Of a stretch of 64,000 nucleotides of DNA, positions 1 to 64,000 are shown one piece after another. The DNA comes from Acidimicrobiaceae bacterium (lineage in GTDB: Bacteria > Actinomycetota > Acidimicrobiia > Acidimicrobiales > RAAP-2): contig CANBVQ010000004.1 in the NCBI GenBank assembly GCA_947372925.1, forward strand, positions 1 through 64,000, given 5' to 3'. Under the pieces are notes generated by a model that worked only from the letters and a program-made list of their open reading frames with translations, did no database searches and was not told the DNA's origin. The translations under genes were made by a program, and so were the position numbers. How positions within the stretch are numbered: the stretch's first letter is position 1; every line of letters starts with the position of its first letter.

Positions 1-1019
1 GTCGAGGAGTAGATCGATGAGACCGAGGGTTCGAAGATGGGAGTGCGCTCGGCGCGAGTCACCTTGCCCACTTCTTCCACCACGCGGGCGAGGTGCTCGG
101 GTGTAGTGCCACAGCAGCCACCGACGGCGGCGACGCCGTAGTCGGCGACGAAGCGGGCGAGGTGTTCGGCCAGGCCATCGGGGGTGAGGTCGTAGTGCAT
201 CTTGCCGTCCACGACGCTCGGGAGCCCGGCGTTAGGGAGACAGGCCAAGGGCACGGGTGCGGTGTCGGAAAGCTGGCGCAGCGGCTCGTGCATCTCCACC
301 GGGCCGGTAGCGCAGTTCAGCCCCAAGACGTCCACGCCGAGGGGGAGGAGTGAGGTAATGGCCGAGCCAATCTCGGTACCGGGCAGCATGCGGCCGGTGA
401 GCTCAATCGTGACCTGGGCCTGAATCGGAACGATTCGACCGTGACGGGCCATCGCGCGGTGGCAGGCATTGATTGCAGCCTTGCCGGAGAGGAGGTCGAA
501 CATAGTCTCTACGAGCAGGAGGTCTACGCCGCCTTCAAGAAGCCCGTAGGCCAGTTCTTCGTACGAGGCGGAGAGCTCGTCGTAGGAAATTTGACCCAAC
601 GTGGGGAACTTTGTACCGGGCCCGATGGATCCGGCAACAAACTTGGGCGAGTTGGCGGTGGCGTACTCATCGGCGACTCGGCGAGCAATCTGCGCTGAAG
701 TTATGGCGAGTTCATGTGCCTTTTCGGGGATTCCGTATTCGGCCAGGACGATAGAGAAGGAGCCGAATGAATTGGTCTCGATTACGTCCACGCCCACGTC
801 GAGAAAAGACCGGTGGAGGCGCTCAATCGCATCAGGGCGCGTGAGAACGAGAAGTTCATTGCAACCTTCAAGGTCATCGCCACCGAAGTCGGCCGCCGTG
901 AGGTTTTCCAGCTGGAGGTTCGTGCCCGTCGCCCCGTCAAAAATCAGGGCGCGTTGAGCAAGTGCGGCGAGATAGGGATCGCTGGCACTGGGTCGTTTAA
1001 AAGGGGGCAAGGTCGTCAT
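1..1019 (-). CDS. metH: Methionine synthase (B12-dependent), homocysteine-binding domain; partial, continues past left edge
   Basis: Reverse-strand translation from ATG at 1019: MTTLPPFKRPSASDPYLAALAQRALIFDGATGTNLQLENL...VLGLNCATGP...AAVGGCCGTTPEHL; zinc-site GGCCG and GATGTNLQ motifs. Confidence 0.88.
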   Translation of the reverse strand, partial: MTTLPPFKRPSASDPYLAALAQRALIFDGATGTNLQLENLTAADFGGDDLEGCNELLVLTRPDAIERLHRSFLDVGVDVIETNSFGSFSIVLAEYGIPEKAHELAITSAQIARRVADEYATANSPKFVAGSIGPGTKFPTLGQISYDELSASYEELAYGLLEGGVDLLLVETMFDLLSGKAAINACHRAMARHGRIVPIQAQVTIELTGRMLPGTEIGSAITSLLPLGVDVLGLNCATGPVEMHEPLRQLSDTAPVPLACLPNAGLPSVVDGKMHYDLTPDGLAEHLARFVADYGVAAVGGCCGTTPEHLARVVEEVGKVTRAERTPIFEPSVSSIYSS

Positions 1020-1116
1020 GGAGATGCGATAAGGCTACCGTTTCGCCCCTGAGGAGCCCTCGAAATACCTCGTCGGTTGCGGGGTAGCGAAATGGAGCCA
1101 CCGGTACGCTTTGGTG

Positions 1117-1659
1117 ATGAAGATCTATACCCGCGACGGTGACGATGGAACAACGGGCCTCTACTTTGGTGGTCGCGTCCAGAAAAGTTCCGATCCCATT
1201 GAGGTCAACGGTGCAGTCGATGAAGCCCAGGCCGCCATTGGGTGGGCTCGAGCACTCCAGGGTCCCGACACGGAGCTCAACAAAGTCCTGATTCACATTG
1301 AGCGTGACCTCTGGGTTTTGATGGCCGAGGTCGCCACGCTTCCCGAAAATCGTTCGAAATTGGCCGCCGGTAAGTCGTTGGTGACCTCCGAGATGGTGGC
1401 GCACCTCGAAGTACAGATTGATGCCTATAGCGCGCTTATTGAGATGCCGAAAGAGTTCATCGTCCCGGGCGCCAACCAGGCCTCAGCTTCGTTGGACGTT
1501 GCCCGAACGGTCGTCCGTCGGGCGGAGCGAATCGCGGTGACCTACCCGCTGCCCGACTCGCACGTGATTTCATACCTGAACCGCTTAAGTGACCTAATTT
1601 GGACTTTGGCCCGTTATGCGGAAGGGCCTAATCACCCGACAGCTCGCGCTGCCGAATAA
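1117..1659 (+). CDS. Cob(I)alamin adenosyltransferase, PduO type
   Basis: MKIYTRDGDDGTTGLYFGGRV...VARTVVRRAERIAV...YLNRLSDLIWTLAR; start refined to ATG 1117 (TACGCT-N6-ATG). Confidence 0.9.
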   Translation: MKIYTRDGDDGTTGLYFGGRVQKSSDPIEVNGAVDEAQAAIGWARALQGPDTELNKVLIHIERDLWVLMAEVATLPENRSKLAAGKSLVTSEMVAHLEVQIDAYSALIEMPKEFIVPGANQASASLDVARTVVRRAERIAVTYPLPDSHVISYLNRLSDLIWTLARYAEGPNHPTARAAE

Positions 1660-1677
1660 TCGAAAGAGGGAAATACC

Positions 1678-3171
1678 ATGGCCCGTGCCATTTCAGTAAC
1701 GCCAATGAGTGAGCTATCAAGTTTCACCTCCGTAGTCGTCCCTCTCGTGGTCGCTGACGGAAAGCTCAGTCTCGCCGCTGGAGCGCCAGCAACGATTAAC
1801 GGCGTAACTCTCCCAACCGAGATCTCGTCGGAGTGGTGTGAGCACCAGGGTCTTCGTCCCAAGCTCGGGTCGTCGGTCACTTTCCGCAACGTTGACGGAA
1901 CTTCAGTGACATTGGTTGTGACGAATGGGGCTGGCACGTCGCTCGAGCAGTGGCGACAGATTGGCGCGGTGGTCGCTAAGGCCACCCCCAAGGTGCCTAC
2001 CGCCATAGTTCTGTCCATCTCCCCGACTGCCCCGGTGAGCAACATCGCACAAGCACTGGTCGAAGGGGCCACGCTGGCTAGCTACTCCTACAAGGGCGGA
2101 ACCGAAAGTTCCCCAATCGCTGTTATTCCAGTCGGTCCGGACATTCAAGCGTTAACGGCAGCCGTCTCCGAGGGTGTGCGTCTCGGTGCTCTTGTCGCGA
2201 GTGGTGTGAACTGGGCGAAACATCTCATCGATATGCCCGCAATTGACTTGCATCCCAAGTCCTTCGCCAACTTCGTTATCGAGCGGCTCGAGGGAATTCC
2301 CAACATTGACCTTGAAATCTGGAAAGACTCCAAGATTGCCGAGGAGCGCCTCGGCGGGCTTCAGGGCGTGAACCTCGGTTCGGCCCAACCAGCCCGACTG
2401 GTCCAGGCGACCTATACGCCTGCGAACAATCCCGATGCCCCGCACATTGTGCTCGTCGGCAAGGGCGTGACTTTCGATACTGGCGGCCTCTGGCTCAAGT
2501 CGGCTGCGGGAATGGCCACGATGAAGACTGATATGTCGGGCGCAGCCATCGTCATCTCGGTGTTGGCCACGGCCGCCGAAATGGCTCTACCAATTCGCAT
2601 TACGGCGATTGCGCCGCTCACCGAGAACATGACCGGCGGGGCCTCAATGCGCCCCGGCGATGTTCTCAAGATCCGCAACGGCAAGACGGTCGAAGTGATC
2701 AACCCCGACGCCGAAGGTCGCTTGATTTTGGCCGACGGTCTGAGCTTGGCCGCCGAGCGCGAACCTGAAGCGATTATCGACATCGCCACGTTGACCGGTG
2801 CGCAAGTGACGGCCCTGGGCGAGGATGTAGGGGCGCTCTTTGCAACGGATGACACGCTGGCCGCGAGTCTCGTGGCCGCGAGTGCTGAAACCGGCGAACC
2901 CTTTTGGCAGCTTCCACTTGTTGATGGCTACGAGCCGCAGCTCGAGTCTGACGTGGCCGACCTCAAGAACCTCGGAAAGCCCGGTAACGCGGGTGCCATT
3001 GTCGCCGCACTCTTTTTGCGCAACTTTACGAACGGTATTTCGTGGGCCCACCTCGATATTGCCGGACCGAGTCGAGCCGACAGTACTCGTGGGTACTACC
3101 AGCGTGGCGCCACGGCATTCGGTGCCCGCACCCTGCTCCAGTATCTGATTACACGCTCACGACAGTCGTAG
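1678..3171 (+). CDS. pepA: Leucyl aminopeptidase (M17)
   Basis: VGKGVTFDTGGLWLK..., NPDAEGRLILADGL, M17 signature. Confidence 0.93.
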   Translation: MARAISVTPMSELSSFTSVVVPLVVADGKLSLAAGAPATINGVTLPTEISSEWCEHQGLRPKLGSSVTFRNVDGTSVTLVVTNGAGTSLEQWRQIGAVVAKATPKVPTAIVLSISPTAPVSNIAQALVEGATLASYSYKGGTESSPIAVIPVGPDIQALTAAVSEGVRLGALVASGVNWAKHLIDMPAIDLHPKSFANFVIERLEGIPNIDLEIWKDSKIAEERLGGLQGVNLGSAQPARLVQATYTPANNPDAPHIVLVGKGVTFDTGGLWLKSAAGMATMKTDMSGAAIVISVLATAAEMALPIRITAIAPLTENMTGGASMRPGDVLKIRNGKTVEVINPDAEGRLILADGLSLAAEREPEAIIDIATLTGAQVTALGEDVGALFATDDTLAASLVAASAETGEPFWQLPLVDGYEPQLESDVADLKNLGKPGNAGAIVAALFLRNFTNGISWAHLDIAGPSRADSTRGYYQRGATAFGARTLLQYLITRSRQS

Positions 3172-3753
3172 AACTCGCGATGTGCGTGAAGGCACATCGC
3201 GATCTAGTGACGGTGATCGCACATCGTTGCCGTCGGGACGTCCAATCAAAATGCTCCCAAACAGGCGCCACGGGGCGCTGACTCCGGCGAACGACAAGAT
3301 CTCTGCTTCGTGACGAAAATTGCCCCAAAAACAGGTAGCCCAATTGTCTTCAGCGACAGCCAGGAGTAACTGCATCGTCGCCATCGCGGCGTCGGTGTGC
3401 CAGTAGGGGATTGGCCAGGCGTCTTGATTGCCGAGTCCGCTCTGGGCCTTGTCAGATTCGCTGTAGCGCTCGGTGTAGAGGTCGGGGTTCGACATGGCGA
3501 GGACGACGCCCCCGGCGCGAAGCAGCCCGGCAGCGCGTCGGGCATTCGAACGCCACGTCTCGTCAGTGGCGACCTCGAAGAAGTGGGCGACCTTCGTCGA
3601 TTCGATGACGACGAATTGGACGCCGGCACTATTGCCGGCCGTTGGAGCGCTCAGCGCCAATTCGCACCACCCCGCCATCAGATCGCCAGGAACGGGCGTG
3701 CCATCAAAGGAACGGACCATACGGCGGCTGCGGGCGAGATCGGAGAACTCCAC
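3157..3753 (-). CDS. Nitroreductase family protein
   Basis: RRMVRSFDGTPVPGDLM...ALSAPTAGNSAGVQF...ATCFWGNFR. Confidence 0.8.
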   Translation of the reverse strand: MEFSDLARSRRMVRSFDGTPVPGDLMAGWCELALSAPTAGNSAGVQFVVIESTKVAHFFEVATDETWRSNARRAAGLLRAGGVVLAMSNPDLYTERYSESDKAQSGLGNQDAWPIPYWHTDAAMATMQLLLAVAEDNWATCFWGNFRHEAEILSFAGVSAPWRLFGSILIGRPDGNDVRSPSLDRDVPSRTSRVLRLS

Positions 3754-3775
3754 CTAGGCAGACTAAAAGATGCCG

Positions 3776-3804
3776 TTGTCTATTCCTGACCAAAATGGTA
3801 GGGT
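3776..3804 (+). promoter_or_regulatory. Candidate promoter TTGTCT-N17-TAGGGT for rhodanese-ThiF gene
   Basis: TTGTCT 3776-3781, TAGGGT 3799-3804. Confidence 0.5.
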
Positions 3805-3806
3805 TT

Positions 3807-3822
3807 AACTCCTAAAGGAGTT
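3807..3822. promoter_or_regulatory. Perfect palindrome AACTCC-TAAA-GGAGTT over the predicted start site and Shine-Dalgarno
   Basis: Direct reading; arms 3807-3812 and 3817-3822. Confidence 0.6.
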
Positions 3823-3826
3823 CACT

Positions 3827-4993
3827 ATGGCTACCCCCCGCGACTTACTCAACGCCGCCAAGTCCGAGATTCGTGAAATCGAAGCCTCGGCCGTTGCGGC
3901 TCAACTCGATCACTTCACGATTCTCGACGTCCGTGAACCGGACGAGTACGACCAGGGTGCCGTTCCTAACGCCATTCACGTACCCCGTGGTCAGCTCGAA
4001 TTCTCCATTGAAGGACGTCTCCCGGACAAGACGGCCCACATCGCCGTCTATTGCGCCGGTGGTGTCCGTTCGGCCTTTGCCACCAAGACGTTGCAGGACC
4101 TTGGATACCAAGACGTCGTTTCAGTTATCGGTGGTTTCAACAAGTGGAAGGACGACGGCCTACCGTGGACGACTCCTCGGACTCTGACGGCCGATCAGCG
4201 CAACCGCTACCAGCGTCACCTGCTTCTGCCTGAAGTTGGCGAAGTAGGCCAGCTCAAGTTGCTCGACGCCAAGGTGTTGATGCTCGGTGCTGGTGGACTC
4301 GGTTCGCCTTCGGCGCTGTACCTCGCCGCCGCCGGTGTTGGAACGATCGGTGTCATCGACATGGATGTAGTGGACGCCTCGAACATTCAGCGTCAGATTC
4401 TCCACAACATGGACCGGGTCGGCATGCGCAAGGTCGACTCGGCTAAGGCGACGTTGTCAGCACTTAATCCCGATCTCAATGTCATCACCTACGACACCCG
4501 CCTGGGCGCCGACAACATCTTGGACATCATTGACGGCTACGACGTCATCGTGGATGGAACGGACAACTTCCCGACGCGCTACCTCGTCAACGACGCCGCT
4601 CTCTTAAAGAAGATTCCCGTGGTACACGGTTCAATCTTTCGATTCGAGGGTCAAGTCACAATCTTTAACCCCTACGTTGGACCGTGCTATCGCTGCATGA
4701 TTCCTGAGCCACCACCCGCCGAACTGGCACCAAGCTGCGCCGAGGCTGGTGTTTTGGGCGTGCTGCCCGGCATCATTGGTTCGATTCAGGCTCTTGAAGC
4801 GTTGAAGCTGATCTTGAACCTGGGTGATCCGTTGGTGGGCCGTCTGCTCAGCTACGACGCACTCGACCAGTCATTTAGAACCTTCAAGGTCCGTCGCGAC
4901 CCTGCGTGCCCCGCCTGTGGCGAGAACGCTGGGGAAATTGTGATTGCGGAGTACGACGAGTTCTGCATGCCGCACGCGGTGCTCAAGGCTTAG
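3827..4993 (+). CDS. Rhodanese (N-terminal)-ThiF/MoeB E1-like adenylyltransferase fusion
   Basis: N-term DVREPDEYDQGAVPNAIHVPRG...VYCAGGVRSAFA then LGAGGLGSPSALYLAAAGVG...DGTDNFPTRYLVND...CYRC/CPAC zinc ligands. Confidence 0.9.
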   Translation: MATPRDLLNAAKSEIREIEASAVAAQLDHFTILDVREPDEYDQGAVPNAIHVPRGQLEFSIEGRLPDKTAHIAVYCAGGVRSAFATKTLQDLGYQDVVSVIGGFNKWKDDGLPWTTPRTLTADQRNRYQRHLLLPEVGEVGQLKLLDAKVLMLGAGGLGSPSALYLAAAGVGTIGVIDMDVVDASNIQRQILHNMDRVGMRKVDSAKATLSALNPDLNVITYDTRLGADNILDIIDGYDVIVDGTDNFPTRYLVNDAALLKKIPVVHGSIFRFEGQVTIFNPYVGPCYRCMIPEPPPAELAPSCAEAGVLGVLPGIIGSIQALEALKLILNLGDPLVGRLLSYDALDQSFRTFKVRRDPACPACGENAGEIVIAEYDEFCMPHAVLKA

Positions 4994-5493
4994 TCCTTAG
5001 CCACGACCACAATGGTGCCAGCAGACTTGTCGTGCAAGGTCTGCTTCTGGGGGTCCCAGAGCGGCCACAAGACGTTGAGCAAAAGTGCGAGTGAACCTAG
5101 GGGTCGCAAGACCCACGTCATTGACGATGCCGCATTGAAGAGTTGGTAGACCGCGGCGCGCCGATAGGCCATCTCTGCGGTTATTGGGCTCCCGTCGGCA
5201 GCGACGACGCGGATTCCGAGTGCCTTGGCCCCGACAGTTTGTCCGTTGCGCTTAGTCCACATAAGTGATAGATACATGAACTCCAGGACAAAGCTCACGA
5301 GGAGGGCGATGATGGCTGGGGTGTGAACCAAAATCACACTCAAAATGAGGAGAATCGGCAAGAGAACGATGAAGTCCACGAAGGACGCCCCGACGCGCTT
5401 CCACCATCCAGCTAGTTCCATTTGACTGGAGGCGGCGTTGCAGGCCTGACACGCTTGGCCTTCATACTGCGTTCCACACTCGGTACAAAACAT
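4990..5493 (-). CDS. RDD family membrane protein with N-terminal zinc ribbon
   Basis: MFCTECGTQYEGQACQAC...; hydrophobic segments; RNGQTVGAKALGIRVV RDD-type motif. Confidence 0.8.
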   Translation of the reverse strand: MFCTECGTQYEGQACQACNAASSQMELAGWWKRVGASFVDFIVLLPILLILSVILVHTPAIIALLVSFVLEFMYLSLMWTKRNGQTVGAKALGIRVVAADGSPITAEMAYRRAAVYQLFNAASSMTWVLRPLGSLALLLNVLWPLWDPQKQTLHDKSAGTIVVVAKD

Positions 5494-5511
5494 TGATACT
5501 CCTCGGTCTGT

Positions 5512-6552
5512 TCAGTAGGAATAGTAAAGCGATTGATACCAGGGAATCGCGATACTGAGTTCATGTCCGGCCGCAATCGTTCGTTGAGTCTCTATCTCGA
5601 CGTTCGCCGTTTGCGGTGCATTCATCCACGAACGAACCCGCGTGGCCCCATCGTCGGGGGTGGCAACATGAGCGTACGGGGGCAGTAATTCGGCGCCGAC
5701 AGTGGTCCACGTCACGGCGGGGATGCCGGCGCGCATGGCTTCAAGGAGAACGAGGGGCTGTCCTTCCCATTTAGATGGCAAAACAAAGAAATCAGTGGCG
5801 GGTAACCAGGCTGCAGCGTCACTGACAAACTCCACCGTTCGAAAGTGGCGTTGGAGTCCAAGGGTAGTGATCCGCGACTCAAATTGGGCCCGCAGTGGTC
5901 CGTCGCCGCAACAGACCATCACGACATTTGTGTCGCGCAGGCATTGAGCAAACGCGAGAAGGGAGCCATGATCTTTTTGTGCCGAGAACCGCGCCGGCCA
6001 TAAGGCGACAAAATCATCATCAGTTGTACCGAAACGCGTATTGAACTCTGAACGAGTTTTTGGAGTCTGTTCGGGCGGGGTGGCGTTCTCGAGCAGCCGA
6101 ACGGTGAGCCCGAAGTCTTGAAGAACCGATTGTGGTCCTGGGCCGCAGGCCAAAACCTGCACGGGCAGGAGACGCAGCAGGCGTAGTAGGCCCTTTGGAA
6201 CGGCCGCGGGGTCGATTCCGTGGCACGTGACAAATCGCTTAGCCCGTCGGCGAGTGAGAGCCACAAAAGGGCCCGTGCGGAGCCCGTGACCGTGGACTAC
6301 TTCAACCTGCAGGCCACGTGCGTAACGACGAAGTGTACGGAGGAAGGGAATCCCGAACCACTTGAGTAGCGGTGGCGCAGGAATATAGGTCACGCCTTTA
6401 ACGGTTTCACTCGAAAGTCTTCCGCCCACGAGGATGCTGACCTGACTTCCGGATCTAGCTAGAGCCTCGCTGATGAGGCGAACCTGGGCCTGCATGCCAC
6501 CCGTGCCGTCATTGGGCAGCACCATTAGGACCCCTGGGGTGGCGGAACTCAC
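5512..6552 (-). CDS. Glycosyltransferase, GT4-like
   Basis: [18 protein letters not shown]...[10 protein letters not shown]...[26 protein letters not shown]. Confidence 0.83.
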
Positions 6553-6611
6553 CTAGACATCGTGCCATGCGGAATCGTCAACTCCGGCGCAAACCTCTAA
6601 CCTTGATAGTT

Positions 6612-8195
6612 GTGACAAGCGCAAATGGACGATTTACGGATTCAGGTATCGAGATTAAGCCGGTTTACGGCCCCGATGACCTCGAGGGCTTCGCCCCAGA
6701 AAGTGACCTGGGTACCCCTGGTACGTACCCCTACACCCGAGGGGTGCAGCCAACGATGTACCGCGGTCGCCTCTGGACGATGCGACAGTACGCCGGATTC
6801 GGTACGGCTGAGGCCACTAACGAACGATTCAAGTTTCTCCTGGGCGCCGGCCAGACTGGACTTTCCTGTGCCTTCGACCTCCCGACGCAGATGGGTTTCG
6901 ACTCGGATCATGTTCGTGCCGAAGGCGAAGTCGGCAAAGTTGGCGTCGCCATCTCGTCACTGGAAGACATGCGCCTGCTGCTGAGCGGATTGCCTCTCGA
7001 CGAAGTAACAACGTCGATGACGATTAACTCCACGGCTTCATCCCTCCTGTTGATGTACCAGTTGGTCGGTGAAGAACAGGGTGTCTCGGGCGACAAGCTT
7101 CGCGGCACAATTCAAAACGACATCTTGAAGGAGTATGTCGCTCGCGGAACGTACATCTACCCCCCGCGTCCTTCCATGCGGCTCATCGTTGACACCTTCG
7201 CCTACTGCGCCAAGGAAATTCCTAACTGGAACACGATTTCGATCTCCGGTTATCACATTCGCGAAGCAGGCTCGACGGCCGCTCAGGAAGTGGCCTTCAC
7301 ACTTGCTAACGGCATTGCGTATGTTGAAGCAGCCCTGGCCGCCGGATTGAAGCTCGACGATTTTGCACCCCGCCTGTCCTTCTTCTTTAATGCGCACAAC
7401 AACTTCTTCGAAGAGATTGCCAAGTTCCGCGCCGCCCGCCGTCTGTGGGCCCGGATCATGACCGAGCGCTTCAAGGCCACAGACCCCAAGTCGGCGATGC
7501 TTCGATTCCACACGCAAACCGGTGGATCGACCCTTACGGCCCAGCAGCCCCAGAACAACGTGGTGCGTGTCACCTTGCAGGCCCTCGCGGCCGCTCTCGG
7601 TGGAACCCAGAGTCTGCACACCAATGGTTTTGACGAAGCTCTCGGTCTGCCGACCGAACAGGCCGCCAAGCTGGCCCTACGGACCCAGCAAATCGTTGGT
7701 TACGAATCAGGTATTGCCGATACGGCCGACCCGCTGGCCGGTTCCTACTTTGTTGAGTCCCTCACGGACGAGATTGAAGAGCTCGCAACTGACTACATCA
7801 AGCGAATCGATGAGATGGGTGGCGCGGTCGCCGCTATCGAGGCTCGCTTTATGCAGGACGAGATCGAAACTGCGGCCTACGACTTCGCGCGAGCTGTTGA
7901 TCGTGGTGACAAGGTCGTGGTCGGCGTGAATAAGTTCAACGAAACTACGAACCAGAAGAACGACGTGTTCCCAATCGACGTGGAGCAGCAGCGCGCTCAG
8001 GAGAAGCGAGTGCGTGAACTTAAGCTCCGCCGTGACAATGCGGCAGTCACTGCGGCACTGGACGAGTTGGCGACAGCGGCTCGTGGTTCGAGCAACTTGC
8101 TCTACCCAATGAAGACAGCACTATCGCGTATGGCGACACTCGGTGAAGTTGCCGACACGCTTCGTGGCGAGTTCGGCGTGTACCAGCCCAGCTAG
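6612..8195 (+). CDS. Acyl-CoA (methylmalonyl-CoA) mutase large subunit, no B12-binding domain
   Basis: [45 protein letters not shown]...[20 protein letters not shown] start 6612 preferred over listed 6567. Confidence 0.9.
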
Positions 8196-8198
8196 GAA

Positions 8199-8492
8199 CT
8201 AGCGGGCGATTGGTTCGCTGTAGTGAATAACGTATGGCTTCTCTGAGTAGAAGTGGTGCGTTGCGGCACGCCACTCTTCAAAGAGGGGCGACGTGCGGAA
8301 GCCTTCCATGTGGACTTCGACGCTGTCCCACTTCACAATCAAGACGTAGTTCAAGCTTTCGACGACGCGACGAACTTCGGCTCCGTGGCAGCCGGGCGCT
8401 GATTCGATGATCGCGAAAGCCTTCGCCATCGCTGTTTCAAATTCGGCCTCGCGGCCCTCGGTGACGGTTAGCCAGGCGTGTTCGAGAATCAT
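8199..8492 (-). CDS. Antibiotic biosynthesis monooxygenase (ABM) domain protein
   Basis: MILEHAWLTVTEGREAEFETAMAKAFAIIESAPGCHGAEV; ATG 8492 overlaps the upstream gene's stop by 4 nt. Confidence 0.75.
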   Translation of the reverse strand: MILEHAWLTVTEGREAEFETAMAKAFAIIESAPGCHGAEVRRVVESLNYVLIVKWDSVEVHMEGFRTSPLFEEWRAATHHFYSEKPYVIHYSEPIAR

Positions 8493-9652
8493 CGGGCAAT
8501 CCTTTCGAGAAGTCGGTTTCGCAGCGGAACATCGAGAGCGGTGTCGACGGCCGTCATGGCCATAATCATGGCCCCTTCGAGTACGGCTTGGTCGGCCGAC
8601 GGGGTGATGCACGAAGCGGTGAATTCCGGCTGGTGGTTAATCGCACCGTTGGTTTCAATCTTGATCAGTGGGTGAATCGAAGGAGTCACCAGCGAGACGT
8701 TCGCCATGTCAGTCGAGATGGTTGGTTTGGCCACACCTTCGTCATCGAGTTCGAACGTGCGTCCAAAGCGCTCCGCATTGTTTCGGTAGTGCTTCAGAAT
8801 GTCACCATCGGAAATCATGTGAGTGAACTCGTGGCCGAGAACCTCAATTTCGTAACTGGTATCTGTCGCCAGCGTGGCCGCCTGAAAGCACTTGTCGACG
8901 CGAATTCTCAGTTCGTTCAGGCGTTCGATATTGATTGAGCGACACATGAACTGAGCGACCGACTTGGCGGGAATGATGTTGGCAAATGAACCACCGGTTT
9001 TGACCATGTGGTGGACTTGATCTCCGGGGCGGAGCTGTTGGCGTAGGAGACCAATGGCGACCTGCGCCAGGGTGAGGGCATCCACGGTATTGCGACCCTC
9101 CCAAGGGGCCGCTGAGGCGTGAGCCTCCTTGCCAAAGAAGGTCAGCTCGAAACCGACGACGGCGAGGCACTGCGCTTCGAGTCGTTCGGTCGGCCAGGGG
9201 TGCACCATCATCGAGAGGTGAACATCGTCGAAGAGTCCGGCGTTGATCATGTCAACTTTGCCACCGCCACCCTCTTCACTTGGTGTTCCGAAGACCACAA
9301 TCGTGGCATCGAGCTCGTCGGCTATGTCACCCAAAGCCAAGGCCGCCCCAACGGACGAGGAGGCGATGATGTTGTGGCCACAGGCGTGACCGACATCAGG
9401 CAGAGCGTCATATTCAGCGCACAGCGAGATGCGGAGTGCGCCCGAACCCTTCGTGGCCCGAAAGGCCGTCTCTAGTCCTGCGATTGGACGTTCGACGACA
9501 AAGCCGTGACGCGCCAGCAGGGCGGTTGTGACTTCGGCGGCGTGAAACTCCTCGTAGCCAATTTCGGGATGCGCGTGAATGTCGTGACTGAGCGTCAGGA
9601 GTTCTGTCTGCACCGCCGAAACGGAGCTGCGAATCCGTTCGTGGAGACTCAT
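8489..9652 (-). CDS. M20 family amidohydrolase/peptidase
   Basis: LSHDIHAHPEIGYEEFHA...CAEYDALPDVGHACGHN...GTPSEEGGGGKV. Confidence 0.88.
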   Translation of the reverse strand: MSLHERIRSSVSAVQTELLTLSHDIHAHPEIGYEEFHAAEVTTALLARHGFVVERPIAGLETAFRATKGSGALRISLCAEYDALPDVGHACGHNIIASSSVGAALALGDIADELDATIVVFGTPSEEGGGGKVDMINAGLFDDVHLSMMVHPWPTERLEAQCLAVVGFELTFFGKEAHASAAPWEGRNTVDALTLAQVAIGLLRQQLRPGDQVHHMVKTGGSFANIIPAKSVAQFMCRSINIERLNELRIRVDKCFQAATLATDTSYEIEVLGHEFTHMISDGDILKHYRNNAERFGRTFELDDEGVAKPTISTDMANVSLVTPSIHPLIKIETNGAINHQPEFTASCITPSADQAVLEGAMIMAMTAVDTALDVPLRNRLLERIAR

Positions 9653-11397
9653 TCAATAACCACGACGACGTCACCGGCGGATACGCCGTCGCCGGCCGTC
9701 ACCTTGACTTCTTTGACCACGCCGGCCTTATCGGCATTCACGGAGTTCTCCATCTTCATGGCTTCGAGAATTACAACGGTCTGGCCCACCTCGACAGTGT
9801 CACCCACCGCAACGGAGACCTTGACGATTGTTCCCTGCATGGGAACGACCACAGCGCCCGATCCGGCCCCGGCGACGCTGGCGCCACCACCGCGACGGGG
9901 TGCGGCCTTGGCGGCCGCGGGGGCTGCGGTGCCCACAACTTCGGGGAGCCACAGGTTGACGTTGATGCGTCGTCCATCGACTTCTGCGGTCACCGAGCGA
10001 CGAATCAGTGCCTCACCCTCTTCGCCCACGGCGCTCGGAGCGGCCACGATGCTGGAGAGATCGAGAACTTCCTCGACCCACTTGGTGGAGTGGATGCCCT
10101 CGACGAAGTCGGGGTGCTCCAAAATCGCCACGTCGGCTGGCAGGGTCGTTGCAATTCCTTCGATGACAGTTTCTTCGATGGCTCGAAGCAGGCGTCGCCG
10201 TGCCCGATCGCGGTCGGGCCCCCAGACGATCAGCTTGCCCACGAGGTTGTCGTAGTACTGGCTGATGGTGTCGCCCTGGGCGTAGCCCGCGTCGAGGCGT
10301 ACGCCCGGACCGCTGGGTTCGCTGAAACGAGTGATTGTGCCGGGGGAGGGGGTGAATCGTCCGCCCGTGGGGTCTTCGGCGTTGATACGCACTTCGATGG
10401 CGTGACCGCGACGCTCAATCTCGTCTTGACCGAAGGGAATCGCTTCGCCGGCGGCAATACGCAACTGCCACTCCACGAGGTCGAGACCGGTCACTAGTTC
10501 GGTCACGGGGTGCTCGACCTGGAGTCGAGTGTTCATCTCAAGGAAGTAGAACTCGCCATCCTGATAGAGGAATTCGACCGTTCCGGCATTGACGTAACCG
10601 CAGGCGCGGGAGACCTTGACGGCCGCTTCGCCCATGGCACGACGGACTTCGTCAGGGAAGTTAGGCGCGGGGGACTCTTCAATCAACTTCTGGTGACGGC
10701 GCTGGGCTGAGCAGTCACGCTCACCGAGCCACAGCACATTGCCGTGGGTGTCGGCCAAGACCTGCATTTCTACGTGGCGGGGCCACGTCAGGTAGCGCTC
10801 GACGTAGCACTCGTCGCGCCCGAAGTAGCTCAGCGCTTCCCGCTTGGCACTCTCGAGGAGTTCGGCGGCCTGGTCGGCCGAGTGGACGACCTTCATGCCG
10901 CGACCACCACCGCCGTACGCGGCCTTAATGGCCACGGGCCACCCGAACTCGTTACCAAAGGCGATTACTTCGTCGCCACTGGTCAACGTCTCGTTGCGCC
11001 CCGGTACGCCGGATACGCCGGCGGCCTGTGCGGCAATACGTGAGGAGATTTTGTCACCCATGACTTCAATGGCTTCGGGCGGCGGCCCAATGAAGGTGAC
11101 GCCACGTGCGGTGATGGCGCGAGCAAAGTCGGTGTTTTCGGAGAAGAAGCCGTAGCCGGGGTGAACGGCGTCAGCACCGGAGCGCTCAATGACATCGAGG
11201 ATCGCTTCAGTGTTGAGGTAGCTCTCGGCGGCGGTTTGCCCACCAAGGGCGTAGGCCTCATCGGCGAGGCGGACATGCATCGCCTCGCGGTCGAGTTCGC
11301 TGTAGACCGCCACAGTGGCGATACCCATTTCACGACACGTACGAATCACGCGGACGGCAATTTCTCCGCGGTTGGCAATCAAGACCTTCTTTAGCAC
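9649..11397 (-). CDS. Acetyl-/propionyl-CoA carboxylase alpha subunit (biotin carboxylase + BCCP)
   Basis: KKVLIANRGEIAVRVIRTCREMGI...EMNTRLQVEHPVTE...ILEAMKMENSV. Confidence 0.93.
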   Translation of the reverse strand: MLKKVLIANRGEIAVRVIRTCREMGIATVAVYSELDREAMHVRLADEAYALGGQTAAESYLNTEAILDVIERSGADAVHPGYGFFSENTDFARAITARGVTFIGPPPEAIEVMGDKISSRIAAQAAGVSGVPGRNETLTSGDEVIAFGNEFGWPVAIKAAYGGGGRGMKVVHSADQAAELLESAKREALSYFGRDECYVERYLTWPRHVEMQVLADTHGNVLWLGERDCSAQRRHQKLIEESPAPNFPDEVRRAMGEAAVKVSRACGYVNAGTVEFLYQDGEFYFLEMNTRLQVEHPVTELVTGLDLVEWQLRIAAGEAIPFGQDEIERRGHAIEVRINAEDPTGGRFTPSPGTITRFSEPSGPGVRLDAGYAQGDTISQYYDNLVGKLIVWGPDRDRARRRLLRAIEETVIEGIATTLPADVAILEHPDFVEGIHSTKWVEEVLDLSSIVAAPSAVGEEGEALIRRSVTAEVDGRRINVNLWLPEVVGTAAPAAAKAAPRRGGGASVAGAGSGAVVVPMQGTIVKVSVAVGDTVEVGQTVVILEAMKMENSVNADKAGVVKEVKVTAGDGVSAGDVVVVIE

Positions 11398-11426
11398 CAG
11401 TTCTCCTCGCCTACTTAGACCTATAT

Positions 11427-11446
11427 TTTTACCACTGGCAGTAAAA
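11427..11446. promoter_or_regulatory. Inverted repeat TTTTAC-N8-GTAAAA in divergent carboxylase/birA promoter
   Basis: TTTTACCACTGGCAGTAAAA. Confidence 0.45.
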
Positions 11447-11462
11447 CTCTAAGGTTTGGGCT

Positions 11463-12203
11463 ATGGATTCCATTCTCTGGCAGATTCGAGAATTTGCCGA
11501 AATCGACTCAACGAATACGTATCTGGCTCAAGAAGCCCAATCTGGTGCGCCCGAAGGGGTCGTCGCCCGTGCCGATTTTCAGTCGGCCGGCCGTGGCCGG
11601 CTGGACCGATCGTGGGAGGCGCCCCGTGGGGTCTCCCTTCTCACCTCGATTCTGCTCCGCCCCGTAGTACCGCTGGAGCAGCGCTTCTTAGTCTCGGCTG
11701 CGGTCGCTCTTTCGGCTCGAACTGCGCTGACCCGGCTCTGTGGTCTTCAGCCTGAACTGAAGTGGCCCAACGACTTAGTCGTCGGTGACCGCAAGCTCGG
11801 TGGTCTGTTGAGCGAAGTCGTTGGTGACGGCGAGGGCTACGTCGTTGGCATCGGTGTCAACCTTCAGTGGCCCGGACCCGAGGGGGTTGGCGGTACGTGT
11901 GTACGGGACGAGATTGGCGTGTCCATCGAACCTCGAGCCATGCTCGACATCACCTTGGGCGAATTGGGACGGCGTCGACCACTCCTTGACTCTGAGGATG
12001 GCCGTGCCGAACTGCACCAAGAACTCGTGGGCGCACTCGTGACTTTGGGTCAAGTAGTCCGCGTGGAACGAAGCCAAGGATCCATCACCGGCACCGCCGT
12101 GACACTCGAACGCGACGGAACGTTGATTGTGGCGACCACGGAAGGCAACGAAGCCGTTCGCTACGGCGACATCGTGCACCTTCGACGCGCGGAGACACTG
12201 TGA
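11463..12203 (+). CDS. birA: Biotin--[acetyl-CoA-carboxylase] ligase
   Basis: EIDSTNTYLAQEAQSGAPEGVVARADFQSAGRGRLDRSWEAP...KWPNDLVVGDRKLGGLL. Confidence 0.9.
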   Translation: MDSILWQIREFAEIDSTNTYLAQEAQSGAPEGVVARADFQSAGRGRLDRSWEAPRGVSLLTSILLRPVVPLEQRFLVSAAVALSARTALTRLCGLQPELKWPNDLVVGDRKLGGLLSEVVGDGEGYVVGIGVNLQWPGPEGVGGTCVRDEIGVSIEPRAMLDITLGELGRRRPLLDSEDGRAELHQELVGALVTLGQVVRVERSQGSITGTAVTLERDGTLIVATTEGNEAVRYGDIVHLRRAETL

Positions 12204-13102
12204 TCAAGGTCCTCGTGACTGGGGCGGCGGGCCAGGTTGGCCAAGACCTCATGGACGTCCTGGCGGGCCGTACGCCACCCGGAGGAGACAGCGACTTTCA
12301 ACCCGACGGCCAAGCCATTGGGTTGGACGAGTTCAGTGTCATGGGGCTCACACACCACGACCTAGACATCACCGACGCACAAGCCGTTCGTCGCACCGTG
12401 GGCATGGTCCGTCCGGACATCATCATTCATCTCGCGGCCTATACCGCGGTCGATAAGGCGGAGAGTGATGTTGAGGCCTGCTTTGCGGTCAATGAAGCGG
12501 GGACCGGCAATCTCTCGGATGCGGCATTTGAGTTTGGGGCGCGATTCATTGCCGTCTCAACGGACTACGTCTACGACGGCCGTAAGGGTGACACCTACGT
12601 GGAGACCGACCCAACTAATCCCATTGGCGTCTACGGTCGCTCCAAGTTGGCCGGCGAACTGCGCTGTCGTCCCCAGGACACCATTATTCGTACGTCGTGG
12701 GTCATGGGTCTTCGTGGCCGAAACGTCTTGCACGTCATCGCCGATCGGGTCGCTCGTAATGAACCGGTCCGTTTCGTAACCGACCAAGTGGGCACTCCTA
12801 CGTTTTCGGCCGACCTCGCTCGGGCTCTCGCGACGTTTGCGCGTCAACCGCTGGGTGGAATTTGGCACGTTGCGAATCGGGGAACGACGTCGTGGTACTC
12901 GGTCGCCGAAACGGCTGCACGTCTTTTCGGTGCACCCGATGATTTCGTCACTCCAATAGTGACTGAAGAACTTTCGCCCGCACCCGCGGCGACTCGCCCG
13001 GCCCGAAGTGATCTCTCAACACGCAAGTGGGAGTCGGCGGGCTTCCAGCCAATGCCGGAATGGACGGCCGCTCTCTCTCGGTTTGTGGCCGACCGGAACT
13101 AA
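12200..13102 (+). CDS. rmlD: dTDP-4-dehydrorhamnose reductase
   Basis: VTGAAGQVGQDLMDVL...HLAAYTAVDKAESD...STDYVYDG...PIGVYGRSKLAGE. Confidence 0.9.
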   Translation: MIKVLVTGAAGQVGQDLMDVLAGRTPPGGDSDFQPDGQAIGLDEFSVMGLTHHDLDITDAQAVRRTVGMVRPDIIIHLAAYTAVDKAESDVEACFAVNEAGTGNLSDAAFEFGARFIAVSTDYVYDGRKGDTYVETDPTNPIGVYGRSKLAGELRCRPQDTIIRTSWVMGLRGRNVLHVIADRVARNEPVRFVTDQVGTPTFSADLARALATFARQPLGGIWHVANRGTTSWYSVAETAARLFGAPDDFVTPIVTEELSPAPAATRPARSDLSTRKWESAGFQPMPEWTAALSRFVADRN

Positions 13103-13113
13103 GGTTTAACTAC

Positions 13114-14439
13114 ATGTCATTACTTGACTCCACTCACCAAACGGTGTCCCACCCCGAGCGCATTGCGGTGATTGGTGCCGGCTACGTCGGAATTCCGACG
13201 GCCGTGATGTTGGCGCACTTTGGTCACAGTGTGGTTATTGCAGAACGGGACGAATTTCGCCGGGAATCCATCCGTAATGGTCGCTCGCCAATCCTCGAGG
13301 ATGGACTTGAGGATGTTCTGGCTGCCGTAGTGCAGTCAGGTCAGCTTGAGGTCACCGCTGACGCCGTGCAAGCAGTTGCGGGTGCCAAGTTCGTTTTTCT
13401 TTGCGTAGCCACCCCGATGGACGATGATGGTCGCGCCGACCTCTCGTTCATTGATGCCGTTGCGCAACAAATCGCTCACGCCCTACGTGATGATGCGATT
13501 GTCGTCAACAAGTCCACGGTCCCCGTTGGCACAATGGAGCGCGTGAGGTCACTCATTAATCGCCCTGGCGTGCGCGTTGTTTCTAACCCCGAATTCCTTC
13601 GTGAGGGAACGGCCCTCGGCGACTCCCTTAAGCCTGATCGCATCGTGGTCGGCGCCGAAGATCGCGACGCGGCTAAGAGCGTGGCGCAGCTCTTTGCCTC
13701 CACCGGAGCTCCCATTGTGGTGACAGACGCCACGACGAGTGAACTCATTAAATATGCCTCGAACGCATTCTTGGCTACCAAACTCTCCTTTATAAACACG
13801 ATGTCGCGCCTCTGTGACCAACTGGGTGCCGATGTCGACGATCTCGTTCGCGGCATGGGCAGCGACCATCGCATTGGCTTCCCATTCTTGAATCCCGGTC
13901 CTGGTTGGGGTGGCTCATGCCTCCCCAAAGACACCTCGGCGCTCGTGGCTATTGCCGCTGACGCGGGACTGTCTCTCGACGTGGTGCGAGCCGCCATTGA
14001 ATCCAATGCGGCCCAGCAGCGACACATCGTGACGCAAGTGGCCGCCATGGTGGGTGGTTCGTTGTCCGGTAAGCGTGTGGCCGTGCTGGGTCTCACCTTT
14101 AAGGCCAATACCGGCGATCGCCGAGACTCGCCAGCACTCCAAGTCGCCGAGCTGCTCCTTGCCGCCGGGGCCCATCTCTGCTCCTTTGACCCGACGGTGG
14201 CCACTGACGACGCTTCTGGCGACGTTGCCAATCTTGGGGTCTGCGCCACGCTCGAAGAGGCCGTGGCCGGCGCCGATGTGACCGTTGTGCTCACGGAGTG
14301 GGCCATGTTCCGCTCACTTGAGTGGAGTCGACTAGTTCCCACCATGGCTCAACCGTGTATCTATGATGCCCGCAGCGTGGTCGACCTCGAGTCGGCCCAT
14401 GCCGCCGGGGCCACGGTTCGGAGTATCGGGCGATCATGA
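13114..14439 (+). CDS. UDP-glucose/nucleotide-sugar 6-dehydrogenase
   Basis: IAVIGAGYVGIPTAVMLAHFGH...NPEFLREGTAL...GPGWGGSCLPKDTSAL; ATG 13114 preferred over 13027. Confidence 0.9.
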   Translation: MSLLDSTHQTVSHPERIAVIGAGYVGIPTAVMLAHFGHSVVIAERDEFRRESIRNGRSPILEDGLEDVLAAVVQSGQLEVTADAVQAVAGAKFVFLCVATPMDDDGRADLSFIDAVAQQIAHALRDDAIVVNKSTVPVGTMERVRSLINRPGVRVVSNPEFLREGTALGDSLKPDRIVVGAEDRDAAKSVAQLFASTGAPIVVTDATTSELIKYASNAFLATKLSFINTMSRLCDQLGADVDDLVRGMGSDHRIGFPFLNPGPGWGGSCLPKDTSALVAIAADAGLSLDVVRAAIESNAAQQRHIVTQVAAMVGGSLSGKRVAVLGLTFKANTGDRRDSPALQVAELLLAAGAHLCSFDPTVATDDASGDVANLGVCATLEEAVAGADVTVVLTEWAMFRSLEWSRLVPTMAQPCIYDARSVVDLESAHAAGATVRSIGRS

Positions 14440-15374
14440 ATGTCGCCGTCACGGGTGGAGCCGGCTTCGTCGGTTCTCACCTCGTGGATGCACTCGTGGC
14501 GCGCGGGGACTCAGTCGTCGTATTCGATGATCTCTCGACGGGATCCACAGAAAATCTCACCGGGGCACTTGCCACAGGTCGATGCGAACTGCGCGTGCAG
14601 GACGTCTCGCAAGGAATCGACTGCGAAGTCCCGGTTCACGAGGTGTACCACCTGGCTTCACCGGCATCCCCTCCCGCCTATCTCGCCCGCCCGCTCGAAA
14701 CCTTGGCGGTGGGCTCTGAGGGCACGCGGCACGCACTCGAGTTAGCCCATCGCAACGGCGCAAAATTCCTGTTGGCGTCAACGTCGGAGGTCTACGGCAA
14801 TCCAATCGAACACCCGCAACGTGAGTCCTATTGGGGCAACGTCAATCCCGTAGGCCCCCGAAGTGTCTACGACGAGGCCAAGCGGTTTGCCGAAGCCCTC
14901 ACCACGGCCTATCACCGCACCCACGGACTCCCCGTGGCCATTGTGCGGATTTTTAATACCTTCGGGCCACGCCTCGCCGAAGGCGACGGCCGTGTCGTTT
15001 CGAACTTCATTTGCCAGTCTCTTCGGGGTGAGCCGCTCACCGTCTACGGCACTGGCGAACAGACTCGAAGTCTCTGTTACGTCAGCGACCTCGTTCGCGG
15101 TTTGCAGCTGGCCTGCGCCGAATCATTCGGCGAGCCGATCAATCTCGGTAATCCCAACGAGATGACGGTGTTGGAGATCGCCACGCTCATTCTTCAGTGC
15201 ACCGGTTCGTCGAGTGAAATCATTCGTCAGCCCCTGCCGCAAGACGACCCCACTCGCCGCCGACCCGATATCGAGCGCGCGAGAACGATTCTCAATTGGT
15301 CCCCTGAAGTCGACGTAGCCGCGGGGATTGAGATGACCGTGGCGTACTTCGCCCACCAACTCGGACTCCGGTAG
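14436..15374 (+). CDS. NAD-dependent epimerase, UDP-glucuronate decarboxylase-like
   Basis: VTGGAGFVGSHLVDALVARGD...HLASPASPPAYL...YDEAKRFAEAL..RIFNTFGPR. Confidence 0.85.
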   Translation: MNVAVTGGAGFVGSHLVDALVARGDSVVVFDDLSTGSTENLTGALATGRCELRVQDVSQGIDCEVPVHEVYHLASPASPPAYLARPLETLAVGSEGTRHALELAHRNGAKFLLASTSEVYGNPIEHPQRESYWGNVNPVGPRSVYDEAKRFAEALTTAYHRTHGLPVAIVRIFNTFGPRLAEGDGRVVSNFICQSLRGEPLTVYGTGEQTRSLCYVSDLVRGLQLACAESFGEPINLGNPNEMTVLEIATLILQCTGSSSEIIRQPLPQDDPTRRRPDIERARTILNWSPEVDVAAGIEMTVAYFAHQLGLR

Positions 15375-15380
15375 TTCGCC

Positions 15381-16217
15381 GTGAATCAAGTCAGCGCCGT
15401 CATTGTCGATTACTTCGCGGGCGATGATCTGGTGGCGTGCGTCGACTCCCTGCGGAGCGAAGGTGTCGACCGGATTGTCGTCGTCGACAACAGCACCCAA
15501 GAGGCGAGTGCGGCAGCGCTCTCGAATCGTGACGTAGTCCTCGTCGACACTCAGGTCAACGCTGGCTACGGACGTGGAATGAATCGTGGCGTGGCCTTCG
15601 CGGGGGAGTGTACGTATCTTCTGCTTTCCAATCCCGATGTTCAAGTGCACCCCCACGCCGTGGAGCGGCTCGTCGCGTACATGGACGAGCACCAGGACGT
15701 CGGAATCGCCGGGCCGACCATTGTCGACAGTTCGGGCGCGACGTATCCGTCAATTCGGATATTCCCCAATGTCCTGCTCGCCGGACTGCACGCGCTCCTG
15801 GCCCCTGTGTGGAGCGGCAACCCCTTTACGAAGCGCTACCGATCGCCAGGCCGCAATGGTCAGGTCGACTGGGTGAGCGGAGCATTTTTTATTACGCGAA
15901 CCACTGCGTTTCAGGCGGTGGGTGGCTTTGACGAGCGGTACTTCATGTTCGCCGAAGACATGGATCTGTGCTGGCGGCTCCAAGGGGCCGGCTGGCGCGT
16001 CGCAGTCGTTCCTGAAGCTTCGGTAATGCACATTGAGGGGGTCTCACGGGCTCGAGCGCCTCAGGCCATGGTGCGCGCCCACCACGCCAGCGCCTTGCGC
16101 TTTGAGGCCCGTACGGCCCGGGGAGTACGACGCCTGCTCTTGCCATTCGCGGCCCTGCTGCTGGGGTCACGGTATCTCGCGCTCTCCCTCTTTTCTCCTC
16201 GGAACCCGCCGCGCTGA
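15381..16217 (+). CDS. GT2 family glycosyltransferase (rhamnosyltransferase-like)
   Basis: VSAVIVDYFAGDDLVACVDSL...NAGYGRGMNRGVAF...LLSNPDVQVHP...GGFDERYFMFAEDMDLCWRL. Confidence 0.88.
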   Translation: MNQVSAVIVDYFAGDDLVACVDSLRSEGVDRIVVVDNSTQEASAAALSNRDVVLVDTQVNAGYGRGMNRGVAFAGECTYLLLSNPDVQVHPHAVERLVAYMDEHQDVGIAGPTIVDSSGATYPSIRIFPNVLLAGLHALLAPVWSGNPFTKRYRSPGRNGQVDWVSGAFFITRTTAFQAVGGFDERYFMFAEDMDLCWRLQGAGWRVAVVPEASVMHIEGVSRARAPQAMVRAHHASALRFEARTARGVRRLLLPFAALLLGSRYLALSLFSPRNPPR

Positions 16218-16222
16218 CGGCG

Positions 16223-16228
16223 TAGAAT
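16223..16228 (+). promoter_or_regulatory. Candidate -10 (TAGAAT) for the secA leader/ncRNA
   Basis: TAGAAT 6 nt before the long-range helix starting at 16235. Confidence 0.5.
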
Positions 16229-16233
16229 ATCGG

Positions 16234-16522
16234 TGGTTGCGGGCAGGCTGTGGTTGAAAGTCGATGCCAGTCGCGGGCAAAACGACCCACGTAAGGCGTC
16301 TTGTGGACGCTGAGCATGGCGCGGTTTAGAAGTAAGCCCTGCCTTTGTGTCATCAAATGGGTGGCGTGAAGTGTTGGTGAAGTGAGTGAATCGGTCCGCG
16401 GAGAGCAGTCTCTGCTGCTTCGGACCCACTCGGACACCACTGCAGGCGAGTGTGGGGTCAAAGACCAGGTCAGCTGCCCGCAACCAATACGCCATTTGAG
16501 GGCAGGTAGGGTTACAGGGACT
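16234..16522 (+). ncRNA. Candidate large structured ncRNA / cis-regulatory leader of secA
   Basis: Closing helix TGGTTGCGGGCAG (16234-16246) with CTGCCCGCAACCA (16474-16486); internal hairpins 16296-16310, 16393-16426, 16427-16452. Confidence 0.6.
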
Positions 16523-19189
16523 ATGAGCCTCTTAAGTAAGGTCCTTCGCGCTGGTGAAGGCAAGCGAGTTCGACAACTCCAAGAACTAGTACTGCCTATT
16601 AATGCGCTCTCTGACGAGATGGCCGCTCTCAGCGATGCCGAACTCCAGGCCAAGACTGCAGAATTTAAATCCCGTCTCGCCGACGGCGAAACACTCGACG
16701 ATCTCCTGATTGAGGCCTACGCAGTAGTCCGCGAAGCGGCTACGCGCGTGCTCGGTCAGCGGCACTACGACGTCCAACTCATGGGTGGCATGGCCTTGCA
16801 CTTTGGGTGGATCGCCGAAATGAAGACTGGTGAAGGTAAGACCCTGGTCTCCACGCTGCCGGTCTATCTGAATGCGCTCAGTGGCGAAGGCGTGCACGTG
16901 GTGACGGTGAACGACTACCTCGCAGCCCGTGACGCCGAATGGATGGGTCGTTTACACCGTTGGCTGGGTCTAACCGTCGGACGCGTTGGACCGGATATTG
17001 ATGACTTCGATGCCAAGCGAGCCGCCTATGCCTGTGACGTGACCTACGGCACCAATACCGAGCTGGGCTTTGACTACCTGCGAGACAACATGGCGCGTTC
17101 CCTGGAGCAGATGGTGCAACGGGGCCACAACTTTGCGATTGTGGACGAAGTTGACTCGATTTTGATTGATGAGGCCCGTACTCCACTGATTATCTCTGGG
17201 CCGGCTGACGACGTCACGAAGCTGTACTACCAATTCGCATCCATTGTGCGCACCTTGACACGCGACAAGGACTACGAAGTCGACGAAGAGAAGAAGACGG
17301 TTATCCCGACGGAGTCGGGCATCGAAAAAGTGGAGCGCGCTCTCGGTGTGACGAATCTCTACGACGCCGTATCGACAAACTACGTTCACCAGTTGACCCA
17401 GGCCCTGCGGTCAAAGGAGCTCTTTCACCGCGACAAGGACTATCTCGTCGACGGCGGTGAAGTCAAAATCATTGATGAATTCACAGGGCGCACCCTCGAT
17501 GGTCGCCGTTGGAATGACGGGCTCCACCAGGCCGTAGAGGCCAAGGAGCGCGTTCGGATCCAAGACGAGAATCACACGTGGGCCACCGTAACGCTGCAGA
17601 ACTACTTCCGTCTCTACGGCAAGCTCGCTGGTATGACGGGTACGGCCGAAACTGAAGCTGCCGAATTCGGTACTACCTACGGCCTCACGGTGGTGCCAAT
17701 CCCGACCCACCGCCCACCGCAGCGTGATGACCGCCCCGACTTGATTTTCAAGACCGAACAGGCCAAGTTCGCCGCCATCGTTGAAGAGGTCATCGATCGC
17801 AATGCCGCGGGCCAGCCCGTATTGCTAGGTACGGCATCGGTTGAGAAGTCAGAACTCCTCTCGAAGGCCTTCGCTCAAGCCGGTATCGCCCACGAAGTCC
17901 TCAACGCCAAGCAGCACTTCCGCGAGGCGGAGATTGTCTCGCAGGCCGGTCGCATTGGTGCGGTAACCGTCGCTACCAACATGGCGGGACGTGGTGTGGA
18001 CATCATTCTCGGCGGCAATTTTGAGGGGCTCGCGCAACGCGACGTTCTGGCTGCAGGGCTACAGCCCGGTGCCGAAGGCTACGACGACGCGCTGCAAGCA
18101 TCTCTGGCCAAGTGGAAGCCAATCTGCGAAGCCGAAGGCCAGAAGGTTCGCGAGGCCGGTGGCCTCTACGTCCTTGGTACCGAGCGTCACGAGTCGCGCC
18201 GTATCGATAACCAGCTCCGTGGACGAAGCGGTCGTCAAGGTGACCCTGGAACGAGTCGTTTCTACCTTTCCCTGGAGGACGAACTTCTCCGCCTCTTCGC
18301 CACGGGGGCCATTAGCTGGGTGATGGATCGCACCATGCCCGACGATGAGCCGATTGAGGCCAAGATGGTCACCAAGGCGATTGAGCGTGCGCAGAACACG
18401 GTTGAGGGCCGCAACGGTGAAATCCGTAAGGACGTCCTGAAGTACGACGAAGTAATGAATGAGCAGCGCAAGGTCATCTACGGCCGGCGTTATCAAATCC
18501 TTGAAGGGGAAGATCTCCACGAGCGTGCCCTCGAACTCATTGCGAGCAAGATGTCCGAAGTAGTGGCCATCCACTGCGCGGATGAATATGCCGAAGAGTG
18601 GAACGTTGGCGACATTGTCCTTGCCGCTCGCAACTACTACCCAACCACGGTAACTAATGAGCAGGTAGCGGCACTTTCCGATCGCGATGAACTCGAAGAG
18701 CTACTCGTCGATGACGCACTCAACTTCTATAAGTCCAAGTGCGACGGCTACCCCGGTGAAGGTGGCATGGCCGAGGCCATTGAGCGTGACGTCATGCTGC
18801 AGATTTTGGACCAACGCTGGCGTGACCACCTCAGCGACATGGACCACCTCCGTGACGGTATTCACCTGCGGGCCATGGCTCAGCAAGATCCCCTCGTCGC
18901 TTGGCAGCGCGAAGGATTTGCGATGTTCGAGCAGCTCTTAACTTCAGTAGACGACGACTTTGTGCGATTCATTACGCATATTGAGACCATCGCGGCACCC
19001 TCCAACGAAAGTGCCCTCGAGGGCGCGGTGACCAACGTTGACGCCGCTCCGGTGGAGTCTTCAAAGGTGCCCAATCCCTCTGGTCCGGCCCCCAAGGCCG
19101 CTGGTAGTGCGAAGGAAAAGATCGGTCGAAACGACCCCTGCTTCTGCGGCTCCAGCAAGAAGTTCAAGCAGTGCCATGGCCGACCCTAA
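16523..19189 (+). CDS. secA: Preprotein translocase subunit SecA
   Basis: MQLMGGMALHFGWIAEMKTGEGKTLVSTLPVYLNAL...; C-terminal RNDPCFCGSSKKFKQCHG; start ATG 16523. Confidence 0.97.
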   Translation: MSLLSKVLRAGEGKRVRQLQELVLPINALSDEMAALSDAELQAKTAEFKSRLADGETLDDLLIEAYAVVREAATRVLGQRHYDVQLMGGMALHFGWIAEMKTGEGKTLVSTLPVYLNALSGEGVHVVTVNDYLAARDAEWMGRLHRWLGLTVGRVGPDIDDFDAKRAAYACDVTYGTNTELGFDYLRDNMARSLEQMVQRGHNFAIVDEVDSILIDEARTPLIISGPADDVTKLYYQFASIVRTLTRDKDYEVDEEKKTVIPTESGIEKVERALGVTNLYDAVSTNYVHQLTQALRSKELFHRDKDYLVDGGEVKIIDEFTGRTLDGRRWNDGLHQAVEAKERVRIQDENHTWATVTLQNYFRLYGKLAGMTGTAETEAAEFGTTYGLTVVPIPTHRPPQRDDRPDLIFKTEQAKFAAIVEEVIDRNAAGQPVLLGTASVEKSELLSKAFAQAGIAHEVLNAKQHFREAEIVSQAGRIGAVTVATNMAGRGVDIILGGNFEGLAQRDVLAAGLQPGAEGYDDALQASLAKWKPICEAEGQKVREAGGLYVLGTERHESRRIDNQLRGRSGRQGDPGTSRFYLSLEDELLRLFATGAISWVMDRTMPDDEPIEAKMVTKAIERAQNTVEGRNGEIRKDVLKYDEVMNEQRKVIYGRRYQILEGEDLHERALELIASKMSEVVAIHCADEYAEEWNVGDIVLAARNYYPTTVTNEQVAALSDRDELEELLVDDALNFYKSKCDGYPGEGGMAEAIERDVMLQILDQRWRDHLSDMDHLRDGIHLRAMAQQDPLVAWQREGFAMFEQLLTSVDDDFVRFITHIETIAAPSNESALEGAVTNVDAAPVESSKVPNPSGPAPKAAGSAKEKIGRNDPCFCGSSKKFKQCHGRP

Positions 19190-20318
19190 GGTCGAAGGCG
19201 CTCTTCGCGACGCGACTGCTGCGTTGGCCGATCTGAGCCGACGCTGGCGTGCGGCCGAAGACTATTTAAAGATCAACACACTTCGGTCGAAGCACGAAGT
19301 GCTCACCGAACAGGCCGCAGACCCCAACCTGTGGGACGACCAGGATCGAGCCCGTGCCGTGACGACAGAACTCGGGCGCGCCGGCGTTGCCCTGGAAGAG
19401 TTTGACGGCCTCGGTAGTCAAATCGAAGACGGGGAAGTTCTCATTGAATTGGCGCGCGAATCCCTCGCTGCGGGTGACGCGTCGATGGTGTCTGAACTCA
19501 GCGACACCGTAGAGCAGATCACGTCGGCAATCGAATCCTTGGAGCTGCAGAGTCTGCTTTCGGGTCAGTATGACGAGTGCGACGCCATCTTGGAGTTTCA
19601 CGCGGGGGCCGGTGGTACCGATGCTCAGGACTGGGCCGAGATGCTGCTTCGGATGTACAGCCGCTGGGCAGAACGACGCGGTTTCGAAGTTGAAGTTGAC
19701 GAAGTCTCCGAAGGTCAAGAGGCGGGCATTCTGTCGGCCACGGCCATCGTTAAGGGTCGTTTTGCGTTCGGGTGGCTTTCGGCGGAACGTGGCGTTCACC
19801 GTCTCGTTCGAATTAGTCCGTTTGACTCTCAATCTCGCCGGCAAACCAGTTTTTCCAGCGTGGAGATCACACCACTCCTCACTGACGCCAGCGGCGATGT
19901 CACGATTGAGGACAAGGATCTTCGTGTCGATACGTACCGAGCATCAGGTGCCGGCGGCCAGCACGTCAACAAAACTGACTCCGCTATTCGGATCACCCAC
20001 ATTCCGACGGGCATTGTGGTGAGTTGTCAAAATGAACGCAGCCAGCATCAAAACCGCGCTCGAGCCATGCAAATTCTCGAGTCGAAACTGGCCGAACGAA
20101 TTCGAGCCGAGCAAAAGGCCACCCTGGAGTCAATCACTGGTGAGCGAGGTGACAACGCCTGGGGGAGTCAGATTCGAAGCTACGTGCAGGCGCCGTATCA
20201 ATTGGTAAAAGATCACCGCACCGACCACGAAACGGGCAACGTGGAAGCGGTGCTCGATGGTGACCTCGACGCCTTCATGGAAGCAGAACTTCGTCGCCAA
20301 CGGACGCGTTCCGCCTAA
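19176..20318 (+). CDS. prfB: Peptide chain release factor 2 (no internal frameshift site)
   Basis: HAGAGGTDAQDWAEMLLRMY...RASGAGGQHVNKTDSAIRITHIPTGIVV; ATG 19176 inside secA 3' end. Confidence 0.94.
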   Translation: MADPKVEGALRDATAALADLSRRWRAAEDYLKINTLRSKHEVLTEQAADPNLWDDQDRARAVTTELGRAGVALEEFDGLGSQIEDGEVLIELARESLAAGDASMVSELSDTVEQITSAIESLELQSLLSGQYDECDAILEFHAGAGGTDAQDWAEMLLRMYSRWAERRGFEVEVDEVSEGQEAGILSATAIVKGRFAFGWLSAERGVHRLVRISPFDSQSRRQTSFSSVEITPLLTDASGDVTIEDKDLRVDTYRASGAGGQHVNKTDSAIRITHIPTGIVVSCQNERSQHQNRARAMQILESKLAERIRAEQKATLESITGERGDNAWGSQIRSYVQAPYQLVKDHRTDHETGNVEAVLDGDLDAFMEAELRRQRTRSA

Positions 20319-20426
20319 TTTCACCGACATTGATGGTCCAAAATTCAGGTTCATCAGGGGTAGGCTGAGTCAGTTATCGGTAGCCGGTTTTCCGCTATGA
20401 CCGAATAGACCCGCGAAGGGGGTGTC

Positions 20427-21125
20427 ATGATTCGTTTCGAGGACGTCAGTAAGACATACCCCAACGGGACCGTGGCGCTCAAGAATGTCTCGGTTGAAAT
20501 CAGCAAGGGGGACTTCGTCTTCCTGGTTGGATCGTCAGGTTCCGGTAAGACTTCTTTTCTACGCCTGGTTCTCCGTGAGGAACTCCCCGACAGTGGTGCC
20601 ATCCACGTTTCGGGCAAGAACGTGCTCAAGATGCCGAAATGGCGCGTTCCATACCTCCGGCGCAATATCGGCTGTGTGTTCCAAGATTTCCGTCTTCTGC
20701 CCAACAAGACCGTCTTTGAGAATGTCGCTTTTGCGCTCGAGGTCATTGGGCGCCCCACCGAGACAATCAAGAACCAGGTCACCCAGGTCCTTGATGTGGT
20801 GGGGTTGGCCGACAAGGCCGACAATCTTCCCAGCGAGTTGTCCGGTGGTGAGCAGCAGCGTGTCGCGGTAGCGCGGGCGTTTGTAAACCGTCCGATTCTC
20901 CTGCTGGCGGACGAACCAACAGGCAACCTCGACCCGGCTAACTCGGAAATCATCATGCAGTTGCTGGAGCGAATCAACAAGGCCGGCACCACCGTAGTGA
21001 TGGCCACTCACGACAAGGGTCTCGTTGACCGGATGCGTAAGCGCGTGATCGAGATGGTTGATGGTGAATTGGTGCGTGACGAGAGCCGCGGACTCTACGA
21101 GACCGAAGTGACCACGGGGTTTTAA
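20427..21125 (+). CDS. ftsE: Cell division ATP-binding protein FtsE
   Basis: [47 protein letters not shown]...[19 protein letters not shown]. Confidence 0.94.
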
Positions 21126-21980
21126 ATGCTCAGCTTCTTTAGATACACCTTGCGCGAAACCGGCACCAATCTTTGGCGCAACCGACTCATGACCATTGCC
21201 GCGATCTTGACGGTAACCGTTTCGTTGTTTCTCGTAGGCGCAGCACTAATGCTGAAGCAGAGTGCCTCCCAGGCCTCCAGCCACTGGCAGCAGGGCACCC
21301 GAGTCACGATTTGGATGAAGCCCACTGCTTCGCAGGCGGAGGTCAGCGCCGTGGACTCACAGCTCAAGACCCTCCCCTTTGTTAAGAGCTGCACTTTCTA
21401 CACCCAGCAGCAGGACTACGAAGAGGCCCGCAAACTACTTCCGCAGTCGGAATTTTCGGTACTTCAGCCCAGCGACATGCCATCCTCGTTCCGCTGTACG
21501 CCAACGGCACCGAACAATGTTTTTGTCGTTGAGACGAGCTTCACGGGGCAGCCCGGCGTTCTGACGGTCACCGCGCCGGAACAGCAGGTCCGTCAGATGG
21601 AGAAGGTTATTCGTATCGCCCAATGGGTCTTCGTAGGCCTCGCCGGTATTTTGCTGATCTCAGCGACTGTGTTGATTCTGAACACGATTCGAATGGCCAT
21701 CTTTGCTCGCCGCCGTGAAGTAGCGGTGATGAAGTTGGTCGGCGCTACCAACTGGTTTATTCGTATTCCATTCATTAGCGAAGGCTTCTTCCAGGGCCTC
21801 ATCGGCTCAGGACTCGCCGTGGGCTTCCTGGCGGTATTCCAGACCTGGTATCCGCTACCCGAGCTCTTCCGACTCTCCACAACTGCCTTTATTGGCTCAG
21901 CCTCAGTGGTTGCGTTTCTTGGAGTTTCGATTGGCTCAATCGGTTCAGCGTTGGCGATTCGTCGATTCCTCGACGTTTAG
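21126..21980 (+). CDS. ftsX: Cell division permease FtsX
   Basis: Follows ftsE with 0-nt gap; FRYTLRETGTNLWRNRLMTIAAILTVTVSLFLVGAAL; ARRREVAVMKLVGATNWFIR. Confidence 0.93.
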   Translation: MLSFFRYTLRETGTNLWRNRLMTIAAILTVTVSLFLVGAALMLKQSASQASSHWQQGTRVTIWMKPTASQAEVSAVDSQLKTLPFVKSCTFYTQQQDYEEARKLLPQSEFSVLQPSDMPSSFRCTPTAPNNVFVVETSFTGQPGVLTVTAPEQQVRQMEKVIRIAQWVFVGLAGILLISATVLILNTIRMAIFARRREVAVMKLVGATNWFIRIPFISEGFFQGLIGSGLAVGFLAVFQTWYPLPELFRLSTTAFIGSASVVAFLGVSIGSIGSALAIRRFLDV

Positions 21981-22372
21981 CTCTCGTTTTCGAAGTCAAT
22001 CGCCAGCGAGTTGACGCAGTAGCGCAGACCTGACTCAGTAGGTCCGTCATTGAAGACGTGACCGAGGTGGCCCCCACACTGGGAGCAAAGTATTTCGGTG
22101 CGGACCATTCCTAAAGAGGCATCTCGCTTTTCAATGATGGTCCCCGGAATACATTCATCGAAACTGGGCCAGCCGCAACCGGAGTCGAACTTCTGACTTG
22201 TGGTGAAGAGAACCTGCTGGCAACCACCACAGGCAAAAGTGCCCTGGCCGTCGACATGGAGGAGGGCGCCAGTGAAGGGTGGCTCGGTGGCCGCTTCACG
22301 AAGTACGGCGAACCGATCATTTGAGAGTTCGTTACGCCACTCTGCTTCAGTCTTATCAATGGGAAAGCTCAT
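21977..22372 (-). CDS. msrB: Peptide-methionine (R)-S-oxide reductase
   Basis: FACGGCQQVLFTTSQKFDSGCGWPSFDE...CSQCGGHLGHVFNDGPTESGLRYCVNS. Confidence 0.95.
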   Translation of the reverse strand: MSFPIDKTEAEWRNELSNDRFAVLREAATEPPFTGALLHVDGQGTFACGGCQQVLFTTSQKFDSGCGWPSFDECIPGTIIEKRDASLGMVRTEILCSQCGGHLGHVFNDGPTESGLRYCVNSLAIDFENES

Positions 22373-22406
22373 AACCGCACGCTACCGGTACGCCGGGGGT
22401 GGCTGG

Positions 22407-24332
22407 CTACAGAAACGTCGGGCGAGGGGCCAGCGGGAGCTCTAGTTCGGCTGCGGGAACATCGTCGAGAAAATGCTGCATCGCTTGGCGAACGCCCGCG
22501 ATATCGAGGCCAATCTCGGCCAAGAGTGCATCGGGAGTGTTGTGCTGAAGGAAGGCTCGAGGAACGCCCAAGATCCTCGAAGTGGGCATAGGGACACCCA
22601 TGGCCTGAGCCTGTGTTCTCAGGCGAGCCAGAATCAAGGCACCGGCGCCACCGTGCTGCACGCCATCTTCAATCGTCAAGACACGCTGGTGCGTCAGCGC
22701 CTCGGTAATCATGGCTGGATCTGGAGGTATCACGCGAGCATCAAAGAGAGTGACGCGAGATGCGTCTATTCCCATGTCTTCAAGCGCCTCAAAGGCGTGG
22801 CCGACCATTTTGCCTACGGCAATCACGCAGAGGCTGCCGTCGCCCTGCTTAATCTTTCGAGCGTGCAGTCCAGTGCCTGATTGACCATCAATGTGTCGCG
22901 GTGTGGTCTTAGGGAATCGGATTGCCGTCGGTGTGTCGAGCGCCAAGGCCGAAGCCAGCATGACGGGCACTTCTTCAATGCAAGACGGGGCGAAGATTGT
23001 CACCCCAGGTATGGCAAGACAGAGTGCCATATCGAGAATTCCATGGTGTGACGGACCATCATCGCCAGTGATGCCGGCGCGATCGAAGACCATAACGACG
23101 GGAAGCCCGAGGAGGCCAACATCGAGGTTGGCCTGGTCGAATGCCCGAGCAAAGAATGTTGAGTACACGCACACAACGGGCTTGAGGCCACCCATCGCCA
23201 TGCCGGCAGCGGTGGTCATTTCGTGCTGTTCGGCAATGCCCACGTCAAAGAAACGGGTTGGGAACTGCTGTTGAAACTGCATGAGGCCTGTCGGGCCGGC
23301 CATGGCCGCAGTCAGTGCGACGATGCGGTCGTCCCTACCGGCCTCCGCAACCAAGGCGCGAGAGAAGGACTCCGTAAACGAGACCACTGGAACTTCGTCA
23401 TCGTCGAGCTTTGCGGGAATTTTGTAGTCGTGGAGCTTCTGGGTGTCGCTAATAGCTGGCGCGTACCCTCGGCCTTTTTCGGTCAACAGATGAACAACAA
23501 TCGGTCCGTCCCACTCGGCGGCATTAGTCAACGCGGACTCAATCGAGGGAATGTCGTGGCCGTCAATAGGTCCGACGTAGCGAACGCCGAGGTTTTCGAA
23601 AAATGTGTGGGGCGTGACCATTTCACGCACCACGCTGGTGACTCCGTGAAAGCCGAGGTAGGCCCATCGCCCTAGCCCCGGAATCTTTCTGAGGGTCTCG
23701 CGGAGGCGGTTAGTCGTGCTGACGTAGGTCTGGTTCAAACGAAGTTGCGTCAGCGATTCGGAAAGCTTGGAAACCGTCGGGGCGTAGCTTCGGCCGTTGT
23801 CGTTCAAGATAATCACGACTCGTTGATTGTGGTGCCCCAGATTATTTAGGGCCTCGAAAGTCATGCCCCCGGTCAGTGAGCCATCGCCCACGACTGCCAC
23901 GATTCGCCTGTTGCCCCCATGCCCAACTAGCTCGCCACGTTGTTGCATGGCGACGGAAAGTCCGTGAGCGTAAGAGAGAGCGGTTGAGGCGTGAGACGAT
24001 TCGATCCAGTCGTGCTCACTCTCCGTGCGATTGGGGTAGCCCGAAATACCATCGCGCTTTCTGAGACGATCAAAGCCATCCCGCCGTCCCGTGAGGAGCT
24101 TGTGGACATACGTCTGATGACCCGTATCCCAAAGAACAACGTCACTCGGCGAAGTGAAGATTCGGTGAAGGGCCAGAGTGAGTTCGACGACGCCAAGATT
24201 GCTCCCGAGGTGCCCGCCGGTCTTAGTTACGGCCGCAATGACGAATTCGCGAATCTCGGCAGCGAGTTCATTGAGTTCGGCGTACGAGAGGTGCTTAATA
24301 TCTTCCGGAGAGTTGATCGACGGTAGGAGCAC
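22407..24332 (-). CDS. dxs: 1-deoxy-D-xylulose-5-phosphate synthase
   Basis: GHLGSNLGVVELTLALHRIF...VWDTGHQTYVHKLLTGR...GDGSLTGGMTFEALNN...; GTG 24332 preferred. Confidence 0.93.
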   Translation of the reverse strand: MLLPSINSPEDIKHLSYAELNELAAEIREFVIAAVTKTGGHLGSNLGVVELTLALHRIFTSPSDVVLWDTGHQTYVHKLLTGRRDGFDRLRKRDGISGYPNRTESEHDWIESSHASTALSYAHGLSVAMQQRGELVGHGGNRRIVAVVGDGSLTGGMTFEALNNLGHHNQRVVIILNDNGRSYAPTVSKLSESLTQLRLNQTYVSTTNRLRETLRKIPGLGRWAYLGFHGVTSVVREMVTPHTFFENLGVRYVGPIDGHDIPSIESALTNAAEWDGPIVVHLLTEKGRGYAPAISDTQKLHDYKIPAKLDDDEVPVVSFTESFSRALVAEAGRDDRIVALTAAMAGPTGLMQFQQQFPTRFFDVGIAEQHEMTTAAGMAMGGLKPVVCVYSTFFARAFDQANLDVGLLGLPVVMVFDRAGITGDDGPSHHGILDMALCLAIPGVTIFAPSCIEEVPVMLASALALDTPTAIRFPKTTPRHIDGQSGTGLHARKIKQGDGSLCVIAVGKMVGHAFEALEDMGIDASRVTLFDARVIPPDPAMITEALTHQRVLTIEDGVQHGGAGALILARLRTQAQAMGVPMPTSRILGVPRAFLQHNTPDALLAEIGLDIAGVRQAMQHFLDDVPAAELELPLAPRPTFL

Positions 24333-24409
24333 CACTCCAGCCTAATTCGCATTACCTCCACCTTCACCAGTCTTTGTATCGGAATCCATAGCGCCACTAC
24401 GATGCCCTT

Positions 24410-25810
24410 GTGACTACTGAGACCCTTTTGGAACAGAGCATTGTTGAGGGCGTTCTCGCCACGGCCATGGCTCGAGGCGGTGAATTCGCAGAGATCTTCG
24501 TGGAGGATCGCAGTACTTCCTCGGCCACCTTGGACCAGCGTCGGGTGGAAGAACTCACCTCGGGTCGTGAGCGCGGAGCGGGTATCCGCGTCGTCGTGGG
24601 CGACACCACGGGATTTGCCCATACGGCCGACCTGTCACCCGCCAGTCTTCAGCGAGCTGCCGAGGCGGCGGCCTCAGTGGCGCGTTCCGGTGGTGGTGGG
24701 ACCGTCACCGTCGCCCTCGAGCGTCACCGCGGGCACAGCACGATCGCCCAGGAGCTCCCGTCTTCCGTTGACAAAAAGCGGAAGATTGAGATGTTGCTCC
24801 ACGCCGACGAAGTTGCCCGATCGGTGGGTGACGCTATTTCGCAGGTCCAAGTAGCGCTCGGCGACTCTTCGCGACGCTTCCTCGTGGCCAACTCAGAGGG
24901 AACATTCGCCGGAGATCATCAAGTGCGTACTCGTTTTAATGTTTCGTGCATCGCCGCCGGTGACACTGGCATGCAGACGGGTTATCGCCCGGTGGCTGGT
25001 ACTCGGGGTTTTGAGATGCTCTCGCCGGAGAGGATTGCCGATGCGGCAACTGGGGCCGCGCGACAGGCCATCACCAAACTGCAGTCTCGCCCCGCACCGT
25101 CTGGCGACCTACCGGTGGTGCTGGCTGGTGGATCCGGTGGCATTTTGTTTCACGAAGCCTGCGGCCATGGTCTTGAAGCTGACGCAATTCTGAAGCAGGC
25201 GTCTATTTACGCCGGCAAGGTCGGGGAGCAGGTGGCCAGTGAGCTTGTAACGCTGGTTGATGACGGCACCGTCATGGGGGAGTGGGGCTACCTGGCCATC
25301 GACGACGAGGGTCGTCCGGCGTCGCGCAACGTTTTGATTGAAAACGGCATACTGACTGACTACATGTGGGACTTCCTGCGTGCCCGCAAGGAAGGTCGCA
25401 CATCTTCTGGCAATGGACGCCGGCAGACCTACGCCCACCTCCCGCTGGTGCGAATGACTAACACGTATCTGCTGGAAGGTTCTTCAACGCCCGAAGAAAT
25501 CATTGCCTCTACCCCGTACGGCGTCTACGTGGCGCAGCTCGGTGGCGGTCAGGTAAATACCACTACGGGTGACTTTGTCTTCGGTATGACCGAGGCCTAC
25601 CTCATTGAGAATGGGGAGATCACGACGCCGCTTCGCGAATGCAACTTGATTGGCAATGGTCCCGACGTCCTGAAGCGGGTAGATGCGGTGGCCAATGACT
25701 TCTCGATGACGCCTGGAACCTGCGGGAAAGATGGCCAGCAGGTTCCCGTTGGAACCGGACAGGCCACCATGCGCCTGACTGGCGTCACCATTGGAGGCAC
25801 GGCCGCATGA
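24410..25810 (+). CDS. tldD: TldD family metalloprotease
   Basis: GSGGILFHEACGHGLEADAI (HExxxH), partner pmbA adjacent. Confidence 0.92.
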   Translation: MTTETLLEQSIVEGVLATAMARGGEFAEIFVEDRSTSSATLDQRRVEELTSGRERGAGIRVVVGDTTGFAHTADLSPASLQRAAEAAASVARSGGGGTVTVALERHRGHSTIAQELPSSVDKKRKIEMLLHADEVARSVGDAISQVQVALGDSSRRFLVANSEGTFAGDHQVRTRFNVSCIAAGDTGMQTGYRPVAGTRGFEMLSPERIADAATGAARQAITKLQSRPAPSGDLPVVLAGGSGGILFHEACGHGLEADAILKQASIYAGKVGEQVASELVTLVDDGTVMGEWGYLAIDDEGRPASRNVLIENGILTDYMWDFLRARKEGRTSSGNGRRQTYAHLPLVRMTNTYLLEGSSTPEEIIASTPYGVYVAQLGGGQVNTTTGDFVFGMTEAYLIENGEITTPLRECNLIGNGPDVLKRVDAVANDFSMTPGTCGKDGQQVPVGTGQATMRLTGVTIGGTAA

Positions 25811-27162
25811 GCGACCTTCTCGCCCTCGCACAATCAATCGTTGCACGAGCCTCAGGTTCCGAGCAGATCGAAGTCTTTGTCGCCTCCTCGACGGAGGTTG
25901 ATGTCGAGGCCTACCAGGGGGCCATCGAGAGTCTGACTACTGCATCGTCCGATGGAATCGGCATTCGAGTGTTACGTGATGGCGCCGGCGGCGCCCAGGT
26001 CGGCAGTGCTTGGGCCGGTTCGCTGGATGAAGAGGCAATCAGCGACGCATTGCGTGAGGCTCGCGACAACGTGCAGTTCGCGAGCGAGGATGAGTTCCTC
26101 GCGTTCGCACGACCCGATGGGGTGCTGCCAGTTTCCCTCGAACTCGTTTCGGACGACATCGAACGCGTTTCGCTCGACGAGAAGATCGCGATGGCCATTG
26201 CGCTCGAACAGGCCGTGCGTCACGGTGACCCTCGAATTCGTCAGGTTGACTCGGCCAGCTACTCCGATTATCGAGCCGCGAGCGCCATTGCCTCAACGAC
26301 CGGCATCGCCGCGCGATACGCCCGAACGGGGGCCTACCTCTCGGTGAGTCCAATCGCTAGTGATGGAAAAGACGACCAATCTGGCTGGGGTCTTAGCGCT
26401 GGCCGCGGACCCCGAGATCTCAGTATCGAGCAAGCTGCCGAAGACGCCATCCGTCGAGCGACACGAATGCTGGGCGCCACCAAGCCCAAATCACGTAAAA
26501 CGGTTGCCGTCTTTGACCCCCGGACCGCCGCGTCTCTGATGTCAATCATCGGAGGTTCACTTTCCGGGGAAGCCGTAGTCCGTGGTCGCTCCTTCTTTGC
26601 GGGACGCATGGGTGAAGTGGTCGGTTCTTCCGACATCACCCTTGTTGATGACCCCACCGATGCCCGCCATTTCGCTGCCTCGATTTTTGATGGTGAAGGA
26701 TTGGCGTGTCGTCGTAATACTTTGATCGAAGACGGCGTGCTGAAGGCCTTCGTCTATGACACCGTTTCCGCCAGACGTGCCGGAACGACGTCAACTGGAA
26801 GTGCGCTGCGCGGCGGTATTGGCGGCTCACCCAGTGCCGGTTGTCGAGCGCTCCAGATGACACCGGGCCAGTTGAACCAGGCGGAAATATTTGAAGCCAT
26901 TGGCGACGGCGTTTTTGTGGAATCTCTGTCGGGAGTTCACTCCGGTGTAAACCCGATTTCCGGCGACTTCTCAGTCGGTATCACGGGCCTAGTCATTCGC
27001 GATGGTCAGCTCGCTGAACCAATCCGCGAGGCAACCGTCGCCTCAACGTTGCAGCGAATGCTTCAAGACGTCATCTACGTCGGTAGCGATCAAGAGTGGC
27101 TGCCCGGATCAGCCGCCGGTCAAACTATTGCGATTGACGGAATTTCAGTTTCGGGTTCTTAG
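25807..27162 (+). CDS. pmbA: TldE/PmbA family protein
   Basis: 4-nt overlap with tldD; VAVFDPRTAASLMSIIGGSLSGEAVVRGRSFF. Confidence 0.9.
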   Translation: MSDLLALAQSIVARASGSEQIEVFVASSTEVDVEAYQGAIESLTTASSDGIGIRVLRDGAGGAQVGSAWAGSLDEEAISDALREARDNVQFASEDEFLAFARPDGVLPVSLELVSDDIERVSLDEKIAMAIALEQAVRHGDPRIRQVDSASYSDYRAASAIASTTGIAARYARTGAYLSVSPIASDGKDDQSGWGLSAGRGPRDLSIEQAAEDAIRRATRMLGATKPKSRKTVAVFDPRTAASLMSIIGGSLSGEAVVRGRSFFAGRMGEVVGSSDITLVDDPTDARHFAASIFDGEGLACRRNTLIEDGVLKAFVYDTVSARRAGTTSTGSALRGGIGGSPSAGCRALQMTPGQLNQAEIFEAIGDGVFVESLSGVHSGVNPISGDFSVGITGLVIRDGQLAEPIREATVASTLQRMLQDVIYVGSDQEWLPGSAAGQTIAIDGISVSGS

Positions 27163-27380
27163 TCCGTCGAAGATGGGGTCGAAGCGGGTGCGCTGTCGCC
27201 ACCACCCCGACTGTCGGTCTTGTAGAACCCACCACCCTTAAAGACAATGCCGGGTGCCGAAATCAATTTGCGAAGCGACCCTTGGCATTCGTCGCACGTG
27301 GTTAGTACGGCGTCGGAAAACTTTTGCACAACATCGAAACGTCGACCACACGCTGTGCACTCGTACTCGTAAGTAGGCAA
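27159..27380 (-). CDS. FmdB-family zinc ribbon protein
   Basis: (L)PTYEYECTACGRRFDVVQKFSDAVLTTCDECQG; TTG start 27380. Confidence 0.85.
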   Translation of the reverse strand: MPTYEYECTACGRRFDVVQKFSDAVLTTCDECQGSLRKLISAPGIVFKGGGFYKTDSRGGGDSAPASTPSSTD

Positions 27381-27522
27381 AATGATTCCTTTCGTACTGC
27401 GCATCCATTTTACGGGATAAATGCCACGCGCTATCCGGCTTGCTGGCGAGCGGTTAGGTCGTTGGAGTCCGCCGTTCTAGGGCGCTATCGCCGCGTAGGG
27501 GTTCAGAGTCACAGGTAGCGAA

Positions 27523-27870
27523 CTACGAGAGCTGAGTCACACCTCGGCTGCTTAAGATCTCGGCGACGCGACTGGCGTGGGCGGGAGTAAAGCCCAGGGC
27601 TCGGCCATCATGGAGGACGAGCTCAATGGCCTGACGTCGGCGCCAGCGTTGCGAGTCTTTCGTAAACCACACGTTGTCATCGGATATGCCCCACGATGGA
27701 ACCCTTTCAAATGGGTACTCGTGGGCGTCGCGCAGGCGGAAGGCGGCAATCTTCGGAAATTCAATTAATTCACTTCGACCTAGGAAGCGCGAAACCCCGC
27801 GGAGCATTAGAAAAGTGCCGGTGAGCGTGAGACAACGATCATGGTAAAGCGTTCCTGACGATTTCGCCAT
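27523..27870 (-). CDS. Hypothetical protein (possibly PH-like)
   Basis: ORF between flanking genes with plausible codon use; MAKSSGTLYHDRCLTLTGTFLMLRG... Confidence 0.55.
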   Translation of the reverse strand: MAKSSGTLYHDRCLTLTGTFLMLRGVSRFLGRSELIEFPKIAAFRLRDAHEYPFERVPSWGISDDNVWFTKDSQRWRRRQAIELVLHDGRALGFTPAHASRVAEILSSRGVTQLS

Positions 27871-28158
27871 ACCACCCCCCACTCGTTATAGGCAAAACCG
27901 TAGTGCCATAACCGGGTTACGTCCACCATCAATTAGACGTTTCGTCTGCCGGAGATTTAATTCGACAAAATAGTCGCTAATGACGAGGAAATCACCCGAT
28001 ACTGCCTGCCTTGCAGGTTTGGGGATTAGGAAGATAGTGGAAGTTAAGCCAGTATCCATAGCCATGAATCCGGCGTCTTATTTTCGAGGTGCCGGTACGA
28101 TTGAGTTTTCCGTGGTTGCCAGGTTCGGCAGAGGTTTGTATTGGCTAGAGGAGCGGTG

Positions 28159-30132
28159 ATGGCAAGTAAGCAGAAAATCGATAAGAGCGGCTCACGTCAG
28201 CGGAACCTCCTGTCCCTGTTATTGAAGCGAACCACCTCCGGTGATCGACTTGGTTTAACTCTTGAACAGATAGTCGATCAACTGCTTGAAGACCGTGAAG
28301 GATCGGATGGTCGCATCTTTCGAGAATTGGCCTATGGCGGCAAGAGCGTTGAGGCCTATCGGCAGATGTTCCACCGAGATCGGGACGACCTCGCCGACAA
28401 CGGTGTGGAAGTAATCGAAACGTTGGGTCGGTACACCATTGATCCAACGCACGTGTGGGTCAGTGGCCTGCAACTCACGAGTGCTGAGAGCCGGTTGTTG
28501 CTCGAGCTCCGCTGCTCCATAGGTCGTCCCTTTGGACCCAACGGACTACTCCAATCAGCTCCCATGCAGCGAGCCACGGGAAGTCGATTCGGGGCCAAAG
28601 CGGCTGCCTTTGGATTGGCCAAACAGCAGAAGCGTGCAGTGACCTTTGAGTTTGCCAAGCCGGGTCGCTGGCGTCGCAAGGGCGTAGAGACGCGAACATT
28701 CGTCCCGTTACGTTTTGTGGTGTCGGGGCATCGACGCTATGTGGTTGGGTACGACGTGACGAAGGGCGCCATACGTGGCTTCCTCATGGATCGCGTTCTT
28801 TCGGTACCCAAGTTCGCGTCCAAGGAAGTTGAGCAGAAGTTTGAATTAGGAACAGCGCTGGTGGACGAGGCCAAGCAGTGGGTGCCCCAGCAGTACCAGG
28901 ACGCCGTGAAGGTTGACTTCATTACCACTTTGGCCTTTGCAAGTTACATCCGTACGCTGTTTGGTGCCGCCGTCGCCGAGGTCACCGAAACCACCAAGGG
29001 CACCAAAGTCAGCATGGTTTTTGAAAGTGAAGATGGGGCCATTCAATTTTTCGTGACCCATGCTTCGCACGTCCAAAACATCACTACTCGTAAATTTGCG
29101 AGTGCGTTGAAGGCTTGGCTGCTGGGGGTCAATCCCAGCTCGAGCCTCGAAGCGTCCAAACTCAAGCTCTCTACCGACTTTCACCTCTACGACAATGCGC
29201 TGCTTGAGACCCTCTCAATGATTTCAGCCATATTGAATAGCGACGGGCTCTATGCATCCGATCTCGCTGAACGCTTCTCGGTGCCAATCGAATTCGTCAG
29301 GGAAAACGTGACGAAGGCCATCATGGCTCGAGACCCACTTGATGATGCGGCCTATCTGGTTCCTGTGGAGTTTGGTGATCTCGAGGATGAACTAAATCCC
29401 ATGTATGTGCCCGTCATCAATGCGAGCAATGCCTCGTTTGGTGGAGATTCTCCGCTTACCTGGTCCGAAGTACTCGACGTCCAGTTGATGCTGTCGCAGA
29501 TCTTGGCCTTGGGCTTGAATCCCGAGGCTTCGGCTCTCTATGAATCACTACGGACCAAGATTCACAGTGCCACCGACATCGGCGTGACTGTTTATTCACC
29601 AACGACACCATTCGTAGACATCATCGAGCAGGCCATTGGATCACGCATTGTTCACCTCAACTATCAGGCGGAGGGGTCGAGCGAGCCGACTGTTCGACCC
29701 GTGGTGCCAACGGAAATTCAGATGGTTCTCGGTGAGCGCTACGTACGAGGTGTCGACGTCTCGACCGATGAGCCGGTCTATCGGACTTACAACTTGTCAC
29801 GAGTGTGGGGAATCACCCTTGGTGAGGCCTTCTCGCAGAGTATTCCCGGGGACAACGAGGGCCCGTGGCTGGACAAGATGCTCGCAGAGGCATCCAAAGT
29901 CCTTGTGGCCGTCAGCGAGAGGGCTCTACCGATTTGGGAAAATTTGCCTCGTGCGGCCATTGATCCCGAAGTGCTCGAAGGTGTCCACGTCATTGAGGTG
30001 CTGATCGCCAACCAGGGGTTCCTGGACCGGCGCCTGGCGATGTCGGGCCCTTACGCCAGTGTCCTGCGAGACTCCACGCCACGCTCAGGTACTGCCTTCG
30101 CGCAGGACCTCGTGCAGCGACTAAAGCTCTAG
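28159..30132 (+). CDS. Tandem/fused PafB-PafC-like WYL-domain transcriptional regulator
   Basis: N-term HTH-like; two weakly similar halves, each with a FVPLRFVVSGHRRYVVGYD / VRPVVPTEIQMVLGERYVRGVDV WYL-like region; SD GAGGAG before ATG 28159. Confidence 0.7.
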   Translation: MASKQKIDKSGSRQRNLLSLLLKRTTSGDRLGLTLEQIVDQLLEDREGSDGRIFRELAYGGKSVEAYRQMFHRDRDDLADNGVEVIETLGRYTIDPTHVWVSGLQLTSAESRLLLELRCSIGRPFGPNGLLQSAPMQRATGSRFGAKAAAFGLAKQQKRAVTFEFAKPGRWRRKGVETRTFVPLRFVVSGHRRYVVGYDVTKGAIRGFLMDRVLSVPKFASKEVEQKFELGTALVDEAKQWVPQQYQDAVKVDFITTLAFASYIRTLFGAAVAEVTETTKGTKVSMVFESEDGAIQFFVTHASHVQNITTRKFASALKAWLLGVNPSSSLEASKLKLSTDFHLYDNALLETLSMISAILNSDGLYASDLAERFSVPIEFVRENVTKAIMARDPLDDAAYLVPVEFGDLEDELNPMYVPVINASNASFGGDSPLTWSEVLDVQLMLSQILALGLNPEASALYESLRTKIHSATDIGVTVYSPTTPFVDIIEQAIGSRIVHLNYQAEGSSEPTVRPVVPTEIQMVLGERYVRGVDVSTDEPVYRTYNLSRVWGITLGEAFSQSIPGDNEGPWLDKMLAEASKVLVAVSERALPIWENLPRAAIDPEVLEGVHVIEVLIANQGFLDRRLAMSGPYASVLRDSTPRSGTAFAQDLVQRLKL

Positions 30133-30140
30133 GCGACCGT

Positions 30141-30154
30141 TGGGCTTCGGCCCA
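30141..30154 (+). repeat. UUCG-loop hairpin TGGGC-TTCG-GCCCA abutting relaxase start codon
   Basis: Direct reading. Confidence 0.5.
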
Positions 30155-31218
30155 TGATTCGCATACTTCCTCGACGTTCACTGGACGCCTCGTACTACGT
30201 GGGCGATACATCGATGGAACTCGATGGAGTTCGTTCCGGACCACCGGGCTATTGGATCCGCGGCAGCGGCCCTCTGGATAGTTCGGTGCTCCAGCGCACA
30301 TGGCGTAGTTCCCAGCGAGCCAAAATCGTTGGGTACGACCTCGTGGTGGCGGCTCCCCGGACGGTATCCGCCTTGTTGGCACTCGGGGAGGTTGAAGAGC
30401 AACGACAACTGGTCGTCGATCATCGAGCATCGGTCGCCGCGGCGGTTCACTACTTAGAAGACCGGGCACTCGTTGTGAGCACCACGATGGCTGGGGAGAG
30501 CCTCGAACAGCGCGGACGTTGGACCTCGATTGTGGCTTTTACTCACGGTGTGAATCGCATTGGTGAACCCCACCTGCACGATCACGTCTTAGTGGGCGCC
30601 CTGCCTCACCTTCGCGCACGAGCGCTGAATCGTCAAGCACTTTCAGCCCACCTACTCGCGGCTGACGCCATCTATCGTTCGGAGTTTCGCTTCCGAATAA
30701 ACCAGCATGGTGTTCGACGTGCGTGGCGAACTCTCGGCGGCATCGACATGGTGCAAGGAGTCGATGAGGGCCACCGAGCACTCTGGCCTGGGGACAGGAC
30801 ATGGGGCATCCAAAAGGAATCGTGGTCGCGCGCGGGGATTGTCAACAAATGGAAGTCCGACCTGCTCCGTTTCGAGAAGATTCACATGCCGGAGCCACCC
30901 ACTCGAACCGCTTCGATAAACGAACAGATCTTTGGGGCACACTTCGAGGGGGCTATCTCAGTCGCTCGTCGTGATGTAGTCGCCGCCACTGCGAACGGAG
31001 CCTCCTCGGGCCTTCCAGGAGAAAGAGTCCAAACATTTGTCGATACCCACTACCCGGAACTCGCTACGGACCGTGGGCTGACGGAAAGACGAATTGGAGT
31101 AGGGGAAGCCCGTCAGAGTGCCCTAGTGCGAGAACGAGGTCCTCGGCTCCTTGAAATCCAAGATGGGGGCCGATGGCATCAACGTGAACGACCACGTTCA
31201 TTCGAGCGCTCTAGATAG
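30154..31218 (+). CDS. MobF/TrwC-type relaxase, catalytic domain only
   Basis: N-term YY; VGYDLVVAAPRTVSALLAL; EPHLHDHVLVGAL (HxHDH metal motif); no helicase region before stop. Confidence 0.8.
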   Translation: MIRILPRRSLDASYYVGDTSMELDGVRSGPPGYWIRGSGPLDSSVLQRTWRSSQRAKIVGYDLVVAAPRTVSALLALGEVEEQRQLVVDHRASVAAAVHYLEDRALVVSTTMAGESLEQRGRWTSIVAFTHGVNRIGEPHLHDHVLVGALPHLRARALNRQALSAHLLAADAIYRSEFRFRINQHGVRRAWRTLGGIDMVQGVDEGHRALWPGDRTWGIQKESWSRAGIVNKWKSDLLRFEKIHMPEPPTRTASINEQIFGAHFEGAISVARRDVVAATANGASSGLPGERVQTFVDTHYPELATDRGLTERRIGVGEARQSALVRERGPRLLEIQDGGRWHQRERPRSFERSR

Positions 31219-32555
31219 CGCGAAAAACGCGCCTCGCGAAAGTACGGAGTTAGCCGAATCCACTCCATCTCCTTGGTGGGTCCCAGTCCTAGGGCCATCC
31301 CACCTCGACCATGCGCGATGTCGGCAGGCGTGAGTTTCATCTGCTCACGTTCACTGCGAACGCCGCCGTTGACCCGTCCGCGCCGCCCTAAGGAGTGAGA
31401 GATTTGACTTCGTTGGTGGCGACCTCCCAGTGCGCTTAGAAGTTCCAGCGTGGGACGATCTGCGATGCCCGGTAGTACGAGTGATGTGGGGAAGAGCGAA
31501 AGGAACGACTCGCCGCTCACGCCCCAGCGAGCACGGGCTTGACTGAGGTCTTGAAGACACGCCATGGTGATGACCCCCTGACCCCCGCCCTCTGAAACTA
31601 TGGACGGCAGCGTGGGGAGTGGTGCCACATTGGCCAGCTCATCGAGAGCCAGGGTGAGTCGAGCACCTTTGTGAAAATCCTGATACGTCCGGTGCACTAC
31701 TTCTTCAATTAATCCCACGACCAATGGGGTCATGATGTTCTGGTGGCGGCTCGGAGCAACGATGTGGAGTTGCGACCTTGATGCCAGGAATCCCTCAACA
31801 TCAAGTTCTGGGTATCTCGCGGTTCGTTGAGCGGCGTCGGTCCGGAACCCATCGAGAAGACCCGAAGCAGTTGACCAGATTCCGGAGCGCTCCCGATCAT
31901 CAGTGGCCATGATCCCCTCCAGTAGGGCAATCGACTGATGATCATCGCTGTAGTGGGCTCGGAGAACTTCTAATCCCTCAGCACCATCACGACGGTCTAT
32001 CGAGCGCGAGAATTTCTTTAAAGACATTCCCCTGAGAGCGGCAGCGTGCATCAACGGTGCAACAAGAGCGCTAGCTCGCTCGGACCAATGGTCACGATTG
32101 AGGGCACCATGAACTGTCTGGCGAGCGTTGACGAGACTTCGAGCGGTGAGCAGGGCCCCGTCCCAGGTGCGCGCCAGTCGAATGGGGGAAAAACTTAATG
32201 CCGTGGTGCCTCGTGGTATTTCGACAGTGCCGCTCGGATCAAAAATGAGTTGCGGAACATCGCGCCGTGATGTCGAGAGAAGTCTGGCCACATCATCCTT
32301 TGTTGACGTGGTGATAGCTGCACGCGTTGTCATCAGGAGATTTGGAACTATCAGCGCTGAAGTCTTTCCGCTGCGCGACGGGCCGAGGATGAGCGTCGAG
32401 CGCTCCGCACCGCTGAAGGCATCACCTGAAATTCCTCGCCCGAGATAGTTTCCAAAATCCATTTCATGTTCGTAACGGTCGCATTCGTAAATGCTTGACT
32501 TTTGATCGAAAAAAGAGTCAACTTTTGTTGTCCTTATGAGAACGAGGTTCTGCAT
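31179..32555 (-). CDS. TraG/TraD/VirD4-like coupling ATPase (T4CP), no N-terminal TM segments
   Basis: TLILGPSRSGKTSALIVPNLL (Walker A), RLTLALDELANVAPLPTLPSIVSEGGGQGVITMACLQDLSQARARWG. Confidence 0.85.
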   Translation of the reverse strand: MQNLVLIRTTKVDSFFDQKSSIYECDRYEHEMDFGNYLGRGISGDAFSGAERSTLILGPSRSGKTSALIVPNLLMTTRAAITTSTKDDVARLLSTSRRDVPQLIFDPSGTVEIPRGTTALSFSPIRLARTWDGALLTARSLVNARQTVHGALNRDHWSERASALVAPLMHAAALRGMSLKKFSRSIDRRDGAEGLEVLRAHYSDDHQSIALLEGIMATDDRERSGIWSTASGLLDGFRTDAAQRTARYPELDVEGFLASRSQLHIVAPSRHQNIMTPLVVGLIEEVVHRTYQDFHKGARLTLALDELANVAPLPTLPSIVSEGGGQGVITMACLQDLSQARARWGVSGESFLSLFPTSLVLPGIADRPTLELLSALGGRHQRSQISHSLGRRGRVNGGVRSEREQMKLTPADIAHGRGGMALGLGPTKEMEWIRLTPYFREARFSRYLERSNERGRSR

Positions 32556-32628
32556 TTTCTTGAAGCGCTAATGGCTTCATGGAAATGTTCTTGTTCACAA
32601 TGGACCGCGTACTGCGATTAGTGCGACA

Positions 32629-32642
32629 CTGCCGTGAGGCAG
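32629..32642. repeat. Hairpin CTGCC-GTGA-GGCAG upstream of T4CP / histone-like gene
   Basis: Direct reading. Confidence 0.4.
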
Positions 32643-32743
32643 GAACGTACGTAACCGAGTCCGCGTTTCAACGTGGTAGAGGTGCGCCAAATTGGTGGGT
32701 CTCGATGCCAAGTTGATTTAACGTTTATTCCCAAGGAGGGAAC

Positions 32744-33034
32744 GTGGCTACTGCTACAAAGAAGGCTGCTCCTAAGAAGGCTGTCAAGAAGGCTGTAAAG
32801 AAGGCTGCTCCTAAGAAGGCTGTCAAGAAGGCTGCTCCTAAGAAGGCTGTCAAGAAGGCTGTCAAGAAGGCTGCTCCTAAGAAGGCTGTCAAGAAGGCTG
32901 TCAAGAAGGCTGCTCCTAAGAAGGCCGCTAAGAAGGCTGTCAAGAAGGCTGCTCCTAAGAAGGCCGCTAAGAAGGCTGTCAAGAAGGCTGCTCCTAAGAA
33001 GGCTGTCAAGAAGGCTGCTCCTAAGAAGAAGTAG
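32744..33034 (+). CDS. Histone H1-like Lys/Ala/Pro-rich protein (tandem repeat)
   Basis: MATATKKAAPKKAVKKAVKKAAPKK...; SD AAGGAGG, GTG start; followed by strong terminator. Confidence 0.8.
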   Translation: MATATKKAAPKKAVKKAVKKAAPKKAVKKAAPKKAVKKAVKKAAPKKAVKKAVKKAAPKKAAKKAVKKAAPKKAAKKAVKKAAPKKAVKKAAPKKK

Positions 33035-33060
33035 TTGTTCTGTCCCTTTCGGGACGATGA

Positions 33061-33090
33061 ATGCGGGGACCTTCGGGTCCCCGCATTTTT
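33061..33090 (+). terminator. Rho-independent terminator ATGCGGGGACC-TTCG-GGTCCCCGCAT-TTTT
   Basis: 11-bp perfect stem, UUCG loop, T-run. Confidence 0.9.
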
Positions 33091-33659
33091 CATTTCTCGG
33101 TGGTTGAGAGATCTTCGGGGGAGTCAATATCAAAACGCCACGGAGAGTCTCCGACTACCTGTGGCTCGAAACCGAGACGGCGACTTTCGGCAATATGACT
33201 AAGGGCGGAAGCTTCGCCGTAGTGAAAGACAAAGTCCAATCCAGTCGGCAGTGCCAAAACATTGCTTCCGAGGCCCAGGTGGTCGGTAAAAAGCATGACG
33301 GCTTCACCAAAATCGAACTGACCTAAATCGTGCGGTTGTGCGAGGTCGGCATGAATGATCACGGCGTGAGCAAACTCTTGTCGGGCCGCGCGATACGCCT
33401 CTTGAATTCCGACATTGAGCCCCGGTCGAGTTGGACGAAAAGCGGTGAGGCCATGCTGAGCGGCAAATTCTTCGATTTCGATGTCATCAGTCACTATCCA
33501 CGTCGGGAGCGGTTCGGTCGCCGCGATCACGCCAAGTGCCAGCTGCTCAACGAGCTTCGCGGTGGCCATGTCGCTGAGGTGAGTACGCAAGCGCTGCTTG
33601 GCAGTCGCGAATGACTTAAGCGGTATCAGGGCGATTCGGTCCTGAGCAGAAGTTGTCAT
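33090..33659 (-). CDS. cofC: 2-phospho-L-lactate guanylyltransferase-like (CofC)
   Basis: ALIPLKSFATAKQRL...IVTDD...GLNVGIQEAYRAA...HADLAQ...FDIDSPEDL. Confidence 0.8.
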   Translation of the reverse strand: MTTSAQDRIALIPLKSFATAKQRLRTHLSDMATAKLVEQLALGVIAATEPLPTWIVTDDIEIEEFAAQHGLTAFRPTRPGLNVGIQEAYRAARQEFAHAVIIHADLAQPHDLGQFDFGEAVMLFTDHLGLGSNVLALPTGLDFVFHYGEASALSHIAESRRLGFEPQVVGDSPWRFDIDSPEDLSTTEK

Positions 33660-33750
33660 GACGGAACGTCTTGCCGGGCGATTTGAAGATCAGCTTCGCG
33701 TGGCGATGACATGGCGCCACTCTATTAGTGGTACTTCGTAGGCTGGAGAA

Positions 33751-34407
33751 ATGGTCCGCATGCATCCGTCGTTGGACTTCGAGTCCCCTTTTCTGCATGA
33801 CGCAAAGCTCGTGGTTGGTATTGACGAGGTTGGGCGAGGTGCGTATGCCGGTCCCGTAACGGTTGGCGCCGTTGGAATTCAGAGCGCAAAGGAAATCCCG
33901 AATGGCCTTCAGGACTCCAAACTCTTAACGGCACGAGCTCGCGAAGCACTAGTCGAGCCCATCCGTGCCTGGGCCGATGTGTGGGGTATTGGTTCAGCGA
34001 CTGCCGAGGAAATTGACATGTGGGGTATTCGTATTGCGCTCGCCGTGGCGGCCGATCGCGCCCTCGCCGCGCTGAACGTACCCGTCGACCAACTGCTCAT
34101 CGACGGACCATCCAATCTGCTCCGGTGCCCTTTGGGCGTGGCACTCGGAGTCGCTCAGCCACCGGTAATCCGCTTTGCTGCGACTCCGGCACAGATGATT
34201 GTCAAGGGGGACCAGAAGTCGGCAACGATCGGCGCGGCGGCCGTTCTTGCCAAAGTCTCCCGCGACGCCTATATGACTGAACTGAGCAACGAACATCCCC
34301 AGTACGAATGGGCCGGCAATAAGGGTTATGGAGCACCGGGCCACATTGCGGCCATTGCTGCTTGCGGTCTAACCAGTTACCACCGAAAGTCGTGGAATAT
34401 TTCCTAA
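33751..34407 (+). CDS. rnhB: Ribonuclease HII
   Basis: VVGIDEVGRGAYAGPVTVGAV...DSKLLTARARE...KGDQKSATIGAAAVLAKVSRD. Confidence 0.93.
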   Translation: MVRMHPSLDFESPFLHDAKLVVGIDEVGRGAYAGPVTVGAVGIQSAKEIPNGLQDSKLLTARAREALVEPIRAWADVWGIGSATAEEIDMWGIRIALAVAADRALAALNVPVDQLLIDGPSNLLRCPLGVALGVAQPPVIRFAATPAQMIVKGDQKSATIGAAAVLAKVSRDAYMTELSNEHPQYEWAGNKGYGAPGHIAAIAACGLTSYHRKSWNIS

Positions 34408-34423
34408 CGGTGAGCGGGATCGC

Positions 34424-35329
34424 CTACTTGCCGAGGGCGGACTTCAAGATCTGATCGATGGTCCGATCCTGGAAAACAAAACCGTTCGCTTCGAGCGCGG
34501 CAGGGGTGACCCGCTGACTCGCCATCAATGCCTCTGATACCAGTTCGCTTCCGAGGGCAATATCGAGAGCCAATCGAGGTACTGCAGCGATGGCCGGGCG
34601 GTGTAGCACCGCTCCAAGTGCCGCGGTGAATGCTCGATTGGTGAGTGGCTCTGGGGCGACCAGGTTCACGGGGCCGGCAATGTTGTTGTCGAGCAAGAAC
34701 AACATTGCTTGAATTTCGTCGTGGAGTGAAATCGGACTAAGAAACTGCCGACCTGATCCCAACCGTCCGCCGACGCCGGCCTTAAAGAGTGGAAGCTGCT
34801 TCTTGAGTGCGCCACCATCAGCACCCATGACGATGCCGGTGCGGAGCCACGTCAACGTGATGCCCGCTTCTTGAATTGGCAGCGCTGCGTTCTCCCACGC
34901 TTCGCAGACGTCAGCAAGAAAGCCCTCACCGCGAGAACTCGTCTCAGTGAGAATGTCATCACCCCTTGATCCGTAGTACCCGATGGCGGAACCGCTGAGC
35001 ACCACCGCGGGTGGCACCTCAAGTCCGGTAATGGTGTTGGCGAGCAGGGCGGTGCCGTCGGTCCGTGAGTCGAGAATTTCTTTCTTGCGGCTAGCCGTCC
35101 ACCGCTTATCAGCGATCCCGGCTCCCGCGAGGTGAATAAATGCGTCAATACTCCCGACGCGGGTCAGATCTTCTCGATTGACTTCCCCGGCCGCCGGTTG
35201 CCAGCGGACAACATTGCGCCCAGCCGTCTGTGTCCGCGAGAAAAGTATGGGCGTATCGCCACGTTCTTGCAATGCGGCGACTAACGCTCGCCCAAGAAAG
35301 CCTGTGGCACCAGTGATGGCAATTTTCAT
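34424..35329 (-). CDS. TIGR01777-type NAD-dependent epimerase (YfcH-like)
   Basis: KIAITGATGFLGRALVAAL...INLAGAGIADKRWT-like (HLAGAGIADKRWTASRKKEI). Confidence 0.88.
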   Translation of the reverse strand: MKIAITGATGFLGRALVAALQERGDTPILFSRTQTAGRNVVRWQPAAGEVNREDLTRVGSIDAFIHLAGAGIADKRWTASRKKEILDSRTDGTALLANTITGLEVPPAVVLSGSAIGYYGSRGDDILTETSSRGEGFLADVCEAWENAALPIQEAGITLTWLRTGIVMGADGGALKKQLPLFKAGVGGRLGSGRQFLSPISLHDEIQAMLFLLDNNIAGPVNLVAPEPLTNRAFTAALGAVLHRPAIAAVPRLALDIALGSELVSEALMASQRVTPAALEANGFVFQDRTIDQILKSALGK

Positions 35330-36090
35330 AGTTGTTCCAGTCTGTAGTCGATGAGGCGCACCATGGCCTCGGGATTGCTGAGATGAGCACCATGGCCGGC
35401 GTGCGCCACCTTGGTTGTCGTAATTGCCGGGACATCACGGCGGAGTCGAGTGGCTATTGCTTCGTAATAGGCAACCCGGTCCGCAGCATCACCGTGCCCG
35501 TAGGTCCACGGTGTAGTTACAGCTGACCAGTCCACGGCCGCCGTGGCACTGCGAATTGTCGACAGATCATTGTGCAGAGCAGGGCCATCGCTTCGTCGTG
35601 ACTGTTGTTCGGCGGGACTCATTCGCTCCCAGGCGGAGTTGGACACCATGCGCCGGAAGAAAGATTCGGCTTCAGCCTCCGGATCAGGATTGAGGTCGCC
35701 AAAGGAGCCAGTGCGGGGTCCCAGCCAGGGGAGTGGTGGCTCGTAGGTCACTAAGGCGTCAAAGATCGCACCCGCTTCAGTGCTGCGTAATGCCACCACG
35801 CCGCCGTACGAGTGACCAAAGACCACTGTGGGCCGATCACTTTTCACCGCTTCGACTACTGCGCGCAGGTCCTCGGCATGGCCATCGAGATTCAGCGGCT
35901 GGCGATCTCGAGATTGTTGGTATCCCCGACGGTCGTAGGCAATGACGCGGTAGTGGTCCATTCTTCGGGCCATCCGGGCAAAGGAGCCACCCCGATCCAG
36001 TCCGCCATGGACACAGATGACGGTGGCCTGCGGCTCATTGGCAACCCGCTCCCAGACGGCAAGATGAGGAACTTCAGGCAGCGGAAGGGC
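35326..36090 (-). CDS. Alpha/beta hydrolase; 5' end uncertain
   Basis: In-frame upstream reading EVPHLAVWERVANEPQATVICVHGGLDRGGSFARMARRMDHYRVIAYDRRGYQQS...VFGHSYGGVVAL; no ATG/GTG/TTG between M35973 and the upstream in-frame TAG. Confidence 0.65.
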   Translation of the reverse strand, partial: ALPLPEVPHLAVWERVANEPQATVICVHGGLDRGGSFARMARRMDHYRVIAYDRRGYQQSRDRQPLNLDGHAEDLRAVVEAVKSDRPTVVFGHSYGGVVALRSTEAGAIFDALVTYEPPLPWLGPRTGSFGDLNPDPEAEAESFFRRMVSNSAWERMSPAEQQSRRSDGPALHNDLSTIRSATAAVDWSAVTTPWTYGHGDAADRVAYYEAIATRLRRDVPAITTTKVAHAGHGAHLSNPEAMVRLIDYRLEQL

Positions 36091-36136
36091 CGTTAGGCCG
36101 AGGGGGGCGGATTCAGCGGTTCGTATGGGTAGAAAC

Positions 36137-36146
36137 CTACCGGTAG
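36137..36146. promoter_or_regulatory. Palindrome CTACCGGTAG within GGTAGAAACCTACCGGTAGAAA, upstream of kgd
   Basis: Direct reading. Confidence 0.35.
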
Positions 36147-36201
36147 AAAGAAAAATTAATGCCTAGTTTTAATGCTCTACGGTGCCTCTAACCTAAAAGG
36201 C

Positions 36202-39200
36202 GTGCCAACCTCTTCTGATTCGGTTTCCAACATTGCGAAGTCGGGCTCGTTCGGTCCGAATGCCTGGCTAATTGATGACCTCTACGAGCAGTTTCTTCGC
36301 GACCCCTCATCTGTCTCGGCGACCTGGCAGGAGTTCTTCGCCGACTATCAGCGCGCTCCCATCCCAGTGGTGCCCACTGTGGCCGGGCCTCTGGATGCAG
36401 CTCCCGTCAAGGCTTCCGTTGAAGCAATCGTAAACAAGGACGCCACGCCGCTTCGTGGTGCCGCCGCTCGCATCGTTTCCAATATGAGTGCCAGTCTCTC
36501 CGTGCCAACTGCCACCAGCGTGCGTTCGGTATCGGCCCGCCTCTTGGAAGTAAATCGCGTCGCCATGAATGAGGCCTTGAGTCGCACGACCGGAACGAAA
36601 GTCTCTTTTACGCACTTCATCGCCTTCGCGATGATTCGAGGACTCCAGGTCGTTCCAACGATGAACGCGACATTTGTCGACGCCGTCGACGAAAAGGGAA
36701 CGCCAGGTGTGCTTCGACACGAACATGTGGGATTCGGTTTGGCCGTGGACGTGGAAAAGAGTGACGGAACTCGCAATTTGATGGTTCCCGTCATCAAGGA
36801 CGCTGACACCTACGACTTCCGCGGGTTCGTTTTTGCCTACGAAGAGCTCGTACGCAAGATTCATGGTGGCAAAGCTGGTGCCGACGATCTCGCCGGGGCC
36901 ACGGTCTCCTTGACTAACCCCGGAACTATTGGAACTGTGCAGTCGGTGCCTCGGCTTATGCCGGGCCAAGGCGCCATCTTTGGCGTCGGTGCCCTGGGTT
37001 GGCCCGCGGGCTTTGAATCTGCTGATCCCCGCGCTCTTGCCGCTATGGGCGTTGGCAAAGTGATGACGTTGACATCAACGTACGACCACCGGATTATCCA
37101 GGGGGCCGAGTCTGGTCTGTTCTTGAAATACGTCGCTGAATGTCTCACTGGAAGTCACAACTTCTATGACGAGGCCTTTACGGCAATGGGTGTTCCGTAC
37201 GAGCCTGCGCAGTGGGCCAAGGACACCAACGACTCATCGAACGCCGACGAGCAAGTCCTGAAGCAGATTCGCGTCCAGGAGCTCATCAACATGTATCGGG
37301 TTCGTGGGCACCTGCAGGCCGACCTAGATCCGTTGCGCGCCGAACCACCAACTCAGCACGCCGAGCTCGAACTGGCTCACTACGGATTAACGATTTGGGA
37401 TCTCTCACGAACTTTTGTTGTCGACGGCCTCGCCGGCAAGACGCACGCCACGCTGGAACAAGTGTTGTCCATTCTGCGCGACGCTTACTGCCGAACGATG
37501 GGCGTGGAATTCATGCACATCATGGACCTCGATCAAAAGAAGTGGTTCCAGCAGCGCCTCGAAGGGGTGGTCACCACGGAGACGCCGGCCGGACAGCAGC
37601 GAATCATGGAGAAGCTGACGGCCGCCGAGGTCTTTGAGAAGTTCCTTCACACCCGCTACGTCGGCCAGAAGCGTTTTGGCCTCGAAGGTGGCGAATCAAC
37701 CATCGTGGCGCTCGATTCCATCATTAGTACCGCCGCCGACAACGGAGCGAGCGACGTGGTCATTGGAATGGCCCACCGTGGGCGTCTCAACGTTCTCGCC
37801 AACGTTGTAGGGAAGAGCTACAGCGATATTTTCAGCGAGTTCGAAGGCAACCTCGACCCGGAAAGCGTTCAAGGTTCCGGAGACGTGAAGTACCACAAGG
37901 GAGCCACCGGCCACTACACGTCACCTTCCGGAGCCCGTGTTTCGGTGGCCATGGCGTCTAACCCCTCGCACCTAGAAGCAGTCAACCCCGTCGTTGAGGG
38001 CATTGTGCGCGCTAAGCAAGACCTGGTGATTCGACCCAGTGACGGCTCTGCCGTCGTGCCGATGCCCGACAAATTCCCCGGACTCGCCATCTTGATTCAC
38101 GGTGATGCGGCCTTCGCCGGCCAGGGTGTCGTAGCCGAGACGCTAAATATGTCCCAGCTCTCCGGTTATCGCATCGGTGGCACCGTACACATCGTGATCA
38201 ACAACCAAGTCGGTTTCACGACTGCACCTTCGTCGTCTCGTTCGAGCTTCTACCCAACCGACGTGGCCAAGATGATTCAGGCGCCGATTATCCATGTCAA
38301 TGGAGATGATCCCGAAGCCTGCGCTCGTGCCGCCAAGTTGGCCATTGATTATCGCGAAACCTTTAAGCGCGACATTGTTCTAGACATTGTCTGCTACCGA
38401 CGACACGGACACAACGAAGGTGATGACCCGAGTTACACCCAACCGTTGATGTATCGAGTGATTGATCAGACGCGCTCAGTGCGCAAGATCTACACCGAGA
38501 CCTTGATCCGTCGAGGCGACCTTGACCTCGAGGCGGCTGAGGCGTCTCTCAATGCCTTCAACCAAAAACTTCAGGAAGTTCTCGACGAAGTTCGCACGGT
38601 ACCTAAGCCCGTTCTCGAAACCGTGTCACCGCTCGAAGTGCACCCCGACCTACCGGCTCCCGCCACTGGTGTTGCGCGTGAAGTACTGCTCGCTATTGCC
38701 GACGCCACGGGTCGAGTGCCCGAGGGTTTCACAATGCATCCAAAGTTGGAGCGTCAGTTTGCCCAGCGAGCCCAGATGGTCGCCGACGGCGAAGTCGACT
38801 GGAGCCTTGGCGAAGCGATGGCCTTCGGATCGCTCCTCCTAGAAGGCACCAACGTGCGCCTTATGGGTCAAGATTCCCGTCGCGGTACGTTCTCCCAGCG
38901 ACACGCAGCCTTTATTGACAACCTCAACGGCGATCAGTGGATTCCCCTCAGCCACCTTGAAGGTGCCGATGGGTTCTTTACGGTGCGTGACTCGTTCCTC
39001 AGCGAATACGCCGCCCTCGGTTACGAGTACGGCTATTCGGTGGAAGCGAAGCGAGCGCTTGTGGCGTGGGAGGCCCAGTTCGGTGACTTCGTTAATGGCG
39101 CTCAAATCATCATTGACAACTTCATTGTTGCCGCAGATGACAAGTGGGGCCAGAGTGCCAATTTGATCATGCTTTTGCCACACGGCTACGAAGGTCAGGG

Positions 39201-39819
39201 GCCAGAACACTCCAGTGGACGAATTGAGCGCTTCTTGACACTTTGCGCCCGTAACAACATGCGCGTAGCGCAGCCCACGACGGCGGCCCAGTACTTCCAC
39301 CTCCTGCGCAGCCAGGTGCGACGAGAGAACGCCACGCCACTCGTGATCTTTGCGCCGAAGTCCATGCTGCGCGCCACGGCTACTCGTTCGCCGCTGGCCG
39401 AACTTATCGAAGGTTCGTTCCAGACTGTGGTGAGCAATTTCGCAGGCGACGATGCTGCTGTGACTCGCTTGGTGCTCGCCACAGGCAAGGTGGGCCACGA
39501 AGCCGAGGCGCACCGTGCAGCCATCGGTACGGCCGATCACGTGGCGATTGCACGTGTCGAGCAGATCTACCCCTGGCCTGCAGAGGCCATCGCCTCGCTC
39601 CTCGAGCGCTACGTGAACGCCACTGAAGTCGTGTGGCTGCAAGAAGAGCCCGAGAACATGGGTGCTTGGCCATTTGTTCATCAGAAGCTGCACCGCTCGC
39701 TCTCTGACAAAATTCAAGTGCGCCACGTCACGCGTGCCGAATCCGCATCGCCGGCAACGGGTTCTTCGCTCGTGCACGCTGCCGAACAGGCCGACCTCTT
39801 AAGTCGGGCTATCGGGTGA
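36202..39819 (+). CDS. kgd: Multifunctional 2-oxoglutarate dehydrogenase E1/decarboxylase (E2-E1 fusion)
   Basis: [31 protein letters not shown]; E2-like [11 protein letters not shown]; E1 [17 protein letters not shown]; GTG 36202 preferred. Confidence 0.92.
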   Translation: [1205 protein letters not shown]

Positions 39820-40784
39820 GTGCCGCGAAAAGCAAAGGAAAGTTGCGGGTCGTCGTCGACGGCTCGAATCTCGCCACCGAAGGTCGCAGCACCCCGAGTC
39901 TGCCGCAGTTACGTGATGCCGTCGCCTCGTTTCTCGTTGAGTATCCCGGTGCCGAAATGCTCGTGGTGGTCGACGCAACGTTCGGCCACCGAATCGTTAC
40001 TTCCGAGCAGGCGGCATTTAAGGAGCTTGAGGCGGCCGGCGACATAGTCTCTCCACCGGCGGGCTCCGTTGGCCGAGGTGACGCGTTCATCTTGAAAATT
40101 GCCGAACGCATCGGTGGCGTTGTTCTGAGCAATGACTCCTTCCAGGAGTTTCAGAGCGATCACCCGTGGCTCTTTGAAGAAGATCGCCTGATCGGCGGAA
40201 AGCCCGTGCCCCGTGTGGGCTGGATCTTTACCGCCCGTGTTCCCGTGAAGGGTTCGGCTCGACCGGCACCAGTCAAGAAGTTGGCCATCGTGCTGCCCGA
40301 CGGTAAGAAGCCAACTATTGGTACCACTTTGACGCCCAAGGCCGTCAAAGCTGCCCCTAAGGCTCCGAAGGCTGCCGTCGCGAAGAGTGCCAAGAAGGTA
40401 GAACCGGCCCAGCCCGCGGCCAAGACTCCCGCCAAGAAGACTCCCGCCAAAGCGGCCGCCAAGAAGGCCGTCTCGTCCTCGCCCGCAGCCAAGCGCGATC
40501 GCGCGCCCGTGAACTCTGAAGAACTGTTCACAACGTTCTTGACCCGGTTTAAAGTTCGCTCACATCTCGAAGGAACGGTTGTTGGATTTACGTCACACGG
40601 CGCCATTATCGAAGTTTCCATGGACGGCCAGCCAGTGCAGTGTTACGCACCAACGACTTCGCTCGGTGACCCCGCCCCGGCTCGAGCTCGCGACGTGCTG
40701 AAGCGTGGTTCGTCTCACAAGTTCCGGTTCTCGGCCGTCGACAAGGATCGTCGCATCGCCGAGCTCTCGCTCGTGGCACCATAG
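39816..40784 (+). CDS. NYN/PIN-like ribonuclease domain + K/A/P-rich linker + S1-like domain
   Basis: LRVVVDGSNLATEGRSTPSLPQLRDAV...VVVDATFGHR...GRGDAFILKIAERIGGVVLSNDSFQEF; linker PAKKTPAKAAAKKAV; EGTVVGFTSHGAIIEV... Confidence 0.72.
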   Translation: MSAAKSKGKLRVVVDGSNLATEGRSTPSLPQLRDAVASFLVEYPGAEMLVVVDATFGHRIVTSEQAAFKELEAAGDIVSPPAGSVGRGDAFILKIAERIGGVVLSNDSFQEFQSDHPWLFEEDRLIGGKPVPRVGWIFTARVPVKGSARPAPVKKLAIVLPDGKKPTIGTTLTPKAVKAAPKAPKAAVAKSAKKVEPAQPAAKTPAKKTPAKAAAKKAVSSSPAAKRDRAPVNSEELFTTFLTRFKVRSHLEGTVVGFTSHGAIIEVSMDGQPVQCYAPTTSLGDPAPARARDVLKRGSSHKFRFSAVDKDRRIAELSLVAP

Positions 40785-40788
40785 GAAC

Positions 40789-41214
40789 ATGGTTTTTGAC
40801 CCCACTACGTGGTTGCCTCACCGAAAGCCATTCCTTCTCCTTGACGTTGTCACGGAAGTGCAGCCCGGTGTCTCGGCTCGTGCGACATGGACGCCAGGAG
40901 AAGATGAACCATTCTTCGCCGGTCATTTCCCGGGGCGCCCAGTTGTCCCGGGCGTACTGCTCGTTGAATCAATGGCCCAGTGTGGTGCCGTCGCCGTGTT
41001 GGCCGACGAACGGTACGCGGGCAAACTGCCACTCTTTGGTGGCGTCGAGCGGGCCCGTTTTCGCCGCCAAGTCCTCCCGAATGATGAAGTCACGTTGGAG
41101 TGCGAAATGACACAACTCTCAGCACGTGGGGGCAAGGGGTCGGGTCGGGCCCTAGTGAACGGCCAGGTGGTGGCCGAGGCCGACCTCCTCTTTGTCGTGG
41201 TGGACGCCGAATGA
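40789..41214 (+). CDS. fabZ: 3-hydroxyacyl-ACP dehydratase FabZ-like
   Basis: LPHRKPFLLLDVVTEVQPG...FFAGHFPGRPVVPGVLLVESMAQCGA; ATG 40789. Confidence 0.88.
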   Translation: MVFDPTTWLPHRKPFLLLDVVTEVQPGVSARATWTPGEDEPFFAGHFPGRPVVPGVLLVESMAQCGAVAVLADERYAGKLPLFGGVERARFRRQVLPNDEVTLECEMTQLSARGGKGSGRALVNGQVVAEADLLFVVVDAE

Positions 41215-41966
41215 GGATCGCCACGTGGAATGTGAACTCTATGAACGCCCGTTTCCCGCGGGTTGAGGAGTTTCTTCAGACTCGAGACGTTGACGTCGTG
41301 TTGCTGCAGGAGACCAAGCAGCGTGACGAGAAGTTTCCCTTCGACGCTCTGCGAGAACTGGGCTACGAGTCCGCTCACTTTGGTTTAAGTCAGTGGAACG
41401 GCGTGGCCATCCTTTCGAGGGTTGGCCTGCAGGACGTGGTGCAGGGCTTCGGTGAGCCCGAAGAAGAGGCACGAGTCATTGCGGCAACCTGTGGCGGCGT
41501 ACGGGTCTATTCCTGTTACATCCCGAACGGCCGCGCACTGGACAATCCCCACTACGAATACAAACTGCGATGGCTCGAATCACTGCACGGCCGACTGGCC
41601 ACCTACGACCCCGCGATGCCCCTCGTTGTTGGCGGTGACTTCAATGTCACCCCGACTGATTTCGACTGCTACGACGTATCGGCCTTTGTGGGGGCAACCC
41701 ATGTCAGCGAACCCGAACGAGACGCATTGCGTCGGATCGAGTCCTTGGGTCTTGTTGACATCACGCGCCAGCTCAATCCCGATGAGCCGTGCTACTCGTG
41801 GTGGGACTATCGCAATGGCTGCTTCCGCCGTGGCTGGGGACTGCGGATTGACTTGCTGTACTGCTCAGCACCTGTCGTGGCAACGGCGAGTGCTTCCTGG
41901 GTTGATCGGGAAGCCCGCAAGGGCGAAAAGCCCTCGGACCACGCCCCAGTCCTGGTCGACTTCTAA
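41211..41966 (+). CDS. xthA: Exodeoxyribonuclease III
   Basis: MRIATWNVNSMNARFPRVEEFLQTRDVDVVLLQETK...GDFNVTPTDFD...RIDLLYCS...SDHAPV. Confidence 0.9.
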   Translation: MRIATWNVNSMNARFPRVEEFLQTRDVDVVLLQETKQRDEKFPFDALRELGYESAHFGLSQWNGVAILSRVGLQDVVQGFGEPEEEARVIAATCGGVRVYSCYIPNGRALDNPHYEYKLRWLESLHGRLATYDPAMPLVVGGDFNVTPTDFDCYDVSAFVGATHVSEPERDALRRIESLGLVDITRQLNPDEPCYSWWDYRNGCFRRGWGLRIDLLYCSAPVVATASASWVDREARKGEKPSDHAPVLVDF

Positions 41967-43522
41967 CCCAGACCCTTTGGCAGCATCGCTTCGATGAACG
42001 TCGGTCCTGACGTGGCGAAACTCTTCGCCAACTCGGCCACGAGTTCATCAGCGGTGGCGACCTTGACGGCCGGGACACCCATTCCGCGGGAAATCGAGCA
42101 GAGATCCAATGTCGGATTATCAAGGTCCAGCATCTGGCGCGAGGCGTCGCCTTCCGAAGTGGCACCGACTCTGGATAGTTCGAGGTTCAAGATGGCGTAG
42201 CTGCGATTGGAGAGCGCGAGAATCGTAACGTCGAGGTTCTCCCTGGCCATAGACCACAGAGCCTGTGGCGTATACATCATCGAACCATCACTCTCGATGG
42301 CGAGAACGCGCCGGCCTCCGCCTCCCAGTGCGGCGCCGAGGGCTGCGGGCAGTCCGTATCCAATCGCACCACCAGTCAGTGTTAGTAGTTGGTGCGGCGC
42401 GGCACCCGAAAGTTGGCCGTAGAGGTGCAGCCCGCTGGTATTGCTCTCATCGACCACGATGGCATCCTCGGGGAGAAGTGCCGCAACGGCTTGCGCCAGT
42501 GCGAAGGGAGTGAGTTCGCCGGTGGGCGCCTGTGGCCGCTCGGGTGACGTAACGGCTACTGCAGGGGCCGCAAACTCTTCGACGAGCGCTTCGAGCGCTG
42601 CAGTCGAATCCATGCCTGGTTCCGTCAGAATGACGACTTCGCAACCTGGGGGCAGCAGCTCACTAGGGATGTCGGGGTACCCGAAGAAGCCGATGGGCGT
42701 CTTGGCGCCAACGAGCACAATGGCTTCGAGCTGACTGAGTTGGGAGATTGCAAATTCCGATAGGTAGATCTGCCGGTCGGGTGTGAAAACGCCAGCGCCA
42801 CGGTCTTGGATAGTGGGAAAGGTCTCGCTCATCACACGAGCACCAGTGGCGGTGCCGACGCGGTGGGCGAGTCCGAGAGGGTGGACGCGGAGTGCGTCAA
42901 AGCCCAAGAACAGAGCACTCTTCTTAGTCCGCAAGACGCGAGCGGCCGCCTGAACTCGATCGGCCGTTGGAGGGGTGGCCATGGGGATGGTGGCGGTCGG
43001 GAGTTGGGCGGATGGTGGCGTCACTGGTCCCCACGAGGCGTCCGCGGGCAAGACGAGCGTGGCGACCTGTCCGGGAGGGCCGTAGGCGGCCCGGAGGGCA
43101 TCGAGAGCGTCGCCAGCCACGTCATCAGGTCGCGCCGTTCGCCGGTGCCAGCCCGATACCGCACGTGAGATTGATGCGATGTCACTTTCCAGCGGTGCGT
43201 CGTAACGAGAGTGGTACGTGGCGTGATCGCCGACCACATTGATGAGGGGAACATGCGCTCGTCTCGCGTTGTGAAGATTGGCGAGACCATTGCCGAGGCC
43301 GGGTCCGAGGTGTAGGAGAGTGACGGCGGGCTTGCCCGTGACGCGGGCATATCCATCGGCGGCTCCGGTCACGACGCCTTCAAAGAGCCCCAATACGCCA
43401 CGCATCCCGGGTTGCGAGTCCAGCGCGGCCACGAAGTGCATCTCACTGGTGCCAGGGTTACCAAAGCAGACCTCGACTCCATTGGCATACAGCGTGGCAA
43501 GAAGTGATTGTGCTCCGTTCAT
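41963..43522 (-). CDS. Thiamine-diphosphate-dependent enzyme, acetolactate synthase/benzoylformate decarboxylase superfamily
   Basis: VEVCFGNPGTSEMHFVAAL...GLFEGVVTGAADGYARVTGKPA...ALTGGAIGYGLPAALGAAL. Confidence 0.85.
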   Translation of the reverse strand: MNGAQSLLATLYANGVEVCFGNPGTSEMHFVAALDSQPGMRGVLGLFEGVVTGAADGYARVTGKPAVTLLHLGPGLGNGLANLHNARRAHVPLINVVGDHATYHSRYDAPLESDIASISRAVSGWHRRTARPDDVAGDALDALRAAYGPPGQVATLVLPADASWGPVTPPSAQLPTATIPMATPPTADRVQAAARVLRTKKSALFLGFDALRVHPLGLAHRVGTATGARVMSETFPTIQDRGAGVFTPDRQIYLSEFAISQLSQLEAIVLVGAKTPIGFFGYPDIPSELLPPGCEVVILTEPGMDSTAALEALVEEFAAPAVAVTSPERPQAPTGELTPFALAQAVAALLPEDAIVVDESNTSGLHLYGQLSGAAPHQLLTLTGGAIGYGLPAALGAALGGGGRRVLAIESDGSMMYTPQALWSMARENLDVTILALSNRSYAILNLELSRVGATSEGDASRQMLDLDNPTLDLCSISRGMGVPAVKVATADELVAELAKSFATSGPTFIEAMLPKGLG

Positions 43523-44910
43523 GGGAGGGGCCTTTCGTCGGTAAGTCGGTAGGGATTGAGAATGTTCTGGGGGTCAAACACTGATTTGATGCGACGTTGC
43601 ACGGCCAGACTCACCTCGTCAGTCAAGACGAGGAAGGGCTTTTGCTTGTCGCGACCAATGCCATGTTCACCGGAGATGGCACCACCCATCTCCACGCCCA
43701 GCGTGAAGAGGGCGAGAAGAAATGCCTCACGCTTTTCTAGGTCGGGCTGAAAGACGCTCATGTGGACATTGCCATCACCAACGTGGCCACAGCCGGCGAT
43801 GAAGGACTCGTATGTGGCGGCCAGTGTGGCAATGCTGGCGAGATACGTCGGCACGCTCGAGCGGGGTACGACGACGTCAATGACTTCGTGGGCACCGGCT
43901 TCCTTGGCTACCCAGAAGGCCTGTTCACGGGCTTCAATAAGACGTTGTCCCGATCCATCGGGCAGTACGAAGACGTCCAGAGCACCGCTGGCGAGGACGA
44001 GGGTTCCGAGATCTTCAATATCGCGATCAAGCTGTTCGCGCGTGCGAGTCTCGAGAACGATGACTAGATATGCCAGGGCCCGCTCGCTGACAGCCTGAGG
44101 CACGCCCAGCTCCAGATTGGCCCGAGTAGTGACCGATGACATCGTCAGAATGTCTAGATATTCGAGAATCGAGGGCTGGAGGCCCGCCGAAATAATCGCG
44201 GGCACCGTGCTGGTCACTTCTTCGAGCGTGGAGTACGGCACGAGAACTGTCGCGCTGTGGGCGAAGCGTGGGGAGAGCTTGAGAGTGATCTCGGTGACCA
44301 GACCCAGCGTCCCTTCGCTACCGACGATCAACTGGGTTAGGTCGTATCCCGAGGAGGACTTCACCACCGGTCCACCAGTGCGAAGTACGTCTCCGTTCGC
44401 GAGGACAACTTCCAGACCAAGGACGTGCTGACGAGTTACGCCGTGGCGAACAGCCCGCATGCCACCGGCGTTGGTGTTGATGTTGCCACCGAGTGAGCCG
44501 GAGAGCTCTCCGGGGTAGACGGGGTAGTGCAGCCCAGTGGAGAGCAGGGCCGCATCAAGCTCGCGCAGCGTGATCCCCGGTTGGACTACCGCCACGTGAT
44601 CGCTGGTATTTATCGAGATGACGTGGTTCATGTCGGCGAAAGAAAGAACGATGCCGCCCTCAACCGGTTTGGCACCTCCGGAAAGTCCAGTGCCCGACCC
44701 GCGGGCCGTAATGGGGATGTTGTGAGTTGCGGCGAACTTGGCGAGAGCCACGACGTCGTCGCGGCTCTGGGGGCGCACCACCGCAAGCGGGTTCCGCGGT
44801 TCGGGGTGTAGTGATTCGTCGTGTAGATCGTCGGGATTAATGGTCGAAGCGCTCGAGACGTGTCGATCTCCGAGAATGCTGACGAGTTCGTTAAGAAGGT
44901 GAGTGCTCAC
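43519..44910 (-). CDS. FAD-linked oxidase, GlcD/2-hydroxyacid dehydrogenase type
   Basis: AVVRPQSRDDVVALAKFAATHNIPITARGSGTGLSGGAKPVEGGI...GCGHVGDGNVHMS...SGEHGIGRDK. Confidence 0.88.
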   Translation of the reverse strand: MSTHLLNELVSILGDRHVSSASTINPDDLHDESLHPEPRNPLAVVRPQSRDDVVALAKFAATHNIPITARGSGTGLSGGAKPVEGGIVLSFADMNHVISINTSDHVAVVQPGITLRELDAALLSTGLHYPVYPGELSGSLGGNINTNAGGMRAVRHGVTRQHVLGLEVVLANGDVLRTGGPVVKSSSGYDLTQLIVGSEGTLGLVTEITLKLSPRFAHSATVLVPYSTLEEVTSTVPAIISAGLQPSILEYLDILTMSSVTTRANLELGVPQAVSERALAYLVIVLETRTREQLDRDIEDLGTLVLASGALDVFVLPDGSGQRLIEAREQAFWVAKEAGAHEVIDVVVPRSSVPTYLASIATLAATYESFIAGCGHVGDGNVHMSVFQPDLEKREAFLLALFTLGVEMGGAISGEHGIGRDKQKPFLVLTDEVSLAVQRRIKSVFDPQNILNPYRLTDERPLP

Positions 44911-46507
44911 TACCGTCTGACGATAGTTGAGGACGACTAGCGGCGAGTTGTTCACGGATGGCGGCTAGTCGCTGGCGCCGTTCATCACCGAGAAGTGGAG
45001 CCTCCACCGCTGCCAGCTCCGAAATCTTCTGTTCAATGGCGGCCAGAAACCTCGACGGCTGACGGTCCGGTGTCCGAGGGTCGTGGCGCCCTCGATTCCA
45101 TGTCAGCAGGAGGGTCTCTTCGGCTCGGGTGAGCGCAACGTAGGCGAGACGTTGCTCTTCCGCAATGTCATCTGCCGTCGTGGCATTGAAGTTAGGCAGG
45201 ACGCCTTCGGCCAGACCAATGACTGCAACGTGTTGCCACTCCAAACCCTTCGAGCGGTGAATAGTCGAGAGGGCCACAGCATCCTTGTGCTCTTGATCAA
45301 ACCACCGCGCCGGACCAGTGTCGCCCACGATGACGTCAGAGCCCGGGGAGTTTTCTGCCCCCCGTCGTTCGAAGGGGATGTGCATGGTGGTGAGCATCTC
45401 ACCGATGATGTTCAGTTGATTGTTGGTCCGCGCCAGCACCGCCATAGAGCGCCAGGGTGAGCCAGGTTGGTGGCGCGAGTTGAGCCACGTGGCTACGGCT
45501 CGTGCCTCAAGCTCTTCCGTGTCATAGATGCGAACCAGGGGGATCTCTCCATCGGCCTTCGCCGGGGTGATTCCCGCTGCGCCATCTTCGAGCAGCGTGT
45601 CGGCCACAGCCACAATGTGGGCGGTGGAGCGGTGATTGCGCGTGAGGTCGAGAACGACGGTGTCTGGCCAAGTGGCGAGCAGTTCTTGTAAGAGCTGTGG
45701 GCTGGCTCCATTGAAACCGTAGATCGATTGATTGGGGTCGCCCACAGTGAAGATGTCGGGGTCTTCCCCTGCCATCAGTCGTAACAAGGTGAACTGCAAG
45801 GGGTTGATGTCTTGCGCCTCATCAACGAAGAGTGCCCGGTGGCGGTGACGAAAGCTCGCGAGTGCTGCGCGGTCGTCGCGAAGAATGCGAATCGCTTCCG
45901 ACAAGAGCAGATCAAAGTCCACAACCCCTTTGGACTGACAGAGGCCGACGTAGCGGTCAATGACATCGGCCATCTGGGCGCCAGGTAGTGGAGCTGCGCG
46001 CCGGGCCCGTGACGCTCGTCGTCCGTAGGTCGTCCCGTTGAAGCCCTGGCTCAGCGCCCAGCCAATCTCCTGTTCGATGCGAGGGATCTGCCAATCTTCG
46101 ATTCGCTGCCCCGTCTTATTGAGAGCAATAACCAATTCATTGATGAGTCGACGGCGATTCGGCTCGATGGACATGGGTCGCAGGTTGTTGTCGGTACGAA
46201 AGTCCGAAACGATATCGAGGGCGGCCCGGTGAAACGTTCCGGCCGCGACCCCCCGAATTCCAGTTCGCCAGAGGCGTGTGCGGAGTTCATCGGCCGCCTT
46301 GCGGGTAAAGGTCATGGCGAGCACCTGGTCCGGCGCGACATCCCCTTCGGCAATCCGGCGTTGAATGCGCAGCGTGAGAACGTGAGTCTTGCCCGAACCG
46401 GCCGTGGCACGGACGAGCAGTTGGCGCTGGGTAGACGTCACCGCTTCGCGTTGCTCGGGGGTCAATCCCACCAACTGGTCTTCCGAGAAGGTCACTTCGT
46501 CACTCAT
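44891..46507 (-). CDS. UvrD/Rep family ATP-dependent DNA helicase (short)
   Basis: LTPEQREAVTSTQRQLLVRATAGSGKTHVLTLRI...VDEAQDINPLQ...GDPNQSIYGFNGA...STIHRSKGLEW...VALTRAEETLLLT; ATG 46507. Confidence 0.88.
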   Translation of the reverse strand: MSDEVTFSEDQLVGLTPEQREAVTSTQRQLLVRATAGSGKTHVLTLRIQRRIAEGDVAPDQVLAMTFTRKAADELRTRLWRTGIRGVAAGTFHRAALDIVSDFRTDNNLRPMSIEPNRRRLINELVIALNKTGQRIEDWQIPRIEQEIGWALSQGFNGTTYGRRASRARRAAPLPGAQMADVIDRYVGLCQSKGVVDFDLLLSEAIRILRDDRAALASFRHRHRALFVDEAQDINPLQFTLLRLMAGEDPDIFTVGDPNQSIYGFNGASPQLLQELLATWPDTVVLDLTRNHRSTAHIVAVADTLLEDGAAGITPAKADGEIPLVRIYDTEELEARAVATWLNSRHQPGSPWRSMAVLARTNNQLNIIGEMLTTMHIPFERRGAENSPGSDVIVGDTGPARWFDQEHKDAVALSTIHRSKGLEWQHVAVIGLAEGVLPNFNATTADDIAEEQRLAYVALTRAEETLLLTWNRGRHDPRTPDRQPSRFLAAIEQKISELAAVEAPLLGDERRQRLAAIREQLAASRPQLSSDGSEHSPS

Positions 46508-46579
46508 CGTGGTTTGAACGCTAGTGCGCAGTTGCAACATGGTCATAGCGACCCAAAGGTCGTCAGTAACCTGAGGGGT

Positions 46580-47335
46580 GTGCTGAAAGCCTTCGCCAAT
46601 GGGCAACTATTTGGACAGGTGTACGGCGATGGCACCCCTCAAATCCTGTGGCTCCACGGCTGGGGACGCTCGAGTACTGACTTCGCCACAGCGGCCGATA
46701 TTTTGGCCCAGAGTGGCATCGCCTCCGTGGCGCTCGACCTACCGGGATTCGGGGCGAGCCCCCTGCCTTCGTTCGTTGGGGGTGCCCGTGAGTACGCCGA
46801 CTTGCTCGCGCCAGTGGTTCGCGAAATATTTGGTGAAGCGGCCCCGGCAGTAGTGGGTCACTCCTTTGGCGGTCGTGTTGCCATCGTGATGGCGGCTCGC
46901 CATCCTGAGATGTTCTCCACTCTCATCCTCACGGGCGCGCCACTTCTGGCTCGCGAAGGTGCACCTCGGCGTTCCCCTTGGGCCTATCGCGCAGTCAAGA
47001 AACTGGCCGCTCTCGGTCTCCTCTCGCCAGCGCGACTCGAGCGGGCTAAACAGAAGTACGGATCGGCCGATTACCGCGCCGCTACTGGCCAACTCCGTGA
47101 CATCTTGGTAGCAACGGTGGGGGAGTCCTACGAGGCCGAGCTGGCGCTCGTTACTACGCCCACCACGTTGGTGTGGGGCGCCGACGATCGCGATGTCCCC
47201 GTCACTATCGCTCGTCGATCCATTGATCAGATGAAAGCGGCCACCAATCTTGTAGTCCTTGAACATGTGGGGCATCTGGTTCCAGTGCAGGCAGCCGAGC
47301 TGCTCGCTAGTGAAATCTCTAAGGTCATTCGATGA
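46580..47335 (+). CDS. Alpha/beta hydrolase
   Basis: LWLHGWGRSSTDF...VVGHSFGGRVAIVMAA...GADDRDVPV...GHLVPVQAAE; GTG 46580. Confidence 0.85.
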   Translation: MLKAFANGQLFGQVYGDGTPQILWLHGWGRSSTDFATAADILAQSGIASVALDLPGFGASPLPSFVGGAREYADLLAPVVREIFGEAAPAVVGHSFGGRVAIVMAARHPEMFSTLILTGAPLLAREGAPRRSPWAYRAVKKLAALGLLSPARLERAKQKYGSADYRAATGQLRDILVATVGESYEAELALVTTPTTLVWGADDRDVPVTIARRSIDQMKAATNLVVLEHVGHLVPVQAAELLASEISKVIR

Positions 47336-48900
47336 CGCGCGCTTGGCAGGGCATCGGGCTCTTCGTCGCGCTTATCGCCATTGGCGCTCAGGGTGTTCGG
47401 TGGCTCCGGGTCCTGCAGCGGGAGCACTACGAACCCGAGGCGGTGTCGCGTTTCTTTATCCGGTGGGCGATTTTTCGCCTACCGAGTCCGAAGGATCGCA
47501 ACCAGGTCGCACCTTCGCAATCACTTGGTGACTGGCCCATTGTCGCAGCGTTATGTGCCGCATTGGGGTTAACAGGTTTTGGTGGTGTCGCGCTCGCCGC
47601 GGCCGTGGGGTACGGCTGGTGGTTGCCGCGGGGTCTTTCGCGCCGGGGTCGGACATCGCCACTGAACTGGACCCGCCGACTGAAGACAGTTGCGTTCGTT
47701 GCCACGGTGATCGAATTATTCATTTTGACCTTTGGATATTTCGGACCGGATTTTTACTTCTCGCTAGCCATAGCCATTGGATTCGTACCAGTCGTGATTC
47801 AGCTCGCCGCTGAAATCACTGCTCCTTTAGAGAATCGATTCGCCCAAAAGTTTGTCGACCAGGCCGCCCGTCGGCTCGCCGAAGTAAACCCGACTGTCGT
47901 GGCGATAACTGGCAGTTTCGGAAAGACGTCGACGAAACACCACCTCGCTGAACTACTCGGTGGACGGCACGGCGTCGTACCGACGCCAAGGAGTTTTAAT
48001 AATCGTGCTGGCCTTTCCCGGGCAATCAACGAGAATCTCGTCAGCGGGACGTCGGTATTTATTGCTGAGATGGGCACGTACGGCCCCGGTGAGATCCGCG
48101 CACTGTGTGACTGGTGCCCTCCAGAAATTGCCATTGTGACATCTATTGGTCCGGTGCACCTTGAGCGCATGGGAACACTCGACGTCATCAATCAAGCCAA
48201 GTTCGAAATAACCGAACGGGCCCACACGGTGATTCTCAACATCGACGATGCGCGCTTGGCGGCGTGGGTCCCAATCCTTGAGGCGGCTGGTAAGAAGGTC
48301 GTCACAGCTGGTTCGAAGACGCAGGGCGCCCAGGTACGCGTCATCCTCGAGCAGGAACGATGGAAGATTCTTCGTGACGACGTGGTGGTGGCAGAGGTGT
48401 TGCCAGTCGCTGGAATTCACGAGACCAATCTGGCCTGTGCGATAGCGGCAAGTTTCGAACTCGGCGGTGATCCCTATGAAGTTGCGACCCGTATTTCTCA
48501 TCTCACTGCCGCTCAGCATCGCTTGACGGTGGTGCGTGCCCCTTCGGGTCTCACCATTATCGATGACACCTTTAACGCGAACCCCGCGAGCGCCACGGCA
48601 GCGCTCGAGCTCCTGGAGTCCATCCCCGTACCCGGCCGCAGGGTCGTCATCACCCCCGGCCTCATCGAGCTGGGTAGCGAACAGGTCAGCGAGAACGAAG
48701 CACTGGGTCGCGCCATCAAGGCAGCGGGGGCGTCGCTGGTGGTCGTGGCGAGAACCAATGCCCAGGCTCTTACGACCGGCTTTGACGGTGAACATCTTCG
48801 TTTCGATATTCGCGAAGAGGCGGTGGCGTGGGTTCGGGCCAACTTGGGCGAGACCGATTTGGTGTTGTACCTAAATGATCTGCCTGACCACTACCCTTAA
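47332..48900 (+). CDS. MurF-like Mur ligase with N-terminal multi-TM domain
   Basis: N-term hydrophobic segments; VAITGSFGKTSTKHHLAELL...IDDTFNANPASATAALELLES. Confidence 0.82.
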   Translation: MTRAWQGIGLFVALIAIGAQGVRWLRVLQREHYEPEAVSRFFIRWAIFRLPSPKDRNQVAPSQSLGDWPIVAALCAALGLTGFGGVALAAAVGYGWWLPRGLSRRGRTSPLNWTRRLKTVAFVATVIELFILTFGYFGPDFYFSLAIAIGFVPVVIQLAAEITAPLENRFAQKFVDQAARRLAEVNPTVVAITGSFGKTSTKHHLAELLGGRHGVVPTPRSFNNRAGLSRAINENLVSGTSVFIAEMGTYGPGEIRALCDWCPPEIAIVTSIGPVHLERMGTLDVINQAKFEITERAHTVILNIDDARLAAWVPILEAAGKKVVTAGSKTQGAQVRVILEQERWKILRDDVVVAEVLPVAGIHETNLACAIAASFELGGDPYEVATRISHLTAAQHRLTVVRAPSGLTIIDDTFNANPASATAALELLESIPVPGRRVVITPGLIELGSEQVSENEALGRAIKAAGASLVVVARTNAQALTTGFDGEHLRFDIREEAVAWVRANLGETDLVLYLNDLPDHYP

Positions 48901-48923
48901 GCCTTGATGCGAGAGGTGTTCTG

Positions 48924-50027
48924 ATGATTGGTGTCTTATTTGGTGGACCAACTCCGGAGCACGATATTTCTATTCTCACGGGACTCCTAGCACTCCGTGA
49001 GCTCGAGCGAGCTAACCGTGATGTCTTGGGCATCTATTGGACCAAGGCCGGAACCTTCGTGTCCGTGGCGCGTGGAGTCGAGGCCGAAGCGTTTGCGAAC
49101 GGCGTGCCGGCCGGTTCCGATGCATTGGAGTTCCGACTCGGTGAGAGCCGAGGTTTCGTCCAGACCGCTGGACGTTTCGGCAAAGACAAAGTTCTCACTA
49201 TCGACGCCGTTGTCCTTGCGACGCACGGCGGACCTGGAGAAGACGGCACGATTCAAGGCTTGTTAGATCTCGCCGGCATTGCCTACACCGGTCCCAACGT
49301 GGCCAGTGCCGCGCTCGGTATGGACAAATTGGCCTTCGGGTCTGCCCTCATTGCCGCCGGACTGCCTTCTTTACCTCGGGTCCTCGTGAATGCGTCCACC
49401 GAATCCATTCCTTTCGACGGACCGTATATCTGCAAGCCACGATTCGGTGGCTCCTCAATCGGTATCGACGTCGTAGCTGACCTCGCCACGCTCAAGGCCC
49501 GCCTCACGAGCAACGTGCATTTCGCTCGGGGCTGTGTTGTCGAGCCGTATCGCCCCGACCTCTATGACCTCCAAATTGCCGTTCGTAGTTTTCCTGAAGT
49601 CACCCTCTCGGCAATTGAAAAGCCAATCCGTCGGTCGGCAGACACTGAAATCCTCGACTACCGCGATAAGTACGTCGGAGGCGAAGGGATGGTTTCGGCC
49701 CCTCGGGAGCTACCCGCCAATCTGCCCGCCGAACGGGCGGCTCAGATTCGTGAGCTCGCCCAGGCCATTGCTGTTCTCGCCGGCGTCCGCGGCGTCGCTC
49801 GTATTGACTTCCTGGCTAATGACAAGGAACTCTACGTAAATGAAATCAACACCATTCCTGGGTCGCTCTCTAAGCACCTCTTTGTGGAGCCCGTCATTCC
49901 ATTCCTCGAACAACTCGATTCGTTGCTCACCGAAGCTAAGCAGCGTCCGGCCTACTCGTACTCCACCGCCGGTTCGGACGGCCTCGTCCTTCGTTCGGCG
50001 ACATCTATCGCATCGAAATTGGCCTAA
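48924..50027 (+). CDS. ddl: D-alanine--D-alanine ligase
   Basis: VLFGGPTPEHDISILTG...THGGPGEDGTIQGLLDLAGIAYTGPNVASAALGMDK...NEINTIPGSLSKHLF. Confidence 0.92.
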   Translation: MIGVLFGGPTPEHDISILTGLLALRELERANRDVLGIYWTKAGTFVSVARGVEAEAFANGVPAGSDALEFRLGESRGFVQTAGRFGKDKVLTIDAVVLATHGGPGEDGTIQGLLDLAGIAYTGPNVASAALGMDKLAFGSALIAAGLPSLPRVLVNASTESIPFDGPYICKPRFGGSSIGIDVVADLATLKARLTSNVHFARGCVVEPYRPDLYDLQIAVRSFPEVTLSAIEKPIRRSADTEILDYRDKYVGGEGMVSAPRELPANLPAERAAQIRELAQAIAVLAGVRGVARIDFLANDKELYVNEINTIPGSLSKHLFVEPVIPFLEQLDSLLTEAKQRPAYSYSTAGSDGLVLRSATSIASKLA

Positions 50028-51619
50028 GCCCCAGCATCACCACTGGTGATGTGGTCTCGACGACGAGGCACCCGCGCGAGTGCCGCCACAATGTCGTCGG
50101 AATACGGGTCAACAAGTCGACCACGTTCGAGGGCGTAGTACGCGAGGTCGAAGTCACCCAAGACGATGGCAAGTTGGGCTAATCGAAGGGCGGCCCACTC
50201 GGCGTCGCGCTGAAGGCGCGCAAGGTGGCCCTCGGCTAAGAACCATTCAAATCCCCGAAGCTCGGCACTGAGGGGCTCGCCCTCAATCAGGCCCATCGCC
50301 TCGGTTAAGAGCGCAAACTCCTCGGACGGGCTCTCCTGGGCGCGTGCTACGAGCGCGTGGAATCGCTCGATATCGGAAGAGACATCTGCGGTGCGGTAGT
50401 GGCCCCCGGGGGTGACGGGTAGGAGTCGGGCGTGGGAGTCGTGAGTGCCGAGGGAACGGCGAACGGCGGAGGCCGTATTGGCCAACGTGCGCGTGGAGGC
50501 GTCGTTGTAACCGCCACCAAGTACACGCGCTCGTAACCGATCGCCCGTAATGACTTCGTGTCGATGAATCGCTAGGTACGAAGTCATCTCAATGCACCGG
50601 CGACGTAAATCACTATTGAATGGTTCGTGCAGTCCCTCGACGAGGACTACTGGTCGTAGCAGACGGACGAAGACGTGGGTGTCAATCAACTCGACAGGTC
50701 TACGCGAACGGGACGCTTCGACTGGGCTGGACACGCGCTGATCGCGATCACTTCGGTGGACCATACGGACGCAGAGTCGGGCGATGTCCTCGTCGAGAGG
50801 GTCGCCTCCCAGATGCACCACCATGACCCGTGGCGAAGGTCTGAGGGCTAACTGTCGCATCGTTTCCAGCGCCGAAGTTGCAGTCACGATTCGGCCGTCA
50901 CTATGCAGCGCCGCTGCGACTGCGGCCAGGGTCTGGAGATCGGTCCCTGGAGCCACCGCAATTGTGCCTCCGGGGCGAGCGTAGGCCAGCATCCACTGGT
51001 TAGATTCATTGCGTACGGGCACCACGAGAACGGGACTATCAGCGTTCGCCATAACGGCACCGGGTTCTTCGAACTGCTCAACAGTAATAATGCCAAAGTC
51101 ATCAGGGGGCAGACCGTCGAGTACTCGTTGGACTAGATCCTCGTCGATCGCCTGTAATTCGTTGATGACTTCATCGACCTCACCTTCTTCCAGAATGATG
51201 CGAAGTTGTTTCAGTTCGTCGCGTCGTCGTTTCGCCATGAGCGCCATTGGTAGACCGGCCGACATGGTGACCACACTGGCCTGCTTGGAGTGATGGTGGA
51301 CGCTGTGAGAAACCTCCGCGGAGCTGGCGGTGGAGGCCACGGCCGGACCCACTACGAAGGTGGTCATGGACAGCACGAGCCCGGCCAGCCAACCGAAGCC
51401 TCCGCTCGTGTGGTGTCCGCGACGTTGGCGCCACACAGTGTGAATCAGGCGAACAACGACAACGCACCAGAGCGCGACGAGGGCGGCGACGAGGGTGAGG
51501 GCAATGCGAGGTGATTGGGCTTCGTGGGCGCGGCTCCAGATTGTCGGCGTGGTGGCCGGAATGGCAATCAGATAGGCGACCAGGAGCATGCCGCTGGCGG
51601 CGCTGGGTCGAACTTTCAT
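50024..51619 (-). CDS. Membrane-anchored SARP/BTAD-type regulator
   Basis: Start ATG 51619 (MKVRPSAASGMLLVAYLIAIP...); three hydrophobic segments; C-term wHTH + BTAD-like (RTLANTASAVRRSLG...YYALERGRLVDPYSDDIVAAL). Listed start 52171 reads antisense to the reading frame of the upstream gene. Confidence 0.7.
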   Translation of the reverse strand: MKVRPSAASGMLLVAYLIAIPATTPTIWSRAHEAQSPRIALTLVAALVALWCVVVVRLIHTVWRQRRGHHTSGGFGWLAGLVLSMTTFVVGPAVASTASSAEVSHSVHHHSKQASVVTMSAGLPMALMAKRRRDELKQLRIILEEGEVDEVINELQAIDEDLVQRVLDGLPPDDFGIITVEQFEEPGAVMANADSPVLVVPVRNESNQWMLAYARPGGTIAVAPGTDLQTLAAVAAALHSDGRIVTATSALETMRQLALRPSPRVMVVHLGGDPLDEDIARLCVRMVHRSDRDQRVSSPVEASRSRRPVELIDTHVFVRLLRPVVLVEGLHEPFNSDLRRRCIEMTSYLAIHRHEVITGDRLRARVLGGGYNDASTRTLANTASAVRRSLGTHDSHARLLPVTPGGHYRTADVSSDIERFHALVARAQESPSEEFALLTEAMGLIEGEPLSAELRGFEWFLAEGHLARLQRDAEWAALRLAQLAIVLGDFDLAYYALERGRLVDPYSDDIVAALARVPRRRDHITSGDAGA

Positions 51620-52122
51620 GTCGTGCGCCTCACCGACCAGGGGGTGCCGGCGACTCCCGTTATCTGCAGAACGCACGAATTGGCGCTGGGGGGAACGGAG
51701 AATTGTGGGTCGACGTCCATCGACCCACTGACGCAGTCGAGGCTCAAATGACCCAGTGGGTTCATTGTGACTACGTAGGTTGTTCCGCTCAGTACTGGCA
51801 CGAGATCTTGATTCCAGAGATCTTGACCCACGGCGCCACTGGCCACGAGGGCCACGTCGGGGCTCGCGCTGGTGTCGGTCCAGTTCCCGTTGGCGCCCGA
51901 TGGACTGGTGGTTGTTGGAAGCGGACGTTGCTGCCACTGGATCTTGGTGATGAGGCGAATCGACGTGACGGTCACGCTCGGGGAATGAGAGTCGTTGGTC
52001 TGACGGGAAGACAGGGGAGCGGGCACGCGCTGATTGAGCACGACGACGAGCCCGAGGAGGACCAAAGTCGACAGTCCTACGGGAATCCACGGTGGCGTCA
52101 ATGTCGGACGATTGGGCTTCAT
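51616..52122 (-). CDS. Small membrane-anchored/secreted hypothetical protein
   Basis: MKPNRPTLTPPWIPVGLSTLVLLGLVVVLNQRV...; 4-nt overlap with the downstream regulator. Confidence 0.65.
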   Translation of the reverse strand: MKPNRPTLTPPWIPVGLSTLVLLGLVVVLNQRVPAPLSSRQTNDSHSPSVTVTSIRLITKIQWQQRPLPTTTSPSGANGNWTDTSASPDVALVASGAVGQDLWNQDLVPVLSGTTYVVTMNPLGHLSLDCVSGSMDVDPQFSVPPSANSCVLQITGVAGTPWSVRRTT

Positions 52123-52167
52123 GAAGTATCCACCGTAGAAGTCTTTTCCAAGAATGTCTAGTGCGAC

Positions 52168-52866
52168 TCATAGGAGATGCTTGGTCGAGAATTGCTGCAG
52201 TGTTCGCTGCAGCGTGACGGGCGCTACGTGTCGCTCGCGGGCAAGTTCTGCTAGCGGCACATTTTGAAATACGCGGGCGTACACCACTTCGGCCAGGTCG
52301 CGGTGCTCAGGATGCTCCAGCAGTTTCGTTAGGCGAGTTAAGAGGTGGGACGATTCAGCCTCAACAGTGGTCGGAGGTATCTCACCGGCATTTCGCCGAG
52401 CATGATCCTTTTCTCGGAGTAGCCACCGGCGTAGTCGGCCCCGGAGGGCCGACAAGATGTCGGGCGCGGCGTACTGACGCGACTGTCCGGCCCATTCCTG
52501 GAGAATCTCGCTCAGCATGGTGATCGCCTCATTCACCACATCACTGGGACATGGCGTAATGCCCCGCCCAAAATTCAGCTGCCGACAGGTACTCACAAGG
52601 CCCGGCAGGAGTGTTTGAAGGAGTGCACGATGGACATCTGGATGCTCCGCTTCCTGCAGGAGAACCTGGATGACCATGGAACGTTCTTCGACCGAGAGCC
52701 CACCTCGGGGCTCCAAGCGCTTGAGGAGAGTGCCGAAATTGTCGGCATTGACGAAGTCCAGCTGATTTCTCTGTTGGATGTCACGCCATACGGCACGCGA
52801 GCGAGCATCGAAGCCGATCGCGGTCCATTCGTATCGAAGCTGAGTAAGGACGTCATTTGGTTTCAT
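52168..52866 (-). CDS. Putative sigma-factor-like / HTH regulator
   Basis: LAEVVYARVFQNVPLAELARERHVAPVTLQRTLQQF region-4-like HTH; helical N-term. Confidence 0.5.
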   Translation of the reverse strand: MKPNDVLTQLRYEWTAIGFDARSRAVWRDIQQRNQLDFVNADNFGTLLKRLEPRGGLSVEERSMVIQVLLQEAEHPDVHRALLQTLLPGLVSTCRQLNFGRGITPCPSDVVNEAITMLSEILQEWAGQSRQYAAPDILSALRGRLRRWLLREKDHARRNAGEIPPTTVEAESSHLLTRLTKLLEHPEHRDLAEVVYARVFQNVPLAELARERHVAPVTLQRTLQQFSTKHLL

Positions 52867-52958
52867 AGCCGGGAGTTTGCAAAGTGCGACTCCCTAGTGC
52901 GTACCGAGCAGAGCGCACAGTCCAACGCACAGAAACCAAGACGAATTATGGTGGGGAC

Positions 52959-53312
52959 ATGAGCCAAATCCCGATTGACATAGAAGAGTTTTACGAAGCC
53001 AACGAAGCTCGTCGTGAAAGTTCGGAATTTGAGTTCGGTAGTGAGTGGACTGACGCCGTCGACAATGAGTATGAACTTTCGTGGGTCGAGGCCACCGGCG
53101 AGCTCTATCTAATGCTGGCTCCCGACTCCGAAGTCGGAACTGATGCCTTTGGCGACTTCTACGTCACGAAAGAAGATGTCGAAGAATTGACCGTACTGGT
53201 AATCGCCACCATTGGTTCGCACGAAGCAGTACTTCGTGCGATTGATGGTTGGGAAGACGCCATGCTCGATGACAACTCCATCGAGTGGCTGTACGCCCGA
53301 CTTCGCAGCTAG
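52959..53312 (+). CDS. Acidic hypothetical protein
   Basis: MSQIPIDIEEFYEANEARRESSEFEFGSEWTDAVDNEYELSW...; TATGGT-N6-ATG. Confidence 0.6.
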   Translation: MSQIPIDIEEFYEANEARRESSEFEFGSEWTDAVDNEYELSWVEATGELYLMLAPDSEVGTDAFGDFYVTKEDVEELTVLVIATIGSHEAVLRAIDGWEDAMLDDNSIEWLYARLRS

Positions 53313-53680
53313 TACAGGTAGCTGTCCGAGAGTATTGACTTACATTGCCGAGTAAGCGTCGGCACCACGTGGGTAACAGAACCGTGTCGTGAAAGTTGCA
53401 GCGTGGTCATGAGCGAATTCCATCGACCATTGGCCGACGTCGCTCGTGCGGCGTGGCCCACCCCGCGAATAAATGCGCTACGCGCTTGTCGGAGTAGGTG
53501 ATCGGCTTCAACGGGAGCGATACCGGGCTGTTGGCTCTTCTCGATGAGAGCAATGCCCTGTTGGGCAAAACCACAGGCTTGACGAGCTTCACCGAGTCCG
53601 TCACGACCACAACCCGCGAGAGTCAAGGCGCTGACGATGACGAAGACAAAGGCCACGGGCCAGCGATTCAACCGGGCCAT
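53309..53680 (-). CDS. Putative lipoprotein
   Basis: WPVAFVFVIVSALTLAGCGRD lipobox. Confidence 0.65.
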   Translation of the reverse strand: MARLNRWPVAFVFVIVSALTLAGCGRDGLGEARQACGFAQQGIALIEKSQQPGIAPVEADHLLRQARSAFIRGVGHAARATSANGRWNSLMTTLQLSRHGSVTHVVPTLTRQCKSILSDSYLY

Positions 53681-54225
53681 GACTCGGCCTGCTCGAGGAG
53701 GAAGTTAGAGATTTTGCCGCTGCGCTCGAAGAGGTCACACAGTGGATCTTCGCCACGACTGATAGCGGTTAGGGAAACTGGCACGCGGGCCACCACGCTG
53801 ACGCGACGCTCACCCAGCTCGGTGGCTGACGCGTACGAATCAATGGCTGAAACTTCCAGTGGCATCGACATGCCACCGACCGGGGCGAGATCAATCGTGA
53901 GTCGGAGTAAATCGGGCCCACGCTGCATCGGAGGAAGGTTCCACGTCAACACGAGAGGGAAGTGAAAGTCATCGATGGGCTCCTCGTCTTCGCCCAAGGT
54001 ATTGAAGGCATCCTCAAAGGCCAACAGGACGCGAGGGTCTACGTCGAGAAGTACGTGAACGTCAACGGGTCCGCCACAGGCCGACTCGGGGTGGAGGTCG
54101 ATTTCCCATGCTTGGCGAAGGGAGTACGTCTCAACGAAGTGTCGCTCGTCGTGAACATGAAAGCCATGATCTACGGCGTGGTTTTTCAGGTCGGCTATAA
54201 AACCGGCCACATCGATTGCTGCCAT
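53668..54225 (-). CDS. Conserved-looking hypothetical protein
   Basis: MAAIDVAGFIADLKNHAVDHGFHVHDERHFVETYSLRQAWEIDLHPESACGGPVDVHVLLDVDP; TAGTCT-N8-ATG. Confidence 0.6.
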   Translation of the reverse strand: MAAIDVAGFIADLKNHAVDHGFHVHDERHFVETYSLRQAWEIDLHPESACGGPVDVHVLLDVDPRVLLAFEDAFNTLGEDEEPIDDFHFPLVLTWNLPPMQRGPDLLRLTIDLAPVGGMSMPLEVSAIDSYASATELGERRVSVVARVPVSLTAISRGEDPLCDLFERSGKISNFLLEQAESWPG

Positions 54226-54263
54226 TGCTGCTCAGACTAATCGCCGGCAACTACGGTGTCGAA

Positions 54264-54998
54264 ATGGAGCTCAACACGATTCTCGAACACCTGCACGCAT
54301 GCGCTGATGCCGTGAAGGGGGCCTACGTCGCCGATCAGGGTCGGGGATACTCGGGCCAACGAGCAACGCAGTACCACTTGGACTTAGCGGCCGATGCGGC
54401 GGCAGTGAGCGTATTGACGCAAGCCGGCTTTCGTGTCGTGAGTGAAGAGTCGGGAATCACCGGCGAGGGCGACCTAACGGTCGTCCTCGATCCCATTGAC
54501 GGCTCGACCAACTGTGACAGGTCAATTCCGTTCTTCGCGACCAGTATCGCCGTGCTGGACAGCGATGGCCTGGTCGCCGGCCTGGTCGCTAACCAGTCCA
54601 GTGGCGTTCGCTACTGGGCGACCCGCGGAGGAGGGGCCAGGCGCGACGGTCAGCAGATCAGCACCAGTGGCCACAAGGAAGTTGCGGGGGCTCTCGTAAG
54701 TTTTTCCGGGCTCCCGGAGCGCCATATCGGTTGGGGTCAAATTCGAGCCCTCGGTTCAGCCAGCTTGGAGTTCTGTCTCGTGGCTGACGGTTCGCTTGAT
54801 CTCTACACGGTGGCCCAACGCTCCACGCTCAATCCTTGGGACTACCTTGCCGGCATGCTGATTGCCCAGGAGGCCGGCGCCTTTGTCGGTGATTACAACG
54901 GAGAAAATCTCGTCATTGATCAAGCGGTTGTACGTCGGCCACTCGTCGCCGCTTCCCAAGAACTGGGGCTGTCATTCATGGGTCACGGACCGCTCTAG
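54264..54998 (+). CDS. Inositol monophosphatase family protein
   Basis: LDLAADAAAVSVL...SEESGITGEGDLTVVLDPIDGSTNCDRSIPFFATSIAV...NPWDYLAGMLIAQEAGA; ATG 54264. Confidence 0.88.
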   Translation: MELNTILEHLHACADAVKGAYVADQGRGYSGQRATQYHLDLAADAAAVSVLTQAGFRVVSEESGITGEGDLTVVLDPIDGSTNCDRSIPFFATSIAVLDSDGLVAGLVANQSSGVRYWATRGGGARRDGQQISTSGHKEVAGALVSFSGLPERHIGWGQIRALGSASLEFCLVADGSLDLYTVAQRSTLNPWDYLAGMLIAQEAGAFVGDYNGENLVIDQAVVRRPLVAASQELGLSFMGHGPL

Positions 54999-55011
54999 GC
55001 TGTCTAGACGC

Positions 55012-55085
55012 GGGCGCTTAGCTCAGTTGGTTAGAGCAGCTGATTTACACTCAGCAGGTCGGGGGTTCGAGTCCCTCAGCGCCCA
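55012..55085 (+). tRNA. tRNA-Val (anticodon TAC)
   Basis: Cloverleaf GGGCGCT-TA-GCTC-AGTTGGTTA-GAGC-A-GCTGA-TTTACAC-TCAGC-AGGTC-GGGGG-TTCGAGT-CCCTC-AGCGCCC-A. Confidence 0.93.
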
Positions 55086-55152
55086 CCGCAATGGTTTTCC
55101 GCCCCTCGTGGCTCAAGGCCCGGCAGTACTCCGGCGAGGGAGTGCAGTCTCA

Positions 55153-55190
55153 GCACCGCCGGGGGTGAGATTTGGGTGAAGTCCCCGGTA
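55153..55190 (+). ncRNA. Possible structured leader of surface-protein operon (hairpin CCGGGG...CCCCGG)
   Basis: GCACCGCCGGGGGTGAGATTTGGGTGAAGTCCCCGG; later AAACCGACAGG. Confidence 0.25.
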
Positions 55191-55260
55191 TCGAGCCAAC
55201 AAGGCTGCCCTACCAGCAAGCAAACCGACAGGCACTAGTCCGTCTTGAGTAGTAGCGTCA

Positions 55261-57339
55261 ATGCTGATACTCATGAAACAGCCTCGCCATCGCTACCGCG
55301 GCTCGCTGATTGGATTCGCGATCGCCGCCATATTGGGTGTTGTTTCGTACGGCCTAAACCCGGGAATCGCCATCGCTGGTGGCTACCCCGGACCAGATGC
55401 GCTACCGAATGGGCCGACCTATCCAGGTCGTATCAATCCGATTCCAGATGGCGGAACATCGCCGACGGTGTTCATGTGTGGCTTTGACGTTCCCAATGCG
55501 ACGAACCAATCGAGGAATTACGTCACCATTTATCTCAACGATGTGGAGTACAAGCGAATTTTGGTCGACTCCAACGGTTGCGCCGAAATCAATATTTCGG
55601 TCCACTCTGAAGAGTCCGGAAATGCCGTTCGCTGTGGTGTGACTGCCAATGTCTGGGTTTCCATTAATGGCGGACGTCGGGTAGCGGTTCCTCGAGGGCA
55701 GGTGCGCATACGAATTGCCGGTGTGAAGTCAAAAAAGAGTGGCACTGGTGCCAACGTCTCCTATACAAAGTCCCCAGTCAGCGGAACATTTACCTTCACA
55801 ACTAAGCCTTGTCCTGTAACGACCACAACAACTACCACCATCGTCACGACAACGACGACGACACTCCCAGGCACCACTACCACCACGGTCCCCGATACCA
55901 CGACTCCAACAACGGAGCCACCGACGACGATTCCCGGCCAGGTCACCACAACGACGCTTGCGCCGCCTGAAACGACTGTTCCTCCGGTCACGACCCCAGA
56001 GCAGGTCACAACGACAACGATTTTTGTTGCCGAATCGACCACAACGATTCCTCCAAAAATTGACTCAACGCCTTCGTCGGTTCAAAAAGCAGCCTCCTCG
56101 GTTACCGCCGTGGCAGCGGTGTCGACAGCCGCAGCCGCTGCTGCGACCGGTGCGGCAGCTGCGGCATCTTCCGCCAGTGCAGCTGCGAGTTCGGCGAGCG
56201 CCGCTGCGTCAGCGGCGACCCGCCTGCCTCCGACGATCCCAACTGGTGGAGGAATCCCTGTCGGTGGTGGTATTCCCTCTGGTGGCGGCGTGCCCCAGGC
56301 CCCAACTCCCACAGCACCTCGCGTGCCGACCACTCCAAGTGGCCCCCCTACGGGCGGTGGAGCACCAACTGGCGGTGGAGCACCTACTGGTGGCGGAGCG
56401 CCGTCTGGTGGCGGTACGCCAGCACCACGTCCAGTTGCACCTACACCCGCAGCTGCCGAACCCACCCCTCCTTCAGGTGGTGGCGCCCCTGCACCACGTC
56501 CAGTTGCACCTTCAGCACCTTCAGCACCAGCTGCACCTTCAGCACCAGCTGCACCAGCTGCTGCCGAACCCACCCCTCCTTCAGGTGGTGGCGCCCCTGC
56601 ACCACGTCCAGTTGCACCTTCTGCACCATCGGGCGGCGGAGTTCCATCGGGTGGCGGAGCACCATCGGGCGGCGGAGCACCATCGGGCGGCGGAGCACCA
56701 TCAGCACCATCAGCACCATCAGCATCCGAGCCCACTCCACCTTCGAGTGGCGGCACCCCATCACCACGTCCATCAGCACCATCGGGCGGCGGTGCACCAT
56801 CGGGCGGCGGAGCACCATCAGGCGGCGGAGCACCATCAGGCGGCGGAGCACCATCTACGCCAGCCCCTGCTCAGTCCGAACCAGCTGCACCGACGCCATC
56901 CAGCGGAAGCGGCTCTCCATCTAGTGGTGGTACGAGTAGTGGTTCAGGTTCCAGCACGACTGGCGGCTCCGGCACAGGCTCATCGAGTGGATCAGGCTCA
57001 AGTAGCGGCTCTGGATCTGGCTCGAGTAGCGGCTCAGGCTCCGGCTCAAGTTCAGGCTCGGGTAGCGGCTCTGGATCTGGTTCCGGCGGCGGTTCAGGTT
57101 CAGGATCACGTCCTGGCTCGAGCTCAGGTTCTGGTAGCGGCTCAGGCTCAGGCTCAGGTTCCGGTGGCGGCTCTGGCTCTGGCGGTAGCAGTGGTTCCGG
57201 TGGCGGCTCAGGTTCAGGCTCAGGCGGTAGCAGTGGTTCCGGTGGTGGTTCAGGCTCGAGTCAAAGCAGTGATGGCGGCTCATCGGATGGCGAAGGAACC
57301 GGTGGGACACCTCCAAGCGGGCCAGGAGGATCTGACTAA
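55261..57339 (+). CDS. Secreted low-complexity surface protein (Thr/Pro, Ala/Ser, PSGGGA and GSGS repeats)
   Basis: Signal-like [27 protein letters not shown]; unique N-domain ~55-180; then repeats. Confidence 0.75.
56200..57290 (+). repeat. Tandem-repeat DNA encoding PSGGGA / [16 protein letters not shown] / (GS)n blocks
   Basis: Repeated GGCGGCGGAGCACCATC units and GGCTCAGGTTC-type units. Confidence 0.85.
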
Positions 57340-60164
57340 TGTCCATGTTCGAAAGCGCCCATGCGGGCAGCCTCGCAGCCGACATCGAAATTGCGCAAGC
57401 CTCAAGACTCGCGCGGGGGCATAAGCCGGGAGCGCCGCCTGCACCCGGTATTGGTGGACGGCACATTGTTGATCGCTTTAACGACTGGTTCGGAAACCAT
57501 CTGCAACAAATTTCCCCGTTAATCGGTCAGCCCTTTAACGATGGTATTTACTTGCGGTCACTCCTCGGCAATGCCTACCTGCTGCTCCCAGCGCTCGCAT
57601 TCGTTTTGGGCATTCTTTCCTTGTTTGACACTCAGGGCATGGCGATTGCGCCGAGCTTCTCGCTCTGCGTGGCGATGATGGCCTTGGGAGTCCTTGACGC
57701 TTTCTCCGGCTTAGTGGGATTCCTCGTATTTGCTATTGGTGTAGTTCTCTCAGGCCATTTCTTTTCGAGTCATCTTGTAACAGGTCCAACTGGATCGCAA
57801 GGCATGCTCTATGCGTTCACGGGCCTCTTCGGTGTTGCACTCTTATGGTTTATTGCCCCTCAGCTCGCGGAAAAAATGCGACCGATTGTGGTCATCGAAG
57901 ACGAAGTTGGATTTCGAAAGTTCTATATGTTGGCAGCGGATTTCCTGGTCCTGCCATTCTTGACCATCCTGATTCTCGGTTCAATGCCCGCACTGATGCC
58001 TTCGCTCGCTGGTGCTTACCAGCAGGGAATTGCTGGCGTCACAATTCAAGAGCACATGGTCGCCATCAAGATCATTGTTGCCTTGGCGATGCTTATTCGC
58101 GTAGCGACTGAACTTTTTCTACATCGGAGCTTTGCGCCAATCGAGTCGGCCCAACAAGTCTCACGGCCTCCAATTGTCGACCGGTCGCTTAAGACTTTTA
58201 CTTCTCTGTTTGCCTTTGTCCTCATCTGGGAAATCATGGGCTGGATGTGGCAGACGCCAGTTGTCTGGGTTGTGTACCTTTTGACGGAAAAATTTGGTGT
58301 GTTGGGTGAGCGATTTATTCGCCCAAGTGCACTCTTCCGCTTTGTACCCAGAGACCTCTTCAAGATCTTTGTGATCTTGATCTTCTCGCAGTACGCCATG
58401 AAGGTCCTCAATGGCAAATTCGTAAGCGGATCTGACATCTTGGGCTGGTTGGCGATTTCTCTAGCTACCGTCACCGCCATCTTCGCCACCCTCGAAGGTG
58501 CCAAGCGCGTAACTGATACCGAAGAAGATCTGGATCCCAGCTGGTGGACTCGTGCCTCCGGGTTCGTCGTCGTTCTGGCTCTATTTTTGGTTTCCCAGGA
58601 TTTTGTGCATATCGAAGCCAAGAGTTACTCCAGCCCTCAGGGAGTCTCGGTTAGCGCTCTCAATACGACGTACATCGCCGACGCCGGCAATAATCGCATT
58701 GTTCGCATCGGACTCGATGGAGTGCGGAGCACGGTCGGCAGCGGTCTATTGCACCCGTATTCAGCGGTGGCCGACCCCTCTACCTCGAAAGAAGTTGTCT
58801 ACGTCGCTGACGCTGGACACAACCGGGTGCTTCGTATCGACGTGCATCCAGCCCAGGCAATAGCTCCAGCCTTCCGTTATCAATTGAAGGCCTACGCCGC
58901 CAATTCGACGGCGCAACGTTCCATTGGTCATGGCTTTAAGACGCCAACAGGCATCGCTGTCGATCGCAAGGGCCGCGTCTACGTTGCTGACAGTGGTCAC
59001 GGTCAAATCGTCACCGTCGACAAGCAGGGCAATCAAGAAGTCTTTACGTCGGGCCTTCAAAATCCTCAAGCGGTTTTCATCGACCCATTCGGCAATGTCT
59101 GGGTCACCGATACTGGACGCGGCATCGTACTTAAGTTTGCTGCCACGGAAGACGGTACGGCCGGCACTCGCACCATATACAAGGCCGGTCTCGACCACCC
59201 TTCAGGCGTCGCCGTCGACTCCGCCAACAACGTCTTCATTTCGGATACCGGTCGAGATGAGGTTCTTGAATTCCGTGCCAATGGCGAAGAGGTCATGGTG
59301 GAGGGCGAGTTTGCCCACCCCACTGCTCTCGCGGTAAACGGCTCAGGTCACGCTTTCGTGGCGAATCAGGTGACGAGTGAAATCTCGGTCATCACACCGC
59401 TCTACATCCGCGAAAAGTACAACACGGCCCCCAGTACCAATGGAACGGCCGTCGGATTGCTGAAGAATGGTGACGCCATTGTTGTGAGTCAGCGCGGTGG
59501 CACCGTTGAACAACTCACGCCCACTAAGCGTGTCGTTCTCGCCAATGGATTTGATCACCCCCACGGCGTTGCGGTTACGTCACTGGACGAAATCTACGTG
59601 TCGGAGCCTTCCACGGGAACGATCTATCAAGTTCTCAAGAATGGTGACAAGAAAGTTCTCGTCAAGGGTCTTGATGGCATTACGGCCATCGCATCTGACG
59701 GCTACGGTGGCCTCCTTGGCGTCCAGACCAAGTACGGAAATGTCCTCACGATTACACGTCAGGGCGTCGCCAAGCTGTGGGTCGGTGGTTTGGCAAACCC
59801 AACGGACATCACCAAGGACGCCTTCGGCTACGTCAACGTGAGTTTGGGCGGCACGGGGCACAAGGACGGTTCGGTCGTTCGAATTATCTCAGGACAGAAG
59901 CCAATCCTGATTCAGGGTGGCCTCGATGAGCCGTCAGGCATCACCGCTGATGCCCTGGGCAACATATTCTTCGTCGAAGCCGGTGCCCATCGCGTGTGGG
60001 AGTACATGAACTCGCTCGGCGCACAGATCGTCACTGAGGCCAACGGCGACACTGCTCTACCAATGGCCATTGTCTCTGACGCCAAGGGCAGCGTGTTCGT
60101 CTTGGAGCATGGCCCGAACCGAGTTGTTCGCTACATCCTTTCTGCTCACTCCACTTCGATGTAA
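57339..60164 (+). CDS. Multi-TM protein with C-terminal NHL-type beta-propeller
   Basis: TAATG coupling to 55261 gene; many hydrophobic segments to ~aa 430; repeats such as GVAVDSANNVFISDTGRDEVLEF. Confidence 0.8.
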   Translation: MSMFESAHAGSLAADIEIAQASRLARGHKPGAPPAPGIGGRHIVDRFNDWFGNHLQQISPLIGQPFNDGIYLRSLLGNAYLLLPALAFVLGILSLFDTQGMAIAPSFSLCVAMMALGVLDAFSGLVGFLVFAIGVVLSGHFFSSHLVTGPTGSQGMLYAFTGLFGVALLWFIAPQLAEKMRPIVVIEDEVGFRKFYMLAADFLVLPFLTILILGSMPALMPSLAGAYQQGIAGVTIQEHMVAIKIIVALAMLIRVATELFLHRSFAPIESAQQVSRPPIVDRSLKTFTSLFAFVLIWEIMGWMWQTPVVWVVYLLTEKFGVLGERFIRPSALFRFVPRDLFKIFVILIFSQYAMKVLNGKFVSGSDILGWLAISLATVTAIFATLEGAKRVTDTEEDLDPSWWTRASGFVVVLALFLVSQDFVHIEAKSYSSPQGVSVSALNTTYIADAGNNRIVRIGLDGVRSTVGSGLLHPYSAVADPSTSKEVVYVADAGHNRVLRIDVHPAQAIAPAFRYQLKAYAANSTAQRSIGHGFKTPTGIAVDRKGRVYVADSGHGQIVTVDKQGNQEVFTSGLQNPQAVFIDPFGNVWVTDTGRGIVLKFAATEDGTAGTRTIYKAGLDHPSGVAVDSANNVFISDTGRDEVLEFRANGEEVMVEGEFAHPTALAVNGSGHAFVANQVTSEISVITPLYIREKYNTAPSTNGTAVGLLKNGDAIVVSQRGGTVEQLTPTKRVVLANGFDHPHGVAVTSLDEIYVSEPSTGTIYQVLKNGDKKVLVKGLDGITAIASDGYGGLLGVQTKYGNVLTITRQGVAKLWVGGLANPTDITKDAFGYVNVSLGGTGHKDGSVVRIISGQKPILIQGGLDEPSGITADALGNIFFVEAGAHRVWEYMNSLGAQIVTEANGDTALPMAIVSDAKGSVFVLEHGPNRVVRYILSAHSTSM

Positions 60165-60168
60165 TCTT

Positions 60169-60185
60169 CGCCAGATTGCCTGGCG
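60169..60185. promoter_or_regulatory. Hairpin/palindrome CGCCAG-ATTGC-CTGGCG
   Basis: Direct reading. Confidence 0.5.
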
Positions 60186-60217
60186 CCATGAATGTCATGA
60201 CGTCATTACATTCATGG
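60186..60217. promoter_or_regulatory. 32-bp near-perfect palindrome CCATGAATGT-c-ATGACGTCAT-t-ACATTCATGG
   Basis: Direct reading; only one symmetric position pair mismatches. Confidence 0.65.
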
Positions 60218-60227
60218 TGAAGAGAGA

Positions 60228-61265
60228 TTGGTGAAATCCGTGCAGAACCGTCAAGTGGTCTTAACGCAGCGTCCCGATGGTTTAGTTGATAGTTCAACGA
60301 CCGCTGTGGTGATTTCGGATCGACCCGTGTGCGGTGAGGGTCAAGCGCTCATTCGAGTGGGCCTCTTGTCAATCGACCCCACCATCCGAACGTGGATGAA
60401 TGATGCTCCGGGATACTTGCCCCCAATCGAAATTGGCGCTGTCGTCCGCGGTGGTGGTGGTGGAGTGGTCGTTGAGTCATGCACTGACGCATACCAAGTC
60501 GGTGACATCGTGATCGGTATGACGGGCTGGCAGGAGTGGGCCATTGCTGATGCTTCGAACAAATTCTCGGTAGTACCAAAGGGGACGGGCTTGACGCTTC
60601 CCATTGTGATGAACGTGCTTGGCGTAACTGGCATAACGGCCTTTTACGGACTCACTGACGTCGGTGCCTTCAAGGCCGATGACGTTGTAGTGGTCTCGGG
60701 TGCGGCTGGAGCGACCGGTTCGGTGGCCGGGCAGATCGCCAAGGCCCGTGGTGCCAAGAAGGTTGTCGGAATCGCTGGCGGTCCAGAAAAGTGTGCCGAA
60801 GTCGTAGAGCTCTACGGGTTTGATGAGTGCTTGGACTATCGGGAGCCTCACCTTGCCCGACGGCTTCGTGAAGCCTGCCCTAAGGGTATCGACGTCTACT
60901 TCGACAACGTCGGTGGCGAGGTGCTTGATGCGGTGCTCATGAATATTGCCATGCACGGCCGTGTTGTGCTCTGTGGCGCAATTTCTCAATACAACAACAT
61001 GAGCGAATTCGGTGGACTGAAGAATCACACCATGTTGATTATGCGCCGAGCTCGGATGGAGGGCTTTATTGTCCTTGACTACATGAGTCGGTCGGCCGAA
61101 GCGCAACTCGAGTTGGCGACCATGGTGCTCAACGGCACTCTGCGACACCAAGAACATCTCGTCGTCGGATTGGAGAACGCTCCTGACGCCCTCAATCTGC
61201 TGTTCTCGGGCGGCAATCACGGCAAGACGCTGGTAGTAGTGGACGATTCCGTCCAGCTCACTTAA
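60228..61265 (+). CDS. NADP-dependent MDR oxidoreductase (CurA/prostaglandin reductase-like)
   Basis: VSGAAGATGSVAGQIAKARGAKKVVGIAGGPEKC...GIDVYFDNVGGEVLDAVL. Confidence 0.88.
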   Translation: MVKSVQNRQVVLTQRPDGLVDSSTTAVVISDRPVCGEGQALIRVGLLSIDPTIRTWMNDAPGYLPPIEIGAVVRGGGGGVVVESCTDAYQVGDIVIGMTGWQEWAIADASNKFSVVPKGTGLTLPIVMNVLGVTGITAFYGLTDVGAFKADDVVVVSGAAGATGSVAGQIAKARGAKKVVGIAGGPEKCAEVVELYGFDECLDYREPHLARRLREACPKGIDVYFDNVGGEVLDAVLMNIAMHGRVVLCGAISQYNNMSEFGGLKNHTMLIMRRARMEGFIVLDYMSRSAEAQLELATMVLNGTLRHQEHLVVGLENAPDALNLLFSGGNHGKTLVVVDDSVQLT

Positions 61266-62497
61266 TGGCGAAAGGCGTGCGTACAGCCAAACCTACGGTC
61301 ACCCTGGTCTTGATTGCCGTGGCCGCATCATTCGGTCAGTTTGGCGCCATCTCGTCGCTCGGCGACGTCGCCAAGCACTTTGGATCGTTCAGCGAAGGAA
61401 AGTCTCTGACCGGAGTGGTTGGCATTTCGGCCGGAGTTCTCGGTCTGGGTATGGGGCTGCTTCGTCTGGCGTCACTCGGCGCTCTTCCACTGAGCTCGAT
61501 GGGCGACCACTTCGGTCGAGTGCGTGTGCTTCGAGGCGCCCTGACGCTGGGCCTCCTCTTTACGGTGGCGGCTGCGGCGAGCCCGGGCTATTGGTGGTTT
61601 GTCTTGCTGTTCGCCTGCGCCCGCCCTCTGCTTTCAACGGCCAATACCCTGGTTCAGGTGCTTACCGTGGAGGTGAGCTCTGATCGACATCGAGTCCGCC
61701 ATTTGGCGTGGATTTCTGCTGGCGCAGGGATGGGGGCCGGTCTTTCGGCCATCCTGCACAGTGTCTTTCGTGGACCAAACTCTTTCCGAATCCTCTTCGC
61801 CCTCGCACTGGTGCCCGCAATTCTTATTCAGCCACTGATTCGCAAGGTCGAAGAGACGCACCAATTGGATCGAACGACGGAGCGTGTGAGCAAGTTGGGA
61901 TCGGTGGCCCCAGAGTTCCGCCGTCCACTCTTCATTCTCGCTTGGGTGGCTTTTGTCGTGGGAGTGATATCCGGACCGGCAAATGGATTCGCCTTTGTCT
62001 ACGGCGAGCGCATCTTGCACATTGATCCGAAATTCGTGGCCGTCGTCGTGACCGGGAGTTCCCTGACCGGTCTGGTGGGGTTGATAGCGAGCCGGTGGAG
62101 TTCGGACTCCTTTGGTCGGCGGACGACGGTTGGAGTCGGTGCCATTGGCTCGGGCCTGGCGAGCTGTTTGGCCTACTTCGGTGGTCGTCATCTCTTTACG
62201 CTGGGCTATCTCGTCGGTGTCTTTGCCACCGCACTGTGGGCTCCGGCGGCGAGTGCCCTCGTCAACGAAACATTCCCTCGCCGGGTTCGCGCGACCGTCG
62301 GTGGCTGGATCGTGGTCGCCGGTGTGCTCGGAGCCACGTTCGGGCTGTTCTTCTTTGGTGTGGTGGCGAACTTGGTGGCGAGTGATCACAGTGTGAGCGC
62401 TCTTCGATTGCCCAGCCTCATAACGTTCTTACCGCTCCTACCGACCCTCTTGGTTCTGTGGCGCCTACCAGAGACCCGCCACAAGGTGCTCGACTAG
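61265..62497 (+). CDS. MFS transporter
   Basis: Multiple TM segments; TAATG coupling; GLVGLIASRWSSDSFGRRTTVGVGAIG. Confidence 0.82.
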   Translation: MAKGVRTAKPTVTLVLIAVAASFGQFGAISSLGDVAKHFGSFSEGKSLTGVVGISAGVLGLGMGLLRLASLGALPLSSMGDHFGRVRVLRGALTLGLLFTVAAAASPGYWWFVLLFACARPLLSTANTLVQVLTVEVSSDRHRVRHLAWISAGAGMGAGLSAILHSVFRGPNSFRILFALALVPAILIQPLIRKVEETHQLDRTTERVSKLGSVAPEFRRPLFILAWVAFVVGVISGPANGFAFVYGERILHIDPKFVAVVVTGSSLTGLVGLIASRWSSDSFGRRTTVGVGAIGSGLASCLAYFGGRHLFTLGYLVGVFATALWAPAASALVNETFPRRVRATVGGWIVVAGVLGATFGLFFFGVVANLVASDHSVSALRLPSLITFLPLLPTLLVLWRLPETRHKVLD

Positions 62498-63291
62498 AGC
62501 CAGGTCAGTTCGACGCTGAGCGCCCGATGGTCACTCCCGTTACGGATACTGCGACCATTGCCGACGGCCCAAGGGCCGCGGAGCAAGATGTGGTCAATCT
62601 GGGAGTGGGGGCGCCACGCGGGCCACGTGCGTGCTCGCACGGCACTCCGCCACCCCGGCAGGACGGTACGAAGAAGTGGTCGCCAGCAGTTGAAGTCACC
62701 GGCGGTGATGACCGGTTTGCTCAGACTTAATTCGTGGAGCCTGCGAGCGACCACGCGGTACTGCTTCAGCGACCCGTGGGAGATGTGGGCGCCGTGAATC
62801 GCCACGGCCGTAAACGGCCGACCTTGGTACTCACAGGTGGCAATAATGAGCGCGCGGCGAGTTTTATCTCTTCGCAACTGCGGGAGATACTCAATCTGAA
62901 TGTCGTGGACGGGCAACGAGGTGAGCAGGGCCACGCCCCACGAGCCGGACTCGGCACCGCGTGCGGCGTCACGCTGCTTGCTACGTTCCTCGGAGAGTTC
63001 GGTATGGGTGTCAAAGTAGAGACCCCGGTCACCACTCAGCAGGCCATGTATGGGGTGCCATCCCCGACCACCCGCCTCCTCGGTCACCCGAACGCAGGGG
63101 GAGAGCTCGACAAACTCACCTTGCAAATGGAGTCGTTCCTGAAGCAGCGAGAACTGATCCTCGGCGTCACCGCGCCACAGTTCCTGTACGAAGAGCAGAT
63201 CGGCCTGGAGTTCTAGGAGTTCGGAGAGAACGTCCGTCCGCCGTCCGTAGCCGTCGACGCCAGCGTGAATGTTTGCGGTAGCGACAAGCAC
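62494..63291 (-). CDS. Endonuclease/exonuclease/phosphatase family protein
   Basis: MLVATANIHAGVDGYGRRTDVLSELLELQADLLFVQELW...AGDFNCW...SQIDHILL...SDHRALSVEL. Confidence 0.83.
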   Translation of the reverse strand: MLVATANIHAGVDGYGRRTDVLSELLELQADLLFVQELWRGDAEDQFSLLQERLHLQGEFVELSPCVRVTEEAGGRGWHPIHGLLSGDRGLYFDTHTELSEERSKQRDAARGAESGSWGVALLTSLPVHDIQIEYLPQLRRDKTRRALIIATCEYQGRPFTAVAIHGAHISHGSLKQYRVVARRLHELSLSKPVITAGDFNCWRPLLRTVLPGWRSAVRARTWPAWRPHSQIDHILLRGPWAVGNGRSIRNGSDHRALSVELTWL

Positions 63292-63310
63292 GTCAGCACC
63301 CTACGCCGGT

Positions 63311-63330
63311 TTGCCATCCAACTGTGGCAA
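63311..63330. promoter_or_regulatory. Inverted repeat TTGCCA-N8-TGGCAA upstream of phzF-like gene
   Basis: TTGCCATCCAACTGTGGCAA. Confidence 0.4.
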
Positions 63331-63340
63331 TCTGATAGGG

Positions 63341-64000
63341 ATGGATTCTGTCGGTTCAACCTTTGGCCACCGTATTTGGTGGGTCGATGCCTTCACTGGT
63401 GACGCCGCACGCGGTAACCCCGCCGTAGTCGTCTTGCTGGAACGACCCGTGGCGGACAACGACTTGCAACAGATTGCATTCGAACTCGGCGTTTCGGAAA
63501 CGGCCTTTGTCCGACGCGTTGGTGACACCTGGTCACTTCGATGGTTCACCCCAACGGTGGAAGTTGATCTCTGCGGACACGCCACGCTGGCGACGCTCCA
63601 CGTCCTGCTCACCGAGCTCGGTGTTCCAGATGGGGAGTTCTACTTTCAGACGCGGGCCGGCGTGCTCTCTGGACGGCGACTCCAGCACGGATTACTCGGT
63701 GTCGATCTTCCTCGTTCTCACTTAGAGCCCCTCGAGCCCTCGGTGCTCAATGGGGCGCTCGGCGAAGTCTCCGAGGTCTACCAAGCCGGTGCGCAAAGCG
63801 TCTTGGCCGTCGTAAAGGACTACGACACACTCTGTGGTCTCATAGTCGACCCGATGTCGCTCTTTCTCGTTCCCAGCAGCATCGTGATTGCGGTCTGCGA
63901 GGGTGGGCCACAGGTCGACGCATCCATCCGAGTGTTCGCCCCTCGTCTGGGTCTTGCTGAAGACCCAGTCACTGGTTCAGCTATGTGCTCAGTCGCTCCC
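63341..64000 (+). CDS. PhzF family isomerase (partial, continues past right edge)
   Basis: MDSVGSTFGHRIWWVDAFTGDAARGNPAVVVLL...DLCGHATLATLHVL...EDPVTGSAMCSVAP. Confidence 0.88.
   Translation, partial: MDSVGSTFGHRIWWVDAFTGDAARGNPAVVVLLERPVADNDLQQIAFELGVSETAFVRRVGDTWSLRWFTPTVEVDLCGHATLATLHVLLTELGVPDGEFYFQTRAGVLSGRRLQHGLLGVDLPRSHLEPLEPSVLNGALGEVSEVYQAGAQSVLAVVKDYDTLCGLIVDPMSLFLVPSSIVIAVCEGGPQVDASIRVFAPRLGLAEDPVTGSAMCSVAP

Follow-up and report, generated by a model that had tools for sequence, protein, structure and literature searches.

Closest described systems

Conjugation machines are regarded as a property of plasmids and ICEs. Among T4SS with another cargo or direction, ComB exemplifies DNA uptake and the gonococcal genetic island the delivery of DNA to the medium, the latter reportedly being a chromosomal T4SS with a relaxase which secretes DNA and which is said to occur in some strains, whereas the system described here is clade-wide and distributed over two loci. 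By description, the archaeal Ced and Ted systems likewise consist of chromosomal, domesticated VirB2, VirB6 and VirB4 homologues that have no element of their own (PMC9905601); Ced is induced by DNA damage (PMC9905601), and the locus studied here holds a regulator of the DNA-damage type. In contrast to archaea, from which no relaxase is known, the bacterial system retains an intact MobF relaxase, a coupling ATPase (T4CP) and a second VirD4-like ATPase, which points to export. Patescibacteria also possess a clade-wide chromosomal monoderm-type T4SS whose T4CP is often located away from virB4, but the relaxase which most of them do not have (PMC12102498) is present and invariant here. Literature searches retrieved no description of the system reported here. 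A bacterial clade was identified which keeps the complete set, relaxase included, under purifying selection while the usual DNA-uptake channel is gone, and which makes both gene exchange in small-genome bacteria and the turning of MGE machinery into a host trait testable.

Organisation and conservation of the locus

The window, i.e., the whole 64,000-nucleotide stretch that was analysed, carries a three-gene module (Table 1), which a first-pass annotation had described as a WYL regulator and a relaxase converging on a T4CP, set between housekeeping genes. All three ORFs were found intact at the stated positions, Pfam identified the same flanking genes with dxs in addition, and about 70 relatives retain the arrangement dxs-tldD-pmbA-WYL-relaxase><T4CP-cofC-rnhB together with the overlap of the convergent 3' ends, which answers the proposed synteny check in its favour. 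In most relatives the relaxase starts 20-35 bp after the WYL gene. The overlap, also noted earlier and confirmed by measurement, amounts to 37-70 bp in 50 of the 55 measurable relatives and encodes Arg/Ser/Glu-rich tails on both strands.

Table 1. Features of the locus and its flanks (window coordinates).
Feature	Position	Strand	Remarks
tldD and pmbA, fixed upstream flank	24410..27162	+	Pfam; synteny in relatives
Tandem-WYL regulator gene	28159..30132	+	657 aa; ORF coordinates borne out
Short MobF (TrwC-type) relaxase gene	30154..31218	+	354 aa; trans-esterase domain only
Antisense overlap of relaxase and T4CP 3' ends	31179..31218		40 bp
T4CP (soluble VirD4/TrwB-type) gene	31179..32555	-	458 aa as annotated
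TTGAC(A/T) promoter-like element and structured leader	32494..32748	+	Conservation in 48 relatives
Lysine-rich H1-like protein gene, neighbour	32744..33034	+	AAPKKAVKKA repeats in sequence
cofC (-) and rnhB (+), fixed downstream flank	33090..34407		Pfam; synteny in relatives

The relaxase occurs in 36/36 genomes of the genus as a single copy at one site, and dN/dS values of about 0.03-0.2, similar to those of pmbA and cofC, document purifying selection, so that neither of the two outcomes named beforehand as speaking against domestication (an ICE remnant confined to one strain; dN/dS near 1) was obtained. No integrase such as an ICE or IME would bring along was found in a search of the genome restricted to the Phage_integrase family; it yielded just two proteins with frames of 318 and 303 aa, the size of XerC/XerD, both encoded outside the window, in agreement with the earlier statement that no integrase was recognised in the 64 kb. 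The sporadic distribution and variable site of such elements were not observed in the genus either. An ordinary remnant of an ICE or mobilisable element would accord with the MGE origin of the components and with the related MGE-type VirB4 genes of other Acidimicrobiia, some of which are multi-copy; with one genus-wide copy at one site, genes under purifying selection, a genome in which no ICE-type integrase was seen and a vertical co-divergence of T4CP and VirB4 (see below), this explanation is hardly credible. By synteny and co-divergence the machinery is chromosomal and vertically inherited in the manner of Ced/Ted, and the view of the first-pass annotation that the module is a domesticated DNA-processing system is strongly supported.

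The relaxase

The relaxase matches Pfam TrwC with 2e-22, above the cut-off, and contains no helicase domain, in agreement with what had been read from the sequence before, while its match to NCBIfam MobF (1e-19, 71 bits) stays below the cut-off of 100. The AlphaFold model (pLDDT 84) retrieved TraI, TrwC and pCU1 relaxases as top PDB matches, and all 27 fold matches at E<=0.001 are MobF relaxases. The HUH trans-esterase fold, the GYD..APR motif, the N-terminal Tyr and the FTH and LHDH metal histidines are common to TrwC, TraI, pCU1 TraI and the relaxase described here, which differs from them in being chromosomal and in ending at 354 aa, without a C-terminal SF1 helicase. The HxHDH metal motif had been reported as retained; the metal histidines are invariant, with H131, H142 and H144 of the three-His metal site in 76/76 relatives and H140 likewise unchanged. 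The tandem Tyr proposed along with it turned out not to be a family-wide feature: the catalytic Y14 is present in 75/76 relatives, the sole exception (L061) having a damaged N-terminus with undetermined residues, whereas Y15 is found in just five of the 76. Across these relatives the N-terminal region contains no second conserved Tyr. The family has no equivalent of TrwC's second Tyr pair, and a pair of catalytic Tyr residues of the TrwC type (Y18/Y26) was not found, as opposed to two or more such residues in the plasmid enzymes compared. Some sister families possess longer relaxases with a degenerate AAA_30 helicase, which suggests that the short form arose step by step; the loss of the helicase can be followed in living relatives.

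The coupling ATPase and the regulator

The T4CP combines a P-loop ATPase with a TraG-D_C region as known for VirD4 and TrwB (Pfam TraG-D_C 5e-16, T4SS-DNA_transf 8e-15), and its model matches Cag-beta and TrwB, with which it has the RecA-like fold and Walker A/B in common. Both Walker motifs are invariant among relatives, and no hydrophobic or TM segment was found in the window protein, as the earlier reading of a T4CP with Walker A yet no N-terminal TM helices had it. It differs from TrwB, VirD4 and Cag-beta in having no N-terminal membrane segment and in being unlinked from the T4SS.

The regulator contains the WYL domain (Pfam, 3e-14), and its N- and C-terminal halves align with adjacent PafB- and PafC-like ORFs from another family of the order, whereas solved structures gave a weak PafC match only (E=0.03). 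As judged from its sequence, the 657-aa protein, with tandem WYL domains and PafB and PafC halves, is a fused PafB-PafC-like regulator, which substantiates the PafBC-like assignment made at first; no other protein encoded in the genome has a WYL domain, a single WYL locus being the rule across the genus. Mycobacterial PafBC, a DNA-damage regulator switched on by ssDNA (PMC11804915), has the same tandem WYL architecture; here the regulator is fused into one gene and comes first in the relaxase operon. The machine is perhaps under DNA-damage control. The RecA-NDp (PafBC-type) promoter motif was matched three times in the window against 4.7 expected, i.e., without enrichment, and the region upstream of the WYL gene has no common motif across the genus; recurrent 8-mers seen there were rejected, as they derive from the coding end of an upstream gene.

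A second locus encodes the probable channel

The first-pass annotation had presented the module as one without a T4SS or any VirB-like gene, which is correct for the 64-kb window and does not hold for the genome. The genome scan it proposed for VirB4 and VirB6 revealed both within one VirB2-VirB6-SCO6880-VirB4-VirD4 operon on another contig (C51, operon L132), where the VirB2 assignment rests on relatives with DUF6112/TrbC. VirB4, VirB6, VirB2-like and VirB3/SCO6880-like proteins, components of a conjugative T4SS of the monoderm type, are encoded in one genome, which holds two VirD4-like ATPases, the window T4CP and that of the operon. PF03135 yielded no VirB4 match in 61 genomes because VirB4 of the Acidimicrobiia is the bare ATPase part, hence detection required profile A3, whose matches in this genome all lie outside the window. 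The operon is conserved and adjoins senX3/regX3. Judged by its VirB4, the operon is also present in the nearest relatives (89% and 57% identity). Contamination was rejected as the source of C51, since the VirB4 with 89% identity belongs to the nearest relative genome and the contig's composition is inside the range of the window.

Within the genus the two loci are unlinked, and together with the solubility of the T4CP and the literature on WYL regulators, which control DNA-damage and defence genes, this would suit a relaxase and T4CP that work inside the cell under WYL control, in repair, replication restart or anti-plasmid defence, functionally apart from the T4SS. This explanation is unlikely, as T4CP and VirB4 were found together in 33/33 genomes and diverge in parallel (r=0.77; 0/10,000 permutations), as in a sister family (L152-L154) the relaxase lies immediately next to the T4SS operon in divergent orientation, and as the fixed chromosomal place is unlike that of a defence island. 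PADLOC gave no match for relaxase or T4CP, which counts against defence; its mad8/HerA matches of the VirB4 and VirD4-like ATPases were read as the shared P-loop fold. We consider it reasonably probable that chromosomal DNA is exported by a captured, vertically inherited conjugation machine of this clade, with its DNA-processing half in the window and its channel half at the second fixed chromosomal locus.

Proposed working and absence of ComEC

For this captured machine, the fused WYL protein is proposed to control the relaxase operon, whereupon the relaxase would nick chromosomal DNA via its single Tyr and remain attached to the 5' end. The T4CP, a soluble protein, would then be recruited to a membrane-bound VirB4/VirB6 assembly and pump the strand, whereby its docking is an assumption since it has no membrane anchor. 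The channel half would comprise the VirB2 pilin, VirB6, the SCO6880/VirB3-like protein, VirB4 and the VirD4-like ATPase, and its VirB2/B6/B4 channel would export the strand into the medium or an adjacent cell, with recombination as a possible sequel. We infer DNA transfer itself and chromosomal DNA as its substrate, and likewise the physical coupling of the two loci and the DNA-damage control, from sequence data. A machine provided by the host to plasmids and IMEs without machinery of their own, chromosomal transfer being a side effect, would be conceivable as the T4CP and T4SS of one replicon are usable by the mobilisable elements of another; as the locus brings a relaxase along at a fixed site, and as genes that chiefly served parasites would not be expected to be so strongly conserved, this is very improbable.

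The channel of natural transformation, ComEC, is missing in 16/16 genomes of the genus and present in 9 of the 10 other families of the order that were sampled; an Acidimicrobium-like genome (G073) showed no real ComEC match in about 82% of the chromosome. ComEC may have been lost just once, independently of the machine. One alternative considered is a T4SS domesticated for a different cargo or direction, serving DNA uptake, DNA release to the medium or protein secretion, with the relaxase as helper or itself the secreted protein. An alternative importer would make sense when ComEC is missing, Ced of archaea is regarded as an importer (PMC9905601), and the T4SS of Patescibacteria is believed to have been recruited to different tasks (PMC12102498); such systems mostly have no relaxase, whereas the active site is invariant here over deep divergence, which renders this explanation rather unlikely. 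The combined findings suggest that the cells export their own DNA by the captured machine, possibly in place of DNA uptake. It is only tentatively put forward that in this ComEC-less clade natural transformation was replaced by a captured two-locus conjugation machine, tied to a damage regulator, which exports chromosomal ssDNA to neighbours; if true, bacteria would possess a parallel to archaeal Ced, equipped in addition with a relaxase of its own.

A neighbouring RNA leader

The conserved promoter-like block which overlaps the annotated T4CP start was considered as oriT and rejected, because its changes preserve pairs, including G-U, on the + strand, which speaks for an RNA leader. This structured leader of about 240 nt is located upstream of the gene for the H1-like basic protein, and compensatory changes were found in 20 of its 32 predicted pairs among 48 relatives. 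The block had no Rfam match and the H1-like protein no Pfam match; the element is probably a neighbour outside the machine. Since promoter and leader begin at 32494, the true T4CP start is probably Met32 at 32462, giving a predicted protein of 427 aa.

Conservation and Selection of the Module Genes

The three ORFs of the module were recovered with the places, lengths, motifs and 40-bp antisense 3′ overlap assigned to them by the first-pass annotation; the housekeeping flanks comprise dxs, tldD, pmbA, cofC and rnhB. The relaxase, described as helicase-less, possesses a TrwC domain only, and its AlphaFold model (pLDDT 84) yielded matches at E ≤ 0.001 limited to the TraI, TrwC and pCU1 relaxases; the T4CP, a soluble coupling ATPase, contains no membrane segment, consistent with the reported lack of N-terminal TM helices, and its model (pLDDT 76) matched Cag-beta and TrwB.

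The genome studied here comprises 1.49 Mb in 101 contigs and is 96% complete. A short relaxase homologue was found in 36/36 same-genus genomes searched, the 37-49% identity extending along the greater part or the whole of the protein. The synteny check proposed earlier revealed the order dxs-tldD-pmbA-WYL-relaxase><T4CP-cofC-rnhB to be kept at 70 loci of named public genomes, the order being readable only where the contig is long enough and local rearrangements occurring at some of these loci, which are mostly labelled Acidimicrobiaceae and by isolate names derive from peat, mine drainage and freshwater. At relatives' loci the relaxase has a median length of 357 aa and usually begins 20-35 bp after the WYL gene; its 3′ end overlaps that of the T4CP gene by 37-70 bp at 50 of 55 measurable loci. 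The tails encoded by this overlap are kept in most relatives and are possibly secretion-signal-like. Residues H131, H140, H142 and H144 are invariant among 76 relaxase sequences. From the tandem Tyr noted at first, Y14 is conserved (75/76, the sole exception having a damaged N-terminus), but Y15 is mostly Phe or Leu in relatives, hence the relaxase is assigned to a single-Tyr MobF family.

Pairwise dN/dS was not near 1 but low for informative pairs (relaxase ~0.07-0.2, T4CP ~0.03-0.1, WYL ~0.04-0.13), similar to pmbA and cofC; one near-identical pair was left out, its ratios being unreliable. Fixed gene order, low dN/dS and the genus-wide relaxase uphold the earlier view of a domesticated system, and that these conjugation genes are now vertically inherited chromosomal genes is well supported. 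No description of such a system was found in the published literature open to searching; according to PMC9905601, domestication of conjugation machinery was at the time of that paper known only in archaea.

Features of the module locus, other features of the window and the second chromosomal locus (L132, contig C51)
Feature	Position	Strand	Remarks
WYL regulator	28159-30132	+	fused PafB-PafC-like
Relaxase	30154-31218	+	354 aa
Relaxase/T4CP antisense overlap	31179-31218	both coding	Arg/Ser/Glu-rich tails, RSRERS-like in both proteins
T4CP	31179-32555	-	VirD4/TrwB-type
Promoter-like element and ~240-nt leader	32494-32748	+	conserved; 5′ of H1-like lysine-rich gene
raiA RNA (RF03072)	16238-16482	+	151.5 bits
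VirB2-like protein	L132:6609-6929		two TM segments; relatives match DUF6112, weakly TrbC/VirB2
TrbL/VirB6	L132 operon		
SCO6880-family protein	L132 operon		TM segment; VirB3-like
VirB4 ATPase	L132 operon		
VirD4-like protein	L132 operon		CD1115 type
Cytochrome P450	L132:907-2235	-	

A T4SS Operon at a Second Locus

The initial statement that no T4SS is present holds for the window but not for the genome. A T4CP profile search over 296 Acidimicrobiia genomes showed that almost all genomes of the family have a further VirD4-like gene with a weaker match. In the genome studied here this gene lies on contig C51, inside an operon that encodes both VirB4 and VirB6, the two proteins named in the proposed scan of the rest of the genome. 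The PF03135 profile gave no match to this VirB4. Contamination as the source of C51 was ruled out, because VirB4 homologues are kept in the nearest relative genome (89% identity) and in five further relatives (45-57%). In relatives, the operon neighbours a ROK gene and a two-component pair of senX3/regX3 type. In the genome studied here the VirD4-like gene is separated from ROK by a cytochrome P450 gene, which some relatives have at this position and others lack. In one order family (L141-L143), flagellar hook-associated and chemotaxis-like genes, names resting on N-terminal sequence only, follow the operon instead of ROK.

A strong VirB4 match accompanies the strong T4CP match in every genome possessing the latter (18/18 in the family, 15/15 elsewhere in the order). 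The T4CP and VirB4 trees agree in their main clades, with a patristic correlation of r=0.77 (25 genomes) that 0/10,000 permutations reached; this agreement reflects common descent and is not by itself proof of interaction. Some further genomes of the order and class have related VirB4 genes but no module-type T4CP; several of them carry more than one copy, a pattern that mobile elements would be expected to show. Elsewhere in the phylum sample no member of the T4CP clade was detected, and the score of the following match falls to 225 bits, in a 782-aa frame. At loci L152-L154, from a sister family, the relaxase adjoins the T4SS operon in divergent orientation. The preferred reading, probable though far from certain, is that the conjugation genes move chromosomal DNA between cells.

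ComEC (PF03772) is absent from 16/16 genus genomes and present in 9/10 other order genomes sampled, the exception being G044; as this phylogenetically represents one or two events, its bearing on the module's role is suggestive only. G044, of another order family, carries a tandem-WYL gene close to a relaxase match (L171, contig C90). Another relative, G073, gave no real ComEC match in ~82% of the chromosome, its single weak match being low-complexity.

Origin and Regulation

Sister-family relaxases comprise 650-940 aa, their C-terminus retaining a weak AAA_30 helicase remnant in some and being unrecognisable in others, and at L119 a 939-aa relaxase already overlaps the convergent T4CP by 37 bp; these sequences suggest that the helicase was lost stepwise. 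No integrase was initially noted in the window, and at genome scale only two tyrosine-recombinase proteins were found, both of XerC/XerD size.

A WYL gene next to the relaxase recurs in several families. Apart from the tandem WYL protein, the genome encodes no other protein with this domain; as a rule the same holds across the genus, with two WYL domains per genome, at the module locus where the contig is unbroken. The two halves of the protein can be aligned to a PafB-like and a PafC-like ORF that lie side by side in another family of the order. Since mycobacterial PafBC is switched on by ssDNA (PMC11804915), control of the module by DNA damage would by analogy be plausible. The PafBC-type promoter motif was not enriched in the window in a motif scan.

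The leader beside the module has no Rfam match and shows compensatory changes at 20/32 predicted pairs, making it a candidate new structured RNA.
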